Origin: Actinomycetota bacterium
GTDB lineage: Bacteria; Actinomycetota; Acidimicrobiia; Acidimicrobiales; JAMCPD01
DNA: 64,000 bases
Assembly: GCA_023379935.1 (NCBI GenBank)
Contig: JAMCPD010000003.1
Coordinates: 60,276-124,275 of the forward strand
Reading direction: 5' to 3'
The position numbers were made by a program, and so were the translations under genes. Below are positions 1-64,000 of the stretch, in pieces (the first letter of the stretch is position 1; each line of letters opens with the position of its first letter). The notes beneath the pieces are model-generated. The model did no database searches. It was not told the DNA's origin and was given only the letters and a program-made list of their open reading frames with translations.

Positions 1-1
1 T

Positions 2-1327
2 AGAGCACCTCAAAATCGTTGGGGGAGCGGTTCTTTGCAAGAACTTAACCATATACCGATAGTCGACTCAATCACAAAGTTGTCTCTCACATCAACAACA
101 ACCGCTTCAATCCCGGATACCATAACCAATGCTATATCGGTTGCACTAACTCCCCATCGCGGTCCTGTTTTTGTGGATATACCGCTTGATGTTCTTTTCG
201 ACGAAGCCGAGGCTGAGATACCGTTGCAGTCGTCATCTGTGATTGCACCTCAACCAGATGAAGCTGATCTGAAAAAGGTGGCTGTTTTGTTGGCAAAAGC
301 TTCAAAACCAGCCATTATCGCCGGTTCGGATATATGGTGGGGGAAAGCATGGGAAGCCTTGCAAAATCTGGTGGAACTCCTGCGTATCCCTACCTTTACA
401 AACGGTCAAGCCAGAGGTTGCCTAACTTCAGACCATGAACTTTATTTTTCACGTACAAGATACAAACTAAAGGAGTCCGACATAGTGGTGGTAGTCGGTA
501 CACCACTTGATTTCAGACTTTCTTTCGGGCAGTTTGGAGATGGAGAGGTGATACACATTATGGACAGCCCACCGGCAAACCATCCTCTTGGTGTAAGGCT
601 GAACACCAGCTTAATTGGAGATTTGAAACACATCCTAACTGAGTTGAGCAACCATCTGCCTGAACAGGTAAAAGATCACGAAACATGGATTGATGAGTTG
701 CGAAGCGAAGAAGATGCTATCAGGCAAGACGAACATGCCCAAATGACTGCCGCTTTCTCAGCAAAACCCATTCACCCAATTGCTCTGTATGGAGAGTTGA
801 ATAAATACCTGGATAAGGATGCAGTTGTAATAGGCGACGGCGGAGACTTTGTTTCTTGGGCGGGAAAGTTGATTAACTCATATCAACCCGGCTGTTGGAT
901 GGATCCCGGCCCTTATGGATGTTTAGGTACCGGATTGGGCTATGCAACGGCAGCGAGGATAGCACACCCCGATCGCCAAGTAGTACTTTTGGCTGGAGAC
1001 GGCGCCTTCGGTTTTTCCGCCATAGAGTTAGATACCCTGGTACGCCACAAGATTGCTGTTGTCATTATAGTGGGTAACAACGGGATATGGGGACTGGAAA
1101 AACACCCTATGAAAATGCTCTATGGATATGACGTAGCCGCTGACCTACAACCTGAATGCCATTACGACAAGCTTGGGATAGCGTTGGGAGGAGGCGGCGA
1201 AACCATATCATCATTAAAAGAGTTCGGCCCTGCAATAAAACGTGCCTTTAGCGCCAAAGTGCCTTACGTGTTGAATATCTTGCTTGACCCCCAAGTTGCA
1301 TACCCACGTACGTCCAGTCTGGCTTGA
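2..1327 (+). CDS. Acetolactate synthase-like TPP-dependent enzyme, 5' end cut by window
   Basis: Thiamine-pyrophosphate enzyme of the acetolactate synthase / oxalyl-CoA decarboxylase superfamily. The frame stays open from base 2, and the residues before the TTG at 35 (GSGSLQELNHIPIVDSITK) match the GxGSFQElD segment of ALS-like proteins, so about 100 N-terminal residues lie outside the window. The central domain and the C-terminal TPP domain are present. The TPP motif GDGAFGFSAIELDTLV followed by VGNNGIWGLEKHPM lies near residues 321-360 of the ORF. The closest pattern I recall is mycobacterial IlvG (LEKHPM, MLYGYDV, VAYPR). No small subunit or other branched-chain amino acid gene is beside it, so the physiological reaction is uncertain. 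Confidence 0.85.
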   Translation, partial: RAPQNRWGSGSLQELNHIPIVDSITKLSLTSTTTASIPDTITNAISVALTPHRGPVFVDIPLDVLFDEAEAEIPLQSSSVIAPQPDEADLKKVAVLLAKASKPAIIAGSDIWWGKAWEALQNLVELLRIPTFTNGQARGCLTSDHELYFSRTRYKLKESDIVVVVGTPLDFRLSFGQFGDGEVIHIMDSPPANHPLGVRLNTSLIGDLKHILTELSNHLPEQVKDHETWIDELRSEEDAIRQDEHAQMTAAFSAKPIHPIALYGELNKYLDKDAVVIGDGGDFVSWAGKLINSYQPGCWMDPGPYGCLGTGLGYATAARIAHPDRQVVLLAGDGAFGFSAIELDTLVRHKIAVVIIVGNNGIWGLEKHPMKMLYGYDVAADLQPECHYDKLGIALGGGGETISSLKEFGPAIKRAFSAKVPYVLNILLDPQVAYPRTSSLA

Positions 1328-1701
1328 ACTCCGCTCGTTGTGAGCAAAAGTATGCCCACACGACTTGGCGACACAGTTTGAGGCTGACCATATACGAGAT
1401 CCGTTCCTTGATCAATATGATCTAAGTGTTATCTTTCGAATCTGTAACGGTCGTCGGGTAATACATTAATCGTACAATGTGAGAAGATATTTTCTAAAAC
1501 AGCTGCTGGCCCCGTCTCCAACCTCATATCTCTCAGGCCGGCTGCTCGTGTCAGCCGGTAGTATGATACAACTGGCCAACTGGTATTACCACCTTGTCAA
1601 CGCCGACTTTTTAAACTTCATCCCAGCCGGTGATACTTGAACATCTGTTCTTATGCCGAATGGTAAAAAATATGTAACTCAAGAAGACGCGGATAACGTA
1701 G
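1328..1701. other. Intergenic stretch, no gene seen
   Basis: No convincing ORF. There is a perfect 7-bp hairpin (ccggctg...cagccgg, 1538-1558) without a following T-run, so it is not called as a terminator. The rest is probably the tail of the upstream transcript and the promoter zone of rnpB. Confidence 0.4.
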
Positions 1702-1707
1702 TATAAT
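1702..1707 (+). promoter_or_regulatory. Probable -10 box of rnpB
   Basis: A consensus TATAAT lies about 8-10 bases before the base of the P1 helix of RNase P RNA, where a -10 box is expected for a transcript starting near 1714. No good -35 box is visible 17 bases upstream. Confidence 0.5.
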
Positions 1708-1714
1708 AACTTAG

Positions 1715-2124
<410 letters not shown>

Positions 2125-2168
2125 TGTACTTCAAACGTGAATCCAAGCCACATGAGCATACCGACCGA

Positions 2169-2990
2169 CTACACATCCTTGTGTGTCACTACAAAAAGGC
2201 CGGCGGAAAGAAAAACCACCGCATAGCCAAAAAGAACAAGAGCACCGTCCCATTGGGGCAAGAAGGAGAAAATTGTCGAGTGCGTTGAATTGCCGAAAAG
2301 GTTTCCCGCTCCTATGAAACTCATAAACGCATGGTAAGGTAACCATTTCCCCGCCGGAGCGGTTCGCGGTATCGCGGATATAATATTCTCTATTATGAAC
2401 CACCAAGCGAGCACTAAAACCGTTGCCCCAAGCTGATTTGTTATCAAAGATCCAAGTCCAACCCCTATTACTCCAAGCAGCCCCGCCGCTAAAATCAGGA
2501 TAAGAACCTCCAACCCAACTCTCGAACTAAATATCGCCTTTATCCAAGTGTTCCATGTACTGTAGGATTTCTTGCCCATTGAAAACCAGATCATCAAACT
2601 TCCCAAAACACCAATCAGCATAACAACTGCTCCTAGAAGAAAGGAGGTAACTGCCTTTGTTATGAGCAACTGCCAACGTTTCGGAACAAGCAATAAGCTC
2701 ATCGACACCGTATTGTGTCTGTATTCACCCGCCATCACTGTTATCCCGAACAGCACTAAGAATACCATCCAGAATGTGTCGCTGATCAAAAAGGTCTGAA
2801 CAAGTTTTGGCGTAACCGCGACAACAGAACCGTTGACAGAAGTACCCAATGCAATCATAAAGGCAATTCCCAATGCAAGTAGAAAAGCTACTAACCACAT
2901 CATAACCAAAAATGCTCCAAGCAACACAAAAAATGACCGGGTGCTTTTGAACTTCACAAACTCAGATCTCATTAATCTTTGAAACTTCAT
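2169..2990 (-). CDS. ABC-2 type transporter permease
   Basis: Membrane subunit (273 aa) of a two-gene ABC exporter. About six hydrophobic segments are visible: one starting near residue 18, one containing WMVFLVLFGITVMAGEY, then a paired set, and a C-terminal ALVLFGYAVVFLSAGLFVV. It resembles the ABC-2/NatB-like permeases of Gram-positive bacteria (MRSEFVKFKSTRSFF start). It overlaps the ATPase gene by 4 bases, so the two are translationally coupled. The substrate is unknown; relatives are often linked to antimicrobial-peptide or ion export. Confidence 0.8.
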   Translation of the reverse strand: MKFQRLMRSEFVKFKSTRSFFVLLGAFLVMMWLVAFLLALGIAFMIALGTSVNGSVVAVTPKLVQTFLISDTFWMVFLVLFGITVMAGEYRHNTVSMSLLLVPKRWQLLITKAVTSFLLGAVVMLIGVLGSLMIWFSMGKKSYSTWNTWIKAIFSSRVGLEVLILILAAGLLGVIGVGLGSLITNQLGATVLVLAWWFIIENIISAIPRTAPAGKWLPYHAFMSFIGAGNLFGNSTHSTIFSFLPQWDGALVLFGYAVVFLSAGLFVVTHKDV

Positions 2991-3967
2991 TGTGAAAACC
3001 TCTTGGTTGGCAGTGACGATGTCAAGTCTAAAAACACGTCTTCAAGACTTGAGCGCTGTTCAACAAGCTCACTCAGAACAATCCCGTTATCAGCTGCCAA
3101 CTGCCCAACCTTCAAAGCATTGATCCCCTCGTCCTTTCCTGTAACAAGTACAGTTTGTTGTGCCAAAACCTCTATATTGACACCAAAAGGCTCCAACACC
3201 TTTACCAGCTTGTCTATCTGGGGAGAAGTAACCCTGAGCGATGTAGTAGTTCTGGACAACAACTCCCCTACAGGCGCTTGGGCGACAAGACGACCCTGAG
3301 AAATAACGACTACATCATCTACCAACTGAGCTATTTCAGCCAAGACATGACTTGAAATAAAGACGGTATTACCACCTGACACATAGGAGCGTAAAAACTG
3401 GCGCAACCAGTGAATACCTTGCGGATCAAGCCCATTGGCCGGTTCATCGAGTATCAAGATCGGAGGGTTTCCCATCAAAGCGGCGGCTAAACTTAATCGT
3501 TGGCGCATACCAAAGGAAAAGGTTTTAACCCGAGACTTGGCCACGTCGTAGAGCCCAACCAAATTGAGTACTTCATCTATCCGTGTATACGAAAAGCCCA
3601 TACAAGCGGCCGAAATCTTGAGAGAATCTCTAGCCTTTCGTGCAGGATGAAACGGGGGGTTTTCAATAACAGCACCCACTACAGCCAAGGGGGTGTCCAG
3701 TTGTTTATATTCCTGTCCATAAACCGTAGCAGTACCGCTGCTGGGTGAGAGTAGTCCGAGTATGACCTTTAGCGCAGTCGTCTTGCCGGCACCATTCGGA
3801 CCTAAAAAGCCGGTAACTTTCCCGCCGTATACTTGAAAACTTAAATCATGAACAGCCAACTTAGAGCCATAACGCTTAGTTAAGTGGTTTGCCTCTATCA
3901 CCGGTATTGCCGGTTTTGGAACAGATCCCGGCATTGGCGGTCTTATAGTTGATGGTGGAACGGTCAC
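2987..3967 (-). CDS. ABC transporter ATP-binding protein
   Basis: ATPase subunit (326 aa) partnering the downstream permease. The Walker A sequence GPNGAGKTT lies at about residues 56-64, the signature FSFGMRQRLSLA near 150, and Walker B with D-loop LILDEPANGLDP near 172, followed by the switch histidine in FISSHVL. The roughly 80-residue C-terminal tail is typical of drug/bacitracin-type ATPases. The first 22 residues are proline-rich and may be non-native; a start near VIEANHLTKRYG would also fit the family. Transcription probably runs from the 3968-4062 gap, which is shared divergently with cysH. Confidence 0.88.
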   Translation of the reverse strand: MTVPPSTIRPPMPGSVPKPAIPVIEANHLTKRYGSKLAVHDLSFQVYGGKVTGFLGPNGAGKTTALKVILGLLSPSSGTATVYGQEYKQLDTPLAVVGAVIENPPFHPARKARDSLKISAACMGFSYTRIDEVLNLVGLYDVAKSRVKTFSFGMRQRLSLAAALMGNPPILILDEPANGLDPQGIHWLRQFLRSYVSGGNTVFISSHVLAEIAQLVDDVVVISQGRLVAQAPVGELLSRTTTSLRVTSPQIDKLVKVLEPFGVNIEVLAQQTVLVTGKDEGINALKVGQLAADNGIVLSELVEQRSSLEDVFLDLTSSLPTKRFSQ

Positions 3968-4062
3968 GTTTCAAAGGTTAGCACCCGAATCTGGTCCGTG
4001 CTGAAAAGTTAATTTATAATAAACTTGATATACTTAGTCATATTTAGTTATACTTATTATTT

Positions 4063-4767
4063 ATGGAAAAGAAGATTGGAAAAGACACTACTGAAAATAT
4101 TACGGAAGATATCCCGACTGACATCTTGGAAAACGCCTCTCCGGAAGCGGTTATAGCTTGGGCGATTGAAAGGTTTGGTGAAAAACTGGTGATCGTAAAC
4201 TCCTTTGCCGACTGCATCCTGATTGATATGGCAGTGAAGATAAATCCTAGCGTTCAAGTTTTGTTTTTGGATACTGGGTTTCATTTTCAAGAAACTCTTG
4301 ACTATCTACAGTCGGTCAAAGATCGTTACAACCTTAATCTCAACATCACAACTGCAAACATCCACCCGTCTAAGTGGCCATGCGGAACGACAAGGTGTTG
4401 TGAGTTCAGAAAGGTCAACCCGTTAAAAGAGGCACTTTCGGACAAGTCTGCCTGGATAACTGGAATTAAGCGGGTAGACAATGAAAATAGGCGCCAGACA
4501 CCGGTAGTTCATTTTGACAAAATATTCAATCTAGTCAAAATCAACCCGTTGGTCACATGGACAGATGCGGATATTGCAATCTATGAAACCGAACACAATC
4601 TTTTGGTGCATCCGTTAAAAGCCAAGGGATATCTTTCAATTGGTTGTGCCCCAACTACCACTCCCGTGCTTCTAGGTGACGACCCGAGGTCTGGCAGATG
4701 GAGAGGTGATGAAAAAACTGAATGCGGACTACACTTAACTCCGACACGGATACAATCTACAGGCTAA
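4063..4767 (+). CDS. cysH: APS (phosphoadenylyl-sulfate) reductase family, one Fe-S cysteine missing
   Basis: Reduces activated sulfate to sulfite in assimilatory sulfur metabolism. Family landmarks are FLDTGFHFQETLDY, CGTTRCCEFRKVNPL (CC at 112-113), WITGIKR, GYLSIGC (C195), DDPRSGRW and the catalytic C-terminal motif KTECGLH (C221). The CC pair marks it as the APS-using, 4Fe-4S-type branch, whose pattern is CC...CxxC. Here the last ligand is replaced: C195 is followed by A-P-T instead of x-x-C, so three of the four cysteines remain. It is the first gene of the cysH-cysD-cysN-met8 cluster, 22 bases before cysD. The AT-rich leader 4010-4062 is its likely promoter. Confidence 0.88.
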   Translation: MEKKIGKDTTENITEDIPTDILENASPEAVIAWAIERFGEKLVIVNSFADCILIDMAVKINPSVQVLFLDTGFHFQETLDYLQSVKDRYNLNLNITTANIHPSKWPCGTTRCCEFRKVNPLKEALSDKSAWITGIKRVDNENRRQTPVVHFDKIFNLVKINPLVTWTDADIAIYETEHNLLVHPLKAKGYLSIGCAPTTTPVLLGDDPRSGRWRGDEKTECGLHLTPTRIQSTG

Positions 4768-4789
4768 TATCACTACAAGGTAGCACTGC

Positions 4790-5713
4790 ATGGAACAGAT
4801 AAAGGCACAATCTCAAAATAATATCTCTAACTTGAAAGCCCTGGAGGATGAGGCTGTATTCATCATGCGTGAAGTAGCCGCTGAGTGCGAACGACCTGTT
4901 CTGCTGTTTAGCGGAGGAAAGGACTCTGCGGTACTGTTGAGGCTGGCTGAAAAAGCATTCAGGCCCGGTGGATTTCCCTTTCCAATCATGCACATAGACA
5001 CGGGACACAACTTTGAAGAGGTTATCAACTTCAGAGACAAGCGAGCAAGAGAACTCGGCGAAAAGCTTATAGTAGCGAGCGTACAAGACACCATTGACAA
5101 AGGAAGGGCGGTTGAGCATGCTCCGGGCGCATCCCGTAATCGCATCCAGAGTATAACCTTGATGGATGCCGTAGCTGAATGGAAGTTTGATGCACTAATC
5201 GGTGGGGCAAGAAGGGACGAAGATAAAGCCCGAGCCAAAGAACGCGTACTGTCGCTCAGAGACCGTTTTGGACACTGGGACCCCCGGAATCAACGCCCCG
5301 AACTGTGGAACCTCTACCATGCCAAAGTCCGATCCGGCGAACATCTACGAGCCTTCCCCCTATCGAACTGGACAGAGTTGGACGTATGGAACTATATAGC
5401 ACAAGAAAAACTTGGGCTGCCGCCTATTTACTTTGCGCACAAGCGGCTGGTCTTTTATAAAGACAGTGCGCTGATGGCTGTAACACCTTTTCTTCAACCC
5501 ACAAAAGAGGAAAAGGCTTTCATGAAGACCGTACGGTTTAGAACAGTTGGTGATGCTACTTGTACTGCCGCCATATCTTCACATGCTGTTACTGTGCAAG
5601 AGGTTATAAATGAAATTTCATCCGCTTCCGTTTCTGAACGGGGTTCAAGTCGCGTTGATGACCATTTTTCTGAACACTCAATGGAGGATCGTAAAAAGGA
5701 AGGGTATTTTTAG
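4790..5713 (+). CDS. cysD: Sulfate adenylyltransferase subunit 2
   Basis: Catalytic PP-loop subunit of ATP sulfurylase, which makes APS from ATP and sulfate together with the GTPase CysN. The pyrophosphatase loop is LFSGGKDSAVLLRLAEKAF (SGGKDS near residue 41). Further family blocks are MHIDTGHNFEEVI, GGARRDEDKARAKER and FPLSNWTELDVWNYI. The length of 307 aa is normal. The stop codon abuts the GTG start of cysN with no gap, indicating tight translational coupling. Confidence 0.95.
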   Translation: MEQIKAQSQNNISNLKALEDEAVFIMREVAAECERPVLLFSGGKDSAVLLRLAEKAFRPGGFPFPIMHIDTGHNFEEVINFRDKRARELGEKLIVASVQDTIDKGRAVEHAPGASRNRIQSITLMDAVAEWKFDALIGGARRDEDKARAKERVLSLRDRFGHWDPRNQRPELWNLYHAKVRSGEHLRAFPLSNWTELDVWNYIAQEKLGLPPIYFAHKRLVFYKDSALMAVTPFLQPTKEEKAFMKTVRFRTVGDATCTAAISSHAVTVQEVINEISSASVSERGSSRVDDHFSEHSMEDRKKEGYF

Positions 5714-7111
5714 GTGACAGAGCAACAAACTTGTGTACATTTCGCCGCGATAGGATCAGTTGACGACGGTAAGAGTACCCTGATTGGACGCCTGTTGCAT
5801 GACACCAATCAACTGGCCACCGATCAACTGGAAGCTCTGGGCAATGCAGCAAGAAGGCGGGGAATGGAAGGAATGGAGTTGGCATTCACAACGGACGGAT
5901 TGAGGGCGGAGCGCGAACAAGGTATAACCATTGATGTCGCCTATCGCCACTTTTACACCAAAAAGCACCACTTCATCATAGCCGACTGCCCCGGCCACAC
6001 CCACTACACGCGTAACATGGCTACAGGAACCTCGAACGCAGCGTTGGCTCTCGTACTTGTTGACATTACCGGAGGACTAAAGACCCAGACCCGCCATCAT
6101 GTAGTTTTGGCGACCCTTTTTGGTGTAAAAAGCTTTATACTATGTGTTAATAAAATGGACTTGGTTTCCTGGTCAAAAACTGCTTATGTGCAGCTTACAG
6201 ATCAGTTTGCCCAGCTTACGAGAGGTTTGGGGATACCCAATGTGAGGGCGGTTCCCGTATCTGCTCTTTTGGGTGACAATGTTGTTGCACCGGTTACCAC
6301 AAAGGATGCAAACTGGTATGACGGGTCAACATTGCTTCATACACTGGATGAAGCAAGTACAGAACTGGCAAACGACGAAGCCGATATGTCCTTAAATAAG
6401 CCATGGCGACTCCCTGTACAGTGGGTAATACGTCCAAAACAGGTCGAGGCTTCAAAACAGACTTCTTTTGACCAACCCCACCTCGGCAGTCTAAATCGCT
6501 ATAACGGTAGTCTCACTTCCAACAACACCCATAGTGATAACGGATATAAGGGCACTTTAACAAATGGCAACAGGGGCTACACCGGCATGCTGACCGGAGG
6601 CACTCTGCACAACGGAGATGAAGTGGTAGTACTGCCTTCAAAACGTCGCACCATTTTAAGTAATGTTGAAACTTTTGACGGATCCCTTCTTAGTGCCAAT
6701 GCTCCAAATGTGATTACAGTGCAGTTGGCGGATGAGTTGGATGTCAGCCGGGGAGACCTGCTGGCTCCCGTGGCGCAACCTCCACATGTCTCTCATGAGT
6801 TCGGCGCTACTTTATGCTGGTTTTCCCCAAAACCACTTGACCACAACACCCACTGGCTCATCAAACATACGACACGCACAACAAAAGCTGTCGTTGAAAG
6901 TATAGAGGGTAAGCTAGACCTCACCGATAAGGGAACATCTTTAATAACAGCAAGCCACTTGGATGAAAATGATATCGGCAAAGTACGTATTGTCACAGCA
7001 GTCGCACTGGCATATGACGCTTACAGTATCAATAAAATGACCGGTAGCTTTATCTTGATTGACGAGCTAACCCAGTCATGTGTAGCAGCCGGAATGATCG
7101 ACGAACCATGA
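5714..7111 (+). CDS. cysN: Sulfate adenylyltransferase subunit 1 (GTPase) with domain-II insertion
   Basis: Regulatory GTPase of ATP sulfurylase. The P-loop GSVDDGKSTLIGR lies near residue 14, DCPGH near 91 and NKMD near 146; EF-Tu-like domains II and III follow. No APS kinase (CysC) domain is fused, which agrees with direct use of APS by the neighbouring reductase. Odd feature: between PVQWVIRP and GDEVVVLPS there is an extra stretch of about 40 residues carrying three variants of one short unit (RYNGSLTSN, GYKGTLTNG, GYTGMLTGG). Only the last matches the normal RGYxGxxxxG strand, so the first two look like internal duplications. The start is a GTG directly after the cysD stop. Confidence 0.93.
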   Translation: MTEQQTCVHFAAIGSVDDGKSTLIGRLLHDTNQLATDQLEALGNAARRRGMEGMELAFTTDGLRAEREQGITIDVAYRHFYTKKHHFIIADCPGHTHYTRNMATGTSNAALALVLVDITGGLKTQTRHHVVLATLFGVKSFILCVNKMDLVSWSKTAYVQLTDQFAQLTRGLGIPNVRAVPVSALLGDNVVAPVTTKDANWYDGSTLLHTLDEASTELANDEADMSLNKPWRLPVQWVIRPKQVEASKQTSFDQPHLGSLNRYNGSLTSNNTHSDNGYKGTLTNGNRGYTGMLTGGTLHNGDEVVVLPSKRRTILSNVETFDGSLLSANAPNVITVQLADELDVSRGDLLAPVAQPPHVSHEFGATLCWFSPKPLDHNTHWLIKHTTRTTKAVVESIEGKLDLTDKGTSLITASHLDENDIGKVRIVTAVALAYDAYSINKMTGSFILIDELTQSCVAAGMIDEP

Positions 7112-7158
7112 TCAACAACAGATCATAACTGGGCGGAGAAGATGTGGATTGAACGCTG

Positions 7159-7821
7159 ATGAACCCCAAAGACATTGAACCAACCGGATATCTTTATCCG
7201 GTTAACCTTGATTTACGAGGTCGTCCATGTCTGGTGGTCGGTGGGGGCAGAATCGCTACTAAGAAGGTAGAAAAGCTGCTCTTCTACAAGGCATCGATAA
7301 CGGTCATAGCGCCGGAGATTGCGCCGAAAATTTCCAATCTTGTCGGCATAACTATCCATAGACGAGCTTACGAACCGGGGGACATAGCCAACTACTGGTT
7401 GGCTATAGTTGCCACAGGCAACAAGGCGATAAACAAAGCGGTATTTGAAGACGGCAAAAAATACAAAGTCTGGGTTAACAGCTCAGATGATCCTAAGTCT
7501 TGTTCACTTACTCTACCTGCCGTCTTACAACGCGGTGTAGTTAGTATAGCCGTATCTACCTCTATGTACAGCCCCGCACTTGCCCGTTGGTTGAAACAAG
7601 AGGTATCCAATCTTGTCGGCCCCGAATACGATACCTTAGCTCTACTATTATCCAAGGCCCGTTCAGAATTGAAAGCCAACAACGTAGCGTGTGACTTTAC
7701 CGATTGGAAGTCTCTCATAGACAGCAAACTGCCACAACTTATAAAAGAGTCCCGAATTGAAAAGGCTGAGCAACTGATAAAAGAGTGGGTTGTAAGTCAA
7801 CTGGGTAAGTCAACTGGGTAA
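7159..7821 (+). CDS. Precorrin-2 dehydrogenase / siroheme synthase N-domain protein
   Basis: Met8/CysG-N family protein that oxidises precorrin-2 to sirohydrochlorin, on the way to the siroheme cofactor of sulfite reductase. The Rossmann motif CLVVGGGRIATKKVEKLL lies near residues 24-41, followed by the family blocks ANYWLAIVATGN, VNSSDDPKSCSLTLPAVLQRG and VSIAVSTSMYSPALARWLKQE. The length of 220 aa corresponds to the stand-alone dehydrogenase without the methyltransferase domain. Its position after cysN links it to sulfate assimilation, although no sulfite reductase lies in the window. The C-terminus runs into a 13-bp tandem repeat that shifts frame in each copy. Confidence 0.88.
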   Translation: MNPKDIEPTGYLYPVNLDLRGRPCLVVGGGRIATKKVEKLLFYKASITVIAPEIAPKISNLVGITIHRRAYEPGDIANYWLAIVATGNKAINKAVFEDGKKYKVWVNSSDDPKSCSLTLPAVLQRGVVSIAVSTSMYSPALARWLKQEVSNLVGPEYDTLALLLSKARSELKANNVACDFTDWKSLIDSKLPQLIKESRIEKAEQLIKEWVVSQLGKSTG

Positions 7822-7831
7822 GTCAACCGGG
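7793..7831 (+). repeat. 13-bp tandem repeat, three copies, at the met8 stop
   Basis: The unit taagtcaactggg occurs at 7793-7805 and 7806-7818, and as taagtcaaccggg at 7819-7831. The gene's TAA stop is the first three bases of the third copy. Because 13 is not a multiple of three, each duplication re-phased the C-terminus. Confidence 0.85.
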
Positions 7832-7889
7832 TAAACGCCGATAACAGCGTATTGCATAAAACTCCTTTTACTGCCGAGTAAACCTGAAC

Positions 7890-8157
7890 ATCTAAAATGG
7901 ACCCGGCAATTTTTAAGGAGTTTTTTTGTATAACCTTGCCCCAAATACACCCGCTGCAACTACACCAACAGCCAACGCTATCAACATAGCCAACCAACCG
8001 GAAGCCAGCTTATTGGAGGGCAGCGATTTAAAAAAGATGGCAGGGTTGACACCATAAAGACCGGTATTCCATATATCATGATGCCATCTTGTCCACTGAT
8101 TGGATTGCGATGCTTTACCCGATGGAGCTTTACCGGGTGTCTTCCATGCAAAAAGGT
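7890..8157 (-). pseudogene. Orphan 268-bp duplicate of the 3' end of the subtilase-like gene
   Basis: It is identical to 9445-9712 except for about three mismatches (ggacccgg/agatccgg, ccatgc/ccatac), at a constant offset of 1555. It encodes the last 80 or so codons of the 9468-13022 protein, including the C-terminal membrane anchor and the stop (7913-7915), with no upstream coding part. Homology ends abruptly at 8157. ORFs called here in other frames are shadows. Confidence 0.9.
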
Positions 8158-8288
8158 TAGGGTATTTACCGAATTGCTCGGACCCAAGCTGAAAGCAAAT
8201 CTTCTAATTCTGCCAAGACTTCACTTATTTGCTTCAGACAGTAATTCGTTAACTAAGACCAGGTATCATCAGTTGATGACATAACTTG

Positions 8289-8305
8289 AAGTTTATGTTA
8301 AACTT
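8289..8305. promoter_or_regulatory. Palindrome upstream of Phd-like antitoxin, probable operator
   Basis: Perfect inverted repeat aagttta-tgt-taaactt ending 5 bases before the antitoxin ATG. Phd/YefM antitoxins autoregulate by binding such palindromes, so this is a likely TA operator overlapping the promoter. Confidence 0.6.
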
Positions 8306-8310
8306 ATACC

Positions 8311-8613
8311 ATGAAGAGAATAACAGCAAAAGAGTTGCGAGACAACCTTGGCCAAATTGTTATTAGAGTCAGAAGAGGTGAACCAATAAGAGTAACTTAC
8401 CGCTCAAAACCGGCATTTATCCTTTACCCGGAAAATGCATATGAGTCCGTTAAACAAGGGAGCCAAGAGGCAATGAAGCAGTTTCTTAGTGAGACAATTA
8501 AACTCAGCAAATCAAAGAACAGGTCAATCTTCGACCAAAACGAGAATGTCAAAGATCTATATCATAAAATGCTTGACAACGATGTGAAATATCGGGAATC
8601 ATCCAACAATTGA
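8311..8613 (+). CDS. Phd/YefM family antitoxin
   Basis: A 100-aa DNA-binding antitoxin. The N-terminus (MKRITAKELRDNLGQIVIRVRRGEPIRVTYRSKPAFILYP) shows the Phd/YefM fold pattern: an A-x-E-x-R-xx-L helix and a basic strand ending in a hydrophobic pair. The C-terminal half is charged and helical, as expected for the toxin-neutralising tail. It overlaps the following PIN toxin gene by four bases. The cassette is bounded by 268-bp direct repeats, which suggests recent insertion or rearrangement. Confidence 0.85.
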   Translation: MKRITAKELRDNLGQIVIRVRRGEPIRVTYRSKPAFILYPENAYESVKQGSQEAMKQFLSETIKLSKSKNRSIFDQNENVKDLYHKMLDNDVKYRESSNN

Positions 8614-8978
8614 GTACATTTTTAGACACGAATGTTTTACTAGAAGTCCTGTTGCCGGATAGACCGAAAGCAAAAATTGCAGCAAAGTGCGCACAACGAG
8701 AATCAGTTGTGTCTCCGTTAACGGCACACCTTTACGTGTATTTCGGGAAAAAAGAAGGTTTTCCGTTAGATTCGCTAATGCGGAATCTAACACTATTGAA
8801 ATTCACAGATCTTGGTGATGCCGAGGTGCGATGGGCTGTAGCAAACTGCCAAGGCGATGATTTTGAGGATGCCCTCCAGGTGGCATGTGCTGTTACGTAC
8901 GGTTGTGAAGTATTTGTAACTCTAGACAAGTCCTTGGCCCAGAGATACAGAAGGTTTATAGACGTGAAGGTAGTTTGA
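8610..8978 (+). CDS. PIN-domain toxin (VapC-like)
   Basis: Putative ribonuclease toxin of 122 aa. Acidic PIN residues are visible: FLDTNVLLEVLLPDRP (first Asp, residue 6), DDFEDALQVACA (central acidic pair) and FVTLDKSLAQRY (C-terminal Asp). The start is a TTG inside a TTGA overlap with the antitoxin, the usual coupling of TA operons. A second-strand ORF across it is a shadow. The target RNA is unknown. Confidence 0.85.
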   Translation: MSTFLDTNVLLEVLLPDRPKAKIAAKCAQRESVVSPLTAHLYVYFGKKEGFPLDSLMRNLTLLKFTDLGDAEVRWAVANCQGDDFEDALQVACAVTYGCEVFVTLDKSLAQRYRRFIDVKVV

Positions 8979-9216
8979 GCGGTTAGATATCTTTAACGCA
9001 TTTCCCCTTGTGAGAAAAATACTATATAGCTCACCCACCTTGTGCCGTTGTTGACACAACAACGATAGGTAAGAGATTAGGCGCCTGCGCAAAAACGAAG
9101 AACTTGGTAGCGGCGATGCGCACCTGAACATCACTCCTATCCCTGATCATCACGTATTCCAGTGCGGACGGGGATGGTCACCATTTTATCCTCAATTCAA
9201 GCCCCAGCGACCAAAC

Positions 9217-9450
9217 GTGTGCTTGCATCACTGCTTCAACATTGTTATACCAGAAGTAAGTAATGTTCCTATGTCAATCGCGAGTGAAATTATTTCCAAA
9301 ACCAACAGCGCCATAATTGGAGATTCAAGAAAATCTCACTCAATAGCTCCGCTCTATAGCGAAGAATTCAAAGCAATCTTGGATGCGATCGCGACAGCGG
9401 GGAAGATTAGAAATCAATTTGAACACCTATTCGCCAAAGGCGGGATCTAA
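9217..9450 (+). CDS. Small hypothetical ORF
   Basis: An ORF of 77 aa, or 59 aa from the internal ATG near 9271 (MSIASEIISKTNSAI). The C-terminal half (SEEFKAILDAIATAGKIRNQFEHLF) is amphipathic and could be helical, but I recognise no family. The stop lies inside the first bases of the right-hand 268-bp repeat, so the ORF may be a truncated relic of a gene cut by the rearrangement. No clear ribosome site. Confidence 0.3.
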   Translation: MCLHHCFNIVIPEVSNVPMSIASEIISKTNSAIIGDSRKSHSIAPLYSEEFKAILDAIATAGKIRNQFEHLFAKGGI

Positions 9451-9712
9451 AATAGATCCGGCAATTTTTAAGGAGTTTTTTTGTATAACCTTGCCCCAAA
9501 TACACCCGCTGCAACTACACCAACAGCCAACGCTATCAACATAGCCAACCAACCGGAAGCCAGCTTATTGGAGGGCAGCGATTTAAAAAAGATGGCAGGG
9601 TTGACACCATAAAGACCGGTATTCCATATATCATGATGCCATCTTGTCCACTGATTGGATTGCGATGCTTTACCCGATGGAGCTTTACCGGGTGTCTTCC
9701 ATACAAAAAGGT
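9445..9712 (-). repeat. 268-bp direct repeat, right copy (native 3' end of subtilase-like gene)
   Basis: Partner of 7890-8157. This copy is continuous with the full-length gene and is therefore the original. Confidence 0.9.
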
Positions 9713-12700
9713 ATCCTTCTCTGGTCACAAGCGTCAGATCGATATGACCATTACCCAGTAAATCTGCAGATGTAGGAGAAAAAATAGACCACCCACCTGT
9801 AAACTTGGGGAAACCGGCAGCCTGGCGACCGTTTGGCAGGAAAGCCATCAGGCTTTCCGAATCTCCGCCACCCACAATCGCATTTTGCCCTGAAGAAGTA
9901 ACATCTGTGATAATCGGCGCACCGAGAAAATCAAGTCCCTGGGCAAGAGAGGGAAACCCCGGCAAGGCTGATCCTCCCTTTGCCGGAAACGCAAGCTCAT
10001 AGTTTTTTATTCCATATCCGCTTCCCGATAGAGTCTCTGCCGCAACCAAGGTAGGAGCGTCGGTCATTGCTTGAGCAAAGATCAACTTTGACCCAAACTG
10101 TCCAAAAGCTCCTGAGCTTGTAAAAGGGAAGTCCACATTAGACGGAAGCTGACCTTTTAGAACAGCAAGCGGATTGGAGTTGGTTTTGATTATGCCTCCT
10201 AGGGTGGAGGAAAAAGAACCGTATTTTTGAACAATTTTGCCGCCTCCGTTGATCAAATATGGTGGTGACCATATGGGACCTGCCTCAATATAGTCCTTCC
10301 CCTGCGGATTGTTGTTGACGTTTGCCGCAACCGGCTCATCTGTTCCTTCTGTAACAAACTCCATAGCGGTACCATAACCTTCCAGTATGCCTGGCAGTCG
10401 AACCGGCCATCCCGGCAATGGCTTGCCGTCGGCTTGGAATGCATATATCCAACCGTAGGGTAAAAGCTGCGGGCCGGAAGTATTAGGTATCTCGGTAAAC
10501 TGGCTTCTTTCAACTATGTCGGGAGGTTTGTTCTTACCTTGCAGATAGGCAATTGTCGGTGTTGACTCCAGTTTGTGATCCGCCTCCCATGTATACTCGC
10601 CAGGAAGGACGGTGTTGTTTGGTCTATGCACCGCGACGGGCCAACCGGGCAGGGCAGCTCCATCAGGCTGCCAAGCATATATCTTCCCGTCCCAAGATGC
10701 CTGTATGATATCCAAGCGATTGGCAGAACCCAACGGAAACAGCACAGGCGCAGCCAACGCACCACACACCGGCAACCTAACATGAGGCAACTCCGGCCTG
10801 GGTATGGGGGGAGATTTGAGACCGCCACACACACTTTGGGGCCAACCTGGGCGTAACTTACCGTAGCGATTAAACACATAGACCTTGCCGTCCATGGTCG
10901 TGGCAACTACAGACAACTTACCATTGTTGTATAAACTCCCAACTGCCACATCAGACAGTATCGGCTCATAACCCGGATTGATACCTTTATGCGGGCCAAT
11001 TACATGCACTGCTTCTGTGTGCACCGGCCAACCGGGCAGTTCGGCTCGGGTAACGGGATTGATTGCATCTATCTGCCCGGAAGAAGTTCCAAAAACTATA
11101 TCTTGAACGCCCCCTGCGCTGGATTGCAGGTTGACCAGTGCGGGCTGGCTCTCACCGGAGGAACCAATCTGATATGGGAACCCTTTCAGCCAAGTAGGAT
11201 CATAAACCACCTCCACAACTCTTCTGCTGATTCCAACTAAGGAGGTTGTCATTGGTGCAGGCTGTAAACAAGGCAGACATGGCCCTCCTGAAGTAGTGAG
11301 CGTCGCTTCTACACGTAAGGTTACATTATACTGATTGGCAGTGTGTAAAAACTTGCTGTTTGACATTGAAAATGGTTTAGACCAAAAAGACTTAGGTATT
11401 AAAGAGGTCTTCAAAACCGCAAGCCTTCCCGTAAAAGCCCCGACTCCGCTTCCGCCACCTATGTTGAACCAGGATGTAGGTTGGTCCCCAAGCCCCGCTT
11501 GAACTACCCATTTGAAAGACTGGCCTGGCAGCTCAGCATGAATGCTGCCCGTAACGGTTAATTCAGAAGTAGTGACGGGGTTCACAATGCGATACCAGTC
11601 GGGCGAAGCAATACTGACAACGGGGGGAATCTGGTCCTGAGCAATCGCCTCCATTGCTGCATAGACGTTTGGAATTCCATATCCATACTGCGGATTCCAT
11701 TTTCGCCCCGGTGTTCCCGGCCACGGAAGGTTCGGATTGGTCACCGAGGTTGCGGTATCTGCTAAGATCTGAACGGCTTCCGCCCCACTGAGCGGGCGGG
11801 AAATGAGATGCTCACGGTATGCCTTCTGCCCGAAAGACAACACCAACCCTATGATTCCCCCCAATGTAGGTGTGGATTCAGAGGTAGATCCACCGGCGCT
11901 CAGCACCGTAAGAAAGTTATGCGGACCAAAAGAGGTTAAATCCGAACGGGTATAAACGATAGGCATACCGGATGCAACAGTTGCGCCAAGGCCGTTGGAT
12001 GTCCTAACTCCCCCATTGCCCGGCAACACGTGAGGCCAGAACATACCTCCTTGATGATCCATAGAATCAAAGTCATTGGAAGCTTCCACCATTACAACTC
12101 CCCGTTTATGGAGGGTATTGATAACTTGAGCCATGAACGGTGAGTAACCGAGATCAGCCGTAACGGAAACTATCACCTTAGCACCCTGGTTCGCGGCAAA
12201 CAGCCAGGCTTTCGCCAGTTCTGTTGTGGTGTCAATGGCTTCATCACCCGCTTTAACCGGCATAATCATACATCTCGGGCACATGGCATGCAGTACCGTC
12301 ATCTGATCATCCGAGTGAGAATAAGCGGCATCTACGGTAGCGGGATCGTTTTGATTATCATAAAAGTCCCAACCCGAAATATCATTGGGATAACCGGAAT
12401 GGTCATGATTCATATTATTGGAAAAAGCCGCAATCAAATCTTCCGGATCTATATATCCATTGTGGTTGACATCATGCACTCTTGGATCAGATGACCATTC
12501 ATTAGCGTTTATAACTCCATCATGATCCAGATCGTAGTTTGCAAAATTATTGGAATAAACCAAGGAGCAGTTTTCACGCTTACCGTTTACCGTCATAACT
12601 GCTGTTGAAACTGTTTCTCCGACACAAGGAACAGGCAGCTCATGCCAGTTCACATATATGTTGTTAACCAAACTCTTAGCTTCACCTAAATGCCAGTTAA

Positions 12701-13022
12701 TGCCACCTTCTATATAGGCAATCAAGATATGTGAACTTCCGGTGGTAAAACGTGACCAAGCAGCAGTTAAGTTCATACCGCCGGGACCCCAACGTGGGTT
12801 GAGGGGTGCTGGCGGCTGGAATGAACCAGAGGATGCCTGAGGTGATTTTAGAATCGTCTTTGTCGTGTTAGGACCGCCAACTCCACTCGTCTTTGTGGCG
12901 CTGGTCACGATAACCCCTGAACTGCTAAGTCCGACAACAATGGACAACACGATAAAAACTGTGAGCGGGACCGCAAAACTGAAGACATCTACAAATCTAA
13001 GCAATATTTTTGACAAACTCAT
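9468..13022 (-). CDS. Membrane-anchored subtilase-like protein with EF-hand and propeller repeats
   Basis: A 1184-aa surface protein. Order: N-terminal hydrophobic segment (about 10-33); S8 subtilase-like domain with two calcium-loop motifs inserted (DLDHDGVINANEW and DVNHNGYIDPEDL); linker; then about six [LA]PGWP/PGFP-containing repeats typical of FG-GAP/VCBS-like beta-propellers; and a C-terminal transmembrane helix with a short basic tail (LARLYKK-like). Catalytic positions: the usual Asp is Glu (IAYIEGGI), His appears kept in YSHSDDQ, and Ser kept in STSESTPTLGG although the HGTH and GTS glycines are changed. Activity is therefore uncertain. Likely extracytoplasmic. Its 3' 268 bp is duplicated on the far side of the TA cassette. 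Confidence 0.8.
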   Translation of the reverse strand: MSLSKILLRFVDVFSFAVPLTVFIVLSIVVGLSSSGVIVTSATKTSGVGGPNTTKTILKSPQASSGSFQPPAPLNPRWGPGGMNLTAAWSRFTTGSSHILIAYIEGGINWHLGEAKSLVNNIYVNWHELPVPCVGETVSTAVMTVNGKRENCSLVYSNNFANYDLDHDGVINANEWSSDPRVHDVNHNGYIDPEDLIAAFSNNMNHDHSGYPNDISGWDFYDNQNDPATVDAAYSHSDDQMTVLHAMCPRCMIMPVKAGDEAIDTTTELAKAWLFAANQGAKVIVSVTADLGYSPFMAQVINTLHKRGVVMVEASNDFDSMDHQGGMFWPHVLPGNGGVRTSNGLGATVASGMPIVYTRSDLTSFGPHNFLTVLSAGGSTSESTPTLGGIIGLVLSFGQKAYREHLISRPLSGAEAVQILADTATSVTNPNLPWPGTPGRKWNPQYGYGIPNVYAAMEAIAQDQIPPVVSIASPDWYRIVNPVTTSELTVTGSIHAELPGQSFKWVVQAGLGDQPTSWFNIGGGSGVGAFTGRLAVLKTSLIPKSFWSKPFSMSNSKFLHTANQYNVTLRVEATLTTSGGPCLPCLQPAPMTTSLVGISRRVVEVVYDPTWLKGFPYQIGSSGESQPALVNLQSSAGGVQDIVFGTSSGQIDAINPVTRAELPGWPVHTEAVHVIGPHKGINPGYEPILSDVAVGSLYNNGKLSVVATTMDGKVYVFNRYGKLRPGWPQSVCGGLKSPPIPRPELPHVRLPVCGALAAPVLFPLGSANRLDIIQASWDGKIYAWQPDGAALPGWPVAVHRPNNTVLPGEYTWEADHKLESTPTIAYLQGKNKPPDIVERSQFTEIPNTSGPQLLPYGWIYAFQADGKPLPGWPVRLPGILEGYGTAMEFVTEGTDEPVAANVNNNPQGKDYIEAGPIWSPPYLINGGGKIVQKYGSFSSTLGGIIKTNSNPLAVLKGQLPSNVDFPFTSSGAFGQFGSKLIFAQAMTDAPTLVAAETLSGSGYGIKNYELAFPAKGGSALPGFPSLAQGLDFLGAPIITDVTSSGQNAIVGGGDSESLMAFLPNGRQAAGFPKFTGGWSIFSPTSADLLGNGHIDLTLVTREGYLFVWKTPGKAPSGKASQSNQWTRWHHDIWNTGLYGVNPAIFFKSLPSNKLASGWLAMLIALAVGVVAAGVFGARLYKKTP

Positions 13023-13141
13023 AAGAACTGGATACTACCATAACTTCGGCGTAAAGATAAAACAGCAGTATATCCGACTGATCAGAATAGTCCAAAGATG
13101 AATACACCCAAGAACAGATAATTTTCGATAAACTGTTTCCA

Positions 13142-14815
13142 ATGGTAACAAGACGCAGTTTTCTCTCCCAAGCAAGTTCAGCTATTGCGCTGGCCGGTCT
13201 CGGTATGGCTGGGGTGGGAGTTGAAGGATGTTCAAATGAGCCAAGCTTTATTTACACGGTTGCCCCAAAAAATATAGCCATAGCCGGATTGAACAACATA
13301 AACGTGGCTAATATCGAAAGTTTACAGCCCGATGATCAGTTAGCTTTTACAGCTTTACAGGGGCTGGCCAACAAGTATAGGCCTCAGGTCTACTTGACAG
13401 GCATACTGGGCAGCAGTGTTAGAGCGGACGAGGAATGGCTGGTGAATGCCGTACCTTTCAAAGCAGAACAGTTATCGGTTGATCAACTCCTGAAACTGTA
13501 TACCAAGGTTGCCAACGGCCTTGTAGTTTGGGACCCAAAACTGCCTGTCCACACTCAAAACCTGGCAACTACACTTGCCGGCGTACAAGGACTGATCCCT
13601 GTATCACCTAAACTATCCGCTAAGTTAACGCGCGCTCCTTATAACCTGCAGGTGCATATAGATTTGCGAACAAAACATTTCACCGGGAACCAAACTGCCT
13701 ACCGCTGGGCACTTTCGCGTATGAAAGCCGGAACTTTGTATGTTCCAGGACCCCTTTCGTGGATTGGCAATATACGCTCTGACAACACTTCGACAGATCC
13801 AGCCCTTAGGGACTGGATTGTGGCAAAACAGGGCTTTGCGTTCGAGGACTATCCTGACAACGAGCTGAAATTCCTTACCACCATACTAAACGCTTTTCCA
13901 ACGGAACCGGTTGTTTTCGGCTACCTGTTTTACGATGACGCTTTATACAAAAAAACCGGTCTCGCGCTAGACGAATTTATTTCAGTAAATGCCATCTCAG
14001 CTGACAACAAAGCGCTTATTGCAAGCGATTCCGCCACCAACCTGACTGTGCACTCTTCATTTGCAGAGCGTCAGCAAAAGATACCGTGGGACGACACCCC
14101 GCATCAGCCTAAACCCGGTATTACTTATATCACCTTCTGCGTTTCAGATGGCGACAATGTGGGATATGATCTTCAGCGTCTCAGAGTATCGTGGTGGGAC
14201 GACCCTCTTAGAGGATCCATCCCGATGGGATTTTCCATATCTGCCTGGCTTCCCGTACTTGCACCGTTGGTCTATCAGTATTACGTAAAAACAATGTCAG
14301 CTCAGGAAACTTTAATAGCCGGTCCTTCCGGAGCCGGGTATGCATACCCATCCGCTATGCCTGATCTCACATCTTACTTGAAACGCACAAAATACCTGAT
14401 GTCGTTGGCTGGTTTAGGCGGTGTGTGGATTTTAGATAATAAAGATATGAGATCGCCTTCACTAGCCACGGTAAAACAGTATATTGATCTCCTTTCACCC
14501 TCGGTTATACTTACCGATTACAGCGGTATTCCCGGGCCGGGGGCTAATCCTCCCGCTATATCACTGCTGAAAGGTGTTCCTGTGGCTCATGCAACTTGGG
14601 CTTCCTCTGTTGCGGGAGGAGTAATCGGCATACATGCAACCGTGGCTGGCCAACCCCCCATTGGCGCAGGCGGTAACCATTTTATCTTTTGCGCCATGAA
14701 CACATGGAGTACCAGTTATGCCGATGCACATCAAATTATGGCCAAACTGGGACCCGGTTTTGAAGCAGTACTCCTTGACCAGTTCTGTGGGTTGGTCAAG
14801 GCAGCATTAGGCTGA
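13142..14815 (+). CDS. Tat-exported GxGYxYP-family protein (putative glycoside hydrolase)
   Basis: A 557-aa exported protein. The N-terminus has a twin-arginine signal (TRRSFLSQASSAIALAGLG) followed by a possible lipobox (GVEGC near residue 30), so it may be a Tat lipoprotein. The core matches the GxGYxYP family: GPSGAGYAYPSAMPDL near residue 400, preceded by a conserved SDGDNVGYDLQ block. The family is a putative glycoside hydrolase by structure, but the substrate is unknown. It is divergently transcribed from the subtilase-like gene with a 119-bp shared promoter region. Confidence 0.8.
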   Translation: MVTRRSFLSQASSAIALAGLGMAGVGVEGCSNEPSFIYTVAPKNIAIAGLNNINVANIESLQPDDQLAFTALQGLANKYRPQVYLTGILGSSVRADEEWLVNAVPFKAEQLSVDQLLKLYTKVANGLVVWDPKLPVHTQNLATTLAGVQGLIPVSPKLSAKLTRAPYNLQVHIDLRTKHFTGNQTAYRWALSRMKAGTLYVPGPLSWIGNIRSDNTSTDPALRDWIVAKQGFAFEDYPDNELKFLTTILNAFPTEPVVFGYLFYDDALYKKTGLALDEFISVNAISADNKALIASDSATNLTVHSSFAERQQKIPWDDTPHQPKPGITYITFCVSDGDNVGYDLQRLRVSWWDDPLRGSIPMGFSISAWLPVLAPLVYQYYVKTMSAQETLIAGPSGAGYAYPSAMPDLTSYLKRTKYLMSLAGLGGVWILDNKDMRSPSLATVKQYIDLLSPSVILTDYSGIPGPGANPPAISLLKGVPVAHATWASSVAGGVIGIHATVAGQPPIGAGGNHFIFCAMNTWSTSYADAHQIMAKLGPGFEAVLLDQFCGLVKAALG

Positions 14816-14836
14816 ACGGCTTTTTATTTCAATTAA

Positions 14837-14870
14837 GCCGTGGATAATTAAGCGCCGTAGATAATTAAGC
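14837..14870. repeat. 17-bp tandem duplication at a gene 3' end
   Basis: Units gccgtggataattaagc (14837-14853) and gccgtagataattaagc (14854-14870), with one mismatch. The second unit contains the stop codon (complement of 14865-14867) of the lipoprotein gene on the minus strand. The adjacent acggctt...aagccgt (14816-14841) could form a weak hairpin. Confidence 0.7.
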
Positions 14871-15731
14871 AGCAGATCCCATAGAGGTTAGAAGGTTGTC
14901 CAACAGACCGGAGGGCAACGCAACACTGCTTATCTGATTCACGCTCATCTCCATTGCTATGATTGAAGACACGAGATTACCCTTGGCAAATGAAGCTATG
15001 TCAATTGCAACTGTATATGAAGAAACCGAACTGGAGGAAGAAGCACCTGAAGAGGGTGGTTTAATCGTAAAAGCAACCGTAAAACCGGCACTTTTACTGC
15101 CTACGGCAGGCACATTCAACGATGATGAACTGGTATGTGTAATAGGTGGTGGCGTAGGACCGCTTGTTGTTATCTTTTTGAAACACGACAGACCCTTCCC
15201 TTGCCCTATGGCAGTTACTATTTGAGAAGCAGCTGAAGAATCGGTGGTAAAAGTTGTCCACCCGGCCAAACGATAAAGAGATGGCGGTGTGGTAGATGGC
15301 GTAGAACTCCCCGGTGCCGAAGATGGCGGAGATGTCCCGAAACTATCTGAAGGAATGGCAGTAGTAGGGATGGGCAGTCTTATCGCAGAAAAGATACAGG
15401 AATCAAGCGCATCATAACTTGCTTGGCTGTGAGTCCCCGTCCCCTGCTTTACCCATCCTGATGGAAATTTATAACTGTCCAGTGCTGAGCCTACTCTTGC
15501 GCCCAGTGCTGCTTGAGAAGATGAGGGCTTTGATGTCGGAACAGTGGTAGTGGTGGAAAGCTTGGGGGTAGTAGAAGCGGTCGTTGTCGTAGTTGACTTT
15601 GACTTTGACTTTGATGTGGTGGGACTAGAACTACATGCTGCCAACAATGCCGCCATTGCAAGAACCAATACGACTGCTTTTACTGATTTTGTTTTTTTGA
15701 ATTTATACATTAAAGAGTTAGTATAGTTCAT
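14865..15731 (-). CDS. Lipoprotein of unknown function, Ser/Thr-rich linker
   Basis: A 288-aa exported protein. The signal peptide ends in a clear lipobox (ALLAACSSS), followed by a low-complexity Ser/Thr/Lys linker (TTSKSKSKSTTTTTAS...), which suggests a wall-spanning tether. The globular part (SYKFPSGWVKQGTGTHSQ onward) is not a family I recognise. A start seven codons downstream (MYKFKKTKSV) gives a more typical signal peptide. It converges with the GxGYxYP gene. Confidence 0.7.
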   Translation of the reverse strand: MNYTNSLMYKFKKTKSVKAVVLVLAMAALLAACSSSPTTSKSKSKSTTTTTASTTPKLSTTTTVPTSKPSSSQAALGARVGSALDSYKFPSGWVKQGTGTHSQASYDALDSCIFSAIRLPIPTTAIPSDSFGTSPPSSAPGSSTPSTTPPSLYRLAGWTTFTTDSSAASQIVTAIGQGKGLSCFKKITTSGPTPPPITHTSSSSLNVPAVGSKSAGFTVAFTIKPPSSGASSSSSVSSYTVAIDIASFAKGNLVSSIIAMEMSVNQISSVALPSGLLDNLLTSMGSAA

Positions 15732-15866
15732 TTATTTTCAAGTGAATGCCAATATATGATATTTTTTATTATTTTTTGCTTTATCACTGCTTTGAACACA
15801 ACCCGGGAATTGTAATGTTTTCCCCATCTTGCGATATTGCCGGGAAAAAGCTAACTTGGCAACCAG

Positions 15867-17117
15867 ATGAGAAAAGCTTTATCCACACCAAACAGGTATT
15901 TTGGCCCAAGATGGAAAAAACTGCTGTTTGTTATGGGTCCGGGAATTATTGTAATGCTTGCAGATACAGATGTCGGATCCATAACAACTGCCGCTCAAAG
16001 CGGTGCCGAATGGAAATATCGGTTGTTGTTAATACAACTTATCTTTATCCCAATACTCTATATTGTGCAAGAACTCACGGTCAGACTGGGTATATTCACA
16101 GGGAAAGGTCATGGCCAGTTGATACGGGAGAAGTTTGGCATACAAATGGCTTGGATATCCATTGCGGGTCTGACCATCTCAGTTGTAGGCGCATTATTTA
16201 CAGAGTTTGCCGGGATTGTCGGGGTAGGAGAGCTGTTTGGCATCCCAAGGGTATTTAGCCTACTGATGACAGTCGCATTTCTCCTCTTGATAGCCTGGAC
16301 CGGAAGCTACCGCCAAGTAGAAAAGGTTGCAATTGCACTCGGCCTTTTTGAACTGGTTTTCTTCGGTATTGCAATAGCTGCACATCCGCATATGGGTGCA
16401 CTGGCAAGAGAAAGTATAAACATGCCTTTTGGAAACTCATCTTATATGTATCTGATAGCTGCAAACATCGGCGCAATAATCATGCCTTGGATGATTTTTT
16501 ATCAACAATCAGCGATAGCAGATAAAGGACTACAACCGGAAAGCTACCGCGAAGCCCGTTTGGACACTGCCATCGGGGCTGTAATAACCCAGTTGATTAT
16601 GATTGCAGTACTGATAGCTGTGGCGGCAACCATAGGTCAAAAAAAATCCTCCGGCACCCTGGTTACGGTAGGGGAAATTTCCAGAGCCATAACCCCGTTT
16701 CTGGGAAAAGACTTTGGGCACCTGCTGTTTGGAGTAGGAGTTTTAGGTGCGGCAATGGTTGCTGCAATAGTCGTATCATTGGCAATTGCCTGGGGTTTTG
16801 GGGAGGTAACCAACTACAAACACTCTTTGGAGCACCGCCCTTTAGAAGCGCCGTGGTTCTATCTTATTTACAGCCTTGCCGTTATCGGAGGAGCGCTCGT
16901 CGTATTAATCGTCCATAACCTGGTATCCCTTATCATCCTGGTGGAAGTAGTAAACGCACTACTCCTTCCGCTGGTGTTGGGCTTTTTGGTTATGTTGGCC
17001 ATAAAAGCTTTGCCAAAAGAACATAGAATCAGTGGTTGGTATAGGTGGATGGTGGTGGCTATCGTAGCGATCACCGCAACTCTTGGTGTTTATGCCGCCT
17101 TGATAGGCCTGATTTAA
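15867..17117 (+). CDS. NRAMP family divalent-metal transporter, variant metal site
   Basis: A 416-aa polytopic membrane protein with about 11 hydrophobic helices. Family order is clear from MGPGIIVMLADTDVGSITTAAQSGAEW (helix 1) to IIMPWMIFYQQSA (helix 6). In canonical MntH/NRAMP the metal-binding motifs are DPGN and MPH. Here they read DVGS and MPW, so the Asp and Met ligands stay while Asn and His are lost. This marks a divergent actinobacterial subgroup, and Mn/Fe specificity should not be assumed. Followed after 18 bases by a PPOX gene. Confidence 0.85.
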   Translation: MRKALSTPNRYFGPRWKKLLFVMGPGIIVMLADTDVGSITTAAQSGAEWKYRLLLIQLIFIPILYIVQELTVRLGIFTGKGHGQLIREKFGIQMAWISIAGLTISVVGALFTEFAGIVGVGELFGIPRVFSLLMTVAFLLLIAWTGSYRQVEKVAIALGLFELVFFGIAIAAHPHMGALARESINMPFGNSSYMYLIAANIGAIIMPWMIFYQQSAIADKGLQPESYREARLDTAIGAVITQLIMIAVLIAVAATIGQKKSSGTLVTVGEISRAITPFLGKDFGHLLFGVGVLGAAMVAAIVVSLAIAWGFGEVTNYKHSLEHRPLEAPWFYLIYSLAVIGGALVVLIVHNLVSLIILVEVVNALLLPLVLGFLVMLAIKALPKEHRISGWYRWMVVAIVAITATLGVYAALIGLI

Positions 17118-17135
17118 TGATATAAACTTTATCTC

Positions 17136-17582
17136 ATGAGTGAAACAGGTAAATCAAGCAAAAAGCAGTCGAACATCTTAACCAATGCATCAAAAACACT
17201 GTTAAAACGTCCTGTAATAGCTCATATATCAACGGTGACACCTGAAAATAAACCTCATGTCACACCTGTATGGATTGATGTCGAAGGTGATTATATCGTA
17301 ATCAACACCGCTGAAGGCCGCAGGAAATCAAACAACCTCCGCCACAATTCAGCTGTCGCAATTTCTGTTACCGCTCCTGATGATCCCTACAATGCGGTAG
17401 TTCTCCAAGGGGCGGTAGTCGAGATTACGCCCGAAGGAGCCGATGCGCACATTGACTCATTGGCACAAAAATACCTTGGTAAGTCCACCTATCCATTTCG
17501 CCAACCAGGAGAAAAAAGAGTACGCCTGATCATACAGCCTGAACATATTGCAACCCAACCTCAAGATGAAACCCCAGGATAA
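17136..17582 (+). CDS. PPOX-class (F420/FMN-dependent) oxidoreductase
   Basis: A 148-aa split-barrel flavin/deazaflavin protein of the pyridoxamine-phosphate-oxidase-like superfamily. Diagnostic segments are PVIAHISTVTPENKPHVTPVWIDVEGDYIVINTAEGRRKSNNLRHN and DPYNAVVLQGAVVEI, which are typical of actinobacterial F420-dependent members. The physiological substrate is unknown. It probably shares a transcript with the NRAMP gene upstream and ald downstream. Confidence 0.85.
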   Translation: MSETGKSSKKQSNILTNASKTLLKRPVIAHISTVTPENKPHVTPVWIDVEGDYIVINTAEGRRKSNNLRHNSAVAISVTAPDDPYNAVVLQGAVVEITPEGADAHIDSLAQKYLGKSTYPFRQPGEKRVRLIIQPEHIATQPQDETPG

Positions 17583-17615
17583 ACTCTGGCAGGATAAATT
17601 CCGGCAAGTTCTGCA

Positions 17616-18734
17616 GTGATAATCGGCGTTCCACTTGAAGTAAAGCCCGGTGAAAACAGAGTTGGAATTACTCCAGAAGGTATACGGGAACTAACAGCCC
17701 ATGGACATCGTGTCATCATAGAAAAAGGAGCGGGGGAAGGTTCATCAATAAGAGACAGCGACTTTGTTGCGGGAGGAGCAGAAATAGGCAATGCAGATAC
17801 CGCTTGGAGCGCCGAGTTGGTATTAAAAGTTAAAGAACCTCAGGAAGAGGAGTTGGGCTATCTCCGCCCAGAGTTAACACTGTTCACCTATCTTCATCTT
17901 GCAACCTATCCAAAGTTGACTAAAGCACTGCTTGATGCCAAAACTGTGGCAATCGGATATGAGACGGTTCAACTTCCCTCAACTGATTTGCCACTCCTTA
18001 CGCCAATGAGTGAAGTTGCTGGACGACTTGCTCCTCAGATAGGAGCACACTGGCTGGAAAAGGGATCCGGCGGAAGAGGTGTCTTACTTGGCGGAGCCCC
18101 GGGAGTGCGCCCTGCAAGAGTTGTAATTATCGGAGCCGGAAACGTAGGTTGGAACGCCGCATGGATAGCACAGGGAATGGAGGCCGAGGTATTTCTGATA
18201 GATAAAAATGTTGACAGGTTGCGTTTTGTAGATCAAATTCACAAAGGCAGGATCATGACCCTTACCTCAAACCGCGGGATAGTTGAAGATTCAGTTGCCC
18301 AAGCTGATCTGTTGATTGGTGCCGTACTTGTTCCGGGAGGGAAGGCTCCGACTGTCGTAACCGAAGAGATGATAAAGACAATGAAGCCGGGCTCTGTGAT
18401 TATAGACGTAGCAATTGATCAGGGAGGTTGTGTAGAAACAATGCACGAGACCACCCATGAATCTCCGGTTTTCGAGCTTGATGGCGTACTGCACTATGGC
18501 GTAGGAAACATACCCGCTGCGGTTCCCAACACTTCCACCTACGCCCTTAGCAATGTAACTGTTCACTATGTGGTGGAACTGGCAAAGTATGGACCTGAGG
18601 GAACAGGACAAGCTGCATACAAAAATCCCGCCATTAAAAGCGGTATAAATACCGCCAAAGGCCATCTAACCAATTCAATGGTCGGCCAAGCGCTCGGAAT
18701 TGCAACTGTCGACCCTTTGGTTGCTTTAGAATAA
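17616..18734 (+). CDS. ald: Alanine dehydrogenase
   Basis: NAD-dependent reversible deamination of L-alanine to pyruvate and ammonia. The length of 372 aa is standard. The N-terminus MIIGVPLEVKPGENRVGITPEGIREL and the core KVKEPQEEELGYLRPELTLFTYLHLA are characteristic, with the Rossmann motif VVIIGAGNVGWNAAWIAQGMEA near 168 and the block IIDVAIDQGGCVETMHETTH near 265. GTG is the apparent start. A 39-bp direct repeat follows two bases after the stop. Confidence 0.95.
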   Translation: MIIGVPLEVKPGENRVGITPEGIRELTAHGHRVIIEKGAGEGSSIRDSDFVAGGAEIGNADTAWSAELVLKVKEPQEEELGYLRPELTLFTYLHLATYPKLTKALLDAKTVAIGYETVQLPSTDLPLLTPMSEVAGRLAPQIGAHWLEKGSGGRGVLLGGAPGVRPARVVIIGAGNVGWNAAWIAQGMEAEVFLIDKNVDRLRFVDQIHKGRIMTLTSNRGIVEDSVAQADLLIGAVLVPGGKAPTVVTEEMIKTMKPGSVIIDVAIDQGGCVETMHETTHESPVFELDGVLHYGVGNIPAAVPNTSTYALSNVTVHYVVELAKYGPEGTGQAAYKNPAIKSGINTAKGHLTNSMVGQALGIATVDPLVALE

Positions 18735-18736
18735 GT

Positions 18737-18775
18737 GTCTCCAGGCATGAATGTGGGTCAAATTTAGGGATCTGA
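18737..18775 (+). repeat. 39-bp direct repeat, left copy
   Basis: gtctccaggcatgaatgtgg continuing to gggatctga; exact match at 20175-20213. The internal gtgggtcaaattta resembles terminal sequences of IS elements (compare the tandem gtgggtcaa repeats at 47394-47441). The two copies bracket the DUF433/DUF5615 pair. Confidence 0.85.
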
Positions 18776-19412
18776 TCCCACCTGTGTCAGGAAACTTGAC
18801 TTTGACACCCATTTTGCAAAAAAGTGGCTGTAACCCCTGGTCATAATGGGGTTATTGAGTCCGTCGGCTGATCAATATCCTTGCGGATAAGGGCTTCGTT
18901 TGGTTGATCCGATAATTTTCCTGATCTCTTTGAGGGTAAGGAACTTGTGGTCCCTCACAATCAGGAAAGATGTCGTATTATAATGTTTCTAAAGGACATC
19001 GCTGTGGACGCGTCATCGAGAGATTATAAACACCCAAGTTCTGTTGGCGCGAAAGCGCTATGGACGAGTAGGTGGCCGACCTGCCCTGGAGTTGTTTGCG
19101 TTAAATCCCCAAAAACCCATTCCACACATCGAACATATACCGGTGTCTTCGGAGAACCCGCAGATGGGCTCAGCTTTTCCTAGAGCCGTTGTTGAAGTTC
19201 TGGCAACATGTGGATGAATATATCATCCCGAGGCTCCACGGCTGGAGCACCAGCCGCTCGTGTGTCACTAAAAGACACTTGAAGAGGAACGGCACGCTAT
19301 CTTGAATAGTTCTACTAAATTAAACACAAATCAAACAAGTGTGGTAGCTTAAGAAGATAGATGCTTCAAATGAGAGTTCAACAAAAAATGGGACAACCTC
19401 GCCCCAGCGGAG
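18776..19412. other. Gene-poor accessory stretch
   Basis: No convincing coding frame. A hairpin-forming segment aacccc...ggggtt lies near 18834-18856. The 18947-19183 ORF has no recognisable domain or ribosome site and is not accepted. Probably decayed mobile-element DNA left of the TA pair. Confidence 0.4.
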
Positions 19413-19418
19413 TATAAT
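19413..19418 (+). promoter_or_regulatory. Probable -10 box of the DUF433/DUF5615 operon
   Basis: A consensus TATAAT lies 9 bases before the ATG at 19428, implying a very short or leaderless mRNA, which is common in actinobacterial TA operons. Confidence 0.5.
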
Positions 19419-19427
19419 GATTCTCAG

Positions 19428-19661
19428 ATGACCCGCTTGGAAAGAATTACCCGCGATCCTGAGATATGCCATGGAAAGCCCGTCGTTCGTGGATTGCGCT
19501 ATCCTGTCGAAACCCTGTTGGAGCTTTTGGCCTCCGGAATGTCAAACGAAGAGATTCTTGCCGATTATCCCGATCTTGAACGTGATGACCTTCTGGCAGC
19601 GATCGAATGGGGGGCTCTCACCTCGTCAATGCATCGCGCCGTGCCTCTTGACGTAGCGTGA
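19428..19661 (+). CDS. DUF433 antitoxin-like protein
   Basis: A 77-aa protein matching the DUF433 pattern: ITRDPEICHGKPVVRGLRYPVETLLELLASGMSNEEILADYPDLERDDLLAAIEWG. This family is a winged-helix-like VapB analogue usually paired with a DUF5615 PIN-like protein, which is exactly the next gene, overlapping by four bases. It sits between 39-bp direct repeats and appears GC-richer than the neighbouring core genes. Confidence 0.88.
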   Translation: MTRLERITRDPEICHGKPVVRGLRYPVETLLELLASGMSNEEILADYPDLERDDLLAAIEWGALTSSMHRAVPLDVA

Positions 19662-19996
19662 GATTCTTAGTAGACGCTCAAATCCCGACTCGTTTGGCTG
19701 ACTTTCTTAATTCTGAAGGCCACGACGCCCTTCACACATCGCACCTTTCGACGGAAAATAGGATGTCGGACAGGGAAATTCGAATTCAAGCCGACAATGA
19801 AGACCGAGTGGTTGTAACAAAGGACGGCGATTTCCGGGACACCCATCTGATCATAGGCTCCCCCGGAAGGCTCCTGCTCGTTCTAACTGGTAATATCTCA
19901 AACGTGCGCCTTTTTGAAATCTTCCGGACGAACTTGCCGGGCATCCTGAGGCGATGGAGGAGGCCCATTTCGCTGAGATCTCCTCAACCGAGCTAA
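19658..19996 (+). CDS. DUF5615 PIN-like toxin
   Basis: A 112-aa protein. The PIN-like/Mut7-C-type start MRFLVDAQIPTRLADFLNSEGHDALHTSHL carries the first acidic residue. DREIRIQADNEDRVVVTKDGDF carries the second cluster, followed by the LLLVLTGNISN strand. It is the likely RNase partner of the DUF433 protein. GTG start within the overlap. Confidence 0.87.
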   Translation: MRFLVDAQIPTRLADFLNSEGHDALHTSHLSTENRMSDREIRIQADNEDRVVVTKDGDFRDTHLIIGSPGRLLLVLTGNISNVRLFEIFRTNLPGILRRWRRPISLRSPQPS

Positions 19997-20174
19997 TAGT
20001 CCATGCGGATAGATGAGTGCGTGAAGCGGGTGTGTCGGCCATTACAATCCGTATACGCCACTTAAGATCTGCGGAGAAACAAGTATTGACGCGAACCAAA
20101 CTGTCGCCTAGGTGGTCGGAAGGCGTCTACCATCATTCTCCATTGACCGCGTATCCTTGATAGTATATTTTTGA

Positions 20175-20213
20175 GTCTCCAGGCATGAATGTGGGTCAAA
20201 TTTAGGGATCTGA
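20175..20213 (+). repeat. 39-bp direct repeat, right copy
   Basis: Exact copy of 18737-18775, 1438 bp downstream, between the TA pair and the ISL3 transposase tail. Confidence 0.85.
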
Positions 20214-20295
20214 GCCCTATAATTCTTTCATGAGGCAGTACGTGTTCAATTGGTCCAAGTGTCAGCATAATCAAACCCGGTAATGGTCAGGATTG

Positions 20296-20472
20296 ATGAC
20301 TTATTTTGACCTTAGAATTACAAATGCACATGCAGAAGGGATAAATTCACGGATTCAAGCAATTAAAGTAAAAGCAAACCGATACCGTAACCAAGACCAC
20401 TTCAAAACCGCAATACTTTTTCATTTAGGAGGACTTGATCTCTATCCAGTTACCCACAGAGTTGTCGGATGA
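20296..20472 (+). pseudogene. ISL3-family transposase, C-terminal remnant
   Basis: Frame missed by the ORF track. It reads MTYFDLRITNAHAEGINSRI, then QAIKVKANRYRNQDHFKTAI and LFHLGGLDLYP to a TGA stop, 58 codons. The NAxAEGxNsxIQ...K..ARGyRn..hFk..IlfhlGgL pattern is the C-terminal signature of ISL3 (IS204/IS1001) transposases. The first 350 or so codons are missing. Sequence after the stop (gagccaaaaa) may be the old IS end. Confidence 0.8.
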
Positions 20473-20646
20473 GCCAAAAATAAGTATATGCAAATTCGCT
20501 GCTTTATGATCCTTTTCTCCATCCATCAGCCGCATTCAAACGTGAGAAGCACGCAGTTCACTACTTAATCGTATCTGACTTTTAAAAAATGAGGAGACTG
20601 AAACCCCTCCCCACAAATAATCTGCTATAGTGATAGCTTGATCCGG

Positions 20647-21885
20647 ATGGAAAAGACGGAACTTTTCGATTACCAAGCTGAACAACTCCTGAAACGCAAG
20701 GCGCCTCTTGCATCCCAACTACGACCCGCTACTCTGGCTGACATGGTGGGGCAACAACATTTAATATCTCCAGGCGCTCTACTTAGAAGTCTGATAGAAA
20801 ACGACAAACTTGCATCAACTATTCTATGGGGACCTCCCGGTAGCGGGAAAACCACCCTTGCCAAGGTAATAGCCAATGAGACATCCAAAAAATTTATTTC
20901 GCTTGTTGCCACCAGTTCCGGTGTGAAGGAGGTGCGCGAAGCCGTCGAAGATGCCAAGGCCAGGCTCGGTGCTTATTCGCAAGGAACTATTCTCTTTATA
21001 GACGAAGTTCACCGTTTCAACAAAGCACAACAGGATGTTTTGTTGCCTGATATCGAAAGCGGGTTGATTACCCTGGTGGCTGCCACCACCGAAAATCCTT
21101 TCTTCTCACTTATTGCTCCCTTGATGAGCCGGTCAACTCTTTTTAGGTTAGAGCCGTTGTCCAAACATGAAATACTTGTTTTATTGCACCGCGGCCTTAG
21201 AGCACTTGGGTGCACAGCCAATTCGGAAGCACTTGACATCATAACCTCATTTTCCAACGGCGATGCGCGTCGCGCTCTTACGATCCTTGAAATGTCGTGG
21301 GCGTTGGCAACCAGCCAAGCGCTCCAACTACCGCAGTCCAAACCGGTAGTTAACATCACTCCTCACCAGGTATCGGAGGCGACTGCTCAAAGATCGTTTC
21401 GCTACGGTCTGGATGAACATTATGATATGGCTTCCGCTCTTATAAAGTCCATAAGGGGATCGGATTCAAATGCCGGCATTTACTGGCTGGCGCGCATCTT
21501 AGCCGGCGGAGGTGATCCTAGGTTTATAGCGCGTCGTCTGGTGATACTTGCCAGTGAGGATATCGGTATGGCTGACCCGCTTGCGCTGGGCATTGCTGTC
21601 GCCGGTAGTAATGCCGTTGAGTTTGTAGGGATGCCTGAAGCTGCTTTAAACCTTGCTCAAGTGGTTGTATATCTATCTAAAGCCCCAAAATCCAACTCAG
21701 TCGCCAAGGCTATCTGGGATGCTCAAGCCACCGTAGCCGACAATCCACCCGAAGATGTTCCGATGCATTTACGCGACAGCCATTACAAGGGAGCGAGCAA
21801 ACTCGGACATGGAGTTGGCTATATATATCCACATGATGATCCAAGAGGTTGGACGGAACAACAGTACATGCCCGACAAAACATAA
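20647..21885 (+). CDS. rarA: Replication-associated recombination ATPase RarA
   Basis: AAA+ ATPase (RarA/MgsA/Mgs1) acting at stalled replication forks. Order: RPATLADMVGQQHLI, Walker A WGPPGSGKTTLAKVIA (about 60), Walker B FIDEVHRFNKAQQDVLLP (about 120), sensor 1 ATTENPFFSL, and the C-terminal tetramerisation domain with YHKGASKLGHGVGYIYPHD-type residues near the end. Length is normal. The track starts at a TTG three codons earlier; the ATG at 20647 is preferred. A TATAGT near 20628 may be its -10. Confidence 0.95.
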   Translation: MEKTELFDYQAEQLLKRKAPLASQLRPATLADMVGQQHLISPGALLRSLIENDKLASTILWGPPGSGKTTLAKVIANETSKKFISLVATSSGVKEVREAVEDAKARLGAYSQGTILFIDEVHRFNKAQQDVLLPDIESGLITLVAATTENPFFSLIAPLMSRSTLFRLEPLSKHEILVLLHRGLRALGCTANSEALDIITSFSNGDARRALTILEMSWALATSQALQLPQSKPVVNITPHQVSEATAQRSFRYGLDEHYDMASALIKSIRGSDSNAGIYWLARILAGGGDPRFIARRLVILASEDIGMADPLALGIAVAGSNAVEFVGMPEAALNLAQVVVYLSKAPKSNSVAKAIWDAQATVADNPPEDVPMHLRDSHYKGASKLGHGVGYIYPHDDPRGWTEQQYMPDKT

Positions 21886-21922
21886 CTAGCCGCGTTCCTT
21901 TTTTCTTTGAAATGTCCTAGTA

Positions 21923-23146
21923 TTGGTTGACGATATGAATAAAACAACCCCAACCAGGCACATCCAGCAACCTCGGGCTAAACATCGAAGACGCTGGCTT
22001 AAGCGGTTTCTTGTCACCGCTATAGTTTTGATATCTTTACTGCTGGTAGCGGCTGTAGCAGGTTATGCCTATGTACGCAGCCATTATGATCAAATTCACA
22101 AAATATCCGTCCCGCATCTCATACCTCAGGCGTCGGGCAAACCATTCAATGTTTTGCTGATCGGTTCTGACGGACAAGCGGGTTTGGTGGGCCCCGCACA
22201 ACCCGGGCAGTCCCAAAACAACAAAACAGCAGTCGGAGGACACCGCGCGGACGTTATGATGATTGCCCATGTTGTTCCGGCTACCAAGCAGGCATCTCTG
22301 TTGTCCATACCGTATGATTTTTTTGCTCCAATAGCCGGAACGGGAGGGCAGTCAAATAAAATAAGCGATGCTTTGAACAGTGGTCCCGGCGCTTTGATAC
22401 AAACCATCGAAAACGATCTCAACATACCTATAAACCACTTTGTGGAGGTAAACTTCGCCGGGTTGGCCAACATAGTAAATGCTCTGGGCGGCATAAGGGT
22501 GGACTTTCCCTATCCATCCAAGGACACTATGTCCGGACTGTTGATACCCCAAGCCGGATGCCAACTTCTAAACGGTCAACAAGCTCTGGCAATGGTTAGA
22601 AGCAGGTTCTTCTCATACTACCAAAACGGCCAGTGGAATTACGATCCAACTGCAGGATTCGGACGGATCCATCGCGAACACACCTTCATTCGTGCCGCAA
22701 TAACACAGGCTGAAAGCACAGTGTTGACCAACCCCCTTCGACTGAACTCCTTTGCCAATGCAACAGTGAACTCTTTGACAATTGACCGTAGCCTCAGTCT
22801 AAGTGAACTTATAGGTTTAGCTTGGTCGTATCGCTCCTTTTCTCTGTCAAGTCTAAATACGTATACGCTGCCAACTCAAATCGTCAACAACTATGAAAGC
22901 TATGGCGATGTTCTCTTTCCCGTGGCGGGATTAGATGAGAGCGTGATAGCGAAGTTTCTGGGTAACCAACCTCCATCTACCGCCTCAACTACCAACAACC
23001 CATACTCCTCTCAACCTCCATCGTCGCAAGGTTCATCCTCCCCCTCCACCGAAAACACCATACCGGTACCACAACTGCCACCCGGTGGGGGCGGATCAAT
23101 TGTACAAGACAGACACGCTCCTTACTGGGACCCTACTGCTTGTTAA
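21923..23146 (+). CDS. LytR-CpsA-Psr (LCP) family protein
   Basis: A 407-aa membrane-anchored phosphotransferase that attaches lipid-linked glycopolymers to the cell wall. A basic cytoplasmic tail (HRRRWLKR) is followed by one transmembrane helix near residues 28-50 and the LCP domain: FNVLLIGSDGQ, HRADVMMIAHV, SLLSIPYDFF, GLANIVNALGGIRVDFP, LNGQQALAMVRSR and FGRIHREHTFIRA. The C-terminal Ser/Pro/Thr-rich tail is disordered. ATG at 21935 is also possible as start. It ends 4 bases inside the convergent DUF4282 gene. Confidence 0.9.
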   Translation: MVDDMNKTTPTRHIQQPRAKHRRRWLKRFLVTAIVLISLLLVAAVAGYAYVRSHYDQIHKISVPHLIPQASGKPFNVLLIGSDGQAGLVGPAQPGQSQNNKTAVGGHRADVMMIAHVVPATKQASLLSIPYDFFAPIAGTGGQSNKISDALNSGPGALIQTIENDLNIPINHFVEVNFAGLANIVNALGGIRVDFPYPSKDTMSGLLIPQAGCQLLNGQQALAMVRSRFFSYYQNGQWNYDPTAGFGRIHREHTFIRAAITQAESTVLTNPLRLNSFANATVNSLTIDRSLSLSELIGLAWSYRSFSLSSLNTYTLPTQIVNNYESYGDVLFPVAGLDESVIAKFLGNQPPSTASTTNNPYSSQPPSSQGSSSPSTENTIPVPQLPPGGGGSIVQDRHAPYWDPTAC

Positions 23147-23643
23147 TGCTGTTGGGTGTCTTGTTTTAAATGAGCGGTATTTTCCGCTACTTTTATTACC
23201 GCTACGACAAACTCAAAGGATACTCTTGTAAATATCATCTCAAGAGGAAGCCCTATCACTAAGATTAACACAGCAAGAATAACTCCGGCAGGGGGCCCTT
23301 TTGCAACCATAATTACAAGGTAGACAAGAGCCAGCAATATCTCCAGCGCCCACACAACAACTAGCAGTACAGCCGCTATTTTTGGAAAAATAAAGTTGTC
23401 GAACGATAGATCAAACATTGAAGTTAAAAATCCCTTGCTACCCATCGGCAAATAAGCATGTGCTGGCGACTGAGGATAAGCGGCTCCATAATTTCCCGCA
23501 AACTGAGCGGAGGGGGGGCCAACAAAGCCCGAAGGCTGTGAACCGTACTTTTGCGAATAACCGGGATCAGGATGAGCCTCCGGTGGATACCACTTGCCAT
23601 CTGCTGCCTGCCACCATCCCGGCCCTTGTGAAACGTCACTCAT
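23143..23643 (-). CDS. DUF4282 membrane protein with GWWQAADGKWYPPE motif
   Basis: A 166-aa protein. The N-terminal cytoplasmic part opens with GPGWWQAADGKWYPPEAHPD, a motif recurrent in actinobacterial (especially Acidimicrobiia) membrane proteins, then a Gly/Ser/Pro-rich linker. The C-terminal half has the DUF4282 pattern: a FDLSFDNFIFPKIAAVLL strand-to-helix entry, two transmembrane helices, and a conserved RVSFEFVVAVIKVAENT tail. Function unknown. A clear SD (AGGAGG-like) precedes the ATG. Confidence 0.8.
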   Translation of the reverse strand: MSDVSQGPGWWQAADGKWYPPEAHPDPGYSQKYGSQPSGFVGPPSAQFAGNYGAAYPQSPAHAYLPMGSKGFLTSMFDLSFDNFIFPKIAAVLLVVVWALEILLALVYLVIMVAKGPPAGVILAVLILVIGLPLEMIFTRVSFEFVVAVIKVAENTAHLKQDTQQH

Positions 23644-23701
23644 TTTATCCTCCTTTATATACTCGTATTTTTATATTTCCGGATTTTTTATATTTCCGGC
23701 A

Positions 23702-24952
23702 CTAATCGTCGCTAAGACGACCTTGTAGATAATCATCATAAGCAGTCAGATCCAATAAACCATGTCCGGAGTAGCCAAACAGTATGACCTTTTCAACACC
23801 GTCACGACGGGCGGCAATCGCTTCATCTATGACAGCCCTGATTGCATGAGCTGTCTCCGGAGCCGGAATCGTCCCTTGTGTGCGAGCAAAGGCAACGGCA
23901 GCATCGAACACCTTATTCTGATGATAAGCTACCGCTTCAATCCGTTTCTCTCTGACCAGATTGCAGATTATGGGGGCATCACCATGGTAACGTAAGCCAC
24001 CGGCATGAATAGAAGGCGGAATAAAATCATGTCCCAGTGTATACATTGACAACAGGGGCGTAAGGCCTGCCGTATCACCGAAATCGTAATCAAACTTACC
24101 GGCGGTGAGTGTTGGACAAGCGGAAGGTTCTGCCGCTATCAGACGCACTTTCGGATCCTCTACAAAGGGAAGCGCTATGCCTCCAAAGTTAGAACCTCCG
24201 CCACAACACCCTATCACCATATCGGGGCGTTCTTCTCCCGCCAGCCTAAGCTGCTCTTTTGCTTCCAACCCGATTACTGTTTGATGAAGCAACACATGGT
24301 TTAATACCGATCCTAATGAGTAATGGGTATCTTCACGACCCGCAGCATCCGCTACGGCATCACTAATAGCAGCTCCAAGTGACCCGGGATGGGTGGGGTC
24401 ATTCACCGGGGATGGTACAACATTGGCACCCCAAGTCTCTATAAGTATACGCCTGTAGGGCTTTTGTTCATAAGAGGCTCTCACCATGTAAACCATACAT
24501 TCCAAATCAAACAAACATGCCGCAAAAGCTAAAGCACTCCCCCACTGACCCGCTCCGGTTTCGGTGCTAAGCCGTTTTATACCGTCTGTTTTATTATAAA
24601 AAGCTTGTGGCACGGCTGTATTGGGTTTGTGAGATCCTGCAGGTGAAACCGATTCATCTTTAAAGTAAATTCTGGCCGGAGTATCAAGTGCGGTTTCCAA
24701 CCTATGTGCACGCACCAGTGGGGTGGGTCTCCACAAACGCAAAATATCAACCACCTCACCAGGTATATCTATCCACGGATCTGTTGAAACCTCTTGAGCA
24801 ATAAGCGCCATAGGAAACAGCGGGGCTAAATCATCCGGCCCGATTGGTTGACGAGTAGCGGGGTGAAGCGGAGGATCCAGCGGAGTAGGTAAAGTGGGCA
24901 ATATGTTAAACCATGCTTGTGGTATTTGATCAGGTGAAAGTGTCCAACGCAT
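23702..24952 (-). CDS. TrpB2-type tryptophan synthase beta chain-like PLP enzyme
   Basis: PLP-dependent beta-replacement enzyme of the TrpB2 branch, which condenses indole or a related nucleophile with serine. Landmarks are [29 protein letters not shown] (PLP lysine in SHKPN), [15 protein letters not shown], the phosphate-binding loop [16 protein letters not shown] and the C-terminal [13 protein letters not shown]. The track's 63-residue N-terminal extension overlaps the divergent deacetylase gene and does not resemble the family. The ATG at 24952 ([16 protein letters not shown]) gives a typical TrpB2 start. No trpA or other trp gene lies nearby. Confidence 0.9.
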
Positions 24953-25046
24953 ATTGAGGGAAAAGTTTACTACTTTAACAAAACCCTTGCAAATGCAGTT
25001 CGTTGAATTTTTGCAAATACCGGTTTTAGATGTTAACCTGAAGTAG

Positions 25047-25853
25047 GTGTATTCACTACCGAGTAACTCTTCGCCAAAAACATCTTCCATCGCCTCGAGG
25101 TTCCGATCAGTGGCAGGATGGGGTGGCGCCATTTTGTCCACAGTTGGGTTTATCCATTACATGCCAAGCATTTGCGTACTCGGACAATGGACATCGCTCA
25201 GATCACTCAAATACCTACCCGGTACCGCTATCTACTGGCGTACCCGGTTGATTTCGAACTGCATAGCACTTACATTCGATGACGGTCCGTCTTTGGACAC
25301 AACACCCAGCACCCTTGACCTGCTTGACGAGCTTGGACTGAAGGCAACCTTCTTCGTACTGGGTGAACAGGTAAGTCAGCATGGCGATCTGGTTTTGGAG
25401 ATAGTACGGCGGGGACACTCGATAGCGCTCCATGGCTATAGCCACGAACCACACCAGCTGCATTCTCCAAAATGGATCCGCAACGATCTCTCCGAGGCCA
25501 TAGCTGAGCTTAGCAAGCTTGGAATATCGTCTCGCTGGTATCGCCCTACTTATGGACAGCTTACGATGTACACACTCATAGAATGCCACCGGCAAGGGCT
25601 TCAGGTTGTTTTGTGGTCGGTATGGGGACGTGAGTGGACATCGCACAATAGCGATAAAGTATTGGGGAAAATCATCCCGCATCTCCATCCCGGCGAAATC
25701 ATACTCTTACATGATAACGATGTAAGTTGTCCCTACGGGACAGCAGCCAAAATCCACGCTATACTGCCCTTATTGGCTGACGAGCTCCATAGGCGTAAGC
25801 TACGCACGGCTACTCTTGATGACCTGTACGACGCAAAACGAGATTTTATATGA
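25047..25853 (+). CDS. Polysaccharide deacetylase (NodB homology)
   Basis: A 268-aa carbohydrate esterase family 4-like protein. Motif 1 ALTFDDGPS is intact near residue 76, motif 2 appears as [11 protein letters not shown], and motif 3 as RWYRPTYGQ (RPxYG). A later EIILLHDND holds the motif-5 type Leu-His. An N-terminal hydrophobic stretch may anchor it, though the exact start is uncertain (TTG/GTG alternatives). It overlaps the next glycosyltransferase gene by four bases, implying joint action on a glycolipid or cell-wall sugar. Confidence 0.85.
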
Positions 25854-26995
25854 ACGGAAATGCTTACACATCACAACCTTCTTGCGCCTTGATACTTTCA
25901 GGCTCAATGGGCAAGGGACACGACTCTGTAGCGGAAGCATGCTTTGCTACATTGAGCAAATCCTATGCACATGTGGAAATACTGGACTGCTTGAAACTTC
26001 TTGGGCGTAGCCGAGCTGCCATAAGCGAGACTGTATACAGAATGCTTCTTGCTGTCCCTACGGTATACGATGGCTTCTACTTCTCCCATATACGAAGTAA
26101 TAGTGTATTTACAGGCTTTTTGGAGCGGGCATCGGCAAAAAGTCTACTGCCACACCTTAATCGTAAAATACTAAACACCAATCCTGATCTAATAGTTTCG
26201 GTGTTTCCCACTGGAGCGGGTGCACTGGGTAAACTGCGAAACAACTTCCCAAACATACCAATGGTGGTTATCGCAACAGATGCAACAGTTCATGCTATGT
26301 GGATTCATGACGGAATTGATCGCTATATAGTGGGATCTGAACTTGCCGCAGGAACTCTCAGGCAACATCGGCCAAGGGCGGATGTTGTGGTGTTACCTCC
26401 ACCGGTCAGACCTGTATTTTACGCTGCACCGGAACGTGAGAAGGCACGCCAAGCCCTTGGTATAAAAATAAGAGACGGCGGTATGCGGTGCATACTGGTA
26501 ATGGCAGGAGGGTGGGGACTCGGGAAGCTGGACAAGATAACAGCCATGCTTGCTGAAGAAGGTTTTACGGTACTTGCCGTAGCAGGCACCAACCGGAAGC
26601 TTTATCGTCGTCTTGTAACGCTTTCCAATCGGTGGAATGTCAATGACGGGCAGAAAATCATACCTTTTAAATATACCAACAGGATACCCGAACTGATGGC
26701 GGCAAGTGACATTGTTGTGACATCACCGGGACAGACCTGCCACGAAGCCAGGGTGATAGGACGCCCACTCGTATTGCTTGATACCGTTCCCGGACACGGA
26801 CGCGAAAACCTGCTTTTGGAGTTAGAACGCGGAAACGCGCTCGCATGTAAAAACTCACCAAAATCGGTTATAGATACTATTCACGCCACCATAGACGGGG
26901 TAGCCGGCAAGATATCACCTTGGCCAATATCAGAACAAATCCAGTGGGATGAGTTATTTTTAAAGGCTATCGCAGACCTAAACATCAAGAAATAG
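25850..26995 (+). CDS. MGDG synthase-like glycosyltransferase (GT28 fold)
   Basis: A 381-aa GT-B enzyme. The N-domain starts with ALILSGSMGKGHDSVAEA, matching the SxxxGxGHxxAA motif of monogalactosyldiacylglycerol synthases and UDP-glucose diacylglycerol transferases. The C-domain has AGGWGLGKLDK and TSPGQTCHEARVIGRPLVLLDTVPGHGRENLLLE, the nucleotide-sugar site. It probably makes a membrane glycolipid. The preceding NodB-type deacetylase, coupled by an ATGA overlap, may deacetylate the sugar if it is an N-acetyl sugar; this is inference. Confidence 0.87.
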   Translation: MNGNAYTSQPSCALILSGSMGKGHDSVAEACFATLSKSYAHVEILDCLKLLGRSRAAISETVYRMLLAVPTVYDGFYFSHIRSNSVFTGFLERASAKSLLPHLNRKILNTNPDLIVSVFPTGAGALGKLRNNFPNIPMVVIATDATVHAMWIHDGIDRYIVGSELAAGTLRQHRPRADVVVLPPPVRPVFYAAPEREKARQALGIKIRDGGMRCILVMAGGWGLGKLDKITAMLAEEGFTVLAVAGTNRKLYRRLVTLSNRWNVNDGQKIIPFKYTNRIPELMAASDIVVTSPGQTCHEARVIGRPLVLLDTVPGHGRENLLLELERGNALACKNSPKSVIDTIHATIDGVAGKISPWPISEQIQWDELFLKAIADLNIKK

Positions 26996-27015
26996 TTGTC
27001 TTGTTTCGTAAAAAC

Positions 27016-28333
27016 TTAGGAGTACCACCCCACTACATCAACTGCAACGTTCACATCTCCGCTAAAGTTGTATATCTCTATATCACCAGAAGGGTTTAAC
27101 CCAACTGTGACAAAGTTGGGTATGCTCTGGCCCGCCACAAAGTTCAGGTTTGAAGAGGCCAAACATGCAGGAGCTGGTTCATCTCCCGGACATACACTCA
27201 AATAACTCGGGACACTTGACCCAATTGCCGTGACGTTTAGTACCACAGCTGTCGCTCCTTTTGGAACAGGGGTTTCCCCTGAAGAGAGATAGGGGCTTTG
27301 ATACCCTGCTACCTGGACTTGGATACCGCTTTTAGCCGGTATTGGAGAAGCACCGTAAAAATCACACTGGTTCTCAATTATAGAGGTAGTGTTGGCAGCC
27401 CTTGTATCGCATATTCTATAAGGTGAACTGGCACTTGTAAAGGTTGACCCTTCACCGCCCGGAGCAGATATCCAACCAGAGACATCAACCGCTATATTGA
27501 CTTGCCCCGAGAAGTTGTATATCTCTATGTCACCGGTAGAAGAAAGCCCCACCACCACAGAGTTGGGTATGTTTTGTCCCGCCACAAAGTTCAGGTTTGA
27601 AGAGGCCAAACATGCAGAAGAGGCTTCACCGCCCGGACACACACTCAAGTAACTTGGGGAGGTTCCTCCGATGGCTGTAACGTTTAGCACTACAGCGGTA
27701 GCACCTTTTGGAACAGGGGTTTCCCCTGAAGGTAAATAGGGGCTGTTGTATCCTGCTACCTGAACTTGGATACCGCTTTTAGCCGGTATTGGAGAAGCAC
27801 CGTTTGTATCACACTGGTTCTCAATTATAGAGGTAGTGTTGGCAGCCCTTGTATCGCATATTCTATAAGGAGAGGAAAGAGAGTTGAAGGAACCTTGACC
27901 TTGAATTGAAACTGTACCCACATAGCCTTCTACGTCAACCGCCACATTTACACTTCCTGCGAAGTTGTATATCTCTATATCACCGGCAGAAGAACCGGAG
28001 GTCGGCAGTCCTACCTGGACCAGGTTTGGTATGCTCTGGCCCGCCACAAAGTTCAGGTTTGAAGAGGCCAAACATGCAGAAGAGGCTTCACCGCCCGGAC
28101 ACACACTCAAATAACTCGGGACACTACCTCCAATTGCCGTGACGTTTAGCACTACAGCGGTAGCACCTTTTGGAACAGGGGTTTCCCCTGAAGGTAAATA
28201 GGGGCTGTTGTATCCTGCTACCTGAACTTGGATACCGCTTTTAGCCGGTATTGGAGAAGCACCGTTTGTATCACACTGGTTCTCAATTATAGAGGTAGTG
28301 TTGGCAGCCCTTGTATCGCATATTCTATAAGGA
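27016..28333 (-). repeat. Three near-identical DNA repeats coding the C-terminal domains
   Basis: Units of roughly 400-440 bp end on the plus strand with ttggcagcccttgtatcgca and tattctataagg near 27423, 27871 and 28333. The second and third share long identical stretches, for example from the gttcaggtttgaagaggcca block onward. Such similarity within a gene implies recent duplication or gene conversion. Confidence 0.85.
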
Positions 28334-31300
28334 GATAGAGGGGTATAGCCGGGAGAAACAAGATAATCAAAATTAACTCCGCTTGAAGTACCGCCTTGTG
28401 TTGTCAAGGTAACGGAAACTGTACCGCCGGTTGGCGGCCCGACAGGCGAAGTAGCGCTACAAGAGGTTGTGGAAGAACAAGAGACGCTTGTTGCCGCGTT
28501 TGCCGATCCAAAATCAACTGTTGTTCCTCCTGTGACAGTTGAAAAGTTGGTACCGGTGAGGGTAACAACTGTCCCACCTGCGGCTGACCCAAAAGTCGGG
28601 GAAATTGAAGAAACCGTTGGAGCTGGTATATAAGTAAAGTTAATACCGCTTGTGGTTCCGCTTGGAGTTGTCAGGGTAACAGATACAGTTCCTGTTCCAG
28701 AAGGTGATACGGCACTACAAGAGGAAGTGGAAGAACAAGAGACGCTTGTAGCGGGATTGGCTGGTCCAAAATCAACTGTTGTGCCGCCTGTGACAGTTGA
28801 AAAGTTCGTGCCATCAAGCGTCACAATTGTCCCGCCGGCTTGAGGTCCTGAGGTCGGTGATATGGAGGTAAGGGTTGGAGTCGGCATGTAGGAAAAATTG
28901 ATACCGTTTGTGGTTCCACTTGAAGTTGTCAGGGTAACAGAGACTGTCCCTGTTCCAGAAGGTGACACGGCGGTACATGAGGTGGTTGAAGAACAAGAGA
29001 CGCTTGTAGCGGGATTGGCTGGTCCAAAATCAACTGTTGTGCCGCCGGATGCTGTTGAAAAGCCGGTACCGGTGAGTGTCACACTTGTTCCGCCTGATGG
29101 AGGTCCGGAAGTCGGTGAAATCGAGGAAAGCGTTGGAGCTGATGTGTAGGTATAGTTGATGCCGTTTGTAGTTCCACTTAAAGTTGTCAGGGTAACAGAG
29201 ACTGTCCCTGTTCCCGAAGGTGACAAAGCGGTACAGGTGGTTGTAGAAGAACAAGAGACAGACGGTGCGGGATTTGTCGATCCAAAGTCAACCGTTGTAC
29301 CGCCGGATGCTGTTGAAAAGCCGGTACCGTCAAGTGTCACACTTGTTCCGCCTGCGGTTGGCCCTGAAGTCGGAGAGATGGAGGTTAGGGTCGGAGCTGA
29401 CATGTAGGTAAAATAGATCCCATTTGAAGTTCCGCCTTGAGTTGTCAGGGTAACAGAGACTGTCCCGCTTCCAGAAGGTGATACAGCGGTACAGGTGGTT
29501 GTAGATGAACAAGAGACTGATGTAGCGGGATTGGCTGATCCAAAGTCAACGGTCGTAGCGCCTGATGAAGTGTCAAAGCCGGCACCGGTGAGCGTCACAG
29601 TTGTGCCACCTGATGGGGATCCGGAAGTCGGTGAAATCGAGGAAAGCGTTGGAGCCGTCGAAAGAATCACTATATAACGGTTGGTATTGCCTACCGCCTC
29701 ACAGAGGTTAGCTGAGGAACTGATTGATACACACAAGATAGAGTTCACGGCGGTAACTGTTGAAGGAAAGGTCTGAGTCGACCAGCTCGTGCCGTTGTAG
29801 CCGATAACAGTATTACCCGCTGCCTCACAAAAACTGGACGATGTACACGATACGCTGTTGAGAGTGGTCCCCGAAGGAAGAGTCTGGAGGGCTGACCAGG
29901 AGGTGCCGTTGTAGGATATAGCGATTCCGGGTCCGACCGCCTCACAAAAACTGGCTGATGTGCACGATACGCTGGCGAGCGAAGTGATCCCCGTTGGCAA
30001 AGTCTGGGTTGACCATGTGCTGCCGTTGTAGGATATAGCGATGCCGGTATAAGTGCGAGTCGAGCTGTTGTAGTTATACCCTACCGCCTCACAAAAACTG
30101 GACGATGTACACGATACGCCGTTGAGGTAAGTAACACTTGAGGGAAGAGTCTGGAGGGCTGACCAGGAGGTGCCGTTGTAGGATATAGCAATACCGGTAT
30201 AAGTGTTGGTCGAACTGTTGTAGTTATATCCTACCGCCTCACAAAAACTGGACGATGTGCACGATACACTGGCGAGCGAAGTGATCCCCGAAGGAAGAGC
30301 TTGTGAGAGCCACGTACTGCCGTTGTAGGATATAGCGGCATCTGTTCCCACCGCCTCACAGAAACCCGGCACACACGATACGCCATAAAGACCGGTAACT
30401 CCCGACGGGAGAGTTTGCGTCAACCATGTACTGCCGTTGTAGGTAAATACAAAGCCGGGTCCTACCGCCTCACAAAAGCTTTGAGATGTACATGATACAC
30501 TGGCGAGCGAAGTAAGCCCCGAGGGAAGTATCTGTGTTGACCAGGTAGTTCCGTTGTAACTGGCGGCAGTGTTCCACCCTACCGCCTCACAGAAACCCGG
30601 CACACACGATAGGCTATTGAGAGAAGATACCCCTTGGGGAAGAGCTTGGGTTGTCCAAGCAGTTCCATTGTAGCCAACGGCAGTACCGGTTCCTACCGCC
30701 TCACAGAAGCTGGACGATGTGCATGATACACTATAAAGACCGACAACCCCTGAAGGAAGGATCTGGGTTGACCAACTACTCCCGTTATAGGAAATGGCGA
30801 TGTTCCCTACCGCCTCACAAAAACTGGCTGATGTGCATGATACGCTGGCGAGGTAAGAGACTGCTTGGGGAATAGTCTGTGCAGACCAGCTACCTCCGTT
30901 GTAGGAGAGGGCTATGTTCCCTACCGCCTCACAAAAACTGGCTGATAGACACGATATGCTGTGAAGGTAAGTAACTCCAAGCGGAAGGTTTTGTTCAGAC
31001 CATGTTCCGCTGTTATAGACGAAGGCAATGCCGGTAGAGGTGCCGGTAGAGTTGTTGTAGTACCACCCTACCGCCTCACAAACGCTAGTAGAAAGACACG
31101 CGACACCGCTCAGGGAAGATGCCCCTGGTGGCAGGGACTGGGTTGACCAGCTGGTGCCGTTGTAAACGACGGCAATGGAAGTTTGAGTGCCGGTCGCACT
31201 GTTGTAGTTGTATCCCACTCCCTCGCAGAAGCTGGATGAGGGACAGGAAACGCTGTTCAGGTAAGAGACTCCCTGCGGGAGGGATTGATACACCCAGCTC

Positions 31301-32406
31301 GTGCCGTTATAGCCAAGTGCAGTATTTCCTACCGCTTCACAAGAGTTGGATGAGGAACACGTTATGCCGTTGAGATAAGATACTCCTTGCGGGAGAGTCT
31401 CAGATACCCAACTGGTGCCGTTATAAGCAACAACGGTGTTTCCCGCTGCTTCACAAAAGGTGGTTGATTCACAGGATACTCCATAAAGGTGCTGAGCTCC
31501 TTGCGGGAGAGTCTGGGTTGACCAAGTACCGTTGTATCCAATAGCGACACCAGTCCCTGTTGCCTCGCAAAAACTGGACGATGTACATGATACGCTAAGA
31601 AGGCCCGCGACCCCTGGTGGCAAAGACTGGGTTGACCAGCTCGTACCGTTGTAAACGACAGCAGTACTGGTCGCCACCGCCTCACAGAAACTGGATGAGG
31701 GACATGATACGCTAAGAAGACCCGAGACCCCTGAAGGGAGGGACTGGGTTGACCAGCTGGTGCCGTTGTAAACGACAGCACTGTTTCCTACCGCTTCACA
31801 AAAACCGGTAGTTACACACGAAACGCTGTTGAGGGTGACCCCAGAAGGAAGGGACTGGGTTGACCAAGTGCCTCCCTGGTAAACAACGGCGGTGGTTCCC
31901 CCTGTTGCCTCACAGAAACTGGACGATGTGCACGATACACTAAGAAGACCCGAGACCCCAGAAGGAAGGGGTTGGGTTGACCAAGTACCGCTCTTGTAGA
32001 CAATGGCGGTATTCCCTACTGCCTCACAGGAACTGGTAGTTACACACGAGATGCCGCCAAGGGAAGACACTCCCGAAGGAAGCAATGCCGTACTATTTGA
32101 CCATGTTATTCCCCCATCAGTTGTTTGATAAACTGCCGGTCCGCCCACGCTATTGACACCTACAGCAAAACAGACAGATGAACTCGGACATGATACAGAG
32201 TTAAACTGTCCAGCTGGTGAAAGATACTCCTGCTGTGTCTGCCAGTAAAGAGAGCCGGATGTAGACGCATATGCACTAGCCGCCAACCCAACAAGTGCCG
32301 CTAAACTGATAGCAATCGAACTTATCGTCATGCAGATACGTAGCGGGAGCCCTATTTTAGACTTCAACACTTGAATCCCTACAGGATGATTATTGCTTGA
32401 AACCAT
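27016..32406 (-). CDS. Giant secreted repeat protein: 21 Cys-pair repeats, 5 IPT/TIG, 3 C-terminal domains
   Basis: About 1796 aa from the ATG at 32406, which follows a strong SD (aaggaggagttcgcaa then ATG); the 27 extra residues on the track are not needed. A signal peptide (ISLAALVGLAASAYAS) is followed by 21 units of 35-48 residues with the core SVSCTSSSFCEAVG...YNGTSWSTQ.LPSG. Each has two cysteines spaced C-x6-C (x5 in a few), suggesting one disulfide per unit or blade. Then come five IPT/TIG Ig-like domains (SISPTSGP.GGT) and three domains of about 135 residues starting PYRICDTRAANTTSI and ending in VAVDVEGY. No enzyme motif or sortase signal. Likely a surface adhesin or fibre. Confidence 0.85.
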   Translation of the reverse strand: MVSSNNHPVGIQVLKSKIGLPLRICMTISSIAISLAALVGLAASAYASTSGSLYWQTQQEYLSPAGQFNSVSCPSSSVCFAVGVNSVGGPAVYQTTDGGITWSNSTALLPSGVSSLGGISCVTTSSCEAVGNTAIVYKSGTWSTQPLPSGVSGLLSVSCTSSSFCEATGGTTAVVYQGGTWSTQSLPSGVTLNSVSCVTTGFCEAVGNSAVVYNGTSWSTQSLPSGVSGLLSVSCPSSSFCEAVATSTAVVYNGTSWSTQSLPPGVAGLLSVSCTSSSFCEATGTGVAIGYNGTWSTQTLPQGAQHLYGVSCESTTFCEAAGNTVVAYNGTSWVSETLPQGVSYLNGITCSSSNSCEAVGNTALGYNGTSWVYQSLPQGVSYLNSVSCPSSSFCEGVGYNYNSATGTQTSIAVVYNGTSWSTQSLPPGASSLSGVACLSTSVCEAVGWYYNNSTGTSTGIAFVYNSGTWSEQNLPLGVTYLHSISCLSASFCEAVGNIALSYNGGSWSAQTIPQAVSYLASVSCTSASFCEAVGNIAISYNGSSWSTQILPSGVVGLYSVSCTSSSFCEAVGTGTAVGYNGTAWTTQALPQGVSSLNSLSCVPGFCEAVGWNTAASYNGTTWSTQILPSGLTSLASVSCTSQSFCEAVGPGFVFTYNGSTWLTQTLPSGVTGLYGVSCVPGFCEAVGTDAAISYNGSTWLSQALPSGITSLASVSCTSSSFCEAVGYNYNSSTNTYTGIAISYNGTSWSALQTLPSSVTYLNGVSCTSSSFCEAVGYNYNSSTRTYTGIAISYNGSTWSTQTLPTGITSLASVSCTSASFCEAVGPGIAISYNGTSWSALQTLPSGTTLNSVSCTSSSFCEAAGNTVIGYNGTSWSTQTFPSTVTAVNSILCVSISSSANLCEAVGNTNRYIVILSTAPTLSSISPTSGSPSGGTTVTLTGAGFDTSSGATTVDFGSANPATSVSCSSTTTCTAVSPSGSGTVSVTLTTQGGTSNGIYFTYMSAPTLTSISPTSGPTAGGTSVTLDGTGFSTASGGTTVDFGSTNPAPSVSCSSTTTCTALSPSGTGTVSVTLTTLSGTTNGINYTYTSAPTLSSISPTSGPPSGGTSVTLTGTGFSTASGGTTVDFGPANPATSVSCSSTTSCTAVSPSGTGTVSVTLTTSSGTTNGINFSYMPTPTLTSISPTSGPQAGGTIVTLDGTNFSTVTGGTTVDFGPANPATSVSCSSTSSCSAVSPSGTGTVSVTLTTPSGTTSGINFTYIPAPTVSSISPTFGSAAGGTVVTLTGTNFSTVTGGTTVDFGSANAATSVSCSSTTSCSATSPVGPPTGGTVSVTLTTQGGTSSGVNFDYLVSPGYTPLSPYRICDTRAANTTSIIENQCDTNGASPIPAKSGIQVQVAGYNSPYLPSGETPVPKGATAVVLNVTAIGGSVPSYLSVCPGGEASSACLASSNLNFVAGQSIPNLVQVGLPTSGSSAGDIEIYNFAGSVNVAVDVEGYVGTVSIQGQGSFNSLSSPYRICDTRAANTTSIIENQCDTNGASPIPAKSGIQVQVAGYNSPYLPSGETPVPKGATAVVLNVTAIGGTSPSYLSVCPGGEASSACLASSNLNFVAGQNIPNSVVVGLSSTGDIEIYNFSGQVNIAVDVSGWISAPGGEGSTFTSASSPYRICDTRAANTTSIIENQCDFYGASPIPAKSGIQVQVAGYQSPYLSSGETPVPKGATAVVLNVTAIGSSVPSYLSVCPGDEPAPACLASSNLNFVAGQSIPNFVTVGLNPSGDIEIYNFSGDVNVAVDVVGWYS

Positions 32407-32652
32407 TTGCGAACTCCTCCTTATAATTTTCAAATTCAAATGAAAGTAAATAACGGATATTACGTTCATGCTAGAGTAATCGCACAATCTTGATTAATTG
32501 TTTCACCGAAACAAATTTTTAAACTTAGAACCAACAATCAAAGCAGCCCGGTGCATGAAACCTCACACCAGAACAGCGGGATAACCGCATAGTCGGATAA
32601 CTCGCGGATTAATGAAGAGTTAACATTGAAACGGACCTTTCAATCCTGGATC

Positions 32653-33822
32653 TTAAATCCTCTCGATCAAAGTTCCCGTTCCCAACCCCCCGCCACAGCA
32701 CATAGTAATCAAAGCCAGCTTGCTTCCTGTGCGCTCCAACTCATACAGAGCTTTTGTTAGTAATACCACACCCGTACTGCCAAGCGCATGACCGAGTGCA
32801 ATCGCCCCGCCGCAGGGATTAACCCTCTCTGGGTCCGCTTTAAACTCCTGCATCCAGGCAAGCACAACTGATGCAAAAGCCTCATTATTTTCAAATACAT
32901 CCACATCTGAAATCGTCAAGTCGTTGCGCTTTAGCAGGCGATGTGTAGCTGCAATAGGGCCGGTGAGCATGATAACCGGGTCGGTCGCAACAAGACAGGA
33001 ATCGACAATTCTTGCTCTGGGAGTAAGGCGGTGGCTGACAGCATAGTCACGATTACAAAGGAGCATAGCACTGGCCCCATCGGTTATCTGCGACGATGTA
33101 CCCGCAGTATGGATACCGCCGTCCAGAACTGGTTTTAGTGCTTGCAACCCTTCAAAAGTCGTATCCCGTAAACCCTCATCACGGGTAATACGCTTAGTTT
33201 TCTCCGTTGGCTTTCCATTTTCATCAAGTTCCGGTGCATCAACCGGAATAATCTGGGTATCGAATCGCCCCTCATCCCATGCGCGTTTAGCACGTTCTTG
33301 AGATACCACTCCAAAGTTGTCGGTATCAAAGCGGCTGATATTCCAGAGTTTGGCAATACGCTCAGCTGCCTCAAACTGCGTGGTTGCTTCATATCTCTTG
33401 CGATACTGAGCTGACATTGGTTTTCCTATTCCTTGAGATATGTTGGACCCAAGCGGAACACGACTCATTATCTCCACTCCGCATGAAACTGCTACATCGA
33501 AAAGTCCGGCACCAATATGAGCTGCGGCAACGCTGGTTGCCTGTTGGGATGATCCGCATTGGCTGTCCAGCGTAGTAGAAGGTACTGTTTCAGGCAGCCC
33601 TGCGGAAAGCCACCCATTGCGGGTAACGTTGAAGGACTGCATGCCGGCTTGGCTTATGCAACCGCCAAAGACTTGACCTACATCAGTAGGATCAATATTA
33701 CTCCGAACAAAAAGGCTCGACTGCACCAGACCTAAAAGGTCAGCGGAGTGACATGTGGATAGACCACCGCCACGCTTGCCTAACGGTGTTCTTACCGCAT
33801 CAATAATTAAAACTTCATCCAA
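32653..33822 (-). CDS. Acetyl-CoA acetyltransferase (thiolase family)
   Basis: A 389-aa thiolase catalysing reversible acetyl transfer between acyl-CoAs. The nucleophile is in LDSQCGSSQQA (C89). The family blocks NEAFASVVLAW, CGGAIALGHALGSTG (catalytic His) and LITMCCGGGLGTGTL (second Cys) are all intact. The start MDEVLIIDAVRTPLGKRGGGL is typical, with an SD-like aggaga upstream. The absence of adjacent fatty-acid or PHB genes leaves the pathway open. Confidence 0.93.
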   Translation of the reverse strand: MDEVLIIDAVRTPLGKRGGGLSTCHSADLLGLVQSSLFVRSNIDPTDVGQVFGGCISQAGMQSFNVTRNGWLSAGLPETVPSTTLDSQCGSSQQATSVAAAHIGAGLFDVAVSCGVEIMSRVPLGSNISQGIGKPMSAQYRKRYEATTQFEAAERIAKLWNISRFDTDNFGVVSQERAKRAWDEGRFDTQIIPVDAPELDENGKPTEKTKRITRDEGLRDTTFEGLQALKPVLDGGIHTAGTSSQITDGASAMLLCNRDYAVSHRLTPRARIVDSCLVATDPVIMLTGPIAATHRLLKRNDLTISDVDVFENNEAFASVVLAWMQEFKADPERVNPCGGAIALGHALGSTGVVLLTKALYELERTGSKLALITMCCGGGLGTGTLIERI

Positions 33823-34010
33823 GACACTTCTCCTTTTCTAAAATATGAATAACTGCAGAATATTTTTAATATAGCCTGGATTTATAAACTCTGCCACATA
33901 TCGTAGCCAGTTATCTACCATCATCTACGGGACCTTACGGCCTTGTTTCCCTGGTCTTTTACTATTGGTCTTTGTGGACTACGCACAGTGGGTCTGCTCG
34001 GATTGTTCGG
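33823..34010. other. Left margin of defence island, no gene
   Basis: Holds the upstream region of the thiolase gene and then sequence whose minus-strand frame continues the duplicated SIR2 tail (NPSRPTVRSPQRPIV). No independent gene. Confidence 0.4.
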
Positions 34011-34099
34011 CGGTTGGCTGCACGTGTAATCCACGATAGGAAAGTCCCGTCCCGATTCATCGCGCATGACCAGCCGGAACACCTGCGGGTTGTCGGAGA
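34011..34099 (-). pseudogene. Orphan copy of the SIR2 protein's C-terminal coding segment
   Basis: It aligns without gaps to 34341-34429 at offset 330, roughly 80-85% identical. On the minus strand it reads SDNPQVFRLVMRDESGRDFP and IVDYTCSQP, against SDNPQVRRLVVCDKSGRDFP and IVDYTISQP in the intact gene. It is separated from that gene by an IS3 transposase scrap. Confidence 0.8.
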
Positions 34100-34281
34100 A
34101 GCCGGTAAGGGTTGTAGTCCTTCAGGAATGTCTCAAGAAGTACCCGTGCCCCAACAAGGTTATTGAAGATCTCTGCATTCAAAAGCTCGTCTCTCAGTCT
34201 CGAGTTAAACGATTCGTATCTACCGTTCTGCCAGGGTGATCCAGGGTCGCTACGGTATGGGGAACCCCCACATCGTGACAT
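34100..34281 (-). pseudogene. IS3-family transposase, C-terminal scrap
   Basis: SDPGSPWQNGRYESFNSRLR followed by DELLNAEIFNNLVGARVLLE and DYNPYR is the DDE-domain end of IS3-group transposases (PGsPWQNGxxESFNxxLRDE...YNxxRPH). Only about 55 codons remain. The frame then runs into the duplicated SIR2 tail out of register. Confidence 0.85.
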
Positions 34282-35771
34282 CAGCGTCTGGGGTGACCGC
34301 TCGGCACAAGGGTCAGGTGGTTGCTTGGGTCGATACTCGTCGGTTGGCTAATCGTGTAATCCACGATAGGAAAGTCCCGCCCCGACTTGTCGCACACGAC
34401 CAGCCGTCGCACCTGGGGGTTGTCGGAGAGTAGGCGCAGCAATGTGGGTACCTGGGTCTGATCGATCTCTTCCTCTCGCTCCTTTACTAGATCTACGAGT
34501 GGCACCCGAATCTCCTCTTCTCCGGCAGTGCCCTTGATGCTTTTAAGATCAGGGTACCTATGATGGCCAATGCCAGCAGCAGATGCCTGGCAATTGCCGC
34601 TACCACACTTGCCCCAATCAACACTCACCTGACCTTGGAGATCAGCATCGCTCCAGTCACGTAGGCTCCGGTCACGTAGGCTCTTCACGACTGCCTCCGC
34701 TTGTTCGTTACGGTACCATTTAGCGAACTCCTCGACACAAAGTCGTCCATGAAAATGAAGCGACTCCCCTGAGGTGATACCCAAGTGCTTAAGACGATCC
34801 TCGATCTTTGTAGAACAAGGATCGACGATAAATATCTTGACATCCTTCCCTGCAAGCGTTTCGGTAAGCATTCCACTTACAACTTGGTCCTCGGGCGGAA
34901 CGGAGTAGCCGATCACGATCAGCCGCTTGGCCTCTGCGAGGGCCGTTCGCGCCCTACCCCATATCTCACGAACGACGAGGTTCGTGAGATATGAAGATTT
35001 GATAGCCGTTGGTGGCACGATGAAGGGTACACGTCCAGGTAGCGCCCGCTGCCGAGCTTCCTCGTCATCGGGCGGAGGAACGCCAAATGTTGGAGGCACC
35101 CACCAGCGCTGCAGGGTAACCCCGGTCTCATCGTCTGGGCTCCAGTACCATGAGAGGGAGCCGTGTAGCTTGAGAAGTCGCAGGCTCCGGGCCACCTGGT
35201 GAGGGTCTCGACGAAGCGAAGCGGGAAGGTCCTTGAACTGGTCATCCGGCGTCCATCCGGAAGGTAGGGGCGGTAGACGATCCACGATGTCGTGGCTCGT
35301 CACGGGTCGTCCAATCCCGCCACCAGTTCGGTCAGTCAGGCAGTGTCCGTCCACCGCGCACTCGATCACATTGTCATAATTAAAATTGATTACCGTAGCC
35401 TGGCGCACATGGAGCACGCTAATCAAATCATCAAGCCAGACAGGAGATTCCTCCCGAAGAGCCAAGTTTTGCTGATCTCGTATCACACTGGCAATTGCTT
35501 TGCTCATCCGTACGAAGAGACTTCTCGCGGCAAGGTTCTCCTCCACCGAGCAGTAGGGCTGATCTTCGCCTATCTGCGACAGCCATGACTCGAAGTTGGT
35601 GCCTTCTTTGAAACGTAGGGACTCAGGAACACCAGCCTTGTCGAGAGCGAGCTGCTTACGAGCAAGTTGTCCGAGTTTTGGTGTCAGAGGGAACTCGGAG
35701 GAGACGGCGTTCGAGAACCCTGCCCCCAACAGAACGACATCTCGTGTATCTTGCTGTTGTCCAAAGCACAT
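34281..35771 (-). CDS. SIR2-like domain protein, probable NAD-consuming defence effector
   Basis: A 496-aa protein of the SIR2-like (SIR2_2) group found in anti-phage systems such as Thoeris- and DSR-type effectors. Visible motifs: nucleotide-binding VVLLGAGFSNAVSS near residue 13, VINFNYDNVIE (Asn/Asp pair) near 150, LLKLHGSLSWYW (catalytic-type His) near 225 and LIVIGYSVPPED near 310. The C-terminal 130 residues (WGKCGSGNC..., then SDNPQVRRLVVCDKSGRDFPIV) are a distinct, unrecognised domain. Neighbours are Mrr, an hsdM stub and a type ISP stub, with tRNA-Val nearby. The base composition looks GC-richer than the core. NADase activity is inference. Confidence 0.75.
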   Translation of the reverse strand: MCFGQQQDTRDVVLLGAGFSNAVSSEFPLTPKLGQLARKQLALDKAGVPESLRFKEGTNFESWLSQIGEDQPYCSVEENLAARSLFVRMSKAIASVIRDQQNLALREESPVWLDDLISVLHVRQATVINFNYDNVIECAVDGHCLTDRTGGGIGRPVTSHDIVDRLPPLPSGWTPDDQFKDLPASLRRDPHQVARSLRLLKLHGSLSWYWSPDDETGVTLQRWWVPPTFGVPPPDDEEARQRALPGRVPFIVPPTAIKSSYLTNLVVREIWGRARTALAEAKRLIVIGYSVPPEDQVVSGMLTETLAGKDVKIFIVDPCSTKIEDRLKHLGITSGESLHFHGRLCVEEFAKWYRNEQAEAVVKSLRDRSLRDWSDADLQGQVSVDWGKCGSGNCQASAAGIGHHRYPDLKSIKGTAGEEEIRVPLVDLVKEREEEIDQTQVPTLLRLLSDNPQVRRLVVCDKSGRDFPIVDYTISQPTSIDPSNHLTLVPSGHPRR

Positions 35772-35836
35772 ATCAGTTTCTGCTATCGCTCATTCATTCT
35801 TTCGTCCACAACTCCACCAACCCATCTACAAGTGCA

Positions 35837-35947
35837 GTCTGCTGCAAACCGTTTACGATACGTCGGTGAGTGCAGAATGCCGTAGACGTAATTAAACACG
35901 TCATCTGGGGTCACCTGGTCGCCGTAGCGCTGCCGGTAGCGTTCCAG
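35837..35947 (-). pseudogene. Type ISP restriction-modification enzyme, C-terminal remnant
   Basis: Frame not in the ORF track. On the minus strand it reads LERYRQRYGDQVTPDDVFNY, then VYGILHSPTYRKRFAAD. The 'xxxVFxYVYGxLHSPxYRxRFAxDL' signature is typical of the target-recognition end of type ISP (LlaGI-like) and related single-chain restriction-methylation proteins. About 37 codons remain, fused behind a stub of hsdM. Confidence 0.75.
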
Positions 35948-35991
35948 GGGTCAAGTGCAAGATGGCGTCCCGACATTCGTAGCCGGTGCCG

Positions 35992-36186
35992 TCACCAGTG
36001 TCGGGCATTGCGCTCGCCTGTATTTATGTAGGCGCTCAGATTTTCGGAGATGAAGCGGTAGAAGAGCATACCAAGGACATAGGTCTTGAAATCCCAGCCG
36101 TCGACGCTGCCACGTAGGTCATTTGCGATTCGCCAGATCGTCTTATGTAGCTCGGTGCGCTGTGATTCTTTTGTGTTCGGGCTCAT
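35992..36186 (-). pseudogene. hsdM: Truncated HsdM (type I restriction methylase), N-terminus only
   Basis: A 64-codon ORF: ELHKTIWRIANDLRGSVDGW, then DFKTYVLGMLFYRFISENLSAYINTGE. This is the conserved N-terminal bundle of HsdM. Full HsdM is about 500 aa and the methylase core is absent. It overlaps mrr by four bases, so mrr-hsdM was once a coupled operon. The sequence jumps to the type ISP remnant at about 35990. Confidence 0.85.
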
Positions 36187-37082
36187 TCGAAAAAATCCTC
36201 ATCTATATCGACAATTTGCAGCGTCCGCTTGACCTGGACTCCCACTTGATAACGGATCATCAACTCAGCAAGGCGAGGTCCATCGATGAGCACGACCCGT
36301 GGTGTTGATAGACCTTTGACAAATTCCATCGCTTTAGGACTGAACCGGGCGGTTGTGATGAAGACGCCTTGGTTTGCCTGCTGGCCTTGGAGTGCGCCGA
36401 CGAAGGATTGTACGTCCGGGCGATTCACGGAAGTATCCAACGAGTAACGCTTGGCCTGAATGTAGACGCGACTGAGACCAAGAATGTCCTGGTCGATGAT
36501 GCCGTCAATACCACCGTCGTTCGACAGTTGAGTTCTTGTTGCACGAGCATCGGCACCCCCATAGCCCATCGCGACAAGCAGGTCGAGGACTGCTTGCTCG
36601 AAGAAGCCGGGGTTCTGAGAATGCAAGCGATCCAGAAGATCCCTGGCTACTTCGCTGTTTATATCCGCGATACCTTGTTCGAGGCGTTCGTAAGGGTCAA
36701 GTTCATCAGGAGCAGGTGCGCTTGCGGCCTCGGGCACATGCTTCTTTTGTCCATCGTCATAGCCCGCAATGAGTCGTAAATCCGCTTGCGTCAGTCCACC
36801 GGGGTGATCTTCTAACAGTGACCGACCCGACTCCGTAATTTTGTAATGGGCGCGCGAGATAGGCATGAGGGCATTTGCATTCTTGAGGTGGGTGATCGCC
36901 CAACTAATTCGATTCTCATACCGGAGATCTCCAGAGTTGAGGACTTCGGCCCGCTGATCCCCAGTGAGTCCAACATTGCTAGCAACGAGACCATACAAAT
37001 CTCTGCGACTCTTGATCTCGCCATCTGAAAGTATCTTCAGAACCGGAATCATGAACTGCTGCCATGTTGGCATCGCGGTCAT
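36183..37082 (-). CDS. mrr: Mrr-type restriction endonuclease
   Basis: A 299-aa type IV restriction enzyme acting on modified DNA. The N-terminal winged-helix Mrr_N domain (MPTWQQFMIPVLKILSDGE, then RISWAITHLKNANAL) is followed by the PD-(D/E)xK Mrr catalytic domain: FEQAVLDLLVAMGYGG, NDGGIDGIIDQDILGLSRVYIQAKRY (catalytic D...QxK) and FVGALQGQQANQGVFITTARFS. Length is normal and all catalytic positions are present, so it is probably functional despite decay downstream. Confidence 0.92.
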   Translation of the reverse strand: MTAMPTWQQFMIPVLKILSDGEIKSRRDLYGLVASNVGLTGDQRAEVLNSGDLRYENRISWAITHLKNANALMPISRAHYKITESGRSLLEDHPGGLTQADLRLIAGYDDGQKKHVPEAASAPAPDELDPYERLEQGIADINSEVARDLLDRLHSQNPGFFEQAVLDLLVAMGYGGADARATRTQLSNDGGIDGIIDQDILGLSRVYIQAKRYSLDTSVNRPDVQSFVGALQGQQANQGVFITTARFSPKAMEFVKGLSTPRVVLIDGPRLAELMIRYQVGVQVKRTLQIVDIDEDFFE

Positions 37083-37558
37083 CGCAAGCGCATCCTGACC
37101 ACTACAGTATTCAGAGTCCTAACGGTTATCAGGCAGGTCGCTTTCTTGATATCCACGAAGTTATCACATCGCGAATGAATATTCCGAAACTCTCTATCAC
37201 TCATTACAGCAACTCCTTAGCAACTCGTTCAATCATAATATCACCTTCGCTTACGTGCCGTCCAGGATGTACCTATCAAGTGGATTGACAGTGGGGTGTC
37301 CCCATTTCCCTATCCACCTCGTGTGTAAGTAAACCACCCATCAGGATACCAGCTTAAGGTCATGTTGTCGAGATGGCAGTATGTGGTCTTTGGCAACAGA
37401 GCCTCTTCGTCTGTTGGAGTCGGACAGGCTGCCAGGATTGGATGAAGAGGTCACCAAGCGGGTGAATGATCTGCGAGGGAGCTTTAATTGCGTGAGGGCA
37501 CGCCACAAGAGAGCAAAACTAAGAGTGTTTCAAATATCCCATCTGACCAGCACTTATT
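37083..37558. other. Gap between mrr and tRNA-Val with island-edge sequence
   Basis: No credible gene. Segment 37207-37295 (core aatcataatatcaccttcgc) is imperfectly repeated at 47468-47556 beside the tRNA-Arg island. The 37381-37602 ORF reads into the tRNA and is spurious. Confidence 0.5.
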
Positions 37559-37635
37559 TGGTGGGCGCTAGAGGACTCGAACCTCTGACCTGCTGGTTGT
37601 AAGCCAGCTGCTCTACCAGTCTGAGCTAAACGCCC
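37559..37635 (-). tRNA. tRNA-Val (anticodon TAC), CCA encoded
   Basis: The minus strand folds as a cloverleaf: acceptor gggcgtt/agcgccc, D-stem gctc...gagc, anticodon stem gctgg/ccagc with loop CTTACAA (anticodon TAC), T-stem agagg TTCGAGT cctct, discriminator A and a genomic CCA. Its 3' end faces the defence island, the usual orientation for an integration site. Confidence 0.92.
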
Positions 37636-37760
37636 ATTCATGTTGATTTTGCCAATCTTGTTGCTTTTGCCAATTTGGGCGACATTAGCAAAAGCTAGAG
37701 CAATTATACTTGAAAGTGACTTGCTTGATACTTAAAAGTTATCAAAAATTATAGATACTT

Positions 37761-38630
37761 ATGGAAACAACTAAACAAATCACAACGAAAGACGGTGCTC
37801 ACATAGCAGTTTACGATCTTGGCGGCATAGGACAGAAAGGGCAAATACAACCCTTTGATAAGCCACCCCTTTTGTTCGCACATCCAACCGGCATGTGCGG
37901 CATGATGTTCGAGCCTCTTGCACGGCGGCTGAATAAATACTTTCACTGTATAACATTCGATCTTAGATCTCACGGCGATTCTATACCACCAAAGGGATGG
38001 GACTACAACTGGGACGGGTTCGCTTTGGACATACTCGGTATTATAGATGCGCTCTCACTATTCCAACCATACGCAGTTGGGCATTCATGCGGAGGTGCCT
38101 CTTTGCTGTCGGCGGAACAAACCCGTCCCGGAACATTCAAAGCATTATGGTGTTTCGAGCCTATTATCTTCCCCTTTGATGAAGTATTTCCTCCTCATTA
38201 TGACAACCAGCTATCCATTTCAGCCAAAAAGCGCCGTACAACCTTCAACTCTGAACAGGAGGCTTTTGCCAACTACTCCTCCAAACCTCCTTTTTCTACG
38301 TTTGACACTGATGTACTGCATGCATATATCAACCATGGCTTTGTTGATACTCCACACGGCAAAATTAAACTTAAATGTAATCCGTTGGACGAATCAGAAA
38401 TATATGCGCATGCAGTCAGCCACAACACCTATAGCAAACTTTGGCAAGTGCGAGCGCCTGTAACACTGGTATGTGGAGAAAATACCGATGTTTTTAAAGC
38501 AGATGTACTGCAACTGCTGGCAGACCGACTACAACATAGCAGGGTTGAGGTTATGAAGAATGTGGGACATTTCGGCCCGTTTGAAGACACTCAAGCGACC
38601 GCACAGTCAATACTGTCAGCTTTCGGATAA
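37761..38630 (+). CDS. Alpha/beta hydrolase
   Basis: A 289-aa alpha/beta-hydrolase-fold protein. The oxyanion-type HPTGMCG follows strand 3, and DLRSHGDS is the conserved turn. The nucleophile elbow is VGHSCGGAS, the late acidic residue falls in GENTDVFKADV, and the catalytic His in NVGHFGPFED. The specificity (esterase, haloalkane- or lipid-directed) cannot be told. It stands alone with a start shortly after AT-rich DNA. Confidence 0.85.
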   Translation: METTKQITTKDGAHIAVYDLGGIGQKGQIQPFDKPPLLFAHPTGMCGMMFEPLARRLNKYFHCITFDLRSHGDSIPPKGWDYNWDGFALDILGIIDALSLFQPYAVGHSCGGASLLSAEQTRPGTFKALWCFEPIIFPFDEVFPPHYDNQLSISAKKRRTTFNSEQEAFANYSSKPPFSTFDTDVLHAYINHGFVDTPHGKIKLKCNPLDESEIYAHAVSHNTYSKLWQVRAPVTLVCGENTDVFKADVLQLLADRLQHSRVEVMKNVGHFGPFEDTQATAQSILSAFG

Positions 38631-38672
38631 TATCATACCATTTGTCGTACCTATAGGCTAACCTTATGGTTT

Positions 38673-39557
38673 ATGAGTTTTGCAGTGCCAAAATCCTTAT
38701 CGCCGTCGAAAATTGCCACTTTCAAAAGTTGCCCTTTAGCATTCAAGTTTTCTGCCATAGATCACATACCAGAACCACTAAAACCATGGACCGTAAGGGG
38801 GACATTAATACACCTGGCATTGGAAGGTCTGTTCTGGAACACCGGCCCGGGAGAACGTAGCTTACAAGCTGCACTGTACTATCTTGATGCAGCTTGGGAC
38901 AAACTGTTGCAAGACGAAGACATTGTCGCCTGTGTCAACCGGGAATTCGGTGAAAAGCATCAAGATTTTTTTGCTGGCGCAAAAAAGCTCATAACACTCT
39001 ACTTTGAACTGGAAGATCCGAACAAAGTAAATGTTTTGGGAGTTGAGATCATCTTGGAAGCGATGTCAACTAAGTCATCCCTAAAATCCACGACACCTTT
39101 TCCCGCCGTTACATCCGATTCACCTACTGAGGGCACAGCGGTATCTACAGATACATTCGTAGAACAAGTACTGCTAAGAGGTATCGTTGACCGGCTTGAA
39201 CGAAATTCAAACGACCAGATGGTGATAACCGACTACAAAACCGGGCGTGCCCCCATAGTCGGACACGAACAGTCGTCTTTGGAACAAACCCTTATCTATG
39301 CGCTGTTATGTAAAGAAGTATTTGGTGAATGCCCAAAAACAGTTCAACTAATTTATATAGCTGAAGGCACGATTATATCACGAGAGGTAAAAGAGCAGTC
39401 TCTGCGCGGAGTGCATAAAGGAGCAATGGCTGTCTGGGAAGCCATTACCACGGCATGTGACAGGGAGGACTTTCGCCCCAGAACTTCTAGGCTATGTCAA
39501 GTGTGCTCATTCTCCTCTTCATGTCCCGCATATGCAGCTAAAATCTGTGAACAATGA
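38673..39557 (+). CDS. RecB/Cas4-like PD-(D/E)xK nuclease with Fe-S cysteines
   Basis: A 294-aa PF12705-type exonuclease. The N-terminal KSCPLAFKF provides the first cysteine. RGTLIHLALE holds the conserved His, GIVDRLER and VITDYKTGR form the D...DxK catalytic core, and CQVCSFSSSC supplies the last three cysteines of a 4Fe-4S cluster. This is the common stand-alone actinobacterial member thought to act in DNA repair. No cas genes are nearby. The next gene overlaps by four bases. Confidence 0.88.
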   Translation: MSFAVPKSLSPSKIATFKSCPLAFKFSAIDHIPEPLKPWTVRGTLIHLALEGLFWNTGPGERSLQAALYYLDAAWDKLLQDEDIVACVNREFGEKHQDFFAGAKKLITLYFELEDPNKVNVLGVEIILEAMSTKSSLKSTTPFPAVTSDSPTEGTAVSTDTFVEQVLLRGIVDRLERNSNDQMVITDYKTGRAPIVGHEQSSLEQTLIYALLCKEVFGECPKTVQLIYIAEGTIISREVKEQSLRGVHKGAMAVWEAITTACDREDFRPRTSRLCQVCSFSSSCPAYAAKICEQ

Positions 39558-40099
39558 AAACAGTTAAAAACCTGCTGGCAGAAGCGCTACAGAGTATGGA
39601 CAACAGAATAGATACCTCCTTTGATCGGTTGCGTGGCAATAAAATAGCAGATCGCCTATTTTATACCGCATCCGCTTTGGGCGATCACGGTCTCATATGG
39701 ACACAACTTGCAGCAGTTCGATACCTGCGAGCAACCAAACGCATAGACCGGAAGATCGCCGTACGCGCAGTGGCGGTTGCCGGAGTTGAATCATTTCTTG
39801 TTAACATAGTCATGAAGTCAATATTCCAACGTAAACGTCCTGTAGACAACACAACCCACCCACTGCCGCTACGCACCCCATTGACCAGCAGCTTCCCGAG
39901 CGGGCATTCAACTGCCGCTATGTGTTCAAGCGTCCTGCTCGCTCAAGGCGACTCATGGTGGCCGTTTTATTACATAATAGCGGTTATCGTAGCAGTTAGC
40001 CGCATTTACGTACGTAAACACCACCCGTCAGATGTGTTGGGCGGAGCCATTATCGGCGTTATACTGGGAGTACTCGGGCGTAAAATACATCCGCTCTAA
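39554..40099 (+). CDS. PAP2-family phosphatase
   Basis: A 181-aa membrane protein with the three phosphatidic-acid-phosphatase motifs: KSIFQRKRP, FPSGHSTAAM and SRIYVRKHHPSDVLGG. Three to four hydrophobic helices surround them. It probably dephosphorylates a lipid or polyprenyl diphosphate at the membrane. Coupled by overlap to the RecB-like nuclease, a pairing with no obvious functional logic. Confidence 0.9.
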   Translation: MKTVKNLLAEALQSMDNRIDTSFDRLRGNKIADRLFYTASALGDHGLIWTQLAAVRYLRATKRIDRKIAVRAVAVAGVESFLVNIVMKSIFQRKRPVDNTTHPLPLRTPLTSSFPSGHSTAAMCSSVLLAQGDSWWPFYYIIAVIVAVSRIYVRKHHPSDVLGGAIIGVILGVLGRKIHPL

Positions 40100-40189
40100 A
40101 CTTAGCCAGTTCCGATCCCAACGAAAACCTAATAGAAAACTATGCCCCTGAGGCGAAGTAGTGTATAAAAATATGCTAGACAAGTAGTT

Positions 40190-40798
40190 ATGAACAGTAA
40201 TTTACAGTTTGAACTAACATGGGACTATCGTTGCCCATTTGCCAGAAATGCCTCTGAACATGTCATAGCGGCCAAAAGTGCCGGAGCGAAGTGGGATATT
40301 ACCTTTGTACCGTTTTCTCTTACTCAGGCACACTTGGATGATGATCAGATCAATGTCTGGGATGACCCCAACTACTCTGCAGATCGCCTAGCTGTTGAAG
40401 TCGGAATCGTAGTACAAAAACTGATACCCGAATCTTTCGAAAAGGTCCATCTTGAGCTGTTTGCTACCCGCCATGATCATGCAAAGGACTTAACGGATGT
40501 CAATGTTATTCGTTCTGTACTCAGCTCTCAAGGGGTGGATGAAGCTTTGGTGTTTGATGCCATAGAGGATGGGTGGCCAAGAGAACAGTTCCGTAAAAGC
40601 CATCAAGAAGCGGTAGATCATTACGGAGTATTCGGTGTACCAACCTTTATAACAGGTGAACAAGCTGGGTTTGTAAGGCTTATGACCCGACCATTTGGTG
40701 ACAGCGAAGCCGCACGTTCCAATATAGAACGTATCTTAGACTTGCTTAGAAATCACAGCGAAATTAATGAGTTTAAACGCACTAAAATAGAGCTGTAA
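40190..40798 (+). CDS. DsbA-family thioredoxin-fold protein
   Basis: A 202-aa thioredoxin-like protein with the helical insertion of the DsbA/HCCA-isomerase/FrnE group. The active site reads DYRCPFARN, with only one cysteine, so it is not a classical CxxC disulfide oxidase. VFGVPTFI is the cis-Pro loop. No signal peptide, so it is cytoplasmic. Possible roles are mycothiol-linked reduction or isomerisation; the choice is open. Confidence 0.82.
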   Translation: MNSNLQFELTWDYRCPFARNASEHVIAAKSAGAKWDITFVPFSLTQAHLDDDQINVWDDPNYSADRLAVEVGIVVQKLIPESFEKVHLELFATRHDHAKDLTDVNVIRSVLSSQGVDEALVFDAIEDGWPREQFRKSHQEAVDHYGVFGVPTFITGEQAGFVRLMTRPFGDSEAARSNIERILDLLRNHSEINEFKRTKIEL

Positions 40799-40821
40799 AA
40801 TAGAGCTTTTACAGATGTGGG

Positions 40822-40866
40822 TTAATCTTGCTGGCATTAATCTTGCTGGCATTAATCCTGCTGGGA
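40822..40866. repeat. 15-bp tandem repeat, three copies, at ABC permease stop
   Basis: ttaatcttgctggca at 40822-40836 and 40837-40851, then ttaatcctgctggga at 40852-40866. The third copy carries the stop codon (complement of 40852-40854) and the last codons of the permease gene. Confidence 0.85.
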
Positions 40867-41751
40867 AAACTGCACTACCGCTATTGCCAGCATTATCAAA
40901 GATATTGCGGCGATTATCCCAAGCTCCAATAGCGTCGGAACACGCCATCCATTCCAGGTCACACCGGCATCTAGGAGACGGGTCATAATGGTTGGAGCAT
41001 GAATATGGTGAAATACCGCCCTGCGCATAGGATCCACAGCGTAGCTCAGCGGATCGATTTTCGTTAAATCAGACAACCACCTTGGCAGTCCCGATAAAGG
41101 AAATACGGCTCCGGCAAGAAAAAACATCGGCATTACCAACAACTGCATAACCACCTGAAAAGACTCGATCTTGCGTATACGGGCAGCTATAGCTACACCA
41201 AAAGCAGTCAGACAAAAGGCAGTCAAAGCCAGCTCCCCCAAAAGGGTTAACATTAAGGTCGGCGCATAGGGCACACCTACCCCTCCGGCTAACAACATGA
41301 CTATAACGCCCTGGAAGGTAGCTACGCTGGCACCCCCTAAGCACTTCCCAACCACCAACGACCACCTTCCAACCGGTGCTACAAGCATTTCACGCAGAAA
41401 CCCGAACTCGCGATCCCAAACTATCGATACCGCTGAAAAGATGGCGGTAAACAAAATCGTCATACCTAAAACACCCGGAAACATAAAAGTGCGAAAGTTG
41501 AAGCTTGATCCATGCCCGGAAATTACAGGAGACAACCCTGTGCCCAGCACAAACAGGAAGAACAGCGGTTGTGCAAGGGAGGTGACCATACGAATACGAT
41601 TGCGGAAAAACCGTATGAGCTCTCTTTTCCAGATCATCAACACCGCGCGTATATCATCACGACTGCCTGCTCTTGCAACTCTAACCGGTGCAACTGCAAT
41701 TACAGCACTATTTCCTTCTACACTTTGGGCTTTCACCGTCTCTTTCATCAA
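40852..41751 (-). CDS. ABC-2 permease, DrrB-like
   Basis: A 299-aa membrane subunit of a daunorubicin-resistance-type exporter. Family blocks are IWKRELIRFFRNR, FLFVLGTGL, VSIVWDREFGFLREMLVAPVGRWSLVVGKCLGG and FFLAGAVFPLSGLPRWL...IDPLSYAVDPMR. Six transmembrane helices. It overlaps the ATPase gene by four bases. The substrate may be a lipid or drug. Confidence 0.88.
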   Translation of the reverse strand: MMKETVKAQSVEGNSAVIAVAPVRVARAGSRDDIRAVLMIWKRELIRFFRNRIRMVTSLAQPLFFLFVLGTGLSPVISGHGSSFNFRTFMFPGVLGMTILFTAIFSAVSIVWDREFGFLREMLVAPVGRWSLVVGKCLGGASVATFQGVIVMLLAGGVGVPYAPTLMLTLLGELALTAFCLTAFGVAIAARIRKIESFQVVMQLLVMPMFFLAGAVFPLSGLPRWLSDLTKIDPLSYAVDPMRRAVFHHIHAPTIMTRLLDAGVTWNGWRVPTLLELGIIAAISLIMLAIAVVQFSQQD

Positions 41752-42773
41752 CGCCTCCTTCTGAGCCAGGGGTTCGATGCCATTTTTTCAGATACGGAAG
41801 CTTCGGCATCCCTGATAGTGCGTCCCGTGTAGTTCATGAATACATCGTCTAAAGTAGGCCTTGTAATGCTAACAGAGTTGATCGTCATCCCAAGTCCGTC
41901 AAACAACCGGGGGACAAACCTCTCCCCCTCTTCAACGTATACGACAACAAGACCTTCACTCATGGTCGCTTCAAGTCCAAAATGCTCCCTCAGCAGGGAT
42001 ATCGCAGACTCGTTGTCCTGGGTGCCAATCCCGACACGATCAGCTCCAACGCTGGCTTTGAGCCTTTCGGGAGTATCGATTGCCACTATTTCACCATCAT
42101 CAATAATGGCAATACGATCGCAGTTCTCCGCTTCGTCCATATAGTGTGTTGTAAGAAACATTGTAATCTCTTCGGACTTGCGCAAACTTTCTATATACTC
42201 CCATATGTGAGTGCGCGTTTGAGGATCGAGACCTATGGTTGGCTCGTCCAAGAACAGCACCCTAGGCGAGTGTAAGAGCCCCCTTATAATTTCAAGACGT
42301 CGCTTCATCCCCCCCGAATAGGTTCCGACTATTGAGTTACGACGTTGTTCAAGCCCCACCATCTCGAAGAGGGCATCCATTCTTTCTTTTAAACCCTCTT
42401 TGGGAACTCCGTAAAGTTCAGCATGAAAACGGAGATTTTCCTCGGCGGTCAAATAGTCGTCCAAAGTCGTATCTTGAAAGACCAAACCTATATTTCTGCG
42501 TACGTCAGCTTTGGCCTGGAGCACATCAAAGCCCGCCACAATCGCTTTTCCCGCGGTAGGTTTTACCAGCGTGCAGAGCATGCTTATAGTTGTTGATTTT
42601 CCTGCGCCGTTTGGCCCTAAAAATCCGAATGTTTCCCCCTGTAGAACTTGGAAACTGACGCCTTTGACTGCCTCTACATCACCATAAGACTTCGCAAGTG
42701 CATCTACTCCTATGGCAACGCCTACTTCATTACCGTTTTTTATACTATCAACCTTGGTCATACTATTATTCAC
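41748..42773 (-). CDS. ABC ATPase, DrrA-like
   Basis: A 341-aa daunorubicin-resistance-type ATP-binding subunit. Walker A is GPNGAGKSTTISML, the Q-loop VFQDTTLDDYLTAEENL, the signature YSGGMKRRLEIIRGL and Walker B LFLDEPTIGLDPQTR, with LTTHYMDEAENCDRIAIID after it. The C-terminal FDGLGMTINSVSITRPTLDDVFMNYTGR block is the DrrA-specific regulatory region. Partner of the downstream permease. Confidence 0.93.
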   Translation of the reverse strand: MNNSMTKVDSIKNGNEVGVAIGVDALAKSYGDVEAVKGVSFQVLQGETFGFLGPNGAGKSTTISMLCTLVKPTAGKAIVAGFDVLQAKADVRRNIGLVFQDTTLDDYLTAEENLRFHAELYGVPKEGLKERMDALFEMVGLEQRRNSIVGTYSGGMKRRLEIIRGLLHSPRVLFLDEPTIGLDPQTRTHIWEYIESLRKSEEITMFLTTHYMDEAENCDRIAIIDDGEIVAIDTPERLKASVGADRVGIGTQDNESAISLLREHFGLEATMSEGLVVVYVEEGERFVPRLFDGLGMTINSVSITRPTLDDVFMNYTGRTIRDAEASVSEKMASNPWLRRRR

Positions 42774-42980
42774 CTTCTACCGCATGAGGTATTATGAGCT
42801 GTATTATAACCTATACGTTAACGTTAATAGTAACAGCTTAAAAGTAAAACTTGAAAACGACTCTGAGCAACATAGAAGATATTTAAATGTTAATACAGTT
42901 GGGGAAGTTCTGGCAACAATGCCAAACTATGCCTAAAATACATCTATTATGAACAGCAAAAACTACGGTTGGCAGCAGAT

Positions 42981-43976
42981 ATGAGCAGGTATGGTATTTC
43001 AATACCCCTTTCCAATACAGCATTTTCAGATCAACAAAAGCTTATCTCCACCCTTAGTGATCTTGGATACAGCGATATATGGTCGGTCGAAGCAGAGGGC
43101 ATGGATGCATTTACCCCACTTGCACTTGGCTCATACTGGGGACCTAAACTACGTTTGGGAACAGCGGTAATATCGGTTTTCACAAGGGGCCCCGCTCTTA
43201 TTGCCATGAGCGCAGCTTCTATGGCGGAAATAGCACCCGGACGTTTTGTGCTTGGTATCGGCAGTTCATCTGATGTAATAGTTCAAAACTGGAACAGTAT
43301 AAAGTTTGAACGTCCCTGGAGCAGAGTACGAGATACTCTCCGCTTCTTACGGCTGGCTTTTACAGGCGAAAAAGTGACAGAGGAGTTTGACACCTTTTCC
43401 GTAAGGGGATTTCGTTTGGGGAGACCCCTTTCAAATCCGCCCCCCATACTTCTGGGAGCACTGCGACCTAGAATGCTAAAACTGGCAGGCGAAGAGGCCG
43501 ATGGCGTAATACTTAACTGGCTTTCTCCATCCGATACCGCAAAGGTAGTCGCTGAGTTCAACAAGGCGGTAGGAAACAGCGGAGAGGGACAAAAACGGGA
43601 GATAGTAACCAGAATATTTGTATGTCCATCCACCGATAGCAAACTAGTCTACCAACAAGGGCGCTATGCTCTTGGCGGATATTTGAATGTGGATGTTTAC
43701 GCGGATTTTCACCGCTGGCTTGGACGCGGCGAATATTTGCAGCCAATGTGGCAAGCATGGGAAAAAGGCGAGCGAAAAAGAGCTGTCGAAGCAGTCCCAA
43801 ATGAGGTAATCGATGATTTAATAGTACACGGATCACCAAAGGAGTGCAGAGAAAAGATCAACCGGTATATAGAAAATGGTGCCACTACGGTAGTCTTGGC
43901 GGTGCTTCCTTTTTGTGAAGACGAATCGAAAGCCGTTGAAGATCTCGCCCCGGTTAATAACGACAAAACCTTTTAG
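42981..43976 (+). CDS. LLM-class F420-dependent oxidoreductase
   Basis: A TIM-barrel luciferase-like monooxygenase-family protein of about 331 aa. ISIPLSNTAFSDQQKLISTLSDLGYSDIWSVEAEGMDAFTPLAL, LGTAVISVFTRGPALIAMSAASMAEIAPGRFVLGIGSSS and RVRDTLRFLRLAFTGEKV are hallmarks of actinobacterial F420-dependent members. The track starts at TTG 42969; the ATG at 42981 is more likely. Substrate unknown. Confidence 0.87.
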   Translation: MSRYGISIPLSNTAFSDQQKLISTLSDLGYSDIWSVEAEGMDAFTPLALGSYWGPKLRLGTAVISVFTRGPALIAMSAASMAEIAPGRFVLGIGSSSDVIVQNWNSIKFERPWSRVRDTLRFLRLAFTGEKVTEEFDTFSVRGFRLGRPLSNPPPILLGALRPRMLKLAGEEADGVILNWLSPSDTAKVVAEFNKAVGNSGEGQKREIVTRIFVCPSTDSKLVYQQGRYALGGYLNVDVYADFHRWLGRGEYLQPMWQAWEKGERKRAVEAVPNEVIDDLIVHGSPKECREKINRYIENGATTVVLAVLPFCEDESKAVEDLAPVNNDKTF

Positions 43977-44058
43977 GAAAAGCTTTCTGGCGCATGATTT
44001 ACATGAAATTTGTAATAATTTATAAAACTCATCTTGAAATGTGCTATAATTAAAATCC

Positions 44059-44934
44059 ATGTTGGGCGGAAAAATACTGTTGGCTACCGCAAGTGCGGGC
44101 ATAGCGGTGCTTGTAATTATTGTCCTCATCGTTATAGTGTTGATACTTCTCAAAGCCTGCCTGGTAGTGGTACGTGAATATGAGCGGGTAGTCTTGTTTA
44201 GATTCGGGCGTGTAATGAGTTATGCCAAAGGGCCGGGGCTTATTGTAAGGTTTCCCGCTATTGACAAAATAACAAGGGTGAATTTGAGGGTTGAAGTTGT
44301 GGACATACCCCCTCAAGCTGTTATCACTTCCGACAACGTCACAGTCCAGGTTGACGCTGTAGTTTACTTCCAGGTAATAGACCCCATAAGAGCAACAATA
44401 GGGGTAGACAGTTTCAGAATTGCCTGCCAACGCGTGGCAATGACCGGTTTGCGATCCATCATAGGTCGCCACGAGTTAGACAATATTTTAGCCCACCGTG
44501 ATTCAATTAATGATGAACTCAAAACCAAGATCGCTCAATCAACGAGCAGTTGGGGTGTACAGGTACATCAAATAGAGATACGAGACATTACTCTTTCCCC
44601 CGAACTGTTGCGCGCCATGGCGCGACAAGCAGAAGCCGAACGCGAAAGGCGAGCTAAAGTAATATCAGCCAGAGGAGAACTTGAGGCAAGCAAGGAACTG
44701 GCGGAAGCTGCTCAAAAGCTTTATGCAAGCCCGGGTGCTTTACAGCTTAGAACACTGCAAACCCTAACCGAAGTAGCTGCAGAGCATAACTCGACGCTGG
44801 TGCTTCCCATACCAATTGAACTGCTTGGCAGTATGAATCAAGGACAAGGCTTACCGCACTTAGCATCACAAACTGCACCGGACAATCCGGATCAATTACA
44901 AATTATGCCGGAAAACCCGCCGATCCAAGATTAA
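44059..44934 (+). CDS. Slipin/stomatin-like SPFH (band 7) protein
   Basis: A 291-aa membrane-raft scaffold-type protein. One N-terminal transmembrane helix (IAVLVIIVLIVIVLILL) precedes the SPFH domain: VREYERVVLFRFGRV, GPGLIVRFPAIDKITRVNLRVEVVDIPPQAVITSDNV and LRSIIGRHELDNILAHRDSIN. A coiled-coil Glu/Ala-rich segment (MARQAEAERERRAKVISARGELEASKELAEAA) follows. No NfeD partner is adjacent. A TATAAT at 44045-44050 just before the ATG suggests a short leader. Confidence 0.92.
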   Translation: MLGGKILLATASAGIAVLVIIVLIVIVLILLKACLVVVREYERVVLFRFGRVMSYAKGPGLIVRFPAIDKITRVNLRVEVVDIPPQAVITSDNVTVQVDAVVYFQVIDPIRATIGVDSFRIACQRVAMTGLRSIIGRHELDNILAHRDSINDELKTKIAQSTSSWGVQVHQIEIRDITLSPELLRAMARQAEAERERRAKVISARGELEASKELAEAAQKLYASPGALQLRTLQTLTEVAAEHNSTLVLPIPIELLGSMNQGQGLPHLASQTAPDNPDQLQIMPENPPIQD

Positions 44935-45006
44935 CAACAAGAATCATAAAATAGCAGGTCTCGCTGGATTAAAGTAGTTGTCATACCGTCATGTCACTAT
45001 TGGGGT

Positions 45007-45216
45007 ATGGAACTACAACTTTCACTATTTGATATCAACACCATACAGAGTGACCAAACGGGATATATCAACGACTATACGTTTATAACCGGAGACTACT
45101 ACAACCGCAAGCGTCACTTATCTCCACAAACATGCGAAATAGGAAAACGCGGAGTTAAAGAGGCAAGGGCTATATTAAATGCCATAAAGTTAACTTCAAA
45201 GCAGCAAAACTACTAA
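45007..45216 (+). CDS. Small hypothetical protein
   Basis: A 69-aa polar protein (MELQLSLFDINTIQSDQTGY...) without signal peptide, membrane segment or recognised motif. The C-terminus is basic and helical. Ends 12 bases before the ChbG-like gene and could be co-transcribed with it. Moderate confidence that it is real. Confidence 0.45.
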   Translation: MELQLSLFDINTIQSDQTGYINDYTFITGDYYNRKRHLSPQTCEIGKRGVKEARAILNAIKLTSKQQNY

Positions 45217-45227
45217 TCTGGTTTAAC

Positions 45228-46067
45228 ATGTCAAACTTAGCTGAGCGTTTAGGATATAAACCGGATGACCGCCTCTTGATCATCAACTGTGATGACCTGG
45301 GGTTCTGCCATTCATCTAATATAGGTGTGTATGAATCCATGAGAAACGGCGTAGCTACCACCGCGACTTTGATGGTGCCATGCCCTTGGGCAAGAGAGGC
45401 GGCCGCAAACTATCGCGGTGATGATGTCGGGGTACATTTAACCCTTAACTCCGAGTGGGATGTATACAGATGGGCCTCACTCAGTCATTCACCGTCGTTA
45501 TTAGACGGAGACGGCGGACTGCCCCGTACCATAGTGGATGTGTGGGAACATGCTGATATAGACGAGGTGCGCCGTGAGTGCAAAACACAAATAGAACGGG
45601 CCATTTACTGGGGATTTGATGTAACCCACATAGATTCGCATATGGGCACACTGCAACTGAAACCTGAGTTTTTCGACATCTACTTAGAGATGGCCGTAGA
45701 GTTTTCTCTGCCCATGAGGCTGTCGGGGCCTGGAACTGAGTGGCTAATAGGTTTCCCCTTTCGTCAACTTGCCCAAGAGGCGGGAGTAATCTTCCCTGAT
45801 AACTTTATCTTTGCTCCCACGATGGGAAGCAGGCCATGGATATTACAGGCATTGGATACTTTAGAGCCCGGGGTTACCGAAGCATATCTCCATCCTGCCG
45901 TCGACAGTCCGGAACTACGTGCCGCCGCCCCAGACTTCCAAGCCCGGGTTGATGATTACAACCTTGTTGCACTCGACAACTCTTTCAAACAAAAACTACA
46001 GGATCTTAACATAACCTTAATTGGCTACAGACCACTGCGAGAATTAATGCGTAGCCAGAAAGCATAG
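45228..46067 (+). CDS. ChbG/YdjC-like carbohydrate deacetylase
   Basis: A 279-aa protein. The YdjC-family metal and catalytic motifs are visible: LLIINCDDLGFCHSSN (DD near the N-terminus), DVGVHLTLNSEW (H of the metal triad) and VTHIDSHMGTLQLKPEFFDIYL (HxDSHMG). These enzymes deacetylate N-acetylated oligosaccharides or related sugar lipids. The substrate is unknown. It precedes a CmcI-like methyltransferase by 29 bases in the same direction. Confidence 0.87.
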   Translation: MSNLAERLGYKPDDRLLIINCDDLGFCHSSNIGVYESMRNGVATTATLMVPCPWAREAAANYRGDDVGVHLTLNSEWDVYRWASLSHSPSLLDGDGGLPRTIVDVWEHADIDEVRRECKTQIERAIYWGFDVTHIDSHMGTLQLKPEFFDIYLEMAVEFSLPMRLSGPGTEWLIGFPFRQLAQEAGVIFPDNFIFAPTMGSRPWILQALDTLEPGVTEAYLHPAVDSPELRAAAPDFQARVDDYNLVALDNSFKQKLQDLNITLIGYRPLRELMRSQKA

Positions 46068-46096
46068 GACGTGCGATATACGGTGGTAATTGCAAA

Positions 46097-46771
46097 ATGA
46101 GGTTTCGTCATACAACCCCAGATACAATAGTTAATAGTTTTCACCAACTTTACTATCAAACGCCTGAAAAAACTTGGGACAATACTTACTGGCTGGGTGT
46201 ACCTGCAGAAAAATGTCCACTTGACTTGTGGATATACCAAGAGATAATCTATGAGACAAAGCCGGATCTTATAGTAGAAACAGGTACACGTTTTGGGGGA
46301 TCTGCTTTATTTTTAGCCTCAATATGTGATCTGGTTGGTAAGGGCAAAGTCGTGACTATAGACATAACCGACGAACACCCACAGCCTAGCCATAAACGAA
46401 TTACCTATCTAAAAGGATCCTCCGTGTCGTCTGATATCATCAACAAGGTAGGTTTATTGGTTAAAGATGAACTATCGGTTATGGTAATACTTGATTCAGA
46501 CCATAGCGCTAAGCATGTTTTGGAAGAGTTACAACTTTACTCACCCTTTGTAACAGTTGGAGGATATTTGATACTGGAAGATACCAATATAAACGGACAC
46601 CCGGTGGCAGCAGACTTTGGGCCTGGACCTATGGAGGCGTTGGATGAATTCTTGTCTCAGGGGGATGACTTTTTGGTAGATACCGATAAGGAAAAGTTTT
46701 TTATGACATTCAACCCAAGAGGCTTTCTAAAGCGGATCAAACCATCAGTCACCGATATGAATGTAGACTGA
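46097..46771 (+). CDS. CmcI/rhamnosyl O-methyltransferase-family protein
   Basis: A 224-aa Rossmann methyltransferase. WIYQEIIYETKPDLIVETGTRFGGSALFLASICDL is the SAM-binding loop of the CmcI family, followed by GKVVTIDI and VILDSDHSAKHVLEELQLYSPFVTVGGYLILEDTNING with the metal-binding DSDH and EDTN. Family members O-methylate sugars of glycolipids or act in cephamycin synthesis. Given the neighbouring carbohydrate deacetylase, sugar modification is the more likely role (inference). Confidence 0.87.
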   Translation: MRFRHTTPDTIVNSFHQLYYQTPEKTWDNTYWLGVPAEKCPLDLWIYQEIIYETKPDLIVETGTRFGGSALFLASICDLVGKGKVVTIDITDEHPQPSHKRITYLKGSSVSSDIINKVGLLVKDELSVMVILDSDHSAKHVLEELQLYSPFVTVGGYLILEDTNINGHPVAADFGPGPMEALDEFLSQGDDFLVDTDKEKFFMTFNPRGFLKRIKPSVTDMNVD

Positions 46772-46780
46772 ATACAGGTT

Positions 46781-46856
46781 GCCCTCGTAGCTCAACGGAC
46801 AGAGCGGTTGCCTTCTAAGCAATAGGTTGCAGGTTCGAGTCCTGCCGGGGGCGCCA
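46781..46856 (+). tRNA. tRNA-Arg (anticodon TCT), CCA encoded
   Basis: Acceptor gccctcg/cgggggc, D-arm gctc...gagc, anticodon stem gttgc/gcaat with loop CTTCTAA (TCT; one wobble pair in the stem), T-arm gcagg TTCGAGT cctgc, discriminator G, genomic CCA. Downstream of its 3' end begins an IS- and TA-rich patch, as expected at a tRNA integration hot spot. Confidence 0.95.
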
Positions 46857-47038
46857 GATAAGTGGCTCTTCGGATATAAGAACGGTTCAGTACTTCATAC
46901 GACATATATAAAGGTAGCTTTAGCCCGAGCTTACTCTCACGCGGGTAGCTGATCCGTAACCATTCACGCACTCGACGGTCCGACTCATTGGGTCAGGCGG
47001 ATGATCGCGAAGCGGGGAGTTCGGTATCGATGGTGGGA

Positions 47039-47428
47039 TCAGATGCGCATCGGTGTCGCTGTTTTCCAGGGTGCACAAGCGAACAGAGCAGTCAAGACAG
47101 CCATCGCGTCGACGATGTGTTTGGCAGCCTCGAGATGTAGAAGCGTTCCCTGGCTAGGCGTTTCGTGCCTTCGGCTGTCCGGAACGACCCAGAAATCTTC
47201 TGCGGAGTTGGCCATCTGCAGATCAGACTCGGCTTGGTTGTTGGAGAATGGAACACGGAGGTCATTCGCAAACAGCGTGACCTCTGGCAACAGGTCGCGT
47301 AGCGCCAAGACATAGCCAGTCATAGAGGTTGCACAAGCATATGAGAAAGGACCTACACTAGGATACTCATTCAACCAACCCAAAAGTAAATACAAGTGGG
47401 TCAACTTTAGTTTGCTGAAGTGGGTCAA
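47039..47428 (-). pseudogene. IS66-family transposase remnant with frameshift
   Basis: One frame gives VTLFANDLRVPFSNNQAESD followed by LQM, the DDE-domain stretch of IS66 TnpC (VPFDNNQAERDLRM). The continuation, QKISGSFRTAEGTKRLARER then FYIS, is in another frame (ORF 47092-47313), so a frameshift sits near the catgg/ccaac boundary around 47215. The N-terminal two thirds and the accessory ORFs are absent. Confidence 0.8.
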
Positions 47429-47441
47429 AATTAGGTTGCTG
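47394..47441 (+). repeat. 24-bp tandem repeat resembling IS21-type end
   Basis: aagtgggtcaactttagttt + gctg (47394-47417) and aagtgggtcaaaattaggtt + gctg (47418-47441). Multiple short direct repeats with GTGGGTCAA are typical of IS21-family termini. No istA/istB is present, so this is a solo end or relic. Confidence 0.7.
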
Positions 47442-47719
47442 CTAACAGGAACTCTTTACCACCTATTCCAGTAACTCTTTACCAGTCCGCTCAATGCATA
47501 ATATCACCTTCGTTTACGGTTGTCAAGAATGTATTTAGCCGTTGGATTGATGGGAACCAGACATGTACTTTGCCGACACGTCTTGTAAAGTGATTCCGAA
47601 GAGCTCTTGTGAGCCGTGGGGTGTTATCTGGCCAAATTAACCTGCTGGCGGACAGGTCTATCGCACCCATTCTCGCCCACGAGAGTTACCGCTCAAATGT
47701 TACTGAGCATTATAGCCAC
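47442..47719. other. Accessory DNA without gene, island-edge repeat
   Basis: Contains the second copy (about 47468-47556) of the sequence found near 37207-37295, with conserved core cataatatcaccttcg. The remaining DNA shows no coding frame I can support. Confidence 0.45.
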
Positions 47720-48148
47720 TTATCTCAGCGGATTGATCCAGGTAACCCTATCAGCGAAGAGTGCAAAGTCGCTGTCAGCCGAGACAATCGGTAACCCGTG
47801 CTCTATCGCAATCGCAGCCAAATGGGCATCGGCAATCAAATTACCTGATAATTTGAAACCTGTAACCAACCCGCCAAATACTTCTATGTGTCGATCGGTC
47901 GGGACTGGATGCCATACTAGATCAGCTGCCGCCCAGGCGTATACGTAATCCAAGGCATTATCCGGACTCAACGGATTGCGCATTGCTCGCGGATTGGTGA
48001 CAATCCGGACGAACCCTGCTAATGATTCCCAGGGCATGCCTATCCGCGTTGATCCGTTCAGCGCTGACTCGAGCCATGTACGCACCGTGCTGTGCTCGGA
48101 AGACATCTCATCGACGGCATATATCAGAATATTGGTATCAATGAGCAT
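47720..48148 (-). CDS. vapC: PIN-domain toxin VapC
   Basis: A 142-aa PIN ribonuclease. MLIDTNILIYAVDE (Asp 4), PWESLAGFVRIVTNP (central Glu), NLIADAHLAAIAIEHG (Asp) and VSADSDFALF (terminal acidic pair) form the catalytic set, all intact. The ATG overlaps the antitoxin stop. Located beside tRNA-Arg among IS remnants. Confidence 0.92.
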   Translation of the reverse strand: MLIDTNILIYAVDEMSSEHSTVRTWLESALNGSTRIGMPWESLAGFVRIVTNPRAMRNPLSPDNALDYVYAWAAADLVWHPVPTDRHIEVFGGLVTGFKLSGNLIADAHLAAIAIEHGLPIVSADSDFALFADRVTWINPLR

Positions 48149-48378
48149 CAGCGACGCGTGGATCCTTCAAGGAGATCAAGTACCTCTGCAGTATTACGGA
48201 TGTCGATCAGTGCACCAAGAGGGGCTGTCCGCTGTTTGAACGGATGGCGGGAACTCTCCGCCACGCAGGCTCGGCGAATAAGGTCGTTCACCGCCTTGGA
48301 AACTCCTATGCCCTTGTCACGGCGGAGTTTGTCAATTATCGCCGCATTGTCACTGTCGAAAGTCACTGTGGTTCTCAT
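48148..48378 (-). CDS. vapB: Ribbon-helix-helix antitoxin VapB
   Basis: A 76-aa antitoxin. MRTTVTFDSDNAAIIDKLRRDKGIGVSKAVNDLIRRAC is a clear ribbon-helix-helix DNA-binding domain. The acidic, flexible tail binds the toxin. The track's extra 16 residues are rejected: the ATG at 48378 lies right after the promoter palindrome and gives the canonical MRTTVTF start. Confidence 0.9.
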   Translation of the reverse strand: MRTTVTFDSDNAAIIDKLRRDKGIGVSKAVNDLIRRACVAESSRHPFKQRTAPLGALIDIRNTAEVLDLLEGSTRR

Positions 48379-48383
48379 GATCT

Positions 48384-48409
48384 CATTATAGCATATGTAT
48401 GCTGTAATG
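48384..48409. promoter_or_regulatory. vapBC operator/promoter palindrome
   Basis: A 26-bp inverted repeat cattatagcata-tg-tatgctgtaatg with a single mismatch in 12-bp arms, five bases upstream of the vapB ATG. On the minus strand it contains TATAAT, so repressor binding would block the -10 box directly. Confidence 0.7.
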
Positions 48410-49156
48410 TAAACACTATGATGCAATCATCAGTACCACAGAGAGGACATCCTGCTGGATGTAGCTCTGCTGCCGGAAAGGGTGCTGCCCTGGCCACTTA
48501 CCGCACCTGCATGAATCAGCGACGCGCATATCCACCGAGAACCGTGGCGGCGCGGTATCTGACCACGCAACCCGGTGGATGGCGTGTGGTAAAAGAGCTC
48601 TTAACTTGTGGTCAGTATCGAAATCAGGTAATATCGAAGCAGGTCAAGCCCAATTGTGAAGACCTCGCAATTGTGATGTCGCGAGACATACGCTAGGCGT
48701 CAAAGTGGTTCTACGCACATGCATGAGAAATTGAATGAGTGTTATTTGTCAGGTATTGCGAGGAAGTATGTTTCAAGGCTTGGTTTTGGACAAGGTAGGA
48801 TATAAGAAATCATTCTTGGGAAATATGAGAAATATTCCGATTGCGTGAATTATTGAAGCTGTGACTCAAGTGTTAAGCGATGGTAATAGTTGAAAGTAGA
48901 TCCCAGTTTGGTTTGCCAGCATATAAAAGTGACCTAATTCTGTAGTGTTTGAAGCTTCTAAAGCCAAATGAAACTCGTTTTATACGTTTAATTGTCAATG
49001 GCCGTGCAGTTTTGCATGTCCGCCACCGTGCAATTTTTTGACCGCATGTATGCAGTTTTGCATGTCCGTTAACAATCTGGACACAAAGTGCAGAGGCAAT
49101 CTTGGGGTAGGTCAAGAACGGTGGTGCTCACTAAATGCAACCACCAATCAAAAATG
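48410..49156. other. Long gap without gene between vapB and ybjQ
   Basis: Several frames are open but none shows a domain or ribosome site (48244-48696 and 48873-49115 are rejected). It holds IS21-like end repeats at 49005-49068. Confidence 0.5.
49005..49068 (+). repeat. Direct repeats resembling an IS21-family terminus
   Basis: tgcagttttgcatgtccg occurs exactly at 49005-49022 and 49051-49068, with a related gtgcaattttttgacc between them. This multi-repeat arrangement matches IS21-type ends; no transposase gene is next to it. Confidence 0.6.
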
Positions 49157-49477
49157 TTACAATTTACGGACCTTTACCGCCGTGCCGTAAGCACATATCT
49201 CAGTCCAATTCCCACCCATCTCGGAAGTATCGAAGCGCATAGCCAGGACTGCATCGGCGCCCCTGGCTTGGGCTTCCATGACCATCCTCCCAATCACCTC
49301 TTCACGGCTGGCGACTAAATTCTTGGTCATTCCTTTGAGCTCTCCACCGAACATGGATTTAAGTCCGGATCCAAACTGCGAGCCGACATTCCTGCTTCGT
49401 ACAGTTAAACCGAACACCTCTCCCAGCACTTCAGTAACCGCATATCCGGGAAGATCATTCATAGTGGAAATAATCAT
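49157..49477 (-). CDS. YbjQ/UPF0145 family protein
   Basis: A 106-aa member of the YbjQ family (UPF0145), a small pentameric fold of unknown function, sometimes called putative heavy-metal-binding. Characteristic strings are MIISTMNDLPGYAVTEVLGEVFGLTVRSRN, EEVIGRMVMEAQARGADAVLAMRFDTSEM and the final CAYGTAVKV. Complete, with an aaggaga SD upstream. Confidence 0.92.
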   Translation of the reverse strand: MIISTMNDLPGYAVTEVLGEVFGLTVRSRNVGSQFGSGLKSMFGGELKGMTKNLVASREEVIGRMVMEAQARGADAVLAMRFDTSEMGGNWTEICAYGTAVKVRKL

Positions 49478-49521
49478 ACATTCTCCTTCATTTTTTAAGT
49501 CATTCCTCCATGATCAATTAA

Positions 49522-49821
49522 TTATCGATACTCAAAAGAAGCTAACGCTACCTGTTGGACCTGATAGTTAGCGTCCTCGGTCAATAAAGTTACAATAGGT
49601 TCTGGCGTAAAGGTGGACGTACCTAGGGCTAGTTTGACATCCAGACTGCCATAACGCGCCAAATAAAAGTAAGCGCTCATAGTAATGTGACCGTCAGGAT
49701 TAAATATCAAATCAACTAGCTCCACATCGGACATTTTGTTCAACTGTCCTGTAGTGGACTGAGTAGCGCTATCCGAATCGACTAACTCTGCATCGGACAT
49801 TTTGCGTAAGTGCTTATCCAT
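49522..49821 (-). CDS. Hypothetical protein with HEAT-like tail
   Basis: A 99-aa protein. The N-terminal half carries an internal duplication (LRKMSDAELVDSDS / LNKMSDVELVDLIF). The C-terminal half (SAYFYLARYGSLDVKLALGTSTFTPEPIVTLLTEDANYQVQQVAL) resembles leucine-rich or HEAT-like helical repeats of the 'variant LRR' kind. Function unknown. Confidence 0.55.
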   Translation of the reverse strand: MDKHLRKMSDAELVDSDSATQSTTGQLNKMSDVELVDLIFNPDGHITMSAYFYLARYGSLDVKLALGTSTFTPEPIVTLLTEDANYQVQQVALASFEYR

Positions 49822-49888
49822 TTTATCCTTGTCATGTCGTACTGTGAACTGTTTCTTATAACGTTACCATATTGTTGGCTATAAATAC

Positions 49889-49904
49889 AGTATGCTATCA
49901 TACT
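49889..49904. promoter_or_regulatory. Palindrome upstream of Phd-RelE fusion, probable operator
   Basis: Perfect inverted repeat agtatg-ctat-catact ending four bases before the ATG at 49909, in the same position as the operator of the Phd/PIN module. Confidence 0.55.
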
Positions 49905-49908
49905 TGCT

Positions 49909-50487
49909 ATGGAGGTTACACCGTTACCAACCACCCAAGAAGAGCTATACGAATTATTGAAAAGTACGACAGTTGGCGGCAAGCGGTTTGTTATCAATAT
50001 TAATGAAGGAGGGCAAATCCGATCAGTCGTTCTGATAGATGCCAAAGAGTTGTCTTCTATTGAAGAGACTTTATCGCTGATGGAAGACGCAGATGAGATC
50101 AAACGAATCAAGAATGGAGATTTAGCGGTTCACACCGGAGATTTCCTAAGTGAAAATGAGATTATTGAAGAGTTTCAAAAACTTGGACATCCAACAAATA
50201 TACAGAGAAGTTATGCTCAATGGCATTTAGTCATTGCCAGGCAAGTAAGAAATACGGTTTTTTCCTTTAATTTCACTGAGATACAAGATCTATTAAAGTT
50301 TTTGTTTAATGATTTGCTTAGCCAACACGAAAAACTCGGCTCCAGGCTATTGGCGGATCTATCCGGACTCGCGACAGTTCGTCATGGAGAGTTTCGTATT
50401 ATCTATCGCCTTGACAATACACAAAAGGTCCTTAGGGTAATAGAGGTTCAAAAAAATCCCGATTATCAATATGTTGAGCCGCGTTGA
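49909..50487 (+). CDS. Single-chain Phd/YefM antitoxin-RelE toxin fusion
   Basis: A 192-aa protein with two halves. Residues 1-75 resemble a Phd/YefM-type antitoxin core (VININEGGQIRSVVLIDAKELSSIEETLSLMEDADEIKRI, compare YefM VVLIS..EYESLEET..LL). Residues 105-190 read as a RelE/ParE toxin: WHLVIARQVRN, LLKFLFNDLLSQHEKLGSRLLADLSGL, VRHGEFRIIYRLDNTQKVLRVIEVQKNPDYQY. The RxGxxRIxYxxD strand and its Arg are present. In ordinary TA operons these are separate genes. No internal stop or restart is seen. The palindrome just upstream suggests autoregulation is kept. The linker (GDFLSENEIIEEFQKLGHP) may act as the neutralising element. Confidence 0.8.
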   Translation: MEVTPLPTTQEELYELLKSTTVGGKRFVININEGGQIRSVVLIDAKELSSIEETLSLMEDADEIKRIKNGDLAVHTGDFLSENEIIEEFQKLGHPTNIQRSYAQWHLVIARQVRNTVFSFNFTEIQDLLKFLFNDLLSQHEKLGSRLLADLSGLATVRHGEFRIIYRLDNTQKVLRVIEVQKNPDYQYVEPR

Positions 50488-50495
50488 GCCTGCAA

Positions 50496-51416
50496 TCACC
50501 GTGAAGGATGGCAAAGATACAGCCCACTTGGCAACACGTTTGGTCGGTGAACAGCATCCTGAAGTACTTCCACCACGGTGCGTGTCGCTGCTGACGGCAG
50601 TTCCCGTTTTTGATACACAATACCCACCACCCGCCTGGGTAGCATATTAACCTTTATCAACCTCCAACGGTCACTTATGATAGGCGGAAGACCGGTTATG
50701 GGTAGTATGGCAGGCCCATACCCCGCAAATGCCAGTGAAGCTATTAACCTTACCCCATCAACCTCCAATTTCGGATGCAACTTTACACCGGTTTGTTTGC
50801 TCGCTTGGTCTATTTCATGTCTGTAGCCTGTATTTCTCAGGGGAAGCAAGAGTGGCAGGTCGGATAACTCCGACAACTCCACCGATTCTCTATTTGACAA
50901 AGGGTTATCTACCGGTATTGCCAAACATAGGTCTTCTTCAAAAAATTCTACAGTGGTTAGCTCTTTGTTTGAAATTGGAAGGTCTAATATGGCAAAATCC
51001 ACTTGACCAACAAGCAGGTAAGACTCTAAGACAGTGGATGTCCCTTCTATAATGACCAGTTTAATTTTAGGATAATATTTGTTTATTGTTTCCATCAATT
51101 CCGGAACTACCCATCGTGCTGTAGTGCCGATTATTCCTACTTTGACCGTTCCGCTTACCTCTTTGGTAAAGGCTGCCAGGTCTGAATGCAACGCATCAAT
51201 TTCATTCATAATCCGTTGCGCCCTGGCGGCTACTATCTCCCCCTCTTGAGTGAGGGCAATCAAGTCTCTATTAATTAAAGTAACGCCAAGCTCACGTTCC
51301 AATTTTGCAATATGACTTGAAATATTGGATTGTACGGTACCTAAAACATCCGCGGCAGATGTAAAGCCACCATGATCGACAATAGTAAGTAGTATTTTTA
51401 ACTGTTTTAACTCCAC
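50496..51416 (-). CDS. LysR-family transcriptional regulator
   Basis: A 306-aa LTTR. The N-terminal helix-turn-helix MELKQLKILLTIVDHGGFTSAADVLGTVQSNISSHIAKLERELGVTLINRD is canonical, followed by a coil linker and the two-lobed effector domain (KVGIIGTTARWVVPELMETINKYYPKIKLVIIEGTS...). No classical divergent partner: the leader and murT lie on the other side. Effector unknown. Confidence 0.93.
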   Translation of the reverse strand: MELKQLKILLTIVDHGGFTSAADVLGTVQSNISSHIAKLERELGVTLINRDLIALTQEGEIVAARAQRIMNEIDALHSDLAAFTKEVSGTVKVGIIGTTARWVVPELMETINKYYPKIKLVIIEGTSTVLESYLLVGQVDFAILDLPISNKELTTVEFFEEDLCLAIPVDNPLSNRESVELSELSDLPLLLPLRNTGYRHEIDQASKQTGVKLHPKLEVDGVRLIASLAFAGYGPAILPITGLPPIISDRWRLIKVNMLPRRVVGIVYQKRELPSAATRTVVEVLQDAVHRPNVLPSGLYLCHPSR

Positions 51417-51529
51417 TGTTTTAACTCCATTTGATATGCTTATACGACTTTATGTGCATATAGTTGCAGTTTTTAATTTTAAATTTATAACTATCTGTAA
51501 ATAAGATTAGCATTATCTTTATTAGCTGT

Positions 51530-51558
51530 TTGACATATAGCGCCAGTTGATGCATACT
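51530..51558 (+). promoter_or_regulatory. Probable promoter of the terminated leader RNA
   Basis: A perfect -35 TTGACA at 51530-51535 and a -10-like catact (51553-51558, 17-bp spacer) or tactta (19-bp spacer). A start near 51566 would place the first hairpin at the very 5' end of the transcript. Confidence 0.45.
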
Positions 51559-51565
51559 TATTACT

Positions 51566-51654
51566 GTGGACATAAGGAGGTTTCCTACCCCCTCCCTCCC
51601 TATGTCCCGTTATAGGGGCCAGTGCCCTCCCCCCCCTGCTGGCCCCTTTTTTTT
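51566..51654 (+). ncRNA. Candidate small RNA or attenuator leader with two hairpins
   Basis: Two strong hairpins in about 90 nt with no ORF. Hairpin 1 is ggacata (51568-51574) with tatgtcc (51601-51607), enclosing both an aggagg and a C-rich run. Hairpin 2 is ggggccag (51615-51622) with ctggcccc (51639-51646), followed by eight T's. It lies between divergent lysR and murT on the murT strand. Either a free sRNA with C-rich loops or a premature-termination leader of murT-gatD. Confidence 0.5.
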
Positions 51655-51668
51655 GGCCCCTTTTTTTT
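51615..51668 (+). terminator. Strong intrinsic terminator with repeated GGCCCC-T8
   Basis: An 8-bp perfect stem (ggggccag/ctggcccc) with a C-rich loop and a T8 tract. The block ggcccctttttttt then occurs a second time (51655-51668), giving a double U-tract. It lies about 65 bases before the murT start. Confidence 0.8.
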
Positions 51669-51732
51669 GGCCTGTTCTTTTTAAAGTTTCTCTTCGTAAA
51701 ACTTCTCTTTTCGTAAAGACTTAGAGTAGTTT

Positions 51733-53139
51733 TTGCTTGTGAGAATGTTGAACGGCAAGCGTATGAGACTGTGGCGTATGAAGGTAGCTATCTGGATGGG
51801 ACTTGGGTTCGCTAAAACAACGAAGGCCCTCGGATTGGGACAAGGAGAGCAGCTGGGCGGTCGTGTTTGTCTGTATGTTTATCCGATGGCTATTCATGAT
51901 TTAGCGAAAGGCAAAAAGACGGCTCTCATAAGTGGGACCAACGGTAAAACCACTACAACCTCATTGCTACGTGCTGCTTTAGCTTTACCGGCTATATCAA
52001 ACGAGAACGGATCAGGCCAGATTAACGTAATAAGCAATACCGGTGGAGCAAACTTGCCAAGCGGCATTACGACAGCTCTTTTTTCTGCACACGCCGAAGA
52101 CTCATTCTGTGTTTTTGAGGTGGATGAGAGTTATTTAGGCGAGGTAGCTCGCGCCGTACTGCCAAAAGTCATAGTTTTGTTAAACTTAAGTCGAGATCAG
52201 CTTGATCGTGTCAGTGAGGTAAAAATGCTTGCCGAAAAGTGGAAAACCGCTCTTGAACTGGAATGTTTAGCCAATGTTCACCTGGTTGTGAATGCCGATG
52301 ATCCGATGGTTGTATGGGCCGTAGGTAACCGAGGTGGGGGTGAGCTGGTTACTTGGGTGGGCGGCGGTGCAACCTGGTCGGCTGACGCTACAACTTGTCC
52401 TAACTGCGGTGGATATATCCGAAGAGATACCTCAAACTCCTGGTTTTGCGAATGTGATTTAAAACAACCTGAATATGACTGGTGGCTGGAAGACAACGGC
52501 AGTTTTTGTGTTGAGAAAAACAATAAGGACAAAATACCAATTCTTCTTGATCTGCCGGGTAGTTTCAATCGTTCCAATGCTCTAATGGCGACAGTTGCGG
52601 CAACTTTTTTTGGCATAAAAAAAGAGGATGCATTTGAAGCGATGCGGAATGTAACCGAAGTTGCCGGCAGATATAAAAAAGTCAAGTTTTCCCGTGGCAA
52701 TATTACATTCAGGCTCAGATTGTTGCTTGCAAAAAACCCTGCGGGATGGTGTGAAATATTTGATATTCTCGATCCTTCTTCTCCAGTGGTGGTTATGGCC
52801 ATTAACGCTAAAATTGCAGACGGGCAGGATACTTCCTGGCTTTGGGATGTTCCTTTTGAGATTATTGGAAAACGATATGTTGTTAGCAGTGGCGAGCGGG
52901 GATGGGATTTGGGGGTACGCTTAAAATATGCACAGGTAGAGCACAAAGTAGTAACAGATTTATCAGATGCCTTAAGCCACGCCGTTGATACCGCTATTCA
53001 AAGAACAGAAAGCCGCGGCGGTAAACAGTGCATAAAGATGGACTATGTGGCCAACTATACCGCCTTTCAATCACTGCAAAAAGTTATGTCGTCGGATAAG
53101 TCATATTCAAAAGTACTCCGGAAAGTTCGACCATTATGA
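51733..53139 (+). CDS. murT: Lipid II isoglutaminyl synthase, MurT subunit
   Basis: A 468-aa Mur-ligase-family protein that, with GatD, amidates the D-glutamate of lipid II. The P-loop ALISGTNGKTTTTSLL lies near residue 65, FEVDESYLGEV and LLNLSRDQLDRVSEV follow, and a zinc ribbon CPNCGGYIRRDTSNSWFCEC near 225, diagnostic of MurT, sits in the middle domain. The DUF1727 C-terminal domain ends the protein. Start TTG 51733 or, more likely, ATG 51745. It overlaps gatD by four bases. Confidence 0.93.
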   Translation: MLVRMLNGKRMRLWRMKVAIWMGLGFAKTTKALGLGQGEQLGGRVCLYVYPMAIHDLAKGKKTALISGTNGKTTTTSLLRAALALPAISNENGSGQINVISNTGGANLPSGITTALFSAHAEDSFCVFEVDESYLGEVARAVLPKVIVLLNLSRDQLDRVSEVKMLAEKWKTALELECLANVHLVVNADDPMVVWAVGNRGGGELVTWVGGGATWSADATTCPNCGGYIRRDTSNSWFCECDLKQPEYDWWLEDNGSFCVEKNNKDKIPILLDLPGSFNRSNALMATVAATFFGIKKEDAFEAMRNVTEVAGRYKKVKFSRGNITFRLRLLLAKNPAGWCEIFDILDPSSPVVVMAINAKIADGQDTSWLWDVPFEIIGKRYVVSSGERGWDLGVRLKYAQVEHKVVTDLSDALSHAVDTAIQRTESRGGKQCIKMDYVANYTAFQSLQKVMSSDKSYSKVLRKVRPL

Positions 53140-53846
53140 AGGCTGATATACAGATTGTAAATGTCTATCCTGACCTGTTGGGTACTTATGGTGATCGAGG
53201 AAACAGTATAATTCTGGCTAAGCGCCTGTCATGGAGAGGAGTTAAATCTCAAATTATAGATATATGCTTTGATCAACCTCTCCCCAAAGATGCACAAATC
53301 TACTGTTTGGGTGGCGGTGAGGATGTCGCCCAGGTTTCAGCCGCCAAACAACTGTCCGAATCATCCAACTTCGACTATGCGATAAAACAAGGAGCCGTAC
53401 TGTTGGCGGTGTGTGCCGGATTTCAAATAATAGGAGGCAGCTTTCCAGATCTCAATGGATCTGCTTGCAAGGGGATAGGAATACTGGATGCCAACACATT
53501 CAAGAATTCTTCTAAAAGAAGCTCCCGTGCAGTTGGAGAAGTAGTGGCCGATCCGTCGGCGGGTCTTGGGCTTGCAACCCTGATTGGTTTTGAAAACCAT
53601 TCCGGACTGACCAGGTTGGGTAACAGAACTACCCCCCTTGGTAGCGTACGAAAAGGAGTGGGGAACGGTTATGCAAAGCTTGAGGGTGCCATCGACGGAC
53701 ACGTGGTGGGCACCTACCTGCATGGTCCGGTTTTAGCGCGCAACCCTACCCTGGCTGATATGTTGCTCTCCTGGGTTGTAGACGACCCACTGCCTGAGCT
53801 CGATGACTCTGAGATAGATCAGCTGCGCGCACATATACGTAATTGA
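53136..53846 (+). CDS. gatD: Lipid II isoglutaminyl synthase, GatD glutaminase subunit
   Basis: A 236-aa class I glutamine-amidotransferase-like protein that releases ammonia for MurT. The N-terminus VNVYPDLLGTYGDRGNSIILAKR is typical of GatD. The nucleophile elbow is LLAVCAGFQIIGGSF, and the catalytic His is in GTYLHGPVLARNPTLAD. Complete and coupled to murT. Confidence 0.94.
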   Translation: MKADIQIVNVYPDLLGTYGDRGNSIILAKRLSWRGVKSQIIDICFDQPLPKDAQIYCLGGGEDVAQVSAAKQLSESSNFDYAIKQGAVLLAVCAGFQIIGGSFPDLNGSACKGIGILDANTFKNSSKRSSRAVGEVVADPSAGLGLATLIGFENHSGLTRLGNRTTPLGSVRKGVGNGYAKLEGAIDGHVVGTYLHGPVLARNPTLADMLLSWVVDDPLPELDDSEIDQLRAHIRN

Positions 53847-53854
53847 CCGAGATA

Positions 53855-53904
53855 ATCTCCTTGAAACTCCCCAACTTGAAAGCCGTGGGGGAGGAGATAT
53901 TTTA
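53855..53904 (+). terminator. Hairpin after gatD, possible terminator or IS200/IS605 end relic
   Basis: Nested stems atctcc/ggagat and ctcccc/ggggag around the loop aacttgaaagccgt, followed by attttaa. It works as a weak terminator for murT-gatD. The gaaagccgtggggg string also resembles the subterminal hairpins of IS200/IS605 elements. Confidence 0.5.
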
Positions 53905-53993
53905 ACCGCAAGAATCGACATTGGTCTATCGCGCTAATGCTGGTCGAGAAACTTGTTGACAAAAATACATGGTCTTAGTAGAATGTTCGATCA

Positions 53994-55457
53994 GTGTATA
54001 ATGGACTTGTTCGTTCGGGGATAACTGTTGTTGTCGGAATGGTGCTTCTGGCAACCTGCGGTAGCGGATCCTCGCGGATAAGTACACCTCATACGCCAAC
54101 GGGTATACACAAGATTCGCCATATAGTAGTTATCTTTCAAGAGAACCGCTCTTTTGATTCTTACTTCGGAACTTACCCTGGGGCAACAGGCATCCCCATG
54201 GCAAACGGAATACCCACTGTGTGCGTTCCCAATCCCGCCAACGGCCAGTGCGTCAAACCTTATCTGGATCATGCCGACATGAACGGGGGCGGACCTCATA
54301 ACGATGTCAACAGCATTGCAGACGTAAACGGCGGAAATATGAACGGGTTTATAGCTCAAGCTGAAAAGGGCAGAAAGGGCTGTCTTATTCCCACCAATCC
54401 CGCCTGCACCAACTCTGCAACTCCTGATGTAATGGGATACCATAATGGTGCCGACATACCTAACTACTGGGCATATGCACATAATTTTGTACTTCAGGAC
54501 CATATGTTCGAATCTGTCCATTCCTGGAGTTTTCCCTCGCACCTTTATCTCATATCAGGGTGGTCGGCTACCTGTTCCAACCCGGCCGACCCTATGAGTT
54601 GCTCCAGTGCAGTTGATCCGCGCCTCGCATCGGCCCAAGATCCCACTCCTTATGCCTGGACAGAACTTACCTGGCTCCTGCACCGTTATCATGTAAGCTG
54701 GGGGTGGTACCTGGACAAAGGGGCACAACCACTCGGGTTTGGCGGCCATCATGGGAAAAATAGAAAAACAGCCGGAATTAAAAGGAGTAAAGGGCCTAAA
54801 CCGGCCAAGTCAATGGCTGGTGTGCCAAAGATATGGAATGTACTACCCGGGTTTACTGATGTATACCAAGATAACCAGCAAGCCAATATTCGCCTCCTGA
54901 CCAACTTCTTCATCGCGGCTAAGGCCGGCAAACTCCCCCAGGTTTCCTGGATCTTGCCAAATGCCTATGACAGCGAGCACCCGCCCGCTTTGGTCAGTGT
55001 AGGACAGTCCTATGTAACTAATATAGTAAATGCTGTAATGAAGAGTCCCGACTGGAACTCTACGGCCATCTTTATTACTTGGGATGATTGGGGCGGATTT
55101 TATGACAATGTCGTCCCGCCGCAAGTTGACACCTTGGGCTATGGCATAAGAGTGCCGGGACTGGTCATAAGTGCTTATGCAAAACCCGGTTACATAGATC
55201 ACCAGACTTTGAGTTTTGACGCATACTTAAAGTTCATTGAAGATGATTTTATGGGCGGAGCACGGTTAAACCCAAAGACGGACGGGCGAGCTGACCCGCG
55301 TCCTGATGTGAGAGAAAATGCCCCGATACTTGGCAACCTGGTCAACGATTTTAACTTTAACCAAAAACCGCTGCCGCCTTTGATACTCCCTACAGATCCT
55401 AAGACTGCCTTGGTGTGTCCTTTAGGTGGTTCTCCAGGCGTGAATGGTGGTTGTTGA
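53994..55457 (+). CDS. Phospholipase C/acid phosphatase-like phosphoesterase lipoprotein
   Basis: A 487-aa exported phosphoesterase (PF04185). The signal peptide ends in a lipobox (MVLLATCGSGSS). The metal-binding N-terminus HIVVIFQENRSFDSYFGTYPG, then SWSFPSHLYLISGWSATC, VSWGWYLDKG, ITWDDWGGFYDNVVPP and VPGLVISAYAKPGYIDHQTLSFDAYLKFIEDDF are classic family blocks. It may cleave phospholipids or other phosphomonoesters at the surface. Its last 59 bases overlap the convergent aconitase gene. Confidence 0.88.
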   Translation: MYNGLVRSGITVVVGMVLLATCGSGSSRISTPHTPTGIHKIRHIVVIFQENRSFDSYFGTYPGATGIPMANGIPTVCVPNPANGQCVKPYLDHADMNGGGPHNDVNSIADVNGGNMNGFIAQAEKGRKGCLIPTNPACTNSATPDVMGYHNGADIPNYWAYAHNFVLQDHMFESVHSWSFPSHLYLISGWSATCSNPADPMSCSSAVDPRLASAQDPTPYAWTELTWLLHRYHVSWGWYLDKGAQPLGFGGHHGKNRKTAGIKRSKGPKPAKSMAGVPKIWNVLPGFTDVYQDNQQANIRLLTNFFIAAKAGKLPQVSWILPNAYDSEHPPALVSVGQSYVTNIVNAVMKSPDWNSTAIFITWDDWGGFYDNVVPPQVDTLGYGIRVPGLVISAYAKPGYIDHQTLSFDAYLKFIEDDFMGGARLNPKTDGRADPRPDVRENAPILGNLVNDFNFNQKPLPPLILPTDPKTALVCPLGGSPGVNGGC

Positions 55458-57747
55458 TCAAGTTCAATGCGCTGCCCGCCTTGAACCACTCAATATGAGC
55501 TTGTGCCATCGTGTGAGAACAAGAGAACTCTTCGCTTGTGTTGTCTGCATGGACAATACGGCAGTTTACCGGCTTGTCGGGAGCTAAATCGGCAAGATCA
55601 AGAGTTGAAATTCTGTCTTTTTCGCCTATTTTGTCATAGGTGGCGGAATCAACAAAGGTTAGGGGGAGCACCCCTTGGGTTTTGAGGTTTGTTTCGTGTA
55701 TACGGGCAAATGATTTTGCAATCACCACCACACAACCCATATATCTGGGCTCCATGGCAGCATGCTCTCGCGAAGAGCCTTCACCGTAGTTGTTGTCACC
55801 TATGACTGTCCATCTCCACTTTGCGGCTTTGTAATGACGGGCAATACTCGGATAAGGTTCAACGACATTGTGTATAAGGCAGAATCCGGTTCCCACCTCA
55901 CCGCTATAGGCATTTGTTACTCCCGAGAAAAGGTTTCCGGAGATGTTTTCTAAATGTCCCCTGTATTTGAGCCATTCGCCTGCGGGCGATATCTGATCGG
56001 TTGTGCATTTGCCCTTGGCTTTTAAAAGTATGGGCAGTTTTGTGAAGTTGTTTCCATCCCAAGGCTCAAACGGTTCCAACAACTGCAGTCGTTGGCTGGC
56101 CGGATCAACTTTGACAGTAATGCTCTGGGGATCGTCCGATGGTGGAATAAATCCCGCAGGGGTTGCAGAAAAGCCTTTCGCCGGCAGTTCTTCACCGGCG
56201 GGAGGAATTAATTTTACTCCATCAATCGTGTCTTTTAACGGGTTGAAATCCAATCTTCCGAAAAGAGCATAGGCGACAACAATCTCAGGGGAAGCTATAA
56301 AAGCCAGAGTTTGCGGGTTGCCGTCGTTGCGCTTCGGAAAGTTTCGATTATAAGAAGTGAGTATAGAGTTGGGTGTCGAAGGCTCTATGTCACTGCGCTT
56401 CCACTGTCCTATGCAAGGTCCGCAAGCGTTTGCCAACACCGTAGCACCAATTGCCTCTAGGTCTTTCAACAACCCGTCTCGTTGTATGGTATCATGCACC
56501 TTTTGCGAACCTGGAGTAATCAACAACGGTGTTTTGACTTTTAACCCGTTTTTTACCGCTTGAGCTGCCAGCACAGCAGCCTTGCTTATGTCCTCATAGG
56601 AAGAGTTGGTGCAGGAACCAACCAGGCAGTAGGAGAGGGTAAGCGGCCACTTCTCGGCTTTGGCTTCTTCACCGATTTTCGAGGTTGGCCGAACTCTGTC
56701 CGGTGTATGAGGTCCGGAAATTTGAGGTTCAAGAGTCGACAAGTCTATCTCTATAACCTGATCAAAGAAGTCTTCGGGTCTTTCTTCTACTTCGGGATCG
56801 ACTTGGAGATCACCCGCTATTTGATCCGAAGATTCTGCTATTTCAGCCCTACCGGTTGCGCTCAGGTAGGAAGCCGTGTGGTGGTCATAGGGGAAGAGCG
56901 AACAGGTGGCTCCGACCTCAGCCCCCATATTACATATAGTGGCTTTACCGGTCGCACTGATACTCTTTGTACCGGGGCCGAAATACTCAATTATCGCTCC
57001 GGTGCCGCCGGCGACTGTGAGAATATCGGCAACCTTCAAAATCACGTCTTTTGGTGCCGTCCAACCGTTCATTCCGTCATTAAGTAGTCCCTTGAGATGA
57101 ACTCCTATCAGTTTTGGCCAACGCAGGTTAAAACCTGTACCAACCATGACATCCACCGCATCGGCACCTCCAACACCAATAGCTATCATGGATAACCCGC
57201 CCGCATTTGGAGTATGGCTGTCAGTTCCAACGAGCATTCCACCGGGGAACGCATACTGTTCAAGTACTACTTGGTGGATTATGCCGCTTCCCGGTGACCA
57301 ATACCCTATTCCATAACGCTCAGACGCACTCTTTAAAAACTCATAAACTTCCATGTTTGCCTCTAATGCACGTGCTAAATCCTGATCTGCTCCTACTTGG
57401 GCTTGAATCAAATGATCACAGTGGACCGAACTTGAAACCGCCACCGCATCCATCCCTGCAGTCATAAACTGTAAGAGAGCCATTTGGGCAGTGGCATCCT
57501 GCATCGCTACGCGATCGGGATACAAGGTGGCGTAAGAGTGTTGCCGTATTGGTATCTGAACTTCGGCTGGACGATCTCCACCTGATTCGGTATAAGGTGA
57601 TCTAAGGTGGGCAAAGAGAATCTTTTCCGCCAACGTCAATGGCCTGGCCAGCTGTTTGCGCATTGTCATGGTGGTGTCAGCAATCAACTTGTGTACATTT
57701 CTGACAAGCCCTATATCAGTCGTAGATTGTGTGTTGTTTGATGTCAT
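55399..57747 (-). CDS. acn: Aconitate hydratase
   Basis: A 782-aa TCA-cycle enzyme interconverting citrate and isocitrate. Domain order is that of mitochondrial-type aconitase: GTDSHTPNAGGLSMIAIGVGGADAVDVM, the Fe-S cysteines in SYCLVGSCTNSSYED and ANACGPCIGQW, ILTSYNRNFPKRNDGN and the swivel-domain GDNNYGEGSSREHAAMEPRYMG. All catalytic residues appear present. It shares its 3' end with the phospholipase-like gene on the opposite strand. Confidence 0.95.
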   Translation of the reverse strand: MTSNNTQSTTDIGLVRNVHKLIADTTMTMRKQLARPLTLAEKILFAHLRSPYTESGGDRPAEVQIPIRQHSYATLYPDRVAMQDATAQMALLQFMTAGMDAVAVSSSVHCDHLIQAQVGADQDLARALEANMEVYEFLKSASERYGIGYWSPGSGIIHQVVLEQYAFPGGMLVGTDSHTPNAGGLSMIAIGVGGADAVDVMVGTGFNLRWPKLIGVHLKGLLNDGMNGWTAPKDVILKVADILTVAGGTGAIIEYFGPGTKSISATGKATICNMGAEVGATCSLFPYDHHTASYLSATGRAEIAESSDQIAGDLQVDPEVEERPEDFFDQVIEIDLSTLEPQISGPHTPDRVRPTSKIGEEAKAEKWPLTLSYCLVGSCTNSSYEDISKAAVLAAQAVKNGLKVKTPLLITPGSQKVHDTIQRDGLLKDLEAIGATVLANACGPCIGQWKRSDIEPSTPNSILTSYNRNFPKRNDGNPQTLAFIASPEIVVAYALFGRLDFNPLKDTIDGVKLIPPAGEELPAKGFSATPAGFIPPSDDPQSITVKVDPASQRLQLLEPFEPWDGNNFTKLPILLKAKGKCTTDQISPAGEWLKYRGHLENISGNLFSGVTNAYSGEVGTGFCLIHNVVEPYPSIARHYKAAKWRWTVIGDNNYGEGSSREHAAMEPRYMGCVVVIAKSFARIHETNLKTQGVLPLTFVDSATYDKIGEKDRISTLDLADLAPDKPVNCRIVHADNTSEEFSCSHTMAQAHIEWFKAGSALNLINNHHSRLENHLKDTPRQS

Positions 57748-57969
57748 AACTACAAATCTACATCTAATTCATACTTTTTATCCAATACCGACCCGAGGAA
57801 TCAAGGTTATCCTGCAAGGTACGGTCAAGGTTTTCGCCAAAGCCGGTGTCAAACTCCCCATAAGGGTCTTCGTCAAGGTGTGTCTGACATACTTAGCATA
57901 ACAGTCGAATTGACTGGTTAATAACGGTAATAAACATAAAAAAAGAAGAAACGTAAAAGGAGAATAAAC
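57748..57969. other. Divergent promoter gap between acn and ssb
   Basis: About 220 bases. Contains a strong SD for ssb (aaaggagaataaac before the ATG). No gene. Confidence 0.4.
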
Positions 57970-58422
57970 ATGGGTAATATGGTAACTTTAATAGGAAATT
58001 TAACAAAAGATCCTGAGATTCGGTTCACTCGTGACGGCCAAGCCGTAACCACTATCGGGCTGGCAATCAGTCACAGATGGCAGAACCGTCAAAACAACTC
58101 TTGGGAAGAAGACACATCTTTTGTTGATATTGTCTGTTGGAGAGAGACGGCGGAAAACGTTGCGGCAAGCATGCCCAAGGGTTGCAGGGTGATTGTTGTA
58201 GGTCGCCTTGAACAACGATCCTGGGAAAATGAGGAAGGAGAGAAGCGTTACAAAATAGAAGTCATCGCAGAAGAGATAGGTCCTTCACTCAAATGGGCTA
58301 AAGCCCAAGTATCTAAGGCCCAAAAACAAGACAACTTAGATGACAATCCTAATGGATCCGGCAATATTGAGCCAGGCAGCGAACAGATTGAGGAGGATGA
58401 CCGTGAACTTGCAGAAGTGTAA
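57970..58422 (+). CDS. ssb: Single-stranded DNA-binding protein lacking the usual acidic tip
   Basis: A 150-aa SSB. The OB fold is evident: MVTLIGNLTKDPEIRFTRDGQAVTTIGLAIS, TSFVDIVCWRETAENVAASMPKGCRVIVVGRLEQRSW and RYKIEVIAEEIGPSLKWA. Unlike the main bacterial SSB, which ends in DDxIPF, this ends EEDDRELAEV: the acidic run is there but the terminal Pro-Phe is not. It is also not next to rpsF/rpsR. It may be a secondary SSB (SsbB-like). It overlaps the next small gene. Confidence 0.93.
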   Translation: MGNMVTLIGNLTKDPEIRFTRDGQAVTTIGLAISHRWQNRQNNSWEEDTSFVDIVCWRETAENVAASMPKGCRVIVVGRLEQRSWENEEGEKRYKIEVIAEEIGPSLKWAKAQVSKAQKQDNLDDNPNGSGNIEPGSEQIEEDDRELAEV

Positions 58423-58606
58423 AGTGTGTGCCAAATGCGGTTGTGGAGAGGCATCGAAAAATAGATATTTGGATATCGGTCCGCGAAGTTCACACAGCTT
58501 GGATAACTGGGGTAAGGAGTGGCTTGTACTGCGGGCAAGGCTGCTTGGGGAACTACATAACTCCAAGTCATTGGATGTAGGCCATGTCAGAGATGCTAAG
58601 AGTTAG
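58403..58606 (+). CDS. Small Cys-rich (zinc-ribbon-like) protein
   Basis: About 67 aa from GTG 58403, chosen because an AGGAGG lies six bases upstream. The earlier starts in the track lack this spacing. The N-terminus QKCKVCAKCGCGEASKNRYLD has four cysteines in C-x2-C-x2-C-x-C spacing, suggesting a metal-binding knuckle. The remainder is helical and charged. Overlaps the end of ssb, so probably co-expressed. Confidence 0.55.
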   Translation: MNLQKCKVCAKCGCGEASKNRYLDIGPRSSHSLDNWGKEWLVLRARLLGELHNSKSLDVGHVRDAKS

Positions 58607-58615
58607 GAGACGCTA

Positions 58616-58900
58616 ATGGCAGTGTTATACGTCAAAAGTTCCCCGGATATTGGAGAAGTAACAGAAGATGATCCACAACCAATCGGTAAAGCTGCCTCAT
58701 TGTCATCAGTGATATCGCTCGATAAACAGGAGGTGTTTTGGATATGCGGAGTGCTGGCGCAAGTAGGCCGCAGTCTGGTAGACAACTCTTTGATGGACAC
58801 TGCTTTTTGCTTGGATGCTGTTTTCGAACTACTTGAAGAACGCTTGTTCAGAGAGGAGGTGGACCTATACGAACTGGATAAATTAACTACATACCAATAG
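58616..58900 (+). CDS. Hypothetical protein in ssb operon
   Basis: A 94-aa acidic protein. The C-terminal half (DKQEVFWICGVLAQVGRSLVDNSLMDTAFCLDAVFELLEERLFREEVDLYELDKL) looks helical. No known family recognised. It follows the Cys-rich ORF after nine bases with an SD (aggagacg). Confidence 0.6.
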   Translation: MAVLYVKSSPDIGEVTEDDPQPIGKAASLSSVISLDKQEVFWICGVLAQVGRSLVDNSLMDTAFCLDAVFELLEERLFREEVDLYELDKLTTYQ

Positions 58901-59470
58901 CATAAGCTGATATGTGCCCGGGTTGAACTCCTTCTTACATCTTTTCGTAGCCCGGGCACAAGCTCGCGATTTGCCTTCAAAACGGAACAGAAAGAGCCAA
59001 TCCTGAAAAGAGTATTGCCGACGGAATGGTTCAGATTGATATCAAACCAGCAATATTTATTTCTCACCCAGGGCTACTACTGCGTTTAGCCGCCACTGGA
59101 CTATTATCCTATCTCCTGGGATTTTTAGGTATCAGTTGCTTTCAAAGATAGCGGAGAATCTCCTTCACTCAGGGAATATCCATCTGTTTTAGCTGCTAAC
59201 ACTCAACTGGTCTTCTTGCTCTAAATCCATGTATGTCATGCATATAGCGGATATTTTGAAGCTATGGAAAGACGCGCCAACTGCTAAGAACAATACATTT
59301 TAAATTTACATAATCAACCCAATTAATTGTATACTTACATAATCATGCTTATTTCAACGTGTGGTTCAATGTATAAACGGCGAATATAAATAGTTTAAAA
59401 AATGTGCTCATAGATAATATAAGGAGAGGGCCGTGTTATTTGAAAGTCAATACTATTGTAAAAAAATATA
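58901..59470. other. Long gap with 10-bp inverted repeat before GC-rich block
   Basis: A perfect inverted repeat tgtgcccggg (58913-58922) / cccgggcaca (58951-58960) follows the ssb operon and may act as a transcription stop, although no T-run follows. The rest is AT-rich with no gene, ending at the sharp rise in GC near 59470. Confidence 0.5.
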
Positions 59471-62467
59471 GTGTTAGCAGCCAGAAGAAGGACAGTTGGA
59501 TCACGGTGGGCTCTGGCACCGCTCGCGGTGTTGGCCCTGCTTTCTCTCGGCTCTGTGGCGCTCGGCGCAGCACCCGCCTCGGCGGCATCCTCGGGCACCT
59601 CATGGTCAGCTCCAACAACTATCGATACAACCATCAGCCCCTCCAATTCCCTCAATTCCGTCTCATGTCCATCTGCAACCTTTTGTGTGGCGGTGGACGG
59701 AAATGGCAACGCCCTAACCTACAACGGCACGAGCTGGTCGTCTCCCACAAACATTGACGGCACCAACCAGCTCCATTCTGTCTCGTGTGTATCTGCAAGT
59801 TTTTGTATGGCAGTGGGAGGTGGCAACGTCCTCACCTACAACGGTACGAGCTGGTCGGCTCCCACAAACATTGACGGCACCAATTGGCTCTATTCCGTCT
59901 CGTGTGTATCTACAAGCTTTTGTATGGCTGTGGATAGCAATGGCAACGCGCTCACCTACAACGGCACGAGCTGGACGAGTTCACAAATTGGCACCAATTC
60001 CATCGGTTCCGTCTCGTGTGTATCTACAAGCTTTTGTGCGGCAGTGGGAGGTGTCAACGCCCTCACCTACAACGGCACAAGCTGGTCTACTCCGAATTAT
60101 ATTGACGTGCCTGGGTTCAGTTCCGTCTCGTGTGTATCTACAAGCTTTTGTGTGGCGGTGGATGGGCGTGGCAACGCCCTAACCTACAACGGCACGAGCT
60201 GGTCGGCTCCTGCCAGTATTGACGGCACCAATTCCCTCAGTTCCGTCTCGTGTGTATCTGCAAGCTTTTGTGCGGCGGTAGACTGGGGTGGCAACGCCCT
60301 CACCTACGGTAGCGGAAGCTTTGTCCCAGCGATCACCTCCATCACTCCGCCGACAGGTCCGATAGTAGGTGGAACACTCGTGACAATAAACGGCTTGGCT
60401 TTCACCGGTGTCACCTCTGTCAACTTTGGTGGCAAGCCTGCAAAGTCCTTCACCGTCAACTCCTCCACCATGATTACAGCGATCACCCCCGCTACAAGCT
60501 CCGTCGGGCCGGTAGCGGTATCCCTCGGATCAAACAGCACAACGGCAGTGTCGACGACCCCAGATACGATCTTCACCTACATTCCCAATCTCAACTACAA
60601 CTGGTACACCAACCAAGCATGCCAGAGCACCGGTTGGAGCTATGGCATCCTTTACTGCGGCGGAGGCTCGGTTATCCATAGCCCGAGGACGGTTCTCATC
60701 TTGTGGGGAACCCAGTGGTGTGGCACAAACCCGATTGGGATCGACGCCTCAGGTCAACTAACTACCTGCACCCCCGACACGACACCGGACACATCGCTGG
60801 TGCCACAGACCGTCATTCAGGTCCAGCACATGCTGTCGCTGCTGCCGCGAAGTCCATGGGCCAACATCCTCGCTGATTATTACGATGCCGGGGGCTTCGT
60901 GAGTAATAACATTGAGTTCTTCGGGACGGTCGTCTACGCAAACGATACCTATCCCGGACCGCAGGGAACCGCGACGCTCGCCGCTGTTGCTGCCGCCGCG
61001 AATAAAGATCTTGGGGACAATAACATCGGCGGAACAGTCGATATCGTGCTGTATTCGCCGAATGTGAGCAATACTAACACGAGCTTGCAGAATTCCTGCG
61101 GTGACCACATAACCCAGATCTCTGGGGAACCGGTGATTGCGCCGATACCCACTTCTATGTGCTCTGCTGCTTTTGTTGAGAGCGGTAAGCCGGATCCTTT
61201 TGCTAAGATCGGTCTGCCAAACTTTGCCACATTGGCTGTGTCACACGAGGTGGCAGAGGTGATCACAGACCCTGGACTTGGAGGTAATGGCTGGATAATT
61301 AACTACCCGGGGGAGAGCGGCGGAGGAGAGATCGCTGACTACTGCGAAACAAACATGACCACGTACGACACGTACCTTGATGGAGTCGACGTAGCACAGC
61401 TCTATGACCCGGTTACGAAACGCTGCAGCGCTAGCAATTTTTTCAGTACGCCTCCCGCACCAGGGGTGAGTGTTACCACCCATAACGGCTCAGAAGTCCT
61501 CTTGGTTACCCTTGCGAGCTCCGCAAACACCTTCCCACCTGTGCTCGGCTCTCTGGTCAAGGAGTACGAGCGCAACCCTCAGGGCAACTGGGTCCCGATC
61601 CTCACTGCAGTAGCGTCTGGAACGCAGGGATACCTTCCACTTCCTGCGAGCGGGGAGACGATCTGCGTAAAGTATGCCGACCTTGTAGGAGGTGGCAGCA
61701 CGCCGATGTCTCCTTGTTCCGCTGGGTCCGTGGTACCAAACGTGCAGCTACTGTCGTACCCTCAATGGAAAGCAGCCATAGGTCTTGGAGGTTCGGGGAG
61801 TTCTGTACCCAAACCGCGAACGACGGGTGCTACGAGTTCCACCAGCAGCCAAGCCGATGGATCGGCCATGGTGAACGACGGGAGCAATATCTCGGTCTCA
61901 GCGGAAGGAATTGGTACGATCACGGAGCAGGATGCCAGCTCTGATCCCGTAAGCGCGGTTCCTTCCCTTGGTCCGGCGAGCTACTTTAGCGTGTCGACAT
62001 CCCCGGGTAGCGTGTTCAGCCTCGCCTACGTAGAGGTGTGCGGGCTGTCGCCTTCTGCAGGAAGCATTGAGTACTACAGCAACGGTATCTGGCAATTCGC
62101 CTCGAACTTCGACTTGAGCTCGGGAGACGGCTGCGGTGTATTGCAGGTGGACACCTCTTCGTCCCCGTCACTCGCGCAGTTGGAGGGAGGTGGTGTCGAG
62201 TTCGCCTCGGGGAACGCACAAACCCCCCCCGTCGGTGGTGTCTTTGAGCCCCACATCGGGCCAGGAGTCCGGGGGATCAACAGTAACTATCACTGGGACA
62301 GGCTTTACGGGTGCCTCCGCGGTCGACTTTGGGACTTCACCTGCGACAAATGTTGTGGTGGTGTCGGACTCGGAGATCACGGCCGTCTCACCGGCAGGAC
62401 CCATGGGTGGAGGCCCTGTGCCTGTGACTGTGACGACTCCGGCAGGTACGACAACCGCCGGTGTTAG
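59471..62467 (+). CDS. Large secreted repeat protein, 5' part (frame broken at poly-C)
   Basis: A 998-aa ORF. Signal peptide (WALAPLAVLALLSLGSVALGAAPASA); six Cys-pair repeats (SVSCVSTSFCVAV..GNALTYNGTSWS); one IPT/TIG domain; then a domain of about 330 residues (WYTNQACQSTGWSYGILYCGG... with SHEVAEVITDP and GGEIADYCE, a HExxE-like metal-site pattern seen in some secreted metallopeptidase-like proteins); then a beta-rich part. After residue ~918 the frame becomes nonsense because of the C8 tract at 62223-62230, and true homology continues in the +1 frame. GC is clearly higher than in the core. Confidence 0.8.
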   Translation: MLAARRRTVGSRWALAPLAVLALLSLGSVALGAAPASAASSGTSWSAPTTIDTTISPSNSLNSVSCPSATFCVAVDGNGNALTYNGTSWSSPTNIDGTNQLHSVSCVSASFCMAVGGGNVLTYNGTSWSAPTNIDGTNWLYSVSCVSTSFCMAVDSNGNALTYNGTSWTSSQIGTNSIGSVSCVSTSFCAAVGGVNALTYNGTSWSTPNYIDVPGFSSVSCVSTSFCVAVDGRGNALTYNGTSWSAPASIDGTNSLSSVSCVSASFCAAVDWGGNALTYGSGSFVPAITSITPPTGPIVGGTLVTINGLAFTGVTSVNFGGKPAKSFTVNSSTMITAITPATSSVGPVAVSLGSNSTTAVSTTPDTIFTYIPNLNYNWYTNQACQSTGWSYGILYCGGGSVIHSPRTVLILWGTQWCGTNPIGIDASGQLTTCTPDTTPDTSLVPQTVIQVQHMLSLLPRSPWANILADYYDAGGFVSNNIEFFGTVVYANDTYPGPQGTATLAAVAAAANKDLGDNNIGGTVDIVLYSPNVSNTNTSLQNSCGDHITQISGEPVIAPIPTSMCSAAFVESGKPDPFAKIGLPNFATLAVSHEVAEVITDPGLGGNGWIINYPGESGGGEIADYCETNMTTYDTYLDGVDVAQLYDPVTKRCSASNFFSTPPAPGVSVTTHNGSEVLLVTLASSANTFPPVLGSLVKEYERNPQGNWVPILTAVASGTQGYLPLPASGETICVKYADLVGGGSTPMSPCSAGSVVPNVQLLSYPQWKAAIGLGGSGSSVPKPRTTGATSSTSSQADGSAMVNDGSNISVSAEGIGTITEQDASSDPVSAVPSLGPASYFSVSTSPGSVFSLAYVEVCGLSPSAGSIEYYSNGIWQFASNFDLSSGDGCGVLQVDTSSSPSLAQLEGGGVEFASGNAQTPPVGGVFEPHIGPGVRGINSNYHWDRLYGCLRGRLWDFTCDKCCGGVGLGDHGRLTGRTHGWRPCACDCDDSGRYDNRRC

Positions 62468-63692
62468 CGCCCAGTACCTCTACACCCAACAGGGCCCCTA
62501 CACCCCTGTCGCGCCATACCGAATCTGCGATACCCGAACCGGAAACAGCACGCCCTGTACAGGGCAGATATTGGTAAGCGGAGGCAGCCTCGATGTCCAA
62601 GTGGCAGGTACCGAACCGCCAGGGTCCACGGTGGGTGGCGTGCCGAGCGACGCTACGGCAGCTGTGCTGAATGTCACCGCCGTCGGCCCGACCAACTCAG
62701 GCTACTTGACCGTGTATCCAACAGGGACTACTCGGGCGTTCGCCTCGAGCTTGAACTTTGTGGCCGGCCAGACTGTCGCGAACCTCGTCACAGTGGCGCT
62801 CGGGGTGAACGGCCAGGTAACAGTCTTTAACTCCATGGGCATGACAAACGTCGTAGTCGACGTGGAGGGCTACATAAGCGCATCTTCGGGGTCAAACTAC
62901 ACGCCAATCACACCGCTTAGGATATGTGATACCAGGACCTCCAACCCCTCTTCGCTCACCGGCGCCTTCGCACAGTGCAATGCCAAGACCCTCGCTGCAA
63001 AGGTTCCCCTCGCCGTACAGGTAACAGGACTCGGCTCAATCCCTGCCTCTGCGAGCGGAGTCGTCATGAACGTTACAGTCACCAGCCCTCATGCCTCGGG
63101 GTATCTGACTGTCTACCCGGCAGGCGAATCACCCCCATTGGCAAGCAATGTGGACTTCTCTGCCGGTCAAACGATCCCGAACGGAGCGGCAGTTAAGCTT
63201 CCCGCGTCGGGCGCAATCGACATCGTGTCGAACACCTCCACAAACGTCATCCTCGATGTGGAGGGGTACTACTCCACCTCGGGATCCACCTATATTCCCA
63301 TAGCCCCTGAACGCATCGCCGACACCCGCTGCTCGGCCACCCCGACACCCTCCTACTGCCAGGCAGAGCAGCTCCCTCCCCAGAACCAGGGGCTTAGTGC
63401 CGTCGGCACAGGTGGGATGATCTCGCTTGTGACAGGGGGCATCAACTCGATACCTTTGAGCGCTACCGCGGTGGTGCTGAACGTTACGGTCACCTCCACG
63501 GCCTCCAGTTCGTTCCTCACGGTTTACCCGGCAGGCTCTACCCGGCCAACAGCGTCGAGCCTCAACTGGGTGAAGGGAGCAACGGTGGCGAACGTCGTGA
63601 TAGCACCGGTCGGCTCGAACGGCACCGTCGAAATCTACAACTACTCAGGCTCAACCGATGTCGTGGTCGACATAGAGGGCTACTACAGCTGA
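62136..63692 (+). CDS. Large secreted repeat protein, 3' part (continues after frameshift)
   Basis: Genuine homology begins just after the C-tract at about 62230: an IPT/TIG domain (VVSLSPTSGQESGGSTVTIT) and then three domains of the YRICDTR type (YTPVAPYRICDTRTGNS, YTPITPLRICDTRTSNP, YIPIAPERIADTRCSAT), each closing with VVVDVEGYYS-like ends. The 25-30 residues before 62230 in this frame are shadow. Together with the preceding ORF it makes one protein of about 1400 aa with the same plan as the giant protein at 27-32 kb. Confidence 0.8.
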   Translation: MYCRWTPLRPRHSRSWREVVSSSPRGTHKPPPSVVSLSPTSGQESGGSTVTITGTGFTGASAVDFGTSPATNVVVVSDSEITAVSPAGPMGGGPVPVTVTTPAGTTTAGVSAQYLYTQQGPYTPVAPYRICDTRTGNSTPCTGQILVSGGSLDVQVAGTEPPGSTVGGVPSDATAAVLNVTAVGPTNSGYLTVYPTGTTRAFASSLNFVAGQTVANLVTVALGVNGQVTVFNSMGMTNVVVDVEGYISASSGSNYTPITPLRICDTRTSNPSSLTGAFAQCNAKTLAAKVPLAVQVTGLGSIPASASGVVMNVTVTSPHASGYLTVYPAGESPPLASNVDFSAGQTIPNGAAVKLPASGAIDIVSNTSTNVILDVEGYYSTSGSTYIPIAPERIADTRCSATPTPSYCQAEQLPPQNQGLSAVGTGGMISLVTGGINSIPLSATAVVLNVTVTSTASSSFLTVYPAGSTRPTASSLNWVKGATVANVVIAPVGSNGTVEIYNYSGSTDVVVDIEGYYS

Positions 63693-63870
63693 ACGCAGAC
63701 CACGACAGGAGACACGAAGAAAGGGAGGAACCAGTAGTTCGTGGCACTAATAACTTAACATATAGGGCTATGCCTAGTAAAATTAAACTAAGGCTAAACT
63801 ACGAAGGTTGTTGTGTCACTAACTACAATTCAAAAGTCTTTGATATTGACAGATGAGCAAAAGGGGAAAC
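63693..63870. other. AT-rich spacer before IS end
   Basis: GC content falls back right after the stop at 63692. No gene or clear terminator. Confidence 0.4.
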
Positions 63871-64000
63871 TGGACCTACCCCCTAATTCCGTACATACGA
63901 ACCTAAAAAATAAAGGAGAATATGTATATGGAAAACAAAAAGAAAATCAAGCCTTTCTTTTTTGAGTGAGTTCAAAGCTGATGCCGTAAAGCTTGTCAAT
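63871..64000 (+). mobile_element. Left end of IS3-family element, cut by window
   Basis: tggacctaccccctaattcc fits the TG...CCCCCTAA-type left terminus of IS3/IS150-group elements, followed by a good SD (aaaggag) and an orfA start. The right end lies beyond the window. Confidence 0.55.
63929..64000 (+). CDS. IS3-type transposase OrfA, N-terminus only
   Basis: MENKKKIKPFF followed by LSEFKADAVKLVN matches the N-terminal helix-turn-helix of IS3 OrfA (xxYSxEFKxxAVxLV). Truncated by the window edge. Confidence 0.65.

Follow-up and report, generated by a model that had tools for sequence, protein, structure and literature searches.

How the 3′ end of a protein-coding gene came to stand on both sides of a toxin-antitoxin (TA) module is the question raised by this locus, which lies in a 64,000-nucleotide stretch of an Actinomycetota bacterium genome (the window). 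A repeat search of the window identified two direct copies of a 268-bp segment, at positions 7,890–8,157 and 9,445–9,712, with a start-to-start spacing of 1,555 bp and 1,287 bp between them. These are identical at 265 of 268 positions, which bears out the ~99% match given in the first-pass annotation, and the three mismatches (left-copy positions 7,899, 7,902 and 8,148) are near the repeat edges, with no difference over the central 245 bp. No other near-identical repeat with closely spaced copies occurs in the window, where the remaining repeat families are diverged protein repeats. As had also been noted, a full gene is attached to the right copy alone, which forms the 3′ end of an intact open reading frame (ORF; 9,468–13,022, minus strand) for a predicted 1184-aa, secreted protease-like protein with a repeat domain and relatives that are 44–54% identical, while the left one is an orphan. 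Draft in status, the host genome comprises 25 contigs with overlaps of exactly 127 bp, and since this is shorter than the 245-bp identical core, the arrangement depends on how the assembler resolved the repeat.

The DNA between the copies carries, as first described, a Phd/PIN module with an operator. It comprises a Phd/YefM-type antitoxin gene (8,311–8,613, plus strand; PF02604, E 3.8e-9, 36.6 bits against a cut-off of 29.8; TIGR01552) and a PIN-domain toxin gene with a TTG start (8,610–8,978, plus strand; PF13470 (PIN_3), E 1.1e-9, 39.5 bits against a cut-off of 27; PF01850 also above cut-off), which overlaps the antitoxin stop by 4 bp and lies in one operon with it, as in a type II Phd/PIN (VapC-like) module. 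An operator-like palindrome, AAGTTTATGTTAAACTT (8,289–8,305), is located just upstream of the point where antitoxin translation starts, and three homologous modules have its core conserved. The toxin had no match in the PDB. It is, however, 80–88% identical in amino acid sequence to proteins at four loci in genomes from other families of the order, with 77–81% DNA identity between modules over about 700 bp. Those four loci are mutually unrelated and none of them is bracketed by repeats, so the same TA pair flanked by 3′-end duplicates of other genes, as proposed for a mobile cassette, was not found there. Likewise, no dispersed copies of the cassette were detected in its own genome or in plasmids. 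Pairwise dN was 0.06–0.10 for the toxin with dS above 1, and about 0.2 for the antitoxin with dS of 0.7–0.95, so the toxin is under purifying selection, which is consistent with a putative toxicity relieved by the antitoxin. Judged from these comparisons, the pair is a horizontally acquired, mobile and functionally constrained module, and it moves by other means as well.

The insert is a mosaic. Its left part (8,158–8,241) has no recognisable insertion sequence (IS) left end and no other match in its own genome, and a fragment at 9,139–9,276 resembles a stretch of genome G176 (80% over 138 bp). When this fragment was compared with L014:1501-1539 and L137:1501-1636, both relatives' matches began at the same base (ATCCCTGAT...) and shared a minus-strand frame ending RTGxRDxQG-stop. 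The window also contains a second PIN-domain toxin-like gene (47,756–48,148, minus strand; C3:108031-108423), with no close direct repeats around it.

The last ~165 bp ahead of the right copy derive from an IS. Using protein and DNA searches, we found that 9,277–9,444 (plus strand) resembles sequence located at the very beginning of host-genome contigs C11, C12 and C13, as well as within C17 and C21, and consists of a transposase C-terminus followed by an IS right terminus, ACCTATTCGCCAAAGGCGGG (9,425–9,444). The last base of this terminus is 9,444 and the first base of the right repeat copy is 9,445. The common C-terminus reads ISKTNSAIIGDSRKSHSIAPLYSEEFKAILDA in the window and INNTNSAVIGNKRKSHLIDPLYTKEFSEILES in C17, and in the resident elements it is followed by a terminus ...ACCTATTTGCGGAAGACGGG, beyond which the contigs diverge. 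Relic and resident elements match at 66% over 112 bp and at 80% over the terminal 20 bp (CCCGCCTTTGGCGAATAGGT compared with the resident CCC[AG]TCTTC[CAG]GCnnnTAGGT), with departures from the resident consensus at two outer positions; the relic is thus a sister, though a diverged one, to those elements. As the transposase is cut to its last ~55 codons, which match the resident copies and score nothing alone against the family profile, its family was assigned from homologues: in related genomes, fuller proteins that share this C-terminus belong to the transposases of the IS1634 family (NCBIfam NF033559, E 2.4e-72 and 3e-38). The transposase body is absent from the insert, and no left terminal repeat (CCC[AG]TCTTC) was found at or near 8,158. 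In searching for IS ends, a first loose pattern gave 276 mostly chance matches and two stricter patterns were used instead. A resemblance to an IS end at 8,139–8,167 falls mostly in sequence native to the gene and is not put forward as the left end.

We also examined which of the junctions are ancestral. At the left, flanking sequence at 7,857–7,877 (AAAACTCCTTTTACTGCCGAG) and the beginning of the left copy (CCCGGCAATTTTTAAGGAGTTTT) pair up in a strong two-way terminator-like hairpin (7,857–7,922), placed between the target gene and a convergent siroheme-synthase-like gene, with predicted folding energies of -21.4 (plus strand) and -24.8 kcal/mol (minus strand) and z-scores of -3.7 and -4.6, and no shuffled sequence equalled it. 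This hairpin bridges left flank and left copy, whereas the right copy has no outer arm, so that the fold is broken there. The junction between left flank and left copy is therefore ancestral, as is, given the intact gene, that between right copy and gene. The new material is therefore the 1,287-bp insert plus one extra 268-bp segment, the layout required of a target duplication. In place of the disrupted hairpin, the junction of IS and right copy holds another terminator-like site, a perfect hairpin GGATCTA-AAA-TAGATCC (9,443–9,459), whose first GG is IS-derived. Two of the three copy differences (7,899/9,454 and 7,902/9,457) are right-copy changes that convert the junction GGATCTAAAATGGACCC into this perfect hairpin, and both could stem from one templated quasi-palindrome correction after insertion. 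If so, only one further difference separates the copies, which supports the claim that the event is recent.

Direct repeats of 15, 51, 126 and ~218 bp surround sister elements with the same end in the same genome. Contig starts with opposite IS ends share target sequence in inverted order, over 51 bp for C2/C12 and 126 bp for C3/C11, and on C17 a 703-bp internally deleted copy has a 15-bp duplication. The fourth case, on C16 (L053:14639-16517), is a ~218-bp repeat with 96% identical copies, in which an intact 345-aa gene has copy 1 as its 3′ end and the IS right end abuts copy 2. Between these copies are ~1.4 kb of other DNA with a coiled-coil ORF and no recognisable left end, and the IS right end is itself duplicated (L053 15059-15180 and 16175-16296). 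The anatomy on C16 is thus the same as at the TA locus, with an IS right end at the repeat edge and a duplicated gene 3′ end. Together with the 268 bp at that locus, the target-site duplications (TSDs) that abut this terminus are long and variable. The 127-bp overlaps of C9/C10 and C1/C25 were dropped as candidate TSDs of 127 bp or more, being equal to the assembly overlap and equally explicable as empty-site heterogeneity, and a 62-bp repeat around the C2 IS (14804) was left unused because no right end of that IS could be recognised. In genome G150 there is a further ~300-bp direct repeat (L194:3529-3857 and 5078-5382; 95–98%) that starts ~200 bp downstream of the end of an IS1634 transposase. 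It involves a gene 3′ end and may either be comparable or consist of repeated coding sequence.

Taken together, we consider it very probable that an IS1634-type insertion left the 268-bp repeat as its long TSD. This reading is supported by the IS terminus at 9,444 directly before the repeat at 9,445, by the kinship with resident transposases, by the sister repeats, by the ancestral junctions, and by the literature, in which IS1634 and IS1549 have direct repeats of 8–514 bp, with no mechanistic model proposed (PMC2266710). Counting against it are the lack of a left end at 8,158, the two differences in the terminus, the reduction of the transposase to ~55 codons, and the 6-bp repeats to which other IS1634 members are confined (PMC8024623). 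In the proposed sequence of events, an IS1634-family element would have landed at the 1184-aa gene's 3′ end, with 268 bp of target being duplicated, presumably through transposase-made cuts about 268 bp apart followed by copying of the target. One edge of the duplicated target would lie beyond the stop codon, leaving the gene whole on one side and an orphan 3′ end on the other, and it is for this reason that the gene seems rebuilt; neither gene-end targeting nor an integrase is required. The element would have kept its right end only, with the Phd/PIN pair in place of the transposase body and left end.

Whether that pair arrived with the element is a sub-question within the TSD reading, the repeat being a TSD either way. 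We favour the TA pair as cargo of an already transposase-less element, mainly since 99% identical copies leave little time for later rearrangement. The other history, to which we give somewhat less than an even chance, is that a plain IS1634 insertion made the TSD, and that a later deletion or recombination put the TA pair in the place of the IS body and left end. It would account for the missing left end and transposase body, for the mosaic insert and for a TA pair that also moves by other routes, but would have to fit the loss of well over 1 kb and the gain of the TA pair into the little time that the copies allow.

The first-pass annotation had suggested a mobile cassette that rebuilds the 3′ end of its target as tRNA islands do; a recent mobile insertion that left the target gene intact through a duplicated 3′ end holds in outline, whereas the tRNA-island-like mechanism is not supported, with no integrase or recombinase ORF between the repeats and no att-like core seen. 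In its explicit form this would be an integrative micro-element, a circle holding the gene 3′ end and the TA pair that integrated site-specifically or by single crossover. The order of left flank, repeat, insert, repeat and gene fits a single crossover, as do the ancestral outer junctions, and another TA pair of the same genome lies between tRNA-Arg ends; yet such an element would lack its recombinase, the edge of the right repeat copy is an IS terminus, and none of the four homologous TA loci lies at a duplicated gene end, so we regard it as improbable. Just as improbable, in our estimate, is the other suggestion of that annotation, an unequal duplication, or more broadly an unequal or illegitimate recombination that duplicated the gene end with the IS relic adjacent by chance. 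The left junction without an IS end would suit it, but it leaves unexplained why the IS terminus matches the repeat edge to the base and why the same arrangement occurs again on C16. An assembly artefact seems the least likely of all: the genome is a draft with contig overlaps shorter than the identical core, but the copies differ at both ends, at positions beside their own flanks, and an artefact would leave both the terminus coincidence and the independent C16 parallel, with its 96% identical copies, unexplained. As for an empty site, the nearest genomes compared, which share only the order, gave no alignment at this position, and the neighbours of the target gene's protein relatives are unrelated.

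We finally assessed how PIN-domain loci relate to direct repeats. In the host genome 3 of 12 lie between close direct repeats, while gaps between such repeats make up ~1.7% of the sequence; with the window case excluded (2 of 11), P = 0.009, a value from small numbers and a test devised after seeing the cases, and we treat the pattern as a lead only. The three loci are that in the window, a PIN pair on C12 and a Phd/PIN pair on C25. On C12 (C12:104100-106367; L068:4100-6367), a PIN toxin gene (4926–5429, true start probably ~5034) and a small upstream gene (4787–5032) are enclosed by two 639-bp copies, in direct orientation, of an IS1634 element that keeps both its ends but has an internal deletion; the whole forms a composite carrying TA cargo, with an outer direct repeat of about 13 bp. 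On C25 (C25:24675-25689; L033:766-1780), the pair (980–1671, minus strand) lies between 46-bp copies of the 3′ end of tRNA-Arg(CCG), 893 bp apart, with the intact tRNA gene at L033:1706-1780 (minus strand) and no integrase, as in a minimal tRNA-site island. Because insertions with very long target duplications are readily deleted by recombination between the repeats, a TA passenger would penalise their loss. Stabilisation of the repeat-bracketed structure by TA addiction, as first proposed, is possible; that TA modules are selected in such insertions as excision locks is a more speculative, rather unlikely proposition, and a testable idea on why TA pairs sit between direct repeats.

The locus is best read as a tidy example of known mobile-DNA behaviour and not as a new gene-end-repairing cassette. 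It adds an Acidimicrobiales example of long, variable IS1634-family target duplications, and a single genome with several repeats of different lengths provides a setting for studying the mechanism of long duplication. It also shows that a long-TSD insertion can mimic a gene-rebuilding island, a trap when integrative elements are hunted via repeated gene ends. Gene-integrating elements that restore the 3′ end of their target, for example in icd or tRNA genes, require an integrase and a defined att site; the present locus shares with them the duplicated 3′ end and the one full gene copy, but has neither integrase nor defined att site. Tn3-family transposons likewise carry type II TA pairs, PIN_3 toxins included (PMC7157771), but are large, replicative elements with resolution sites, whereas the present locus holds an IS1634 relic. 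Mobile insertion cassettes (MICs) such as MIC231 (IS4 family, IS231 group) have passenger DNA with an IS end and no full transposase, and their passenger is on the left-end side of the transposase remnant, as here (PMC2266710). However, MICs keep both terminal repeats enclosing the passenger and the present locus has the right end only, which speaks against a standard two-ended cassette, and we have not filed it as a MIC. The locus also resembles IS1634 of Mycoplasma mycoides and IS1549 of Mycobacterium smegmatis, with their long, variable direct repeats and related transposase C-terminus, from which it differs in keeping only the right end, with no recognisable left end, and in the presence of a TA pair.
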